From NCBI GenBank assembly GCA_017540175.1, contig JAFYBN010000043.1:1-33406 (forward strand): 33,406 nt of DNA, in the 5' to 3' direction. Source of the DNA: Clostridia bacterium (GTDB taxonomy: Bacteria > Bacillota > Clostridia > Oscillospirales > CAG-272). The first letter of the stretch is position 1, and each line of letters starts with the position of its first letter. Positions 1-33,406 of this stretch are shown in pieces. Under the pieces are notes generated by a model that was not told the origin of the DNA, did not search any database, and saw nothing but the letters and a program-made list of their open reading frames with translations. A program made the position numbers and the translations under genes.

Positions 1-573
1 GGCGTAGTCCATTCCGAGCAGTTCGCTCGCGAAATTCAATGTGATGAAATTGCGCAGGCAGGTCTTGTCCGACCAGGTCGTGATGAGCACCCATTTGCGC
101 CCCGCGGTCATGCCGAGCAGGGGCTCCGCCGTGCCGAGCTTGAGATTGTAGGTCTTCTGATCGAAGGACCAGGAGTAGTTGCCGCGCCCGGCGATATCAA
201 GCGGCTGTTCCACGATGCCCCTGCCGTCGGAGACGATGGTGTAACTCGCCGGGGAGAAGACGCCGTGCTTGATGTTGCTTTTGCTTTTTCCCCCGTCAAG
301 CTGGATGTAGAGCGTGGGGAGATTCGTCGCCTGCGGGTATTTCTGCATTTCCTCATCCGTCAGCGCGTGCTCCGCCGTGTTTCCGCGGACCAGGATCCGG
401 TCCCCGTATGCAGTCGGTTCGCGCGGGGTCTCCGGAACCGGATCGGTTTCGGTTTCCGTCTCCGGCGCTTGGGCCGGCTCCTCGTTTGCGGGAGCGGCGC
501 AGCCGGAGAGCAGGAGGAACAAGAGAGCAAGCAAAAGGGCGGGGAAGCGCTTCAAAAGGATTTGTTTTTTCAT
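1..573 (-). CDS. CotH-kinase-like lipoprotein, 3' end outside the window
   Basis: The first 191 residues are visible and the gene runs off the window edge. A lipoprotein signal peptide ends in the lipobox LLLSGC (Cys24), followed by a Pro/Glu/Thr-rich linker, so the product should be anchored outside the membrane. Residues from about 85 onward resemble the start of a CotH kinase domain: a beta-rich stretch, then FDQKTYNLKL, LLGM..GRKWVLITTW, and SDKTCLRNF, the pattern where CotH proteins begin their kinase fold. CotH of Bacillus is a spore-coat protein kinase, but in clostridia many such lipoproteins have other or unknown roles. The catalytic Asp region is not in the window, so activity cannot be judged. 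It starts 32 bases after the coaW stop on the same strand and is probably co-transcribed with it. Confidence 0.75.
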   Translation of the reverse strand, partial: MKKQILLKRFPALLLALLFLLLSGCAAPANEEPAQAPETETETDPVPETPREPTAYGDRILVRGNTAEHALTDEEMQKYPQATNLPTLYIQLDGGKSKSNIKHGVFSPASYTIVSDGRGIVEQPLDIAGRGNYSWSFDQKTYNLKLGTAEPLLGMTAGRKWVLITTWSDKTCLRNFITLNFASELLGMDYA

Positions 574-605
574 GTGAACTCCGGATATCGCACGACTCCG
601 CGGTC

Positions 606-1451
606 TTACAGGCCGATCCCCGCGAGCGCCGCGCCGATGACGGTTCCGAACGCGGAGTTTTCGGGAATCGAGAAATTCATGTCGAACATGCGGTTGAGCG
701 TCGCGAAGACGCTTTCCGCCTGCGGGACGCGGGACAGATTTCCCGTGAGCACCACGTCGCGGATGCCGTAGTTGCGGGCGGCGAAGATCGAGATCATGCC
801 GATGGTCTCGAAGACCATGTTGATGATGCCGCACGCGATGTCCTCCCGCGTGGCGAGGTCGCTGACCTGCCCGAAATTCGACGCCGTCATGATGTCGGAG
901 AAGCCCGGCACGATGTCGGTCTTCGTGATGTCCTTGATTTTGAGATCGACCCGGTCGAGCGAACCGCCCTTCGCGAGGTCCGAGATGTGGTCGACATTGT
1001 CCATGCCGAGCATCTTCTTGGACAGACCCACGAGGGTGCCGCCGCCCACGCCCGTGCCGCCGAGATAGAGCGGGTCCTTGCCGTCCTCTGCGTACACCAG
1101 CGCCGTGCCCGTGCCGCAGGAGGCGATGATCGCGCGGTCCAGCCCGGACAGATAGAGCCCGCCCAGCCCGATGGATTTGAATTCCGCGATGGGCTCCGAG
1201 GGAAGACCGTAGATCGGACGGGACAGATAGGACGAGCCCGCGCCCGTCACCATGACCTTTTCGATGTCGTCGAGGGTGAGGTCGTTTTCGTCCAAAAACT
1301 TGCCGAACGCGCCGTAGATCGAGGTGATCGGATCCGCCGCCCGTACAAAGAGGGGCTGGATCAGACGGGTGAAGGGAACGGAGGTGTCGAAGCCGACGAT
1401 TTTCGTCGTGCTTCCGCCGATATCGATCCCGATAATGATATGTGCCGCCAT
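606..1451 (-). CDS. coaW: Type II pantothenate kinase
   Basis: Predicted to phosphorylate pantothenate with ATP, the first step of coenzyme A synthesis, in the cytoplasm. The 281-residue protein opens with the ASKHA phosphate-binding loop GIDIGGSTTK (about residues 8-17), has a second nucleotide motif SCGTGTALV, and the glycine-rich YLGGTGVGGGTL that is typical of type II (Staphylococcus/eukaryote-like) PanK. The ATG at 1451 is preferred over an ATG 15 codons upstream because GGAG lies about 6 bases before it and the glycine loop then begins at the usual distance. A strong promoter lies about 50 bases upstream. It is the first gene of a probable two-gene unit with the CotH-like lipoprotein. 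Confidence 0.88.
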   Translation of the reverse strand: MAAHIIIGIDIGGSTTKIVGFDTSVPFTRLIQPLFVRAADPITSIYGAFGKFLDENDLTLDDIEKVMVTGAGSSYLSRPIYGLPSEPIAEFKSIGLGGLYLSGLDRAIIASCGTGTALVYAEDGKDPLYLGGTGVGGGTLVGLSKKMLGMDNVDHISDLAKGGSLDRVDLKIKDITKTDIVPGFSDIMTASNFGQVSDLATREDIACGIINMVFETIGMISIFAARNYGIRDVVLTGNLSRVPQAESVFATLNRMFDMNFSIPENSAFGTVIGAALAGIGL

Positions 1452-1499
1452 AATCGCTCCGTGTCGGTTTTTGTGTGGATTTGAGATAGTTTTCATTAT

Positions 1500-1528
1500 A
1501 TTATAACATGCCGTGCCGTGAAAATCAA
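1500..1528 (-). promoter_or_regulatory. Sigma-A-type promoter of coaW
   Basis: On the minus strand TTGATT (1528-1523) and TATAAT (1505-1500) are 17 bases apart, about 50 bases before the coaW ATG. Confidence 0.7.
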
Positions 1529-1625
1529 TGCGTGCGGAAAAAGTTCACATCCTGCCGGACAATTCTTTTCGCCTCCGGCGGTTTGCTCCGCTCCGCACGC
1601 GTGTCGAACTCATAAGGGGGATAGA

Positions 1626-2573
1626 ATGAAACAACTCAGTTATGAAGAGATCAAAGCGCTGATCGTCGGCGCGTCGGAAATCGTTCCCGTGGAGGACGGG
1701 CTCGCTCCGGCGAAATGCTCGTCCCGCCAGCTCGAGGCGTTTCGGGCCGCCGCACCGTGGATCGTCGACAACGTAAAAGCGACGACGGGCGTGCGCCTCG
1801 ATTTTGTGACCGACTCCCCGACCCTCGCGTTCGGGACCGCCGCCGGAGACAAATTCGAGCTCCTCGTCGACGGTGTGCTCGCAAAGCAGTTTCTCGGAGC
1901 CGACGCGCGCTCCTTCGAGATTAAGGGGCTCGAGGGCGAGCACCGGATCACGCTCGCCTTTCCGTCACACATGACCCCCGGCGTGCTCTCCTCCGTTTCG
2001 GTTGAGGACGGCGCGCGCGTCAGCCGCCCGCGCTATGAGAAAAAGCTGCTCTTTCTCGGAGACTCCATCACGCAGGGCTGGAACGCCCGGTACGACAGCC
2101 AGTCCTTCGCGTACATAGTCAGCCGTCATTTGGGCGCCGAAAGCCTCATTCAGGGCGTGGGCGGCGCGTGCTTCTGGCCCGATACCGTCCCCTTTCGGGA
2201 GGAGGTCGGCTTCGATCCGGACGCCGTGGTCGTCGCCTACGGCACAAACGACTGGAGCCTCATCCCCTCCTTCGAAACGTTCACAGAAAACCTCGCGGGG
2301 GTGCTTCTGAACGTAAAGACCCGCTTCCCGGCGTCGAAGCTCTTCGTCGTCACCCCCATCTGGCGCGGGGACGAGGACGGCAGCCGCCCGATGGGACCGT
2401 GGGACCGGTGCCGCGGGGCGGTGCTTGACGCGGCGAAGTCCATGTTCTTGTGCGTCGTAGACGGGTACTCCCTCGTGCCGCACGACATGTTCTTCATGGC
2501 GGACGCCCTGCATCCGAACGACCTCGGCTTCGCGCACTACGCGCTCGGACTCATAAAGGAGATGGAAAAATGA
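1626..2573 (+). CDS. SGNH/GDSL-family hydrolase with N-terminal beta domain
   Basis: A 315-residue esterase-type enzyme. Residues 1-135 look like a beta-sandwich domain (as in SsfX3-like or carbohydrate-esterase two-domain proteins) and residues 140-315 are the SGNH fold. Block I is FLGDSITQG with Ser147 as nucleophile, block II contains the oxyanion Gly in GVGG (177-180), block III is YGTND (205-209), and block V is DALH with Asp293 and His296. No signal peptide is visible, so it is probably cytoplasmic. The likely reaction is deacylation of a carbohydrate or small ester; the substrate is unknown. The ATG at 1626 is chosen because AGGGGG lies just before it; an in-frame upstream extension of 36 codons has no family-like sequence. 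Its stop codon overlaps the start of the HAD gene, so the two are translationally coupled. Confidence 0.85.
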   Translation: MKQLSYEEIKALIVGASEIVPVEDGLAPAKCSSRQLEAFRAAAPWIVDNVKATTGVRLDFVTDSPTLAFGTAAGDKFELLVDGVLAKQFLGADARSFEIKGLEGEHRITLAFPSHMTPGVLSSVSVEDGARVSRPRYEKKLLFLGDSITQGWNARYDSQSFAYIVSRHLGAESLIQGVGGACFWPDTVPFREEVGFDPDAVVVAYGTNDWSLIPSFETFTENLAGVLLNVKTRFPASKLFVVTPIWRGDEDGSRPMGPWDRCRGAVLDAAKSMFLCVVDGYSLVPHDMFFMADALHPNDLGFAHYALGLIKEMEK

Positions 2574-3418
2574 TGCTCACCGAAAAGAACAAAGCCGAGG
2601 CAGGCGCGCTGCTGTGCTCGAAAAAGCTCTTTATCTTCGACATGGACGGCACGATCTATCTCGGCGGCAAGCCCTTTGATTTTGCCGTGCGCTATATCAA
2701 CCGGCTGAGAGAAAGCGGGCGGCGCGTGCTCTTCTTCACGAACAACGCCTCCCACGATCCGGTGTTCTACCTCGAAAAGCTGAGCCGCCTCGGCTTCTCG
2801 CCGACGCCGGAGGAGATCTGCACCTCGGGCAATGTGACGGCAGCGTTCCTCACGCGGAAAAGAGCGGGGAAGCGCGTCTACCTCGTCGGCACGCGGGAGC
2901 TGTACCGGCAGTTTGCCGCGGCGGGCGTGGATATGGTGAACGACGAGGACGGGCATCCCGACGGCAGGGAAGCGGACATCGTCGTGACGAGCTTCGACAC
3001 CTCGCTGACCTACGAAAAGCTCCGCGTCGGATGCGATTTCATCCGGCACGGCGCAGAATACCTCTCCACCCACCCGGATTTCAACTGCCCCACCGAGGAC
3101 GGCTTCATCCCGGACAGCGGGGCGATCGCTGCGCTCGTCACGGCGTCCACGGGGAAGGTCCCGACCTATTTCGGCAAGCCCTATCCCGAAACGGTCGAAA
3201 TGATCGCCGAGATCACCGGCGAGACGAAGGAAAACATGCTGATCTTCGGCGACCGGCTCTATACCGATATTGCCACGGGCAAGCGCCACGGGATCACCGC
3301 CGCTCTCGTGCTCACGGGGGAGACGCTTCTGTCCGACGTCGAAGCGGCGTCCGACGCCGAAAAGCCGGACATCCTGCTCCCCTCCCTCGCCGAGGCAGAG
3401 ACGCTCATGTTCGGATGA
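2570..3418 (+). CDS. HAD-superfamily IIA phosphatase (NagD-like)
   Basis: A 282-residue haloacid-dehalogenase-type phosphatase of subclass IIA. Motif I is FDMDGT with nucleophile Asp24 and acid/base Asp26, motif II is FFTNNAS (Thr57), and motif IV is GDRLYTD (Asp228, Asp233) near the C terminus. The spacing between motifs II and IV leaves room for the C2 cap that defines the NagD/4-nitrophenylphosphatase group. Substrates in this group are small phosphorylated metabolites such as UMP, GMP or sugar phosphates; the exact one cannot be read here. The ATG overlaps the TGA of the SGNH hydrolase in an ATGA arrangement, with AAAGGAG eight bases upstream inside that gene. A second ATG directly follows the first, so the true start could be one codon later. 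Confidence 0.88.
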   Translation: MMLTEKNKAEAGALLCSKKLFIFDMDGTIYLGGKPFDFAVRYINRLRESGRRVLFFTNNASHDPVFYLEKLSRLGFSPTPEEICTSGNVTAAFLTRKRAGKRVYLVGTRELYRQFAAAGVDMVNDEDGHPDGREADIVVTSFDTSLTYEKLRVGCDFIRHGAEYLSTHPDFNCPTEDGFIPDSGAIAALVTASTGKVPTYFGKPYPETVEMIAEITGETKENMLIFGDRLYTDIATGKRHGITAALVLTGETLLSDVEAASDAEKPDILLPSLAEAETLMFG

Positions 3419-3445
3419 GCTGCCCGCGTTCTGTATGAAAAACTT

Positions 3446-3493
3446 AAAAAAGCTCCCGGCTCGCCGCGCTTTCGGCGGGGTCGGGAGCTTTTG
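3446..3493. terminator. Bidirectional rho-independent terminator
   Basis: AAAAAAGCTCCCGGC (3446-3460) pairs with GTCGGGAGCTTTT (3480-3492). There is a T run at the end on plus and a longer one on minus, so it can stop both the hydrolase operon and the gpr-spoIIP operon. Confidence 0.85.
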
Positions 3494-3655
3494 CGGTACG
3501 TTTGTTTTTCAGGGACACATATGGGGAAGATCGGCTGCGGCCGATTTGAGAAACGGCAGTCTCTGAACGCGTCGGGGGCGGACTCTGTGCTTTCCGGGGG
3601 CGTCGAGCTGCTTTGAAACCGAAGCATCCCGCTGACTGCCGGAGCGCGGGAGGTC

Positions 3656-5389
3656 TCATTCCCCTTTGATTTCTTGGACGAGCGCCTCCGCGAGCAGCTC
3701 CGCGCTCAGAGACGCTTCTTCGATTGTATTTGCCGCCGCGCCGATCTCGATGAGCAGCGCGCCTGGGGCGTATTGCTCGTTGAACGACGCCGAGCGGAGG
3801 TTGATGTCCCGCGTCAGCCCCGGGCTCTCCGCTTCGAGGCTCCGCGCGAGCCGGAGGGCGAGCGCGAGGTTGTCCTCCCATCCCGGGTGGTCCGCTCCCG
3901 CCTCGTCCGTCCCGACGACGAACATGAGCCGCGCCGCGCGGCCCCCGCCGTCCAGCGCGCAGACCGGCGCGAAAGCCGACCCGTCCGGCAGGATGCAGGA
4001 GTCCCGGTGCAGATCGAATATGTAGCGTACGGTCGGGTATTCCGCGAGCGTTTCGCGGATCGCGCGTGCCGCTCTGTAATACGCGGTATTAAAATCCTCC
4101 GCGTCGAATGCCTCGGTCAGGTGGACCGTGCCGATCCCCGCGTCCCGCAGCCGCCGGGCAAGCAGGGAACCGATCCCCACCACGCTTTCCGCCTCATCGT
4201 TCGTGCGCCAGCCGTTCTGCTCCGTGTCCGCGTAGCCCTCCGTGCCGTGCGTGTGCAGGATCAGCACGACGGGCTCCTCCGACGCATCCGCATCGCCGGA
4301 TGCGTCTGGGCCGGGGAGCGCGAGGGGCGGGATGACCCTTTCCCGCGCGGCGAGCGCCGCGAGATCGAGCTCGTAGGCGGTCTCGTTCGAAAGACCGACC
4401 GGCGGAGAGAGGGAGAGGGAGTCCTCCGCCCGCTCCGCCCGCTGCGCCTGCTCCGTCAGCGTCTCCCGTTCCTCCCCCTGTTCTCCGTCCGTCTGCGTCC
4501 GCCCGGATGATTCGGACGGCTCTCCGGATCCCGTACCGTCCGCCGTTCCGACGGATTCCGCGGACTCTGCCGCCCCAGGGAGAGAGTCCGTCCCGGCATC
4601 GGGCTCCACGGAAGGCGTTTCGCCATGCCCCGCCTCCGGTTTTTCCGCCGCGTCAGCGCCGATCCGCTCCGCCGGGATCTCTCCCGCGAGTGGAGAGGAT
4701 GGGCCCCAAAACCCGAGCGGGAGGGAAGGAGCGGCGGGGAGTCCGCCGGTCCGCGGCAGGATCGGTTTCAGAACGGCGACGTTCTCATACCCGCCCGCGC
4801 ATTCCCCGACGAGAGCGCGGATGAGGTCCTCCCCGCCGAACTCCAGCCGCAGGAGAGCGTTCGCCGCGTAACACGAGAAGACAAAGGCGGTGAATCCCGA
4901 AAGAAACCACGCGGCGGCGCGCCGAAGCCGGGATAAGCGGTTTGTCCGCCTCCCGATCACGGACGCCGCACGGGCCCCCTTATCGGACGTCTCGCCGTCC
5001 CCCGCTCCCGACGGCTCCCCGGGCAGTTCCCCGAGCTCTCCGCTGTTCGATTCGCCGTTCGATCCGCCGTTCGATCCGCCGGGCAATCTGCCAGGCGCTC
5101 CGCCGGGCGATTCGCCGTCCGGTCCGCCGTTCGGCGGGGATTCGCCCGCTTTCCCCGCGTCGGAGCCTCTCGGGGACGGCGCGAGCCGGATGAGTGCGTC
5201 CGCTGCCTGTCCGGGCGCGGACGGGACGCCCGGCTCAGCCTCCGAAAACCCGCACCATACCGTCCCGTCCCGCGGCAAACCGACCGGGACCGGCTCTGCC
5301 GCCGTGCCGGGCAAGGCCGCGTTCCCGTTTCCTTCCGTCCGAACCGCCCCCGTTCCTTTCGTTTTTTCCGACCGACGCGGCCGGATCAC
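3656..5389 (-). CDS. spoIIP: Stage II sporulation protein P, peptidoglycan hydrolase, with long N-terminal extension
   Basis: SpoIIP is an amidase/endopeptidase that thins septal peptidoglycan with SpoIID and SpoIIM during engulfment. The C-terminal 210 residues carry the family signature LILHTHGTEGY (His379 and His381 expected zinc ligands), followed by the conserved GIGSLLARRL, FDLHRDS and FNEQYAPGALLIEIG blocks. One membrane segment lies at about 158-180, with the catalytic domain outside. With the GTG at 5389 the protein is 577 residues, longer than the usual 330-400. The excess is a Gly/Pro/Ser/Glu-rich low-complexity stretch before the membrane segment (about 75-140) and a second acidic linker after it (about 215-330). 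A GTG at 4960 would give a conventional N terminus but lacks a clear ribosome site, so the start is uncertain. It lies 36 bases after gpr, a conserved sporulation pair. Confidence 0.88.
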   Translation of the reverse strand: MIRPRRSEKTKGTGAVRTEGNGNAALPGTAAEPVPVGLPRDGTVWCGFSEAEPGVPSAPGQAADALIRLAPSPRGSDAGKAGESPPNGGPDGESPGGAPGRLPGGSNGGSNGESNSGELGELPGEPSGAGDGETSDKGARAASVIGRRTNRLSRLRRAAAWFLSGFTAFVFSCYAANALLRLEFGGEDLIRALVGECAGGYENVAVLKPILPRTGGLPAAPSLPLGFWGPSSPLAGEIPAERIGADAAEKPEAGHGETPSVEPDAGTDSLPGAAESAESVGTADGTGSGEPSESSGRTQTDGEQGEERETLTEQAQRAERAEDSLSLSPPVGLSNETAYELDLAALAARERVIPPLALPGPDASGDADASEEPVVLILHTHGTEGYADTEQNGWRTNDEAESVVGIGSLLARRLRDAGIGTVHLTEAFDAEDFNTAYYRAARAIRETLAEYPTVRYIFDLHRDSCILPDGSAFAPVCALDGGGRAARLMFVVGTDEAGADHPGWEDNLALALRLARSLEAESPGLTRDINLRSASFNEQYAPGALLIEIGAAANTIEEASLSAELLAEALVQEIKGE

Positions 5390-5425
5390 CCGTCAAGCCT
5401 ATGCTCCGCACGCCCCGGGCGTGCC

Positions 5426-6202
5426 TCAGTCCGCGCTATTTCCCGTGAATGCCTCGTTGAGCGCCGCGGCGATGACGTTCGCGTAGCACGTCACCATCGC
5501 GTCGGTATCCGCGCGGGTGACGAACATCGGCTTGTCCGTCTCCTCCCCGGTCAGAACGTCCGAGCGGATCACGGTCGGGACCCCGAGAGAGAGCACGGGG
5601 CAGGGCATGGTCCGGCGGCTGATCTCCCCCGCCGCGTGCCCGAGCGCCGAGCCGGGGGTGATGCCGCAGTCCGTGATCTGCACGACCGTGCCGAGCCTCT
5701 CCCCCGAGCGCGCCGTCAAAGAGTCCACCGTGACGATGAGCCCGGAGCCGGTTTCGTCCGCGAGCGCGCGGATGTGCCGGTGCGTCCCGATGCCGGTTTC
5801 CCCGGGAATGCCCGTGCGGACGGCGTAAACCGGGGGCAGCCCCGCCGCGCGAAGATCCTCCGGGGTCGCGAGCACACGCGCCGCCGTGCGGGGACCGAGC
5901 GAATCCGCGCTCGCCGCCTCGTTCCCGATCCCCGCGACGAGCACCGCGCTCTCGGGCGGCACACCCATTTTTCGCCGGTATCCCGAGATGAGGGAGCGGA
6001 TGGCGCGGCTCAGCCTCCGGCTCTCGTCGGGCGGCGCGCGCCAGATCTCGCCGCAGAACACGCTGTGGTATCCGCCCGCCTCTCCTTGTGCGAAGCTCGC
6101 GTCGAAGCCTTCGATCCATGTCTTCTTCGGCGAGGGGAAGCGAAGAGAGGCGCTTTCTTCCTCTTCTCCGCGCTCGATGAAGAGATCGCTTTTGCGTGTC
6201 AT
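5426..6202 (-). CDS. gpr: Germination protease GPR
   Basis: GPR is the aspartic-type endoprotease (family A25) that degrades small acid-soluble spore proteins at germination and is made as a zymogen in the forespore. The 258-residue product keeps the family blocks in order: a GIGNEAASADSLGPR block with one of the key Asp residues, TGIPGETGIGTH, the VTVDSLTARSGERL block, TVQITDCGITPGSALG (here VVQITDCGITPGSALG), and LSLGVPTVI. The ATG at 6202 is chosen because AAGGAG lies nine bases before it; another ATG two codons upstream is too close to that site, and a TTG further up is unlikely. Upstream is a sequence fitting forespore sigma-F/G promoters, matching the known control of gpr in Bacillus. 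It is a little shorter than Bacillus GPR (about 370 residues), mainly at the C terminus and in loops. Confidence 0.88.
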   Translation of the reverse strand: MTRKSDLFIERGEEEESASLRFPSPKKTWIEGFDASFAQGEAGGYHSVFCGEIWRAPPDESRRLSRAIRSLISGYRRKMGVPPESAVLVAGIGNEAASADSLGPRTAARVLATPEDLRAAGLPPVYAVRTGIPGETGIGTHRHIRALADETGSGLIVTVDSLTARSGERLGTVVQITDCGITPGSALGHAAGEISRRTMPCPVLSLGVPTVIRSDVLTGEETDKPMFVTRADTDAMVTCYANVIAAALNEAFTGNSAD

Positions 6203-6247
6203 GGGCATTTTCTCCTTGCACAACGCCGCCTGAGGGCTTTTGTTTTC

Positions 6248-6277
6248 TATTTTACCCCCAAGTTCGTCTCCTTATGC
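6248..6277 (-). promoter_or_regulatory. Forespore sigma-F/G-type promoter of gpr
   Basis: On the minus strand GCATA (6277-6273), a 15-base spacer and GGGTAAAATA (6257-6248) match the sigma-F consensus (GYATA, GGNNANAHTR), which overlaps that of sigma-G. Expected start of transcription is about 40 bases before the gpr ATG. No sigma-A boxes are seen at this place. Confidence 0.6.
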
Positions 6278-6371
6278 CGGGGGAGCCGCTTTGAATGTGT
6301 GAAAATTGCACAAAATTTCCGTTTCGGATTGTGCATGTGGATGAATCTTGACCTGATGCTGAAAGATTGTG

Positions 6372-6400
6372 TTGATTCTCGGGAAAAAAAGTGTTATAAT
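6372..6400 (+). promoter_or_regulatory. Sigma-A-type promoter of the solute-binding protein
   Basis: TTGATT (6372-6377) and TATAAT (6395-6400) are separated by 17 bases, with the start codon about 68 bases further on. Confidence 0.8.
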
Positions 6401-6467
6401 ATGGTGAGTATAAATAACCCGCATATCTCACGACCACAAGCCAAGCACGAGGAGGATTTACGAAACC

Positions 6468-8267
6468 ATGAAAAAGGCATTGTCCCTGATTCTTGCCGCG
6501 CTGATGCTCGCGTCCGCCCTGACGGGATGCACAACGCTCCATAAGCTCGAAACGGGCGAGTATGACAAAGGCGCGATTATCGACATGTATCTCACGACGG
6601 AGTGCTACAATTTCGACCCGCAGCAGAGCATGATCGACGACTCCATGCTGAAGATCATGAGCCTGATTTTCGAGGGCCTCACGACCATCGACGAAAACGG
6701 CAAATGGAAAAAGTCCGGCATGAAGAACTACAAGGTCGACAAGGATACGGACGAAGAATTCTCCATCCTCGTCAACCTGAACTCCACAAAATGGAGCGAC
6801 GGTCGTACCGTTCAGGCGGCGGACTACGTCTATGCGTGGAAGCGTATCCTCGAGCCCGACAACGCATGCGAGGCAGCCGCGCTTCTCTTTGACATCAAGA
6901 ACGCGCGCAAGATCAAGATGGGCGACGCTACGGTCGACGACCTCGGCGTGGCGGCGGTCGATATCTATACCCTTGAGATCCAGTTCGAAGAGAAGATCAA
7001 CCTCGATCTCTTCTTTGAAAACTGCTCCTCCATCGCCCTCGTGCCTCTCCGTGAGGACGTCATCACCCGCTACGGCAAGAACGACTGGTCGAAGAAATCC
7101 ACGAGCATCGTGACGAACGGCCCCTTCACGCCGAAGGAACTGGTTTACGGCGATACCCTTCGTCTCGAGCGTTCCTCCTACTACTATCTGGACTCCGACA
7201 AGGAAGAGCCGCTTGACACCTACGTCATCCCCTACCGTCTTCTGACGAAGTACAAGAACGGCGACGCTTCCGCGCAGTTCGACGCGCTCAACGCCGGTGC
7301 GATCTTCTACGACGGCGAGCTCCCGCTTGACAAGCGCGCCGAGTACGCGTCCAGCGCGGTCGTGACCGACATGCTCGTCACCCATACCTATGTTTTCAAC
7401 GTCACGAATCCTCTCTTCGCGAAGCCGGAAGTGCGCCGCGCCCTTTCCATGGCGATCGACCGCAACCAGATCGTGAACATCGTGACCTTCGCCAAGCCCG
7501 CGACCGGTTACCTCCCGACGAAGACCTTTGACGCGGCGAAGGGTACCTCCTTCCGCGAAGCCGGCGGCGATCTGATCTCCGCCTCCGCAGACGTGGCAGG
7601 CGCGAAGAGCCTGCTCCAGAGCGCGGGCGTGACGAGCGGCGCGTTCAACCTCACGGTCCGCAACAACGCGGTCGACATCGCGATCGCCGAATACGTCAAG
7701 GACGTGTGGAACGGTCTCGGCTTCAACGTCACGATCAAGACCGTGAAGCCCACCCTCATCCCGAACCCGGAAGGCACGGGCGCTGTGACCTATGCCGATA
7801 CCTTCGCCGAGCAGTATGACGCGGGTGACTTCGACGTCATCGCCATCGACGCGACGATGCTCTCCACCGACGCCTTCCAGCCCCTCGCACAGTTCGCCGT
7901 CTCCTACTCCGGCAACGGCGTCGATATGGATTCCGAAACCTATGATCTCTACGGACATGTCAGCGGCTACGCGAGCGAAGACTACAACGCCCTGATCGAA
8001 ACCGCCTACGCCGAAAAGGACAGAAGCGCCCGTTCCGCCATCCTGCATCAGGCGGAAGAGATGCTGATGAAGGATATGCCCGTGATCCCGCTGATCTTCC
8101 TCCAGGACGCCTACCTCAGCTCCGACGTGCTCTCCGGCATCAAGACCAATTACTACGGCACGAGAGAGTTCAAGAAGACCAAACTGAAGGATTACTGGGA
8201 CTACAAGCAGGCGACCGCTTCCGAAGAACAGGCTGCGGTCGAAGCGGCGGTCGAAAACGTCGGCTAA
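6468..8267 (+). CDS. ABC transporter solute-binding lipoprotein, family 5 (OppA/DppA type)
   Basis: A 599-residue extracytoplasmic binding protein anchored by the lipobox ALTGC (Cys21). The body follows the family-5 pattern: an early block YNFDPQQSMIDDSMLKIMSLIFEGL, KWSDGRTVQAADYVYAWKR, then the MAIDRNQIVNIV block after VRRALS, and a late AEEMLMKDMPVIPLIF block. Members bind oligopeptides or dipeptides, and some bind sugars or nickel, for an ABC importer. The ribosome site GAGGAGG lies about 11 bases before the ATG. No permease or ATPase genes are beside it: the next gene is unrelated and a terminator follows, so it is an orphan binding protein that must use a transporter encoded elsewhere. 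Codon use is strongly biased to C/G third positions, which suggests high expression. Confidence 0.9.
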   Translation: MKKALSLILAALMLASALTGCTTLHKLETGEYDKGAIIDMYLTTECYNFDPQQSMIDDSMLKIMSLIFEGLTTIDENGKWKKSGMKNYKVDKDTDEEFSILVNLNSTKWSDGRTVQAADYVYAWKRILEPDNACEAAALLFDIKNARKIKMGDATVDDLGVAAVDIYTLEIQFEEKINLDLFFENCSSIALVPLREDVITRYGKNDWSKKSTSIVTNGPFTPKELVYGDTLRLERSSYYYLDSDKEEPLDTYVIPYRLLTKYKNGDASAQFDALNAGAIFYDGELPLDKRAEYASSAVVTDMLVTHTYVFNVTNPLFAKPEVRRALSMAIDRNQIVNIVTFAKPATGYLPTKTFDAAKGTSFREAGGDLISASADVAGAKSLLQSAGVTSGAFNLTVRNNAVDIAIAEYVKDVWNGLGFNVTIKTVKPTLIPNPEGTGAVTYADTFAEQYDAGDFDVIAIDATMLSTDAFQPLAQFAVSYSGNGVDMDSETYDLYGHVSGYASEDYNALIETAYAEKDRSARSAILHQAEEMLMKDMPVIPLIFLQDAYLSSDVLSGIKTNYYGTREFKKTKLKDYWDYKQATASEEQAAVEAAVENVG

Positions 8268-8294
8268 TACGATACCTGAACAGACACCTGACTG

Positions 8295-8327
8295 AAAAAC
8301 GGGGAGCCTCGGACTTCCCGTTTTTCT
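8295..8327 (+). terminator. Rho-independent terminator
   Basis: AAAAACGGGGAG pairs with CTTCCCGTTTTT (one G-U pair) and is followed by TCTTCT, 27 bases after the solute-binding protein stop. Confidence 0.8.
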
Positions 8328-8393
8328 TCTCTATCGCATGCCGAGGACGCGCGTGCTGCCGCTTCCACAAATTCACCACAATCGGAGCGTATC

Positions 8394-9206
8394 ATGTCGG
8401 AAACATTTCATTCCCCGGAACAGGTCAAAGTCTTTATTCTGTACCTGCTCGAGAAGGTGGGCTATCCCCTCGAATACAACGACCTCGCGACCATTGTGAT
8501 CCGCGACGGTTTTGTCGATTATTTTGATTTCGTCACATGCTTCCACGAACTGATCGACGCCGGTCATATCGTAAAAACCGAGAGCGACGGGGAAATGCCG
8601 CCGCAGATCCCGGACTGGCGCGGCGTCTCTCCGTCGACCGAACCGGAACCGGACGAGGGATACGACGGGCATATTCCGGAGGATGAGGACGAGCCCGAGG
8701 ACGCCGGGGAACCGGATGAGAAGGAAAACACGTCCGGCCGGTCGGATGAAGACGGCGGTGAACCGGAGGAGGCGGACGGGCAGCCGGCCGCGCCCGCCGA
8801 GGACGCCCCGGCCGAGGAGACGAAGAAGCCCGCGCCGAAGAAGCCCGTCTCCCGCAAGGAATGCTATGTCGTGTCCGACACGGGGCGCATGATCGCGCGG
8901 GGACTCTCGGACGATCTTCTGCTTTCCGCGGTGCGCGAAAAAAGCTATATCAGCGCGATGCGCCATCTTTCGCTGGAAAAGCGCGGCGCGGTGTGCGATC
9001 ATTCCATCGAGCGGGAAGGGGACGGCTACGTGTTCCACTGCTCGATCAAGGACCGGGACGGGATGGCGTTTCGCCTCGATCTCCGCGCGGATTCCTACAT
9101 GCAGGTCCAGCGGATGCGCATGAATTTCGAGGACAAGCCGGACGTCGTCTACCGCGGCATCGTCGCGCTCGTCACGGGCAACGTCAATTATCTTTTTGAG
9201 AAATAA
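8394..9206 (+). CDS. DUF4364-family protein with acidic insertion
   Basis: The N-terminal 65 residues (VKVFILYLLEKVGYPLEYNDLATIV..., then DYFDFVTCFHELIDAGHIV) look like the winged-helix start of DUF4364 proteins, a clostridial family of unknown function thought to bind DNA. The C-terminal part (about 154-270) with YVVSDTGRMIARGL also fits: in this family a similar 'lt..G......l' block follows the helix-turn-helix. Between them lies an insertion of nearly 90 residues (about 66-153), rich in Glu, Asp, Pro and Ala and likely disordered, so the protein is 270 residues rather than the common 160-190. The ATG has GGAG seven bases before it. No promoter is clear in the short gap after the upstream terminator. 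Confidence 0.72.
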   Translation: MSETFHSPEQVKVFILYLLEKVGYPLEYNDLATIVIRDGFVDYFDFVTCFHELIDAGHIVKTESDGEMPPQIPDWRGVSPSTEPEPDEGYDGHIPEDEDEPEDAGEPDEKENTSGRSDEDGGEPEEADGQPAAPAEDAPAEETKKPAPKKPVSRKECYVVSDTGRMIARGLSDDLLLSAVREKSYISAMRHLSLEKRGAVCDHSIEREGDGYVFHCSIKDRDGMAFRLDLRADSYMQVQRMRMNFEDKPDVVYRGIVALVTGNVNYLFEK

Positions 9207-9343
9207 ACCGCAAAAACAATCAAAACGCGCGCCGTATGACAGCAAACCCGAAACAGAAGCCGGATCCAGCCCTCCGACGCGCGTTGTTTATGTGGAGAAA
9301 CATAAAAAAATACAAAATTATTTCAAAAAGTTTTCAAAAGCTC

Positions 9344-9371
9344 TTGACAAAATCCATCTTTATGGTATAAT
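9344..9371 (+). promoter_or_regulatory. Sigma-A-type promoter of sigH
   Basis: TTGACA (9344-9349), a 16-base spacer and TATAAT (9366-9371), with TATGG just before the -10. The start codon is about 40 bases downstream. Confidence 0.8.
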
Positions 9372-9411
9372 TTATACATAATAATCTGAACTTGTTTTTT
9401 CGGAGACGCGC

Positions 9412-10053
9412 TTGAAAGAAGAAACGCTTCCGGGCGTCGATCGTCCCGCCGATCTTCGGGAAGAAGATCCCGAGGTTTTGGCAGCGCTGGAGGCTGTCCG
9501 GCGCGGCGATGAGCAGGCTTTCGCGGCTCTCGCGGGAAAATACGGCGCGATGACGGAGACGGCGGTCCGCCGGTTCGGAGAATCCTTTTCGGCACTCGGA
9601 CGCAGCGGCGCTTCGGTGTATGAAGCGGATGATCTTCGTCAGCACGCCGCGCTTGCTCTCTACCGGGCGGCAATGACCTACGACCCCGGGAAGGGAAGGG
9701 GCGTCACGTTCGGCCTGTACGCGAAAATCTGCGTCAACAACGCCTTGATCTCCCTCCTGCGCAAAGCGCGGTCGGAGGCGTCCAGACGGCTGAAAGCGGA
9801 GGCGGGCGGCAGCGCGGGAAATCCGGAAAACGACCCGCTCGTGCTGTTTCTGAAATCCGAGGACGCGGCGCAGCTTCTCGAAAGGGTACGTTCCGTTTTG
9901 GCTCCGAGGGAAAAACAGGTATTTGATCGGTATATGACAGGTATGTCCGTCGGTGTGATCGCAGACGAGCTCGGCACAAATCCCAAGTCCGTAAGCAACG
10001 CTCTGTACCGCATGAAGGTTAAGATGAAAGGACTACTGCAAAACCCGTTCTGA
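9412..10053 (+). CDS. sigH: Sigma-70-family RNA polymerase sigma factor, SigH type
   Basis: A 213-residue sigma factor without the N-terminal region 1. Region 2 is seen in VYEADDLRQHAALALYRAAMTYDPGKGRGVTFGLYAKICVNNALISLLRK (about 64-120, with the core-binding and -10-recognition helices), and region 4 in LAPREKQVFDRYMTGMSVGVIADELGTNPKSVSNALYRMKVKMKG (about 163-210), a helix-turn-helix for the -35 box. The 'YDP.KG..F..YA..CI.N' pattern and the size fit SigH, which starts sporulation gene expression. The start is TTG at 9412, preceded by CGGAG; no ATG is present in the first 40 codons. rlmB lies two genes downstream, as in other Firmicutes where rlmB and sigH are neighbours. The identification as SigH rather than another small sigma is likely but not certain. 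Confidence 0.78.
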   Translation: MKEETLPGVDRPADLREEDPEVLAALEAVRRGDEQAFAALAGKYGAMTETAVRRFGESFSALGRSGASVYEADDLRQHAALALYRAAMTYDPGKGRGVTFGLYAKICVNNALISLLRKARSEASRRLKAEAGGSAGNPENDPLVLFLKSEDAAQLLERVRSVLAPREKQVFDRYMTGMSVGVIADELGTNPKSVSNALYRMKVKMKGLLQNPF

Positions 10054-10230
10054 TTTTTAATACCCGAAAGGGGATTAAAAGTACGGCGGAATCCGCTTTC
10101 GTACCCCGGGTGGTGCGAGAGGGGACGATCCGGCGTTAATATGCCCGAATAGCTTAACTTCAAGAGCGTTGTTTACAAAGGTGACGGTGAGAGTCCGCCG
10201 AGGGCAAAAAATCTTCTACCATTTTGGCAA
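10054..10230 (+). ncRNA. Candidate structured RNA between sigH and the zinc-ribbon gene
   Basis: This non-coding stretch contains several independent pairings. A GAAA-capped stem is formed by TTTTAAT-CCC/GGG-ATTAAAA (10055-10080). A hairpin GTACG-GCGG/CCGC-CGTAC spans 10081-10104. CCCC (10104-10107) can pair with GGGG (10121-10124). GTTAA (10135-10139) pairs with TTAAC (10154-10158), and its loop carries TGCCC (10142-10146) that can pair with GGGCA (10202-10206), which would be a pseudoknot. A further CGG/CCG stem lies at 10185-10197. It begins right after the sigH stop and ends about 15 bases before the next gene. It could be a cis-regulatory leader or a stand-alone RNA. A resemblance to the clostridial raiA RNA motif came to mind but could not be checked. 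No terminator-like T run closes it. Confidence 0.5.
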
Positions 10231-10245
10231 AGCGAGGAAAACACC

Positions 10246-10521
10246 ATGTTCCAGGACAAGACCTTAACGTGCAAGGAATGCGGCAACGAGTTCGTGTTCA
10301 CCGCCGGCGAGCAGGAGTTCTATGCGGAAAAGGGATTCCAGAATGAACCCCAGAGATGCAAGGACTGCCGTGCGAAGAGAAAGAACGCCGGTCGCGAACA
10401 GAGAGAAATGTTCGACGCCGTCTGCGCGGAATGCGGCAAGCCGTGCAAGATTCCTTTCCAGCCCACGAGCGACAGACCGGTTTATTGCAGCGAGTGCTTC
10501 GCGGCAAGACGCGCTCAGTAA
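10246..10521 (+). CDS. Small zinc-ribbon domain protein
   Basis: A 91-residue soluble protein with four CxxC pairs: Cys9/Cys12 (CKECG), Cys38/Cys41, Cys60/Cys63 and Cys81/Cys84, plus Cys67. This is enough for two zinc ribbons. The first half (LTCKECGNEFVFTAGEQEFYAEKGF...P.RCKDCRAKRK) matches the probable zinc-ribbon family PF13451 (zf-trcl), and the second half matches the CxxC-type 'C.ECGKPCKIPF.P..DRPVYCSECF' family. Such proteins are frequent in clostridia; the function is unknown, with nucleic-acid or ribosome binding the usual guess. The ATG has GAGG about nine bases upstream. It may share the sigH transcript, with the structured RNA acting as leader. A good terminator follows. Confidence 0.85.
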   Translation: MFQDKTLTCKECGNEFVFTAGEQEFYAEKGFQNEPQRCKDCRAKRKNAGREQREMFDAVCAECGKPCKIPFQPTSDRPVYCSECFAARRAQ

Positions 10522-10540
10522 TCGCGCGTGAAGAGAGAGC

Positions 10541-10573
10541 GGGGATGCGGAAACGTATCCCTTTTTCTTTTTT
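10541..10573 (+). terminator. Rho-independent terminator
   Basis: GGGATGCG, a GAAA tetraloop and CGTATCCC (one G-U pair) are followed by TTTTTCTTTTTT, 20 bases after the zinc-ribbon stop. The rest of the gap to the next gene (10574-10861) holds only the rlmB promoter. Confidence 0.85.
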
Positions 10574-10761
10574 CCCGCGGACCGAACGGGATGCGGGAAA
10601 ACGAAATGCTGCTGCCCGGGATCCCGGAGACGCGGCGCACGGGGTGCGATGATTTGCGCGCATTCCTGTTTTTTGTTGCTCCATGACGGCCGAAAACGTT
10701 CACAAGCGCGCGTCAGACATGATTTTTCTTATGCTTTTTTCCCGAATTCACAGAAAACATC

Positions 10762-10790
10762 TTTTCAAGACAAAAAAAGTGTGCTATAAT
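10762..10790 (+). promoter_or_regulatory. Promoter of rlmB, extended -10
   Basis: TTTTCA (10762-10767), 17 bases, then TATAAT (10785-10790) preceded by TGC, an extended -10 that makes up for the weak -35. Confidence 0.65.
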
Positions 10791-10861
10791 ACATCATGGT
10801 ACAGTATATAAAGGCGCAGTTTGCGCTGTAATTATTTGTAATTTGTAAAGAAAACGGACTT

Positions 10862-11707
10862 ATGCAGAAGAAAGATGACAGAAATCCCAGGGGTTTCCGG
10901 GATAGAACGCCCGCGGACAGATCGGGCGCCCGGCGCGCGGACGGCCCGGGACCGGGCGGTTTCCGGCGGGAAAAACCCTCGAACGTCGTGGTCGGGCGGA
11001 ATGCGGTCGCGGAGCTGATCCGGTCCGGCGCGCCGGTGGATAAGCTGCTCGTCTCCGGGCGGGAGGGCTCCATCGTCGCCATCGTCGCGGAGGCCAAAAA
11101 AGCGGGCATCCCCGTCGTGGACGCGACGACCGAGGCGCTTGACCGCGCTTCTTACGGCGAGCGGCATCAGGGCGTCGTCGCCATGACCGCGGAAAAGGCG
11201 TACAGTTCGATCGAGGATATCCTCGCCATCGCGCGCGAGCGGGACGAAAAGCCCCTGATCGTGGTCTGCGACGGGATCGAGGACCCTCATAACCTCGGAG
11301 CGGTCATCCGCTGCGCCGAGTGCGCGGGCGCGCACGGGATCGTCATTCCCGAACGCCGCGCGTGCGGACTCACGCCCGCCGTGACCAAGGCGTCGGCGGG
11401 GGCGCTGCTCCACATGGCGGTCGCCCGTGTGCCGAACATCGCGGGCGCGATCGAAACCCTGAATGACGCGGGCGTCTGGACCTTCGCGGCGGAAGCGGAC
11501 GGCGTGGATTTTTACGAAGCGGACTGGAACCTGCCCTGCGCCATTGTGCTTGGGGGCGAGGACAGCGGGGTCAGCCGCCTCGTGCGGGAACGGTGTGATT
11601 TCACCGTAAAGATCCCCATGTACGGCAAGCTCAATTCTCTGAACGTTTCAACGGCGGCCTCCGTTCTTCTGTGCCATGCGGCGCGGATGCAGCGGACCGG
11701 CGTATAA
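10862..11707 (+). CDS. rlmB: 23S rRNA (guanosine-2251-2'-O)-methyltransferase RlmB
   Basis: A SPOUT-class methyltransferase that uses S-adenosylmethionine to methylate the ribose of G2251 in the peptidyl-transferase region of 23S rRNA. The 281-residue protein has a basic, Arg/Gly-rich N-terminal 35 residues, a substrate-binding domain beginning VVVGRNAVAELI, and the three SpoU motifs: DGIEDPHNLGAVIRCAE with its conserved Asn and Arg, IVLGGEDSGVSR, and IPMYGKLNSLNVSTAASVLL, which form the knotted cofactor site. The related genes for TrmH-like methylases share these motifs, but the N-terminal domain and the nearby sigH favour RlmB. The ribosome site is weak (CGGA). Confidence 0.85.
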   Translation: MQKKDDRNPRGFRDRTPADRSGARRADGPGPGGFRREKPSNVVVGRNAVAELIRSGAPVDKLLVSGREGSIVAIVAEAKKAGIPVVDATTEALDRASYGERHQGVVAMTAEKAYSSIEDILAIARERDEKPLIVVCDGIEDPHNLGAVIRCAECAGAHGIVIPERRACGLTPAVTKASAGALLHMAVARVPNIAGAIETLNDAGVWTFAAEADGVDFYEADWNLPCAIVLGGEDSGVSRLVRERCDFTVKIPMYGKLNSLNVSTAASVLLCHAARMQRTGV

Positions 11708-11789
11708 CAGCATCGGCTGATCAGCAAAAAGAAAGGATGGATTCACGCCCGGCGTCCGCTTCGGACCCGGCGGCGAATCAGCGGCGGAA

Positions 11790-14700
11790 ATGGCAAAGTA
11801 TAACAGGAAATCCGGTTTCTTCGGCGGGCGTTCGTCGGGGGAAAGGGAAAAACCGACGAGGGACAAGCGGGAAGAAGAACTCATCATGAAGAACGCGATA
11901 GACCTGACCTCCGGGGCGGGAAGCGATTCCGACAGCGAGCTCGATATCAACGCTCTCCTCCGCAAGTACATGCCGGAATATCAGGAGGACGGCAAGACGC
12001 CGTCCGGCGGATCGGGGACCGGTGCGTCATCCTCGGATGACGACAGTCTTCTCGCGCTCTTCCGCGATTCGTACGATTCCGAGGAGGAACCGCAGGATCA
12101 GTCGGAGGCGGAGCAGGCGGAGCAGGCGGAGCAGGCGGAGCAGGCGGAGCAGGCGGAGCAGCAGACGCCGGACGCTCCGGCCGAATTTACGGATCCTGCC
12201 GATGGCGCATATGAAGACGCCGATCTGTTTGGACCCGACGATGCAAGTCAGCCCGATGACGGGCAGGCGGCGGACTCCGGTTTCATGACGGAACCCGACG
12301 CCCCGGCTGCGGCCCCGGCTGCGGCCCCGGCTGCGGCTCCGGCTGCAGCCGAGACCGCGGCGGACGGCTTTGATCTTGAAAGCCTGTTTGCTGATGACGA
12401 ACAGCCCGACGACATGCCGCAGGAGGCGGCGGACGAAGAGCCGGTTTCCGCACAGGAACCCGACGCTCCGGCTCCGGACCCGGCTCCGACTTCGGGGGAC
12501 AACTCCGGGGAATTCTACGACGGCATGGCGGAGGAGCTCTTCCCGAGCGACCTGTTTGAGGACGACGGGGAAGACGTTCAGGCGGATGCCGAAGCGCCCG
12601 CGGAAGACGGCGCCCCGGCGGATTCCGGTTTTCTCTCCCGCATCCGTCAGTCGGTTCAGAACGACGACGATACATTGATTTCCGCGCTCGATTCCATGTT
12701 CGCCTCGGACGACGGGGCGAAACCGGAAGGCAGCGCGCCGAAGAAATACGGGGACGATCTCATCAGCGAATATGAGTTCTCCGATGAGAACGGCGAAGAG
12801 GGGCAGAATGACGACGCGCTTTCCGAAACCGCGTTCGACGAGCTGCTGAGCGCCGCGCGCGACGAAGCCGCCGCGGCTTATCCGGCAGCTCCGGCGCAGG
12901 AGCCCGGCGAGGAGATCCTTCCGGACGAGAACACGGACGCCCTCTTTGCCGAGGGCGACAGACCGAAGAAGAAGCGCTTCAGCCTCTTCCGCCGCAAGGA
13001 TAAACCCGCCGCGGCGGACATGAACCCGTATCCCGGGACGACGGCATACGAGCCGCAGAACCCGGCGGAGACCGACAGCGCGCAGCAGACCGCTCCCGCT
13101 CCCGCAGCCGGGACCGCGGCAAGCGCCTTCTCCAGTTGGGGCGAATCCATCCTCGGCCGCTTTGCCGAGGAGAACGTGATCGACGGAGCGGCAGTGCCGC
13201 AGGACTCCGACACGGAGCCGCTCGACGGCTTCCATGACGAAGCGTTCGCCGATGAAACATTCGAGGGCGGAACAATCACCGGTGAACCGATCACCGGCGA
13301 AACAATCGCGGGTGAACCGATCACCGGCGAAACAATCGCGGGCGAAACGATCGCGGGCGAAAGAATCAACGGCGAAACGGCTGCGGTCGAAGCACCGGCC
13401 GCCCAAGCGCCCATCGGTGAAACTCCCGAGATCGGAACAACCGCCGGATCGTTCGGCGACAATACCCAGCAGCCCGCTTTCCCCGTCGACAGCTCAGTTG
13501 ACGAAGCAAAGCCCGCGGAGGCCGCCGCGACCGAAGCTGCGGAAGAGCGGATCGCGGCACGGAAAAACCGTTCGGCAACCAATATGTCGGATGAGGAGCT
13601 GATGCGCTGGGCGGCGGAAACGCTGTCGGACAGCGGCTTCACCCCGTCCGCTCCCGCGCCCGCGGCGCAGACGAACGATGCCGTACCGGCGGCCGATCCG
13701 AACGCAGCCGATCCGTTCCTCGCCGCAGCCGACGCGCAAGCGCCCGCCGCAGTCAGCCAGACGTCTCAAACTCCCGCGTGGACGAACGGGCCTGCGCCGC
13801 AGACCCCCGCGTGGACGAACGGGCCTGCGCCTCAGACACCCGCAGGGGCGAACGGATCGGCGTCCCAGACGCCCGGCGAAGAGTTCGGTCAGACGTTCGG
13901 CCTCGGGCAGGAGTCCGACTCCGGACAGGAGTCCGGCAAAACGGGCTGGCAGACACCGGAAACACCCTACGAGGACGAAGAATTCGACCCGACCGACATC
14001 AATCTCATGGTGGCGTTCGGCCTTGATAACGACGACAGCCGCAAGTCCGACCGCGCGAAGGAGCTCGGCGACAAACTCGAAGCCAAGCAGCAGAACCGGA
14101 AAACCAACGTCAAGATCGACCGCGCGGAGTTTGTCGACAAGACCCAGATCCCCGGGATCCGCAAGGAATACCGCAATCGCTCCGTGTCGCTCTTCATCCG
14201 CCTGATCCTCTGCTTCGTGCTGGGAGCGATGCTGTTCCTCTTCGAGAACATCGAAACGGTGAGCAAGCTCATAACGGGCGAAAGCAAGCAGTTCGCGGAT
14301 TGGCTCGATCCCGAAAGGTTCCCGACGATCTACGCGATGGTCAGCCTCCAGCTCATGTTGCTCGCCTGCCTCTGCGCCTTCAATGAGATCTTCGCGGGCA
14401 TCAAGTCGATTTTCCGCGGCGCGCCCAAGCCGGAGAGCATGATGACGATCCTGATGCTCGGCGGCATCGTCTACTCCGCCGTCGTCGCTCATGTCCAGCC
14501 GGAAAAGCCCGTGATGTACAATTTCGTCGTCGCGTTCGCCGCGTTCATGACCCTGATTTACGCAGTCTACAACAACAAGCGCGAAATGATGAATTTCCGC
14601 ATCGTGTCGAGCAAGAAGACGAAGCACATCGTCCGCCGTCTCAAGGACGACGAGGCCGAAGGCGAAGCGAGAGCTTTCGCCGAGGAAACGGACGACGTCT

Positions 14701-15857
14701 GCGACGTCATGAAGATCGAAAAGACCGATTTCATCGACGGCTTCTTTGCCCGCCTGCAAAAGCCGGACCATACGACGAGCGCGTTCATGATGTTCGTCAT
14801 GGGGGCGACGGTGGTTCTTGCGGTCGTCTTCGGCATCCTCGCGAAAATGCGCGGAGCCGCGGGCATCGACGTGGCGAAGACCGCGTACGAATCCCTGCTG
14901 ATCCTCTCCCCGCTTTCGATTTTCATCACCTTCGCCTATCCCTTCTACCGCGCGAATCTGACCGCGCAGGAATACGACAGCGCCATCATCGGCGAGACCT
15001 CGCTGGACGAGTACTCCAACGCCTCGATCATCAGCTTTGACGACAAGAACGTCTTCCCGTCTTATTTCGTGAAGGTCCAGAACATCCGCATTTACAACAA
15101 CGCAAGGATCGACCGGGTCCTCTATTACGCCTCCTCCGTCTTCGCCTACGCGGGCGGACCGCTGCAGGACGTTTTCGAGGTCGCGACGAAGGATCTCGGC
15201 AATTCCAAGAACGTCAAGATCTACGACGCGGCGGACAATTATCTCGCAGCCCGTGTCGACGGCGTGAACATCTTCTTCGGAAGCTGCGACGCCCTGCGTG
15301 ACCGCGGCTTCAGCATTCCGGACAACGCCGCGGAAGACGACGTCGATCTATCCGACGAGCTTTCCATCATGTACATGTTCCGCGAGAACAAGCTCGTCGC
15401 GAAGATGTACATCAAATACGAAATGGATGCCGACATGGATCTCATCCTCAAGCAGTTCTCCGGCAACGGGCTGTACGCGTGTGTGCGGACCTTTGACCCG
15501 AACATCGACGAGGACATGATCGCGAAGAAGCTCAGCATCCGGAAAATGCCCTTGAAGATCGTCCGCTACGCCGACATGGATGAAGTCGAAACCTACGAGG
15601 CGAAGGTGGACGCGGGGCTTGTGACCTGCGGTTCGCAGAAATCGCTGCTTCAGGTGATTTCCTACTGCGCCAGAGTGCTGCGCACCAAGAAGACCCACAT
15701 CGCGCTGAGCGTACTCAGCGTGCTGATCGGCGCGGCGATCGTGACCCTGCTCCTTCTGGCGGGCAAGCTCACGGTCCTGACCTCGCTCATCATCGCCGCC
15801 TATCACCTCGCGTGGCTCATCCCGACGATGATCACCTCGCGCGTATTCGTGCGGTAA
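11790..15857 (+). CDS. Probable pseudo-P-type ATPase with long acidic repeat-rich N-terminal region
   Basis: A 1355-residue protein. Residues 1-797 are acidic, probably disordered, with short tandem repeats (AEQ, Ala/Pro, GETIA-type, QTPAWTNGPAP) broken by ordered bits such as KKKRFSLFRRKD. From residue 798 come six predicted membrane helices, a cytoplasmic domain of about 230 residues, and two more helices at the C terminus. This is the order of helices MA, MB, M1-M4, P domain, M5-M6 in P1B pumps. Before the cytoplasmic domain, LILSPLSIFITFAYP has the M4 proline, and DSAIIGETSLDEYSNASIISFDDKNVF lines up with the M4-to-P-domain link. Where the phosphorylation motif DKTGT should be there is DDKNV (Asp1084). 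The A domain is cut to about 70 residues and has no TGE, and no GDGxND is present. It should not pump ions. The ATG at 11790 has only a weak site; ATG at 11886 is an alternative. It is probably co-transcribed with rlmB. Confidence 0.7.
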   Translation: MAKYNRKSGFFGGRSSGEREKPTRDKREEELIMKNAIDLTSGAGSDSDSELDINALLRKYMPEYQEDGKTPSGGSGTGASSSDDDSLLALFRDSYDSEEEPQDQSEAEQAEQAEQAEQAEQAEQQTPDAPAEFTDPADGAYEDADLFGPDDASQPDDGQAADSGFMTEPDAPAAAPAAAPAAAPAAAETAADGFDLESLFADDEQPDDMPQEAADEEPVSAQEPDAPAPDPAPTSGDNSGEFYDGMAEELFPSDLFEDDGEDVQADAEAPAEDGAPADSGFLSRIRQSVQNDDDTLISALDSMFASDDGAKPEGSAPKKYGDDLISEYEFSDENGEEGQNDDALSETAFDELLSAARDEAAAAYPAAPAQEPGEEILPDENTDALFAEGDRPKKKRFSLFRRKDKPAAADMNPYPGTTAYEPQNPAETDSAQQTAPAPAAGTAASAFSSWGESILGRFAEENVIDGAAVPQDSDTEPLDGFHDEAFADETFEGGTITGEPITGETIAGEPITGETIAGETIAGERINGETAAVEAPAAQAPIGETPEIGTTAGSFGDNTQQPAFPVDSSVDEAKPAEAAATEAAEERIAARKNRSATNMSDEELMRWAAETLSDSGFTPSAPAPAAQTNDAVPAADPNAADPFLAAADAQAPAAVSQTSQTPAWTNGPAPQTPAWTNGPAPQTPAGANGSASQTPGEEFGQTFGLGQESDSGQESGKTGWQTPETPYEDEEFDPTDINLMVAFGLDNDDSRKSDRAKELGDKLEAKQQNRKTNVKIDRAEFVDKTQIPGIRKEYRNRSVSLFIRLILCFVLGAMLFLFENIETVSKLITGESKQFADWLDPERFPTIYAMVSLQLMLLACLCAFNEIFAGIKSIFRGAPKPESMMTILMLGGIVYSAVVAHVQPEKPVMYNFVVAFAAFMTLIYAVYNNKREMMNFRIVSSKKTKHIVRRLKDDEAEGEARAFAEETDDVCDVMKIEKTDFIDGFFARLQKPDHTTSAFMMFVMGATVVLAVVFGILAKMRGAAGIDVAKTAYESLLILSPLSIFITFAYPFYRANLTAQEYDSAIIGETSLDEYSNASIISFDDKNVFPSYFVKVQNIRIYNNARIDRVLYYASSVFAYAGGPLQDVFEVATKDLGNSKNVKIYDAADNYLAARVDGVNIFFGSCDALRDRGFSIPDNAAEDDVDLSDELSIMYMFRENKLVAKMYIKYEMDADMDLILKQFSGNGLYACVRTFDPNIDEDMIAKKLSIRKMPLKIVRYADMDEVETYEAKVDAGLVTCGSQKSLLQVISYCARVLRTKKTHIALSVLSVLIGAAIVTLLLLAGKLTVLTSLIIAAYHLAWLIPTMITSRVFVR
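12108..12165 (+). repeat. 9-bp tandem repeat encoding Ala-Glu-Gln
   Basis: About six copies of GCGGAGCAG in frame inside the pseudo-ATPase gene, giving an AEQ tract; copy number is likely to vary. Confidence 0.9.
12300..12352 (+). repeat. 12-bp tandem repeat encoding Ala/Pro tract
   Basis: Four near-identical copies of GCCCCGGCTGCG in frame, giving APAA units. Confidence 0.85.
13265..13380 (+). repeat. 15-bp tandem repeat encoding GE-T/P-I-A/T pentapeptides
   Basis: About seven degenerate copies of a 15-base unit in frame, encoding ITGEP, ITGET and IAGET variants. Confidence 0.85.
13770..13872 (+). repeat. 33-bp tandem repeat encoding QTPAWTNGPAP
   Basis: Three in-frame copies of an 11-residue unit; the first two are almost identical and the third has drifted. 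Confidence 0.85.
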
Positions 15858-15882
15858 GCCGCATCAGGCGTCAAAACAACCG

Positions 15883-15915
15883 AAAGACTGATCGTTCGCG
15901 CGGTCAGTCTTTTTG
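15883..15915 (+). terminator. Rho-independent terminator
   Basis: AAAGACTGATC (15883-15893) pairs with GGTCAGTCTTTTT (15902-15914), 25 bases after the pseudo-ATPase stop. Confidence 0.85.
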
Positions 15916-15987
15916 GGAGAAAGGCGCGTCGGAGCCGGAAAAGACCGGACAGAGGAACAGACCCCGCGTCCGGCGAAGGAGAGGGCA

Positions 15988-16569
15988 GTGGACGAAAGCA
16001 AACGGATCATACGGGCGCGCTTTCTCGCGGAGAGGAACGCGCTGAGCGGAGAAGATCGCTCGGAGAAATCGGCAGAGATCTGCCGGCGCATCCTTGCCTG
16101 TGAAGAATTCCGGCGTGCCCGCGTCGTGATGCTGTACCGTTCGGTGCGCTCCGAGGTCTCGCTTGAGGGGCTGACGGACGCGGAACCGGGCGGCGAAAAG
16201 ATCTTCCTCTGGCCGAGATGCGGAAGGGACGGGGTCATGGACGCCGTTCTGCCGGAGGGGGAATGGACGCGCGGTGCGTTCGGCATTCCGGAGCCCGCCG
16301 CCGGGGTGATCGTGGATCCGCGGGACATCGATCTCGTGATCTGTCCCTGCGCGGCGTTTGACGAAACCGGGGTCCGGCTCGGCATGGGGGGCGGGTATTA
16401 CGACCGTTTCCTGCCGCGGTGCGTCCGCGCCTTCTCCGCCGCGGCAGCGTTTGAGGCGCAGAAGGCCGACGCGCTCCCGACGGATGAATGGGACGTGCGG
16501 ATGGACCGCATTTTCACCGAGCTCACCGCCTACCCGCGCGAAAACCGGGCGAATCTCGTATTTGACTGA
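15988..16569 (+). CDS. 5-formyltetrahydrofolate cyclo-ligase
   Basis: Converts 5-formyl-THF to 5,10-methenyl-THF with ATP, salvaging folate in the cytoplasm (YgfA/Fau/MTHFS family). The 193-residue product has the N-terminal basic helix ESKRIIRARFLAERNALS, the VVMLYRSVRSEVS block, and the C-terminal signature GVRLGMGGGYYDRFL that binds the nucleotide phosphates. The GTG at 15988 is chosen because AAGGAG lies six bases upstream and the family's N-terminal helix begins there; an ATG 25 codons earlier overlaps the terminator and gives no family-like residues. No promoter was found between the terminator and this start, so it may depend on read-through. Confidence 0.88.
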   Translation: MDESKRIIRARFLAERNALSGEDRSEKSAEICRRILACEEFRRARVVMLYRSVRSEVSLEGLTDAEPGGEKIFLWPRCGRDGVMDAVLPEGEWTRGAFGIPEPAAGVIVDPRDIDLVICPCAAFDETGVRLGMGGGYYDRFLPRCVRAFSAAAAFEAQKADALPTDEWDVRMDRIFTELTAYPRENRANLVFD

Positions 16570-16634
16570 CCGGCGGGAGCCGGACGGGCAGCGGGAAGCG
16601 GAGCAGTTTTCCGCGCCGTTTCATGTTTTCAGAC

Positions 16635-16663
16635 TTGAAAACACGGTCGGATTATGGTATAAT
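16635..16663 (+). promoter_or_regulatory. Sigma-A-type promoter of the P-type ATPase
   Basis: TTGAAA (16635-16640), 17 bases, TATAAT (16658-16663) with TATGG before it. The leader to the ATG is about 87 bases. Confidence 0.8.
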
Positions 16664-16756
16664 GTACCGAATGCACACAGCGCACATCGAATGATCGGTG
16701 GACAGCGGCGGCCGGGTCCGGGATCGGAACGGCACACGCAAAACCGGAGGGTTACT

Positions 16757-19135
16757 ATGACGAAAGAGATTCGGGGACTAAGCGCCGAAGAAGTCGAAGA
16801 GCGGCGGCGGCAGGGACTCGACAACTGCGAAATCAATCCGCCCACCAAAACGGTGGGAGATATTCTGAAATCCAATATTCTGACCTATTTCAACGGGATT
16901 TTCCTCCTGCTCGCCATCGGCGTGATCATCGCGGGGCAGTTCAAAAACCTGACCTTCATGATCATCGTGATGGCGAACACGGCGATCGGCATCGTGCAGG
17001 AGCTGAAATCCAAGAGAGAGCTCGACAAGCTGACCCTGCTCACCGGCAGAAAATGCACGGTCATCCGCGGCGGGCGGGAGAAGAGCGTCGACGTGCACGA
17101 TACGGTCCGGGACGACATCGTGATTTTTGAGTCCGGCGCGCAGATTTTCGCGGACGCGGTCGTCGTCGACGGTTCGGTCATCGTCAATGAGGCGCTGATC
17201 ACCGGCGAAGCGGACGAGATCAAAAAATCGGTCGGGGACGAGCTGATTTCCGGCTCGTTCGTCATGACCGGAAACTGCGCCGCGCGTCTCACGGCGGTCG
17301 GCGAAGCGAGCTTTGCCTCGAAGCTGACGATCGAGGCGAAAAAATCGGGCAAGCAGAGGAAGAGCGAAATGATGCGCTCTCTGACACGCCTGGTCAAGGT
17401 GATCGGCATCCTGCTGATCCCGCTGGGCATCCTCTCGCTTGTAAAGGAAATCAAATGGCTCGGGCATGATTACCGGGAGGGCATCATCAAGACGGTCGCC
17501 TCCCTGCTCGGCATGATCCCCGAAGGTCTCTATCTCCTGACCAGCCTCGCGCTCGTCGCCTCCGTAGTCCGTCTGATGCGGCAGAGGACCCTTGTGCATG
17601 AAATGGACTGCATCGAGACGCTCGCCCGCGTGGATACGCTCTGCGTGGACAAAACGGGGACGATCACCGAGAACAAAATGACGGTCGAAAAGGTCGTTCT
17701 CCTCGCCGAGGACCGGTCGGTGCCCGAAATCTCGCAGATCATGTCGGACTACGTCTTCGCGCATCAGGCGGACAACGCCACCATGCTCGCGCTGAAGGAT
17801 TATTTCAAAGGCGCGTCCTACCGCACCGCGCAGTTCATTTTGCCTTTTGTTTCCTCCCGGAAATACGGAGGCACGATGTTCGAAAACGGCACCTTCCTGC
17901 TCGGCGGACCGGACGTGATCCTCGGGGACCGCTACGATATGATCGCGCCCGTCGTTGAGGAGTATTCGGCGAAGGGCTGCCGCGTCCTGCTTCTCGCGCA
18001 GACGGACGTCGATCTGCACTATTCCCCCTCGCCTGGCGAAGCGGAGCCGGTCGCGCTCATCCTGCTCGCCAACAAGATCCGCGACACCGCGCCGGACACC
18101 TTCCGGTTTTTCGCGGAGAACAACGTTCAGGTGAAGGTCATTTCCGGCGACAACGCGCAGGCGGTGTCGGAGGTCGCGAGACGGGCGGGCATCGAAGGCA
18201 GCGAGCTGTACGTGGACGCGCGCACGCTTGAGAACGACGAACAGATCGCGAGAGCCGCGCAGCAGTACAATGTGTTCGGCCGCGTGACGCCGGAGCAGAA
18301 ACGCAAGCTCATCCGCGCGCTTCGCGCCGCCGGGCATACGGTGGCGATGACGGGCGACGGCGTAAATGACGTGCTCGCCCTGAAGGAAGCGGACTGCTCC
18401 GTGGCGATGGCGTCCGGCGCGGAAATCACGGCGCAGGTCTCGAACATCGTCCTCCTCGATTCCGATTTTTCCGCCATGCCGAGCGTCGTTTCGGAAGGAC
18501 GCCGGGTCATCAACAACATCGAGCGCTCCGCCGCGCTTTATCTCTGGAAAAACATCTTCTCCTTCGTGCTGACGCTCGTCACGCTGCTGTTCACGCTGAC
18601 CTATCCGCTCGAGCCGGTCCAGCTGACACTGATCTCCGCTCTGATGATCGGCGCTCCGTCCTTCGTGCTCGCGATGGAACCGAACAAGAGTCTGGTGCGC
18701 GGGCACTTCATGAAGAACGTGCTGAACCGGGCTCTGCCCGCCGCGCTGACGAATTTCCTCATGATCCTCGGCGTTCTCATGTTCGACAGGGCGTTTGAGA
18801 TCTCGGAGAATCCCGCCATGAAGGGGCAGGTCTCCACGGTCTGCACGCTGATCATGGCGCTCGTCGGCATGCTCATGCTGATTTCCACGTCGATCCCATT
18901 CAACAAGCTGCGTGCCGCGCTCTGCGCCGCCATGGCGCTGGGCACCGTCATCGGCGTGCTCGCGATGAGCGGCTTCTTCAGCCTCGTTCCGCTGGAATTC
19001 AAGACCAAGCTGATTTTTGGCGTGTTCGCGATCATGTCCGTCCCCACGTTCATCGGCATCAAAATGCTCACGGAACGAGCAGGTGATTGGCTGACCGTGC
19101 TTCGGAGGAAGTTTGAAGCCGCGAGAGACGCGTGA
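16757..19135 (+). CDS. Cation-translocating P-type ATPase, CtpE-like
   Basis: A 792-residue ion pump of the inner membrane with all catalytic signatures. The A domain has TGEADE (Thr149-Glu151, a TGES variant), M4 has MIPEGLYLLTS (Pro255-Glu256-Gly257-Leu258), the phosphorylation site is DKTGTITENKM (Asp298), and the hinge is GDGVNDVLALKEADCSVAM (Asp534, Asn537, Asp538). Two helices lie before the A domain, two between it and the P domain, and six at the C terminus, as in P2-type pumps. PEGL with the short N domain resembles the CtpE group, in which a mycobacterial member takes up calcium; a cation such as Ca2+ is the best guess. The ATG has GGAGG six bases upstream. The GNAT gene follows ten bases after the stop. 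Confidence 0.88.
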   Translation: MTKEIRGLSAEEVEERRRQGLDNCEINPPTKTVGDILKSNILTYFNGIFLLLAIGVIIAGQFKNLTFMIIVMANTAIGIVQELKSKRELDKLTLLTGRKCTVIRGGREKSVDVHDTVRDDIVIFESGAQIFADAVVVDGSVIVNEALITGEADEIKKSVGDELISGSFVMTGNCAARLTAVGEASFASKLTIEAKKSGKQRKSEMMRSLTRLVKVIGILLIPLGILSLVKEIKWLGHDYREGIIKTVASLLGMIPEGLYLLTSLALVASVVRLMRQRTLVHEMDCIETLARVDTLCVDKTGTITENKMTVEKVVLLAEDRSVPEISQIMSDYVFAHQADNATMLALKDYFKGASYRTAQFILPFVSSRKYGGTMFENGTFLLGGPDVILGDRYDMIAPVVEEYSAKGCRVLLLAQTDVDLHYSPSPGEAEPVALILLANKIRDTAPDTFRFFAENNVQVKVISGDNAQAVSEVARRAGIEGSELYVDARTLENDEQIARAAQQYNVFGRVTPEQKRKLIRALRAAGHTVAMTGDGVNDVLALKEADCSVAMASGAEITAQVSNIVLLDSDFSAMPSVVSEGRRVINNIERSAALYLWKNIFSFVLTLVTLLFTLTYPLEPVQLTLISALMIGAPSFVLAMEPNKSLVRGHFMKNVLNRALPAALTNFLMILGVLMFDRAFEISENPAMKGQVSTVCTLIMALVGMLMLISTSIPFNKLRAALCAAMALGTVIGVLAMSGFFSLVPLEFKTKLIFGVFAIMSVPTFIGIKMLTERAGDWLTVLRRKFEAARDA

Positions 19136-19145
19136 GGAGGTCCCG

Positions 19146-19592
19146 ATGTTCCGCTTTCTTGACACAGACAGCCTGAAAGACGGCGAGATCGTACTCCGGC
19201 TGACCTCCGCCGCGGACGCCAAACCGGAAAAAGAGTACCTTCCCGCGTACTATTTCGACATCTGCTCACCCGCCGGCGAACGAATGGGAACCTGCGATCT
19301 TCGGATCGGTCACAACCGGAAGACCTATGTCGGCGGAAACATCGGCTATCAGATCTTTGAACCCTATCGCGGTCACCACTACGCCGCGAAAGCCTGCGCC
19401 CTCCTGTTCCAGCTCGCGAAGCGGCATGGCATGGAGTACCTGATCATTACCTGCGTACCGGAAAACGCCGCCTCGGCGCGCACCTGCGAGATCGCGGGAG
19501 GCAAACTGCTCGAGACCGCGCCCGTCCCCGCGTTCAGCGAACTGTACGCGGAAGGCAAACGCTTCGTGCGCGTGTACCGGTTCGAGCTGTGA
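19146..19592 (+). CDS. GNAT-family N-acetyltransferase
   Basis: A 148-residue protein predicted to transfer an acetyl group from acetyl-CoA to an unknown acceptor. It shows GNAT order: MGTCDLRIGHN strand region, then GNIGYQIFEPYRGHHYAAKACALLF, where the turn YRGHHYA stands for the R/Q-x-x-G-x-G/A acetyl-CoA loop, and a late ITCVPENAASARTCEIAGGKLL motif with the Asn expected near the active site. The ATG has GAGGAGG six bases upstream, overlapping the end of the P-type ATPase gene, so the two form an operon. The link between pump and acetyltransferase is not obvious. Confidence 0.85.
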   Translation: MFRFLDTDSLKDGEIVLRLTSAADAKPEKEYLPAYYFDICSPAGERMGTCDLRIGHNRKTYVGGNIGYQIFEPYRGHHYAAKACALLFQLAKRHGMEYLIITCVPENAASARTCEIAGGKLLETAPVPAFSELYAEGKRFVRVYRFEL

Positions 19593-19612
19593 CGCCGAGT
19601 TGTTCGATTAAC

Positions 19613-19660
19613 AAAAAAACTGCCGTATCCCGTCCCCGTAAAGGGAAGGATACGGCAGTC
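19613..19660. terminator. Terminator between convergent genes
   Basis: A perfect 12-bp stem ACTGCCGTATCC/GGATACGGCAGT (19619-19630, 19648-19659). The A7 run on the left becomes a T run for the minus strand, so it mainly serves the MarR gene; on plus it ends in CTTGCTTTC. Confidence 0.85.
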
Positions 19661-19682
19661 TTGCTTTCTGACGTCCGACGCG

Positions 19683-20141
19683 TCACGCCTCGGCGTTCGC
19701 TTCAAGGTATTCGCTTAGATTCAGGATGGTGGAAATCAGCGTGTCCGCGCTTTCTTCGTCCAGCCCGTCCCCAATGCGCAGGATCATGTCGCGCACGAAA
19801 TCCAGATAGCGGCGGTTGGCCGCTTCCCCGGATTCCGTCAGATTCACGAAAATCACGCGGCGGTCGAGGGGAGAGTACGAGCGCGCCGCGTAGCCCTTGT
19901 TCACGAGCACATTGATCGCGGTCGTGAGAGAAGCGGGCGAAAGATGCAGGTACTTCGCGATCTCGGCCATCGTGTTTTTCCCTGAGGAACGCAGGGAGGA
20001 GATCGCCTCCAGAACGTGGAGCTCGCGGATGGAAAGATCCTTCGAGCAGCTGCGGCGCAGGCACTGTTCCTCAAGGCTCAGAAGCCGTAGCGCGGAATGA
20101 AGGAAATAATCGTTTAAGATGTCAAGCTGTTTTTGATTCAT
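19683..20141 (-). CDS. MarR-family transcriptional regulator
   Basis: A 152-residue dimeric winged-helix regulator. The DNA-binding part runs from LSIRELHVLEAIS through NTMAEIAKYLHLSPASLTTAINVLVNKGYAARSYSPLDRRVIFVNLTESG, where SPASLTTAINVL is the recognition helix and DRRVIFVNLT the wing with the conserved Asp-Arg. N- and C-terminal helices should form the dimer interface. The ATG at 20141 has only a weak ribosome site. A perfect palindrome overlaps its promoter, which suggests it represses itself. No target operon is directly divergent; the MITE-like element and the alcohol dehydrogenase follow upstream. The ligand is unknown. Confidence 0.88.
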   Translation of the reverse strand: MNQKQLDILNDYFLHSALRLLSLEEQCLRRSCSKDLSIRELHVLEAISSLRSSGKNTMAEIAKYLHLSPASLTTAINVLVNKGYAARSYSPLDRRVIFVNLTESGEAANRRYLDFVRDMILRIGDGLDEESADTLISTILNLSEYLEANAEA

Positions 20142-20181
20142 GACCCGTTGCCGCCTGCCGATATTGTTTTATAGTAGTATT

Positions 20182-20210
20182 ATAATATCATATTTACAGT
20201 TCACTGTCAA
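20182..20210 (-). promoter_or_regulatory. Sigma-A-type promoter of the MarR gene
   Basis: Minus strand TTGACA (20210-20205), 17 bases, TATTAT (20187-20182). Confidence 0.75.
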
Positions 20211-20219
20211 GCACAGTGA
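20201..20219. promoter_or_regulatory. Palindromic operator candidate
   Basis: TCACTGT-CAAGC-ACAGTGA is a perfect 7-bp inverted repeat with a 5-base centre that covers the -35 box of the MarR promoter, the usual site for autorepression. Confidence 0.6.
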
Positions 20220-20255
20220 GAGCTTTGAATTGTTAAATTTTTCGACGCAAAAAGC

Positions 20256-20508
20256 GGGCTGTCGCAAATAGTCCCAAAAGTTTTCGTCCACCTTTTTCAA
20301 AAGGTGGCGGGGTGTCGGGGCAGCGCCCTGACCCGAGGTCCGCAGACCTCGGAACACCCAAGACACAGAAAGAGTTCCTCTTTTTGGTCCTTTTGGGTTC
20401 AGCTTGCTGAACCGGCTCCTCTGATAAAGGAGAAAAAGGACAGCTGTCGGCTCTGAAAAGCAAGAGGGCTGTTGCATTTCTCCGTTTCTGGAGTTAATGC
20501 GACAGCCC
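20256..20508. mobile_element. MITE-like non-coding element with terminal inverted repeats
   Basis: A 253-base stretch bounded by GGGCTGTCGCA (20256-20266) and TGCGACAGCCC (20498-20508), perfect 11-bp terminal inverted repeats. Inside are three perfect hairpins: CCACCTTTT/AAAAGGTGG (20288-20307), CCGAGGTC/GACCTCGG (20333-20352) and GGTTCAG/CTGAACC near 20397-20414. A fourth at its right edge (GGGCTGTTGCATT/AATGCGACAGCCC, 20466-20508) may also terminate the alcohol dehydrogenase transcript. No open reading frame of note lies within. Its base composition is more AT-rich than the neighbours. No target-site duplication was recognised. Confidence 0.5.
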
Positions 20509-20574
20509 CGGGAATCAACGCGGCAGATGGGAAGGGTATGCGAAGCCGCCCGGACATTTTGCGGCTGTACTCTC

Positions 20575-21696
20575 TCAGCCGAACAAACGGCGGAAGATGT
20601 CGGACATTTCGCCGCGGGAGATGATGTACTGGCTGTTCGCGTAGTTGCCCGCGCCCGCGACACGGTCGAGCAGCATTTCCCGCTCCTCGGCATCGATGCG
20701 GTATTCGACGCCGCTTTTCGCGGGGATCGCTTCGATCAGCTCGTCCACGGTCGTTCCGAGGGCGTCCGCGAACGATACGGCGCGCTTTCTGCCTTCCGCG
20801 GTCAGGCAGTTGTAGCGGAGGAAAGCGCCTTCAAACACCGCGCAGGCGAAGCCGTGGGGCGTGCCGCGCGTCAGGGTCAGGCAATAGCCGAGCGGATGGG
20901 GAAAGCCCGTGCCGGTGTAATCGATGGCGATTCCGGCGGCGCATGCGGCGAGGGAGAGGCGTTCTCTCTGCTTCGGGGAGAAGAGAGAGCCTTCCTCCGC
21001 GTCCTCTCCGCGGAAGAGAACGTCCCAGATCTCGCGCGCGGCGTACAGGGCGGCCTCTTCGGACACGAGGTTCGCCTTCGGCGAGAAATGCGATTCCATG
21101 GCGTGCGCGAGCGCGTCAAGCGCCGTGGAGACCGTGTATTCCTCGTTGAGGGAATACGTATAGCGCGGATCGACGAAGGAGAAGCGCGGGTAGGCGGATT
21201 CGTGCTTGAAGGTCTTTTTGCGCCGCCCCTCGTCGATGGTCAGAACGGCGTAGCGGCAAGCCTCGCTCCCCGTTCCGGCGGTCGTGGGAACAGCGATGAT
21301 CGGCACGCAGGGATTGGCGCGCTTTTCGTCGTCGTAAATGTCCATGACGCCGATCGAGGGATTCGCGAGATAGGCGGCGATCGCTTTTCCGGCGTCGAGC
21401 GCGGAGCCTCCGCCGACCGCGACGACAAAATCACAGCCCTCATCCTTCCCGAAGCGTCCCGCCTCGTGACAGAGCGGGGCAGGGGGATTCTCCGTTATGG
21501 CGGCAAAACGGACGAAGCCGCATCCGGCGTCTCCGAGGGCTTTTTCAAGGTCGCGGATCGCGCCGCTCGCGTCCGCTCCGTGCCGTCCGCTGACGATCAG
21601 CGCGCGTGTTCCGCATGCCCGGAACGCTTCCGGATGGGCGGTGACGCAGCCTTCTCCCGTGATGATCCGCGTCGGGCGGTGGGTGGTAAAGTCCAT
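20575..21696 (-). CDS. Iron-containing alcohol dehydrogenase
   Basis: A 373-residue type III alcohol dehydrogenase that would reduce an aldehyde or ketone with NAD(P)H. The cofactor fold shows VVAVGGGSALDAGKA (GGGS at 95-98), the family signature PTTAGTGSE (137-145), and the metal ligands Asp194 and His198 (in DALAHAME), His267 (GFPHPLGY) and His281 (GTPHG). All four ligands are present, so it should be active. Substrate cannot be inferred: butanol, propanediol, glycerol and lactaldehyde enzymes share these motifs. The start has GGAGG five bases before ATG and its own promoter. Confidence 0.88.
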   Translation of the reverse strand: MDFTTHRPTRIITGEGCVTAHPEAFRACGTRALIVSGRHGADASGAIRDLEKALGDAGCGFVRFAAITENPPAPLCHEAGRFGKDEGCDFVVAVGGGSALDAGKAIAAYLANPSIGVMDIYDDEKRANPCVPIIAVPTTAGTGSEACRYAVLTIDEGRRKKTFKHESAYPRFSFVDPRYTYSLNEEYTVSTALDALAHAMESHFSPKANLVSEEAALYAAREIWDVLFRGEDAEEGSLFSPKQRERLSLAACAAGIAIDYTGTGFPHPLGYCLTLTRGTPHGFACAVFEGAFLRYNCLTAEGRKRAVSFADALGTTVDELIEAIPAKSGVEYRIDAEEREMLLDRVAGAGNYANSQYIISRGEMSDIFRRLFG

Positions 21697-21734
21697 GGTT
21701 TCCTCCGATTCAAGGCTTCATTTTTTTCCTCCAT

Positions 21735-21763
21735 ATTCTACCATCCCGGCGTGCGGATTACAA
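21735..21763 (-). promoter_or_regulatory. Promoter of the alcohol dehydrogenase
   Basis: Minus strand TTGTAA (21763-21758), 17 bases, TAGAAT (21740-21735), about 40 bases before the ATG. Confidence 0.6.
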
Positions 21764-21861
21764 TGGGCGAAACGTGGATTTTCCCGAACGGCGGGCGGGG
21801 ATAGTTGGAGATAATCACGAGGAGGAACACGGGCGGCGCCGCGCGGGGGTGCCGCGGCGCG

Positions 21862-21914
21862 AAAAAACTGCCGCCGACCGTCGCGGGAAGATCCCGTTCG
21901 GGTCTGGCGGCAGT
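21862..21914 (-). terminator. Terminator of the PPIase gene
   Basis: On the minus strand ACTGCCGCC (21914-21906) pairs with GGCGGCAGT (21875-21867), with an inner CGGGA/TCCCG stem, followed by TTTTTT. It lies 19 bases after the PPIase stop. Confidence 0.85.
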
Positions 21915-21932
21915 CGCCTGTTTCGGTTCGGA

Positions 21933-23018
21933 TCAGTTGAGATAGGTCACGTCCGCGTTGTCCACCACGAATTCGATCGCCATGTCCACAAGGAGGGTCT
22001 GGCGGATGAAATTTTTGTCGTACAGCGCCTCGAAGGCCTCGAGGGACGCGAGCTCGTAGTATTCCGTCGCGTAGCGCGTCGCGCGCTTCGAGTATTCCTC
22101 TTCGGAGAGCGTGAAGTGCTCGGCGCGACCGATGGCGTAGGCGATCATTTCTTCCTTGATGCGGCTTTCCACTTCCTCGCGGACCTGCCGGTCGTACTCA
22201 TCCTCCGTGATGTCGTAGTAGTAGCCGAGGTACTGGGGGAAGGTCATCCCGAGCGATTCCGCGTAAAGGCGCTCCGCCTGGGATAATGTGTCGTACATGG
22301 CGTTGAATTCCGTCTCGGGCCATTTCTTCACGACCGTATTGTCGAGGACCTGCTGCCAGACCTGCGGGTAGATATACTCGTAGTAAATCTTTTCGTAGTA
22401 TTCCTGCAGCTTTTCGCGCGTCGCGGCTTCGTATTCCGCCTTCGAGCCGTAGCCGAGGTAGACGCGGACGAAATCGTCCGTGTATTCCGGCATTTCGGTC
22501 TCGCACACGTCGTGTACGGTGATTTCGAAATGCGCGTTCTGTCCCGCGAGCTCGGGAGACCGCAGATACGGCGTCGGGAAGGTGAGATCGACGGAGAGGG
22601 AGGTTTCCGGATACGCGCCGATGAGGGCGTTTTCAAAGTCCTCAAAGAACGCGCCCGCTCCCAGAACGACCTCGCAGTCTTCCTCCGACCCGCCTTCGAA
22701 TTCTTCGCCGTCGATGGTGCCGACGTAGTCGATATAGATCGTGTCCCCTTCCTCCGCACCGCGGCCCGTGACGTCGGTCAGACGGGCGTAATACGCGCGG
22801 CTCGTCAAAATCTGCCGCTCGATGTCCTCATCGGTGACTTCGACGTGATAACCGTTCGCGGGGAGGTTTTTATAGTCCGCGAGATCGATATACTCGCTCA
22901 GATCATAGTTGTACTGGAAGGATAGAAAGCTGGAGTCCTCCTTATTCGACTTCGAGCAGGAGACGAACGCGCCGCCGAGCATGAGCGCGGACAGAAGAAG
23001 GCAAAGCAGTTTTTTCAT
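21933..23018 (-). CDS. Trigger-factor-like FKBP-type peptidyl-prolyl isomerase, lipoprotein
   Basis: A 361-residue exported protein. The signal peptide ends with AFVSC (Cys21), a slightly unusual lipobox. YIDLADYKNL (43-52) is the strand that precedes the FKBP domain in trigger factors. Residues 88-170 are the FKBP domain: EEGDTIYIDYVGTIDGEEFEGG, VVLGAGAFFEDFENALIGA, and a closing FEITVHDV. Residues 180-361 are helical and fit the trigger-factor C-terminal chaperone arms. It thus looks like a trigger factor moved outside the cell and stripped of the ribosome-binding domain, probably a folding aid for secreted proteins, in the manner of PrsA. No second functional gene is linked. The ribosome site (GGAA) is weak. 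Confidence 0.85.
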   Translation of the reverse strand: MKKLLCLLLSALMLGGAFVSCSKSNKEDSSFLSFQYNYDLSEYIDLADYKNLPANGYHVEVTDEDIERQILTSRAYYARLTDVTGRGAEEGDTIYIDYVGTIDGEEFEGGSEEDCEVVLGAGAFFEDFENALIGAYPETSLSVDLTFPTPYLRSPELAGQNAHFEITVHDVCETEMPEYTDDFVRVYLGYGSKAEYEAATREKLQEYYEKIYYEYIYPQVWQQVLDNTVVKKWPETEFNAMYDTLSQAERLYAESLGMTFPQYLGYYYDITEDEYDRQVREEVESRIKEEMIAYAIGRAEHFTLSEEEYSKRATRYATEYYELASLEAFEALYDKNFIRQTLLVDMAIEFVVDNADVTYLN

Positions 23019-23062
23019 GCGGTTTTATTCCAATCGTGTTGTTCGGTGATATACAAAACAGT

Positions 23063-23091
23063 ATTGTAGCATAAACAGCGGGATTTTTCAA
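23063..23091 (-). promoter_or_regulatory. Sigma-A-type promoter of the PPIase gene
   Basis: Minus strand TTGAAA (23091-23086), 17 bases, TACAAT (23068-23063), about 45 bases before the ATG. Confidence 0.75.
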
Positions 23092-23136
23092 GGGGGCGCG
23101 GGAAATTCAACGGGAAATCGCGCAAAAAAGCGGGAA

Positions 23137-24042
23137 TCACCGTGTCTGCTGGGAGATCGCGGAGACGCGGTTCACCACGAAATCGTGGTTCGCAAGCGTC
23201 AGAACGGAGCCGCAGTATTCGCATTTCGCGCTCTGGTTGATGTTGACGGGCGCTCCGCAGTGCGGACAGCTGATCGTCGTCATCGCGCCCGGCGCGCGGG
23301 TCTGCTGACCGCTCGGACGCACCAGCTCCCATTCGTAGGTCATGAACTTTTCCGCCGTCATGCTGCCGGAAAGCAGCTGCCCGGAGTTGTCGTCCAGCGT
23401 GTAGTCGATGATCCGCGCGCGAATCTCGGCGTAAAGGATATCCATGCCGCCCTCCTGGCGGTAGCCGAGCAGGGTGAGACCGAGAACCGTCGGATTCTTC
23501 ACATAGTTCGTGCGCTTCGCCGCGCGGTGGGACTGGAGCTGACGGTCCCACTGCTCGAAAATCATGTTCGACATGTAGGGCCTCAGGCTGGAAATGTCCC
23601 TGTTCTGCCAGCATTGCTGCATCTGGATATAGAGGTTCGCGATCTTCGCCTCCATCGCGGGAATGTTGAACGCAGGATCGAGGTTTTGATACGCGCCGAT
23701 CGGCGAGAGGGTCGAGCGGTTCACCGCCGTGCCGCCTCCTCCGCTCACGGAGCGGGTCGCGGACGCGCCGCCGTTCTTCTTTCTCCCGACGAGAATGAGA
23801 ATCAGGATCACAGCCAGAATGATGAAGCCCGCGGCGACTTCGCCCGGGGAGGATTCGCTGCTTGACGAGCGGCTGTAGCTGTAGCCGTCGTCGGAGTAGG
23901 AATAGCTGCTTCCGCCGTAATCGCTTCCGCCGAAATCGCTGCCGCCGGAATAATCGCCCGCGTCGGCAAACGCCGCCGACGCCGGGATGAGCGCGATCAG
24001 CAGAACTGCCAGAAGGATGGCGGCCAGTCGGGTCCGTTTCAT
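23137..24042 (-). CDS. Membrane protein with Tim44-like domain and C-terminal zinc ribbon
   Basis: A 301-residue protein. A signal peptide ends near residue 27 (SAAFA-DA). Residues 30-66 are Gly/Ser/Tyr-rich low complexity, 68-86 a membrane helix followed by GRKK, about 115-245 a Tim44-like (NTF2-fold) domain (DPAFNIPAMEAKIANLYIQMQQCWQNRDISSLRPYM...), and 259-280 a zinc ribbon with Cys259/262/274/277. A cleaved or uncleaved N-terminal segment would put the Tyr-rich part outside and the Tim44-like and zinc-ribbon parts inside. The ATG has AAAGGAG eight bases upstream. It follows the next gene upstream by 14 bases and forms an operon with it. In related clostridia such Tim44-like proteins are unassigned. 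Confidence 0.72.
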   Translation of the reverse strand: MKRTRLAAILLAVLLIALIPASAAFADAGDYSGGSDFGGSDYGGSSYSYSDDGYSYSRSSSSESSPGEVAAGFIILAVILILILVGRKKNGGASATRSVSGGGGTAVNRSTLSPIGAYQNLDPAFNIPAMEAKIANLYIQMQQCWQNRDISSLRPYMSNMIFEQWDRQLQSHRAAKRTNYVKNPTVLGLTLLGYRQEGGMDILYAEIRARIIDYTLDDNSGQLLSGSMTAEKFMTYEWELVRPSGQQTRAPGAMTTISCPHCGAPVNINQSAKCEYCGSVLTLANHDFVVNRVSAISQQTR

Positions 24043-24056
24043 TTGACGCTCCTTTC

Positions 24057-25037
24057 TTATACGAGCTTTTGTCCGCAGTTGGAACAGAATTTGCTGCCCG
24101 TCACGGGCGCGCCGCATCCCGGACAGAAGGGTGCGCGGTTCTCTGTCTGAACGGGCTGACCGGCCGGGGACTGCGCGCCCTCCAGCTCCACATACCCGGC
24201 AGGCCGGCGAACCGGCGCGCTCCGATACGCTCCCGCGTCTTCCTGAGCGGGGACCGCGGGACTCTGCGGGGGGAGCTGCGGTTCGTATGCCGGGGCGGGC
24301 GCGGGTGCGCTCACGGGCTGACCCTTGAGGATGACCGCGCCGCACCGCTCACAGTAGTTCTCCCGCGCGTCGCGGAGGGAGGAACAGGAGGCGCAGGGAA
24401 TCACCGTGTCGCGGGATTTATCGTACTTCTCATAGTAATTCATGCCCTTGCCGTGGTAGAGGACCCGGTCGCCCTCTTTCAGATAATCGTACCACAGAGT
24501 TTTGTCGTATTCCGAGCATTTTTTGGTTTTTTTGCCGTTCAGCCGGAACACGACAGCGTATTCCATTCGGCGCTCGATGTAGTGCCCGCGCGTATCGCTC
24601 GAGCGGCGGCGCTCCTGCAGCTGTTGATACTTCCGCTCCACGACGCCCTCCCATCCCTTATGGGGAAGGTTTTGCGCGACGATCCAGATGATCCAGAAGG
24701 CCCACAGGATCGCCATGATGCCGCCGAGGATCTTCAGTCCGTCCGCGTCTGCGGTCAACTGCCCGCTCAGGAGCAGGAAGCCTGCGATTAAAGCGCTGAT
24801 CACGAGCATGGCGATAAGGGTGCCGACGAGGGTCTTGCGGTTGTTGCGCCGGAAAGTTTTGTCCTTCGCGCGGTCGGAATACCCGATCCCGCCCGCTCCG
24901 TACGGATTCTGACCGCAAAAACGCGCTTCGCCCTCATAGGGAGAGCCGCATCCGGGGCAGACCGATTCGTCTTTCAAAGCGGCTTCTCCGCAGATCACGC
25001 AGAACAGCGCGCCCTGCCCGGTCCGTTTCTTTGCCAT
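24057..25037 (-). CDS. Membrane protein with three zinc ribbons
   Basis: A 326-residue protein of unknown function. Zinc-ribbon Cys pairs lie at 13/16 and 27/30, at 215/218 and 229/232, and at the C terminus 305/308 and 318/321. Two membrane helices occupy about 69-91 and 102-122. Between the second helix and the middle ribbon (about 128-210) is a beta-rich domain (GVVERKYQQ..., EYAVVFRLNGKKTKKCSEYDKTLWYDYLKEGDRVLYHGKG) resembling the small SH3/OB-like domain of DUF3592-like or related membrane proteins. The linker 240-300 is Pro/Ala-rich. The ATG at 25037 is chosen because AAAGGAG lies about ten bases before it; an in-frame start 33 codons upstream would sit before the transcription start. 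It is first in a two-gene unit with the Tim44-like protein. Confidence 0.75.
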   Translation of the reverse strand: MAKKRTGQGALFCVICGEAALKDESVCPGCGSPYEGEARFCGQNPYGAGGIGYSDRAKDKTFRRNNRKTLVGTLIAMLVISALIAGFLLLSGQLTADADGLKILGGIMAILWAFWIIWIVAQNLPHKGWEGVVERKYQQLQERRRSSDTRGHYIERRMEYAVVFRLNGKKTKKCSEYDKTLWYDYLKEGDRVLYHGKGMNYYEKYDKSRDTVIPCASCSSLRDARENYCERCGAVILKGQPVSAPAPAPAYEPQLPPQSPAVPAQEDAGAYRSAPVRRPAGYVELEGAQSPAGQPVQTENRAPFCPGCGAPVTGSKFCSNCGQKLV

Positions 25038-25136
25038 AAACGCATGCTCCTTTCCGCGGCGCGCCGCCGAAGCGGTCTCCGCTCGCGTCTTCCCCGGGGA
25101 TCTCTCGCCCCGCTCGGAGGAAATCAACCTGATCAA

Positions 25137-25165
25137 AGTATATCATACCCGCGCGCTTCTGTCAA
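25137..25165 (-). promoter_or_regulatory. Strong sigma-A-type promoter of the zinc-ribbon/Tim44 pair
   Basis: Minus strand TTGACA (25165-25160), 17 bases, TATACT (25142-25137). The leader to the ATG is about 90 bases. The rest of the gap to the GH51 gene (25166-25361) holds only the GH51 promoter. Confidence 0.8.
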
Positions 25166-25277
25166 GCCGTGCCGACGATTTCCGCCCATTATTCCGCGCT
25201 CCCGCGGGCCTGCGGCTCCCGCGTGTCCGAACGTCAGGACCGTCCGCCGCGGCGGGGCGTTTTTTGGACGGGACGTC

Positions 25278-25306
25278 TTGATTTTTGCCTCATTGCGCGG
25301 TATAAT
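25278..25306 (+). promoter_or_regulatory. Sigma-A-type promoter of the GH51 gene
   Basis: TTGATT (25278-25283), 17 bases, TATAAT (25301-25306), about 50 bases before the ATG. Confidence 0.8.
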
Positions 25307-25361
25307 AGCGGTATGAACCGTTCAAACGCCCGAAACCGAACCAATGAAGGAGGAGAGAATC

Positions 25362-26903
25362 ATGTTCAGACTGACCGTCCACGGGGACGACAAAATCGCG
25401 CGGATCGAACCGGAGCTCTACGGGCATTTCACCGAGCACATCGGCGGGGTGTTCTACGACGGCATCTGGGTCGGGGAGGACTCGAAGATCCCGAACGTCC
25501 GCGGACTGCGCCTCGAGCTCGTCGAAAAGCTGAAAGCCATCGGCGCGCCCGTGATCCGCTGGCCGGGCGGATGCTTCGCCGAAACCTATGACTGGCGCGA
25601 CGGCATCGGACCGCGGGAAAGCCGTCCCACGCGCATCAACTGGTGGCGGAACGCGGACGGACGGTACGAGCCGAACTCCGTCGGAACGCACGAATTTGTA
25701 GATTTCTGCCGTCAGGTCGGAGCGGAGCCGTATTTTGCCGCGAACATCACCTCGCTGACCCCGCTTGCCATCCGCGACTGGATGGATTACTGCAACTCCC
25801 CCGCGGGCGCGACGACGCTCGCGAAGGAGAGAGAGAAAAACGGCGCGAAGGAGCCCTTCGGCGTCAAATACTGGGGCGTCGGCAACGAGACCTGGGGCGG
25901 CGGCGGCAATATGACGGGCGAGATGTACGCCCATGAATACCGCAAATACGCCGTCGTGATGGAGAATACCGACCGGCATGCGCAGCTCATCTGCTCCGGC
26001 GCGGATCACCACGACTGGCACTGGGCGAACGACGTGCTGCGCGTGCTCGAGCCGTCCTACAAGATCATGCACGGACTCTCCCTGCACTTCTACTGTGGCT
26101 CGGCGGGCGATCCCCTCGCGTTCAGCGAAGAGGAATGGTATAAGCAGCTCCGTCAGGCGCTGGACGTTGAACGCGCCATCGAGCGGAACTGGGGTTTCGT
26201 CGTCGGCTACGGCATGGAAAAGCGCGCCCGCCTTGTGATCGACGAATGGGGCTGCTGGCATCCGGGCGGATCGGGACCTTCCTCGCACATGAAAGAATAC
26301 GGCATTGAGCCCGCGCCGAACAACCCGGACGGGGTCGAAAACCTCTTCGAGCAGCAGTCCACCATGCGCGACGCGGCGGTCGCGGCGGCGACCCTCAATC
26401 TCTTCAACAACCACGCGGAAAAGATCAAAATGGCGACGGTCGCGCAGCTTGTGAACAACCTGCACTGTCTCTTCCTCGCTGGCGGGGAGCATTTCATCAC
26501 GACCCCGACCTACCATGTGTTCGACATGATGAAGGCTCACATGGGCGGCGACGCTCTGCGCGTCTCGGGCGATTTCGGCGAGATCGCGCGCGAACAGGCC
26601 GATCAAAGAAGGAACTATTCCATCCCGAATCTCTCCGTCAGCGCATCGAAGAAGGACGGCGCGCTGACCGTGACCCTCGCGAACCTCAGCGTGACCGAGG
26701 ATGCTGAAGTCGATCTGAACTTCTCCGAATTCAAGCCCGCAGGGACCGCGGAATACGCCGTGCTGACCGCCGACGATCCGCACGCCCACAATACCTATGA
26801 GGAGCCCGAAAAGGTGCGCCTCGTCCGCGAGAGCAAGCCCTTTGACGGGCACGTCCGCGTTCCCGCTTTCTCCGCCGTGACCGTAACGGTACGGGGCGAA
26901 TGA
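25362..26903 (+). CDS. Alpha-L-arabinofuranosidase, GH51
   Basis: Removes terminal alpha-L-arabinofuranosyl groups from arabinoxylan or arabinan oligosaccharides by a retaining mechanism. The 513-residue protein has no signal peptide, so it works on imported oligosaccharides in the cytoplasm. The barrel begins at once (ELYGHFTEHIGG), followed by IRWPGGCFAETYDWRDGIGP, the acid/base Glu176 in GVGNETWG, and the nucleophile Glu295 in VIDEWG. The C-terminal beta domain from about 420 closes the fold. Length is normal for the family. The ATG at 25362 follows AAGGAGGAGAG; an ATG six codons earlier overlaps that site. It stands alone with its own promoter, and no sugar transporter or regulator is adjacent. 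The convergent neighbour is an unassigned barrel-like protein. Confidence 0.92.
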   Translation: MFRLTVHGDDKIARIEPELYGHFTEHIGGVFYDGIWVGEDSKIPNVRGLRLELVEKLKAIGAPVIRWPGGCFAETYDWRDGIGPRESRPTRINWWRNADGRYEPNSVGTHEFVDFCRQVGAEPYFAANITSLTPLAIRDWMDYCNSPAGATTLAKEREKNGAKEPFGVKYWGVGNETWGGGGNMTGEMYAHEYRKYAVVMENTDRHAQLICSGADHHDWHWANDVLRVLEPSYKIMHGLSLHFYCGSAGDPLAFSEEEWYKQLRQALDVERAIERNWGFVVGYGMEKRARLVIDEWGCWHPGGSGPSSHMKEYGIEPAPNNPDGVENLFEQQSTMRDAAVAAATLNLFNNHAEKIKMATVAQLVNNLHCLFLAGGEHFITTPTYHVFDMMKAHMGGDALRVSGDFGEIAREQADQRRNYSIPNLSVSASKKDGALTVTLANLSVTEDAEVDLNFSEFKPAGTAEYAVLTADDPHAHNTYEEPEKVRLVRESKPFDGHVRVPAFSAVTVTVRGE

Positions 26904-26955
26904 GCGTGGCCCCGCTCCCGTTTGATAAAACTGACAACTCGGTTTAAAACAAATG

Positions 26956-26988
26956 AAAGGGGGGCTGACGTGTGCGTCAGCCCCTTCA
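26956..26988. terminator. Hairpin after the GH51 gene
   Basis: GGGGCTGACG (26961-26970) pairs with CGTCAGCCCC (26975-26984) around TGTG. There is no T run on plus; the minus side is T-rich. Possibly part of termination between the convergent genes. Confidence 0.5.
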
Positions 26989-27050
26989 AATCTGTCTGCG
27001 GCATACCCTTTCCGTTCGGGACGATTTCGCCGCGTCTTCCCCTGCTCCCC

Positions 27051-27081
27051 AAAGCCGGTTCAGGGAGGACGCGGCTTTTTT
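27051..27081 (+). terminator. Second terminator after GH51
   Basis: AAAGCCG (27051-27057) pairs with CGGCTTT (27072-27078), followed by TTT. The stem is short. Confidence 0.5.
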
Positions 27082-27124
27082 CCGCGCCCTGCGGAGACCA
27101 CGGCCGCGCCGAAAAGAGATCCCT

Positions 27125-28159
27125 TTAATCCTTGAGCCCGACGAGCCGCCGGTTTTCCGCCCGTACACGGTCGCGCTCGAAGCCCCGGATCCGCGCGAAC
27201 GCCTCGTTCATCTTCACGCGTGTGAGATAGGGGTCCTGTGCCGCGTAATCGTTCGAAATCGAGCCGAAATAGCCCCACGCGATGATCGTGCGCGCGCCCG
27301 CGTCGTACGCCGCTTCGGTCGCCTGAACGATCTCCTCCTCCCGCCCGCGCGGAACGCCGAACGCCTGGATCCAGACATTGTGATCCTTTCCGAACTGTTC
27401 GGCGGTCTCGAGGGTTTTCCGCGTTCCGCGGTAGACGAACTCGTAGGGGTTCACATCCTCGCGGTAGCCCCAGTAGGGGTCGGAGCCGATGTTGTCGAGG
27501 CTTTCGATCCCGCCGATTTTTCCGAGCGTGGAGAGATTGATGCCGATCCCCTCGCCGAGCATGACGCAGACCGCGTTTTTGAGGCCCTTCGACGCCGCGT
27601 AATCGCACAGGTCGCGGAAATACTCCTCGATGGTATCGAGCCTGAATTCGGCCGCGTCGTCGTCGAGCAGAACGGGCATGGGGCGTCCGTAGCGTTCCTC
27701 GAACACCTTCTGGCACAGCGGGCATGTGCAGGAATACACCGCGCCCTTCGCCGGAAGATGGGGCTCGTCCCAGAAGATCGTTTTTGCGCCGGAATCCGCG
27801 ACGGTGTCGATCCACGCCTTCATAAAGGTACGAAAGGAGGGCTGGCGCAGGCAGACGCGCACGGGATCGGGTTCCCCGGTCGAATAGATCTGGTGCGCTT
27901 CGGGATAATACGAAAGGAAATGCGATTTGTCGCCGGGAGGTCCGCCGAGCCCCCAGTTGTCGATCCAGACCTCCAGTCCTGCTTCCCCGGAAATGCCGAC
28001 GATGTCCTTCATGACGCGGTTGTGCCTGTCCCAGTCCGTGTGGGAAAGCATGTGAACGACGAGATTCATATTGTGGTCCGCCATGTCGCGCATGTCATGC
28101 TCGACGTGATGGAGCATCCTGCAGCCGTGGTAAGCCGCTCCTGTTCTCAGTTTCTGCAT
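27125..28159 (-). CDS. Unassigned TIM-barrel-like protein, possible glycoside hydrolase
   Basis: A 344-residue cytoplasmic protein I cannot place in a named family. The alternation of short strands and helices (NLVVHMLSHTDWD, GLEVWIDNWGLGG, AKTIFWDEPHLP, NAVCVMLGEG, VWIQAFGVPRG, ARTIIAWGYFGSI) suggests a TIM barrel. IFWDEPHL (Asp131, Glu132) sits at the end of a predicted strand where glycosidases carry a catalytic acid, and the following CTCPLCQKVFEERYG (Cys144, 146, 149) recalls the Cys-rich loop 'C.C..C...F...YG' in several uncharacterised glycosyl-hydrolase-like barrels. The convergent GH51 gene is consistent with a role in plant-sugar use, but that is inference. The ATG at 28159 has GGAGG six bases upstream. 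Confidence 0.65.
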   Translation of the reverse strand: MQKLRTGAAYHGCRMLHHVEHDMRDMADHNMNLVVHMLSHTDWDRHNRVMKDIVGISGEAGLEVWIDNWGLGGPPGDKSHFLSYYPEAHQIYSTGEPDPVRVCLRQPSFRTFMKAWIDTVADSGAKTIFWDEPHLPAKGAVYSCTCPLCQKVFEERYGRPMPVLLDDDAAEFRLDTIEEYFRDLCDYAASKGLKNAVCVMLGEGIGINLSTLGKIGGIESLDNIGSDPYWGYREDVNPYEFVYRGTRKTLETAEQFGKDHNVWIQAFGVPRGREEEIVQATEAAYDAGARTIIAWGYFGSISNDYAAQDPYLTRVKMNEAFARIRGFERDRVRAENRRLVGLKD

Positions 28160-28291
28160 ACGCGCCTCCGTTTTCTTCTGCCGCACAGTCCGTTGTTCGC
28201 CTTGCTTATGTGGATGGAATCCGCCCCGGCAGCGTCCGGCTTGCCGCTGTGCCGCAGCGGCTTTTGTGTCTTCGGATTTATCCTCATCATA

Positions 28292-28320
28292 ATCATATCA
28301 CATTTCGGAGCAAGTTTCAA
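28292..28320 (-). promoter_or_regulatory. Promoter of the TIM-barrel gene
   Basis: Minus strand TTGAAA (28320-28315), 17 bases, TATGAT (28297-28292). The leader is about 125 bases and contains a 7-bp GCCGCTG/CAGCGGC hairpin near 28245. Confidence 0.65.
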
Positions 28321-28368
28321 GTACGCGGACGAAAAACGGAAAAAGTGCGGGTGCAGCGGGAACGGAAA

Positions 28369-28394
28369 CAGGGGGCTGCTGCGGCAGCCCCCTG
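28369..28394 (-). terminator. Terminator-like hairpin after the decayed gene
   Basis: A perfect 11-bp stem CAGGGGGCTGC/GCAGCCCCCTG around TGCG, followed on the minus strand by TTTCC. It lies 70 bases after the last stop of the decayed gene. Confidence 0.6.
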
Positions 28395-28463
28395 TTCGGG
28401 CATCAAAGAGACTCTTCGTTTCTGCGGGAAACCAGGCGGATGAAAACTCCGGTGCAGACCGCC

Positions 28464-29333
28464 TTATTCGTCGTAGATTGAGAGAAGCTTTTTGTTGATC
28501 CTGTTGACCGTCTCCAGATAATATGCCGTTTCGGCGGAAGTCGTTTCTTCTTACTCATCCGATGCCGAAACGCTGATATACATGGTGGAGAAACCTTCAT
28601 ACTTCAGCCGCTGACTGTCGCCGTCGGCGTTTTCGGCATCGAACAGATCATCACGGTCAGTCCGGATGTTTGTGAATCCGGCGTCCTTGCAGGCGTTTGC
28701 AACGCTTGGAAATCGTCTGTTGATGTTTTGCCGATGTGAGCGATGAACTCGTCCGAGCTGTTATGCATAATATCTCCGATCTTCGTATTTCCGCACGGGG
28801 ATCGCGGTTTCGGAACGTCTTCCATCATGACGATCTCCGACCAAAGCAGTTCTGTGAACTGTTTCGGGGCATACAGAGCGATTTGCATCTCCCGAGAGAG
28901 TTCAGAATACATTGCGGATAAATGACTGCCATCGGTTTTGTAGGCATGGCAGGCGCAGGAGGTGCGCTTGGCGTCCTTCGCGAAGCCCTTCCCGATACAG
29001 GCGTTCACATGTCGGTCCGGAGGTCTTGGCGACGGATATATAGCAGGAATGGGAATCGGCAGGGTTGATGATATGTCCGCTGCCCAGTCTCTGTTCGCGG
29101 ACCCGTTTCTTCTCCGTTTTCAGCTTCTCCTGATCGATTGCTTCTCTCGCGTCGTCCCCAAACCTCTTCCCGGCTGCGGTTTCGCATTCAAACAGGTCCG
29201 CAAAGGAAAAAAGCTCTCGTCTCGACCGGGCTTCACAAGATGCGCATAAGTCGACTGTTTCCGCTCTGCCTTTCCAAATGATTTGGAGCGAAACGTCGGA
29301 CGGCTTACCGCAGACGGCGCATTGTTTCGGCAT
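28464..29333 (-). pseudogene. Decayed gene with N-terminal zinc finger, frameshifted
   Basis: An intact start (ATG at 29333, GGAG upstream, promoter at 29393) opens a frame with MPKQCAVCGK and a later CASCE pair, so a four-Cys zinc finger at about residues 5-34. The readable frame then shifts near 29010 to a second frame (KGFAKDAKRTSCACHAYKTD... to about 28700), then to a third (ACKDAGFTNIRTD, LKYEGFSTMYISVSASDE), which has a stop at 28551 and, on the same frame, continues EETTSAETAYYLETVNRINKKLL to a stop at 28464. Two shifts and one nonsense codon imply a dead gene, unless these are assembly errors. The intact frame of the first segment alone would give 143 residues. Function is not recognisable. 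Confidence 0.6.
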
Positions 29334-29364
29334 AATGATTCTCCATGAAATAGGTTCCCCCATT

Positions 29365-29393
29365 ATTGTAGCATGAGACATAAGCGTTTTCAA
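29365..29393 (-). promoter_or_regulatory. Promoter of the decayed gene
   Basis: Minus strand TTGAAA (29393-29388), 17 bases, TACAAT (29370-29365). It remains intact although the gene behind it is broken. Confidence 0.65.
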
Positions 29394-29683
29394 GCCCTTG
29401 CTGAGATTTGGTCCTTCTTATTTCTTTCGTTCGACAGCCGCTGCAAAACAGTCATAAAGCTTTGTTCGCCATTCTCAAGACGGAACCCGTGATCGCCGCG
29501 TTTCTCCTCTTTTCCGTTTTCTGCCGCTTCCCATCTCTCGCCGTGGAGCGCAATGATGCCGCAAAGCTTGGCGGCGATCCGAAAACACCGGATCATACCG
29601 CAAAAGATTCGGACGGCGTCGGCCCCGGCGAGTCGGAGCCCGAATTCGGCAGCATGCTGTTTGGACTTTCAGCCTGTTTGGAC
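29394..29683. other. Stretch without a supported gene
   Basis: No open frame here has a ribosome site together with family-like sequence. A minus-strand frame ending at 29390 (GFRLENGEQSFMTVLQRLSNERNKKDQ) reads like a fragment of a former protein but has no convincing start. It may be more decayed sequence linked to the neighbouring pseudogene. Confidence 0.4.
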
Positions 29684-29712
29684 TTGACAGATTCCGACGA
29701 ATGCGGTAGAAT
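29684..29712 (+). promoter_or_regulatory. Sigma-A-type promoter of the TSP3/VWA lipoprotein
   Basis: TTGACA (29684-29689), 17 bases, TAGAAT (29707-29712). The leader is about 100 bases. Confidence 0.75.
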
Positions 29713-29821
29713 ATGAGAAAATACAATGATCCGATGACTCCGGCGACAGCCCGCGGACGGCGAATAAACGTCGCTCCCGCGCGGCGTCACGGGCCATACT
29801 TCGTGATATAAGGAGTACATT

Positions 29822-32800
29822 ATGAAGAAGAACCTCTGGAAAAGGATGATTGCTTTGCTGCTTGCGGCGTCCTTGCTGAGCGGCTGCGTCGCGAGGAGGC
29901 GTTCCTCGAGAGCGTACCGAAACCGGGATTATTCGGCGGAGGAGCTGGAGGTTATGAAAGAGTCGCGGCAGGATCTTGATCGCGACGGACTGGAGGATTA
30001 CGACGAGGTCAATCTGCTCAACTATAATCCGAATTCAAAAGACAGCGACCGTGACGGTGTGCCCGATGCCGACGAGGATTATGACGGCGACGGGCTGACG
30101 AACCGCTCGGAGGCGGAGCTTGGAACGAGTCTTGTGCTGCCGGATACGGATTCCGACGGGTTGAACGATTTCGAAGAGGCGACGGTTTACCGTACCGATC
30201 CTCTTCTCACAGATACCGACGAAGACGGGGCGGGCGACTTTGAAGAAATCATGATCGGGACGGATCCTCTGGTTCCCGAAACGCGGTTTGTCACCGCGGC
30301 GACTGCGGGAAGCGTCGACGCGCTCACGCCCGTCGTCGCGTCCGCGACCGCCGTCACAAGCGGTGAAGGCGCCAATACGCTCCAAATCCGCGAACTGACC
30401 ACGCTGGATAATGCCCTTTTGAATACGACGATTCCCGGATATCTCGGGTCCGCCTATGACTTCAGCGTCGGGGGAGATTTCATATCCGGGGAGCTGACGT
30501 TCACGTATGATCCCTCGCTCGGCACGGTGGGAGACGGATTTGAGCCGAGGATCTACTATTTCGACGAGGAAACCGGTCTGCTGGAAGAATTGCCCGATCA
30601 GATCGTCGAAAACGGATCGGTCAAGGCGGCGGTCAGCCACTTCTCGACCTATATCCTCTTGAACAAGGTGGAATTCGACCGGGTGTGGGAAGAAGAGCTT
30701 ACCCCTTTCATGACGTCGGAAAAGAACGGTATCCCGACGGTTTTACAGATCGCGTTCGTCATCGATTATTCCCTCAGTATGGTCGAAAACGACCCGGATC
30801 AGACGTTCAAGGAGCTGACAAAGAGCTTTATCGCCCGTCTCCGCGACGGAACGGATGAGGCGGCGGTGATCGAATTTATCGCTGTCGCGACGCTGCTGTC
30901 CGATCTGACCACGAATAAGGACGCGCTGATCAGAACGGTGGAGTCGATCGAATACGACAATGGTCACGGGAAGAATTCGGGGACAAACGGATCCGATGGG
31001 ATCCGAGCGGCGCTCGAGGTCCTGACGAATCGGAACCAGACCGAAAAAAGCGGCGCGAATACGGTCAAATACATCATCTTCATGACCGACGGTCAGGATA
31101 CGAAGCAGAGCTACTCCTACGATCTGCTCGCCAAAAAAGCGGCTTATTCGAATATCCGCATCTATACGATCGGGCTCGGCTCCGCGGAGGACGCGGTGCT
31201 CCGCTCGGTTGCCGAAAAAACCGGCGGCAAATACTATTACGCGACGACGGCGGAAGAGCTTCCCGTAATTTATGAAAACATATCGGAGGAAGTCGCCGAC
31301 ACGACGACGGATTCGAACGGGGACGGGATTTCCGACTATTATGCCGATTTGATCAACAAGGGTAAGTTGACGTATTCTTCCGGCGCGACGAATCTGGTCG
31401 GCGTCCTCGATATCTACGGGGAGGAATCCGTCGACTGGGACGGCGACGGGCTCCTGAACGGCGAAGAGATCGAAATCGGTACCGAAACGCCGAAGCCCCA
31501 TATCGTTCTTTATTCAAATCCCCTCTTGAAGGATTCGGACGGGGACGGGTACGATGACTTCACGGAAATTCAGAACAATACCAATCCTCTCAAATGGACG
31601 ATGGACGGGGATTTCTCACTCACGCAACTGGAAGATGACAAACGCTACAATTATGTCAGCTTCGCTTCTGAGAACGGCGGAGACCTTTTGCCGATGGTGT
31701 ATTGGAAGAGCACCGAGGAGGCCAAACAGTATCTGATCAATTACTTTTTCGATTATGCTCCCCAGGAGATGATCGACAAAAACGCGGAATCCATTGCGAA
31801 ACTGAAAGCGCGGGAGCAGTATCAAAAATGGTTTGAAGCCGCGGTGAATCTGGTGAAAGCCATCAAAGACATCAAGGAGATATACGACAGTTGTTCGGAT
31901 ATGCTGTCGGGCGACAAGCTGTCGTCCTCTCAGAAGACATATGTCCGTAATCTCAGCGAACGCATGAAGAACGGCACGTCCAAAGTCTATGTTTTCGCCG
32001 ACAGCGAAGAAAAGCTGCAGGGGATCATGAAGAATATCACGGTCGCGATCAACAACGAGAAGTTCGATCCGCAGAATAATGTATCTGTCACGGCGGATAT
32101 TCTTGATATATTAGATGGTGTGAAAGATGTCTACAGCGATTGTCGGGAGATGCTCGACAGCGAGGAAGTGCCCGTCGATCCTCAGAATCCCTCCGGACAG
32201 ACCGCTTCTCAGGACTGGGCCGAAAATGCGCAGAAACTGACCTCCGTCATTCAAAAGCTCACGGGCATAACTTCGTCGGGGACGTCCCTCTTTTCAACCG
32301 TCCGTTCCGGCGTTACCATAATGAAGCTGTCGAAAACATTCCACGGCGCCGCGGCTTTCTCGAAGGATTATCAGAAATTTATTCAGGCGAAAGGCTTCCA
32401 GCCGACGGCGATGACCTACATAGGGATCGCGATCGATGTGGCCGACTGCGCCAACTCAATTTGGGAGGCTTCCAACACATACGGCAAAATGCAGGCAAAC
32501 CGCGACGCGTATCTGGCGTACATCGACCTCCTCGCATACATCGCGGATCATTCGGAGTACGAGTATATCCAAAATGCGTCGTTCAACCTCAAGAAGATCA
32601 TTATGGATGAATCCTGGGAGGAGTATGAAAGACAACTGCTGCTGTATGACGGCGCGCTCATCCTGGAAACCGGATTGGACATCGCTTTTACACTCGCGGC
32701 GAAAGCGAATCCGTATGTCGCGTTGGCGAAGCTGTGCGTTGAGGTGGTCAAAGCGGGAAGCAGCTTCGTCGGAATCGGAGAATATTTGACGGGAGTTATC

Positions 32801-33178
32801 GATGCATGTGCGATGCAGGCGGTTTCGAGCGGCTGTATCGCAATCATCAAGGGGTGCGTCTACAGAGAGGAGCTCAGCTATATCAGCATTCAAGCCAACG
32901 ATGCGGCATATGTCCGGTCTTATATTGTGCAGCTGGCGCAAAGCCGGATCGTCGGTGAGAAGGTAATCTATGAACTCGCGAAGGATCCCGCGCTCATGAT
33001 GCAGGTCGATCCGTTTTTCAGCAAAGACCTTGCGCGGCAGGACTTCGTGAATACGTTCAACAGCTTCTGCCAGTCCGTTTTCATGACTGCCTTATCGATT
33101 GACAGCATGCACGGAGGCTTGCAGCTGTCGTCCAATTGTCCCGGAGTAATTATCCCGCGGGCGGCATCGGTCAGCTGA
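29822..33178 (+). CDS. Large lipoprotein with TSP3 calcium repeats and VWA domain
   Basis: A 1118-residue surface protein. The signal peptide ends in LLSGC (Cys22), so it is lipid-anchored outside. Residues 50-155 hold several thrombospondin type-3 repeats (DLDRDGLEDYDE, DSDRDGVPDADEDYDGDGL, DTDSDGLNDFEE, DTDEDGAGDFEE) that bind calcium. Residues about 308-490 are a von Willebrand A domain with a full MIDAS: DYSLS (Asp315, Ser317, Ser319) and MTDGQD (Asp423). A second TSP3 group follows (DSNGDGISD, DWDGDGLLNGEE, DSDGDGYDDFTE; about 495-590). The remaining 520 residues are mostly helical, with a few hydrophobic stretches, and match no family I know. It probably binds a ligand or matrix through the VWA domain. 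AAGGAG precedes the ATG by seven bases. The gene stands alone; an insertion element starts about 100 bases after its stop. Confidence 0.85.
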   Translation: MKKNLWKRMIALLLAASLLSGCVARRRSSRAYRNRDYSAEELEVMKESRQDLDRDGLEDYDEVNLLNYNPNSKDSDRDGVPDADEDYDGDGLTNRSEAELGTSLVLPDTDSDGLNDFEEATVYRTDPLLTDTDEDGAGDFEEIMIGTDPLVPETRFVTAATAGSVDALTPVVASATAVTSGEGANTLQIRELTTLDNALLNTTIPGYLGSAYDFSVGGDFISGELTFTYDPSLGTVGDGFEPRIYYFDEETGLLEELPDQIVENGSVKAAVSHFSTYILLNKVEFDRVWEEELTPFMTSEKNGIPTVLQIAFVIDYSLSMVENDPDQTFKELTKSFIARLRDGTDEAAVIEFIAVATLLSDLTTNKDALIRTVESIEYDNGHGKNSGTNGSDGIRAALEVLTNRNQTEKSGANTVKYIIFMTDGQDTKQSYSYDLLAKKAAYSNIRIYTIGLGSAEDAVLRSVAEKTGGKYYYATTAEELPVIYENISEEVADTTTDSNGDGISDYYADLINKGKLTYSSGATNLVGVLDIYGEESVDWDGDGLLNGEEIEIGTETPKPHIVLYSNPLLKDSDGDGYDDFTEIQNNTNPLKWTMDGDFSLTQLEDDKRYNYVSFASENGGDLLPMVYWKSTEEAKQYLINYFFDYAPQEMIDKNAESIAKLKAREQYQKWFEAAVNLVKAIKDIKEIYDSCSDMLSGDKLSSSQKTYVRNLSERMKNGTSKVYVFADSEEKLQGIMKNITVAINNEKFDPQNNVSVTADILDILDGVKDVYSDCREMLDSEEVPVDPQNPSGQTASQDWAENAQKLTSVIQKLTGITSSGTSLFSTVRSGVTIMKLSKTFHGAAAFSKDYQKFIQAKGFQPTAMTYIGIAIDVADCANSIWEASNTYGKMQANRDAYLAYIDLLAYIADHSEYEYIQNASFNLKKIIMDESWEEYERQLLLYDGALILETGLDIAFTLAAKANPYVALAKLCVEVVKAGSSFVGIGEYLTGVIDACAMQAVSSGCIAIIKGCVYREELSYISIQANDAAYVRSYIVQLAQSRIVGEKVIYELAKDPALMMQVDPFFSKDLARQDFVNTFNSFCQSVFMTALSIDSMHGGLQLSSNCPGVIIPRAASVS

Positions 33179-33275
33179 ACCGCCGCGCGCGTTTCTTCGG
33201 TCGGGAAGCCGATTGAGGATTTCCGGATGTCGAAAACCCCCGAAAGCAGAAATGGGATGATGATCCTGATATAAT

Positions 33276-33325
33276 CCCCTTAGAGTAGACACACGAAAAA
33301 ACAAAAACGTGTCTACACTAAGGGG
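33276..33325 (+). repeat. 17-bp imperfect inverted repeat at the IS left end
   Basis: CCCCTTAGAGTAGACAC (33276-33292) and GTGTCTACACTAAGGGG (33309-33325) pair with one mismatch around an A-rich 16-base loop, just before the transposase start. It may contain the left terminal repeat of the element and can form a hairpin that limits transposase expression from outside. Confidence 0.6.
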
Positions 33326-33332
33326 GTTATTC

Positions 33333-33406
33333 ATGTCAAGGAGGAAGAACAAAAGGTACAGCATGGAACTAAAGGTGACAGCGGTCGAAGCGTACCTGAA
33401 GGGAGA
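33333..33406 (+). CDS. IS3-family transposase OrfA, start only
   Basis: The visible residues (24) begin MSRRKNKRYSMELKVTAVEAYL and match the helix-turn-helix N terminus of IS3-family OrfA proteins of the IS150 group ('K.Y..ElK..AV..YL.GE'). The ATG has AAGGGGG seven bases before it. The rest, including OrfB, lies outside the window. A short fragment, so the family call rests on this one helix and the flanking inverted repeat. Confidence 0.7.
   Translation, partial: MSRRKNKRYSMELKVTAVEAYLKG

Follow-up and report, generated by a model that had tools for sequence, protein, structure and literature searches.

P-type ATPases are usually regarded as among the most motif-constrained of the pump superfamilies. 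In the P1B pumps the helices are labelled MA, MB and M1-M6, and the CPC and HP motifs are marks of the group. The protein described here resembles the P1B ATPases (CopA; LpCopA, PDB 3rfu) in that most of the core is homologous, with eight hydrophobic segments, the M4 proline and the same order of P and N domains; it differs from them in lacking DKTGT, GDGxND, CPC and HP, in a shortened A domain, and in the long acidic tail that most members carry. A second likeness, drawn by description only, is to the P-type-like architecture of human TMEM94/ERMA, a disputed P-type ATPase. In PMC12134183 this eukaryotic protein has ten helices (the pseudo-pump has eight by hydropathy), is closest to SPCA, and is reported to lack both a TGES motif and ATPase activity and to have a proposed phosphorylation site free of nucleotide; PMC13322241 calls it a true Mg2+ ATPase.

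The window, i.e. the whole stretch of DNA analysed, comprises 33,406 nucleotides of a Clostridia bacterium contig. An ORF on its forward strand encodes a 1355-residue product in which an acidic low-complexity tail of ~800 residues precedes a P1B-type ATPase core, and rlmB ends 82 bp upstream of its ATG. The features are as follows:

10862..11707, forward strand: rlmB, SpoU/TrmH-type 23S rRNA 2'-O-methyltransferase, the constant upstream partner (Pfam, adjacency)
11790..15857, forward strand: pseudo-P1B-ATPase (ORF, profile matches to pumps, motif counts)
11790..14180, forward strand: acidic low-complexity cytoplasmic tail with short tandem arrays, residues 1-797
14202..14555, forward strand: hydrophobic segments 1-4, residues 805-823, 847-866, 883-901 and 906-922 (averaged hydropathy)
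14790..14927, forward strand: hydrophobic segments 5 and 6, residues 1001-1023 and 1029-1046 (averaged hydropathy)
15039..15053, forward strand: DDKNV, residues 1084-1088, where DKTGT would be (profile alignments, motif counts)
15153..15164, forward strand: GGPL, residues 1122-1125, where the N-domain HP motif would be (profile alignments, motif counts)
15489..15509, forward strand: TFDPNID, residues 1234-1240, where the TGD motif would be (profile alignment, motif counts)
15699..15854, forward strand: hydrophobic stretch at the C-terminus (residues 1304-1355), taken as two helices (hydropathy)

Hydropathy averaged over 134 non-redundant homologues (188 sequences clustered at 90 per cent identity) shows six hydrophobic segments from residue 805 to residue 1046, followed by the C-terminal stretch of 52 residues; reading the latter as two helices gives eight in all, in P1B order, on hydropathy only. 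This agrees with a sequence-only reading of the locus, made before any database search, which had proposed that pump topology (six helices, a P-like domain and the last two helices) was kept.

The relationship to pumps is visible only with a family profile, single-sequence searches being weak. The window's pseudo-pump gave no match to Pfam, where no family rose above noise, and its best PDB match was weak (E 0.42); against NCBIfam TIGR01525 the core alone reached E 1.8e-4 at 18-20 bits, far below the model cut-off of 346 bits, and 42 of 60 family members matched this model at E 1 or below, the best of them at 2.1e-11. The family profile, by comparison, matched LpCopA at E 3.2e-19, and hhalign aligned it to intact P1B pumps over 525 columns (probability 99.8, E 1.7e-29), so that the HMM comparison with P-type ATPases suggested in the sequence-only reading came out in its favour. 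In a tree, the pseudo-pumps form a single group apart from the pumps (support 100/100), on long branches. These profile comparisons firmly indicate that the gene product is a conserved descendant of a P1B heavy-metal pump, homologous over nearly the whole pump core.

The catalytic motifs, on the other hand, are gone. In three profile alignments D1084, the first residue of DDKNV, falls on the Asp that is phosphorylated in P1B pumps, and neither DKTGT nor GDGxND occurs in any of the 134 homologues; the sequence-only reading had named DKTGT-bearing homologues as the finding that would speak against it. The place of the A domain is short in the window's protein, helices 4 and 5 being 78 residues apart, and profile alignment finds no TGE where that of the pumps aligns. 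TGES can be read at residue 829, but there it falls between helices 1 and 2; TGE letters, counted regardless of position, occur in 21 of 134 cores. The M4 proline (P1041) is kept in 123/134, but the CPx metal site is absent: the window has PLS instead of CPC, and across the 134 homologues the proline is mostly preceded by L, A, M or T and followed by L, V, A, F or M. The loss of DKTGT and of GDGxND, and the retained M4 proline, had been noted in the sequence-only reading and hold across this survey (the proline in most homologues); the shortened A domain with no TGE in place, also noted there, holds for the window's protein. The N-domain HP motif has likewise been lost, with GGPL in its place (G1122 in 119, G1123 in 112, P1124 in 111 and L1125 in 118 of 134). 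Where the pumps have their phosphorylation and nucleotide sites, new residues have become near-invariant: D1085 in 124, D1236 in 133, Y1210 in 130 and G1164 in 131 of 134. The window's protein and 82/134 homologues still carry the catalytic Asp, which leaves some room for residual chemistry; even so, the lost motifs make it very probable that the pseudo-pump neither forms a phospho-enzyme nor pumps, as the description of a non-pumping P-type descendant had anticipated.

Purifying selection on the core is strong, with dN/dS of 0.026-0.093 in all 14 pairs computed from the 82 that passed the identity filter. The protein is thus an enzyme-family homologue without catalytic motifs that is kept by selection, and the fixation of new residues at the old active site under such selection marks it as a pseudoenzyme that is being conserved rather than lost; the reading as a decaying pseudogene was rejected on these dN/dS values and on near-universal presence. 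Homologues occur in 59/59 family genomes, and sampling of 147 genomes across the order placed one in 137 (140 at E 1e-15, minus G118 and G185, which match only over the part common to intact pumps, and G090, where the place was not shown). The pseudo-pump is a core gene across one Clostridia order, and no full-length match was found among the genomes sampled outside it. Named relatives include uncultured Clostridia, Oscillospiraceae, 'Ruminococcus' bins and Candidatus Avispirillum. A sporulation-only gene is ruled out, since it persists in 12 of the 14 order genomes in which Spo0A gave no match.

The tail (residues 1-797) contains 174 D/E against 53 K/R, a net charge of -121. Its earlier description as acidic repeats is right as to acidity, while tandem arrays cover only short stretches (nt 12106-12161, 12300-12361, 13254-13378 and 13773-13875), the rest being acidic, Ala/Pro-rich low complexity. 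Untruncated tails of at least 90 residues are found in 120 of 134 homologues (8 others are truncated and 6 shorter, the latter owing to the script's choice of start, with only L186 and L197 truly tail-less), and 117 of these 120 are acidic. One family (f10) has no tail, so the tail is not required for the conserved role; in most families it would recruit a partner. A tail motif common to the neighbouring genes was rejected, a strict pattern occurring in 0/628 neighbouring ORFs, although this is a weak test as the pattern itself is found in just 5/120 tails.

RlmB methylates 23S rRNA as a 2'-O-methyltransferase. The product of the upstream gene, which is unrelated to the pseudo-pump, matches PF00588 (E 1.4e-42) and PF08032 (E 3.9e-13), both domains of the family, a pair that we take to denote RlmB. 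The two genes are adjacent in 128 of the 135 genomes that have both, and six of the seven exceptions are contig breaks; the only genuine relocation, in G059, puts the pseudo-pump after an Obg-like ORF that is itself preceded by L21-like and L27-like ORFs, names presumed from the letters of the ORFs, as are SigH, DUF2344, radical SAM, NYN and ACT, likewise given from reading alone. Long open frames around rlmB in G182, G131, G147, G122 and G064 are separate genes or accidental frames, and fusion with rlmB was therefore discarded.

The adjacency could reflect shared transcription only, with a pseudo-pump of envelope or signalling function using the rlmB promoter. The short intergenic gaps fit an operon, and RlmB itself has just one order-specific column (32 sequences inside the order vs 28 outside), so that nothing in it points to physical contact and a special RlmB in the order was rejected. 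Outside the order, moreover, other genes follow rlmB in the 26 of 28 loci with a readable next ORF, on which this comparison rests because flanks of 1.5 kb do not extend far enough to include a core preceded by a long tail, as the window's own locus (L219) shows. The absence of full-length matches from the genomes sampled outside the order is the stronger control. We nevertheless consider shared transcription alone rather unlikely, as the pair persists across about 25 families while its other neighbours are unstable (the next most frequent group is found at only 10/38 loci, the gene having been found in 38 of 41 sources; L199, L200 and L211 were missed by a crude gene caller and later recovered), and both genes are absent together in seven order genomes. 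It should be kept in mind that a shared promoter can give adjacency, and that one deletion or assembly gap can give joint absence.

A different idea, put forward in the sequence-only reading, is that the pseudo-pump senses for intact cation pumps, or pairs with and tunes them. An intact pump does lie two genes downstream in the window, whose genome has four intact P-type ATPases with DKTGT; the relative L133 has near the gene a pump with about 50 per cent identity to this downstream one, and the M4 proline and pump topology are retained. L133 is, however, one of only three loci among 121 with a DKTGT ORF in the available flanks (100 include at least 3.3 kb downstream; the loci are not independent, L179-L218 duplicating genomes already in L006-L075, and L099-L178 including some of the same organisms), the constant partner is rlmB, and the metal cysteines are missing from M4. 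Regulation of the neighbouring pump is thus not supported and was rejected, and tuning of cation pumps in general appears improbable. The window's intact pump carries PEGL in M4, a mark of pumps other than P1B. PEGL also appears in PMC10654040. A profile comparison of this pump with the pseudo-pump gave no match, a weak test with two distinct pump sequences only. Transport by a phosphorylation-free route, as a channel or carrier, is very improbable in spite of the eight retained hydrophobic segments and M4 proline, given that the transport cysteines are lost and that conservation is highest in the cytoplasmic head, where, of nine regions compared, the P strand varies least (mean entropy 2.09 bits vs 2.43-2.77 in helix regions).

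Order-wide retention beside rlmB points to an undescribed non-transport job. The dead pump is somewhat likely to be a sensor or scaffold in the membrane, with a remodelled head that would bind a ligand or partner. Taking the evidence as a whole, we lean slightly towards a conserved, catalytically dead pump descendant that would no longer pump but act as a regulator or scaffold at the membrane, with a link to rlmB and perhaps to maturation of the 50S subunit; that its job concerns RlmB or 50S maturation, and not metal transport, is suggested more tentatively. We speculate further, and with considerable doubt, that a heavy-metal pump may have been converted across the order into a membrane-anchored partner of large-subunit maturation, in which a ligand-sensing head, with the acidic tail where present, would hold or gate both RlmB and 50S precursors of a late stage at the membrane.

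A near-universal gene of the order that is derived from a pump, and that matches nothing in Pfam above noise, would mean that the P-type scaffold can serve a non-transport role. Its near-strict link to rlmB offers a concrete, testable place to look for crosstalk between the membrane and rRNA maturation.

The pseudo-pump gene encodes a protein whose first 797 residues are strongly acidic (174 D/E against 53 K/R) and include four short stretches of tandem repeats. Beyond residue 797 the hydropathy profile is that of a membrane protein: six hydrophobic segments come first, a cytoplasmic head follows, and the last 52 residues form a hydrophobic stretch that we read as probably two helices.

Features considered here (coordinates, strand, description)
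Window 11790-15857; pseudo-pump gene, 1355 residues
Window 16766-19135, plus strand; intact P-type pump (PEGL in M4; DKTGT present), second gene after the pseudo-pump
Window 3656-5389, minus strand; SpoIIP gene (PF07454, E 1.3e-49)
Window 29822-33178, plus strand; gene for a 1118-residue protein with a VWA domain and a bacterial TSP3 repeat
L005:1150-3582 (G000:C68:24584-27016), own genome outside the window; second motif-less P-type ATPase, unrelated to the pseudo-pump, with a PF00122 match

The sequence-only reading had proposed descent from a P-type pump, and this is borne out by profile comparisons. The protein has no match in Pfam, and E1-E2_ATPase is found weakly in 3 of 60 homologue cores (best E 0.0033). 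With the heavy-metal P-type ATPase model TIGR01525 the window's core gives E 1.8e-4, and of 60 homologues 42 are matched at E 1 or lower (best 2.1e-11); every match with a displayed score falls far below the model's threshold. A profile built from 60 homologues finds LpCopA at E 3.2e-19, and its comparison with a profile of 17 intact P1B pumps spans 525 columns with a probability of 99.8 and E 1.7e-29; a second, closer profile alignment gives E 2.8e-22. A tree was built from 32 pseudo-pumps, 17 P1B pumps and the window's other pump; in it a branch with support 100/100 sets all pseudo-pumps apart, to be read with caution given the long branches. Judged from these comparisons, the pseudo-pump is a P1B-type ATPase by descent.

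The earlier suggestion of a non-pumping protein is also supported: neither DKTGT nor GDGxND occurs in any of the 134 homologues that clustering at 90 per cent identity leaves, and the A domain is shortened. At D1084, the column of the phosphorylated Asp, 82 of the 134 have Asp and 52 another residue, while D1085, in the place of the neighbouring Lys, is Asp in 124. The TGD place now reads T-x-D-P-N-I, with D1236 kept in 133 of 134; the HP place reads GGPL; the M4 proline is retained in 123, and the M4 cysteines are lost. The old active site was remodelled, not merely lost: the P-strand is the least variable region (mean entropy 2.09 bits vs 2.41-2.77 in the other eight regions). Such a protein should not pump.

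The gene is present in 59 of 59 genomes of the family sample. A single query matched 135 of 147 order genomes at E 1e-3, some through intact pumps; the family profile matched 140 at E 1e-15, of which 137 remain after removal of two whose matches resemble those of intact pumps and a third lacking a displayed match position. G011 carries two homologues. The class sample of 196 genomes gave 43 with a match at 1e-20: seven belong to the source's own order, with full-length or nearly full-length matches, and in the other 36 the match covers only about columns 195-478; all 23 loci fetched from these 36 encode DKTGT pumps. Only 3 of 299 phylum-sample genomes pass 1e-25, every one from the own order. 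The core dN/dS was 0.026-0.093 in all 14 pairs computed, indicating strong purifying selection on the core; the tail gave 0.07-0.37 (computable in 13 of the 14). Together, these results support a membrane protein that is conserved yet non-pumping.

Tails of 90 residues or more, 120 in all, have a median length of 319 and a maximum of 878; in 117 of them acidic residues outnumber basic ones. A short N-terminal amphipathic pattern occurs in 44 (mean 2.25, maximum 7 in 200 shuffles), and a stricter one in 28 vs 0.2 in shuffles; as both patterns were devised after inspecting the tails, this enrichment is descriptive. The window's tail fails the stricter pattern and carries ELDINALLRKYMPEY near residue 52. 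One family of the order, f10, has no space for a tail: the core match begins 72-182 bp after rlmB in 7 of 9 genomes, and in the remaining two it begins inside the core, with open frames of 541 and 553 residues. Members such as those at loci L186 and L197 lack the acidic tail and total ~553 residues. This tail-less family leads us to place the conserved role in the core, which would carry it without the tail.

The idea that the pseudo-pump regulates the intact pump downstream is unlikely, because a DKTGT frame lies within the fetched flanks of only 3 of 121 pseudo-pump loci and the pump in the window belongs to the PEGL type. A 5-formyltetrahydrofolate cyclo-ligase gene separates the two in the window, and at locus L133 a pump ~50 per cent identical to the window's lies near the pseudo-pump. 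The own genome encodes four intact P-type ATPases and a fifth, motif-less one (L005), which lacks DKTG, GDGxND and TGE; Mg2+/Ca2+-type models match the first 300 residues of this protein (TIGR01524 at E 1.8e-30, well short of the model's cut-off), and of the 147 order genomes only its own gives a match at E 1e-60. A sporulation-only role for the pseudo-pump was rejected, 12 of 14 order genomes without a Spo0A match keeping the gene.

The steady neighbour is rlmB, which immediately precedes the pseudo-pump gene in the same orientation in 116 of 121 loci; in the remaining five less than 190 bp of contig lies upstream. The next most frequent neighbour group is seen in 10 of 38 loci, and the downstream genes vary. 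In the window's family a gene resembling one for a sigma factor and another for a small protein with two CxxC pairs (named by reading; L218, L202, L217, L204) often lie one to four genes before rlmB. Both genes were placed in 135 of 147 order genomes and are adjacent in 128; in six of the seven others contig ends cut the locus. The sole real non-adjacency found is in G059, where the pseudo-pump (L252:2502-4781) starts right behind an Obg-like frame that follows L21-like and L27-like frames, a setting that reads like an L21-L27-Obg operon, and rlmB sits on a different contig with different neighbours. Contig edges lie near the gene in the genomes with rlmB only (G062 and G084, the latter with the beginning of a tail visible behind rlmB) and with the pseudo-pump only (G146 and G167). 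Neither gene was found in seven order genomes, among them G118, G185, G144 and G157, which are well assembled and at least 95 per cent complete; the first two belong to one genus. We found rlmB in 50 of 50 good-quality class-sample genomes, two from the own order. No pseudo-pump-like frame follows rlmB in 26 outside-order loci with a readable downstream frame, within 1.5 kb flanks in which a long tail could hide the core.

A search by title and abstract start, covering P-type and P1B pseudoenzymes, inactive or DKTGT-less P-type ATPases (here among the matches listed), TMEM94, and rlmB with a membrane protein in Firmicutes, found no paper on a bacterial family of motif-less P-type ATPases, and for the pseudoenzymes no paper at all; coverage of subscription papers is thin, and the family may be described there.

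Shared transcription could account for the adjacency to rlmB, in keeping with RlmB itself looking ordinary in sequence. Our leading functional idea is a possible link of the pseudo-pump to 50S maturation, inferred from its constant pairing with rlmB, the genomes that lack both genes and the one relocation to a ribosomal operon.
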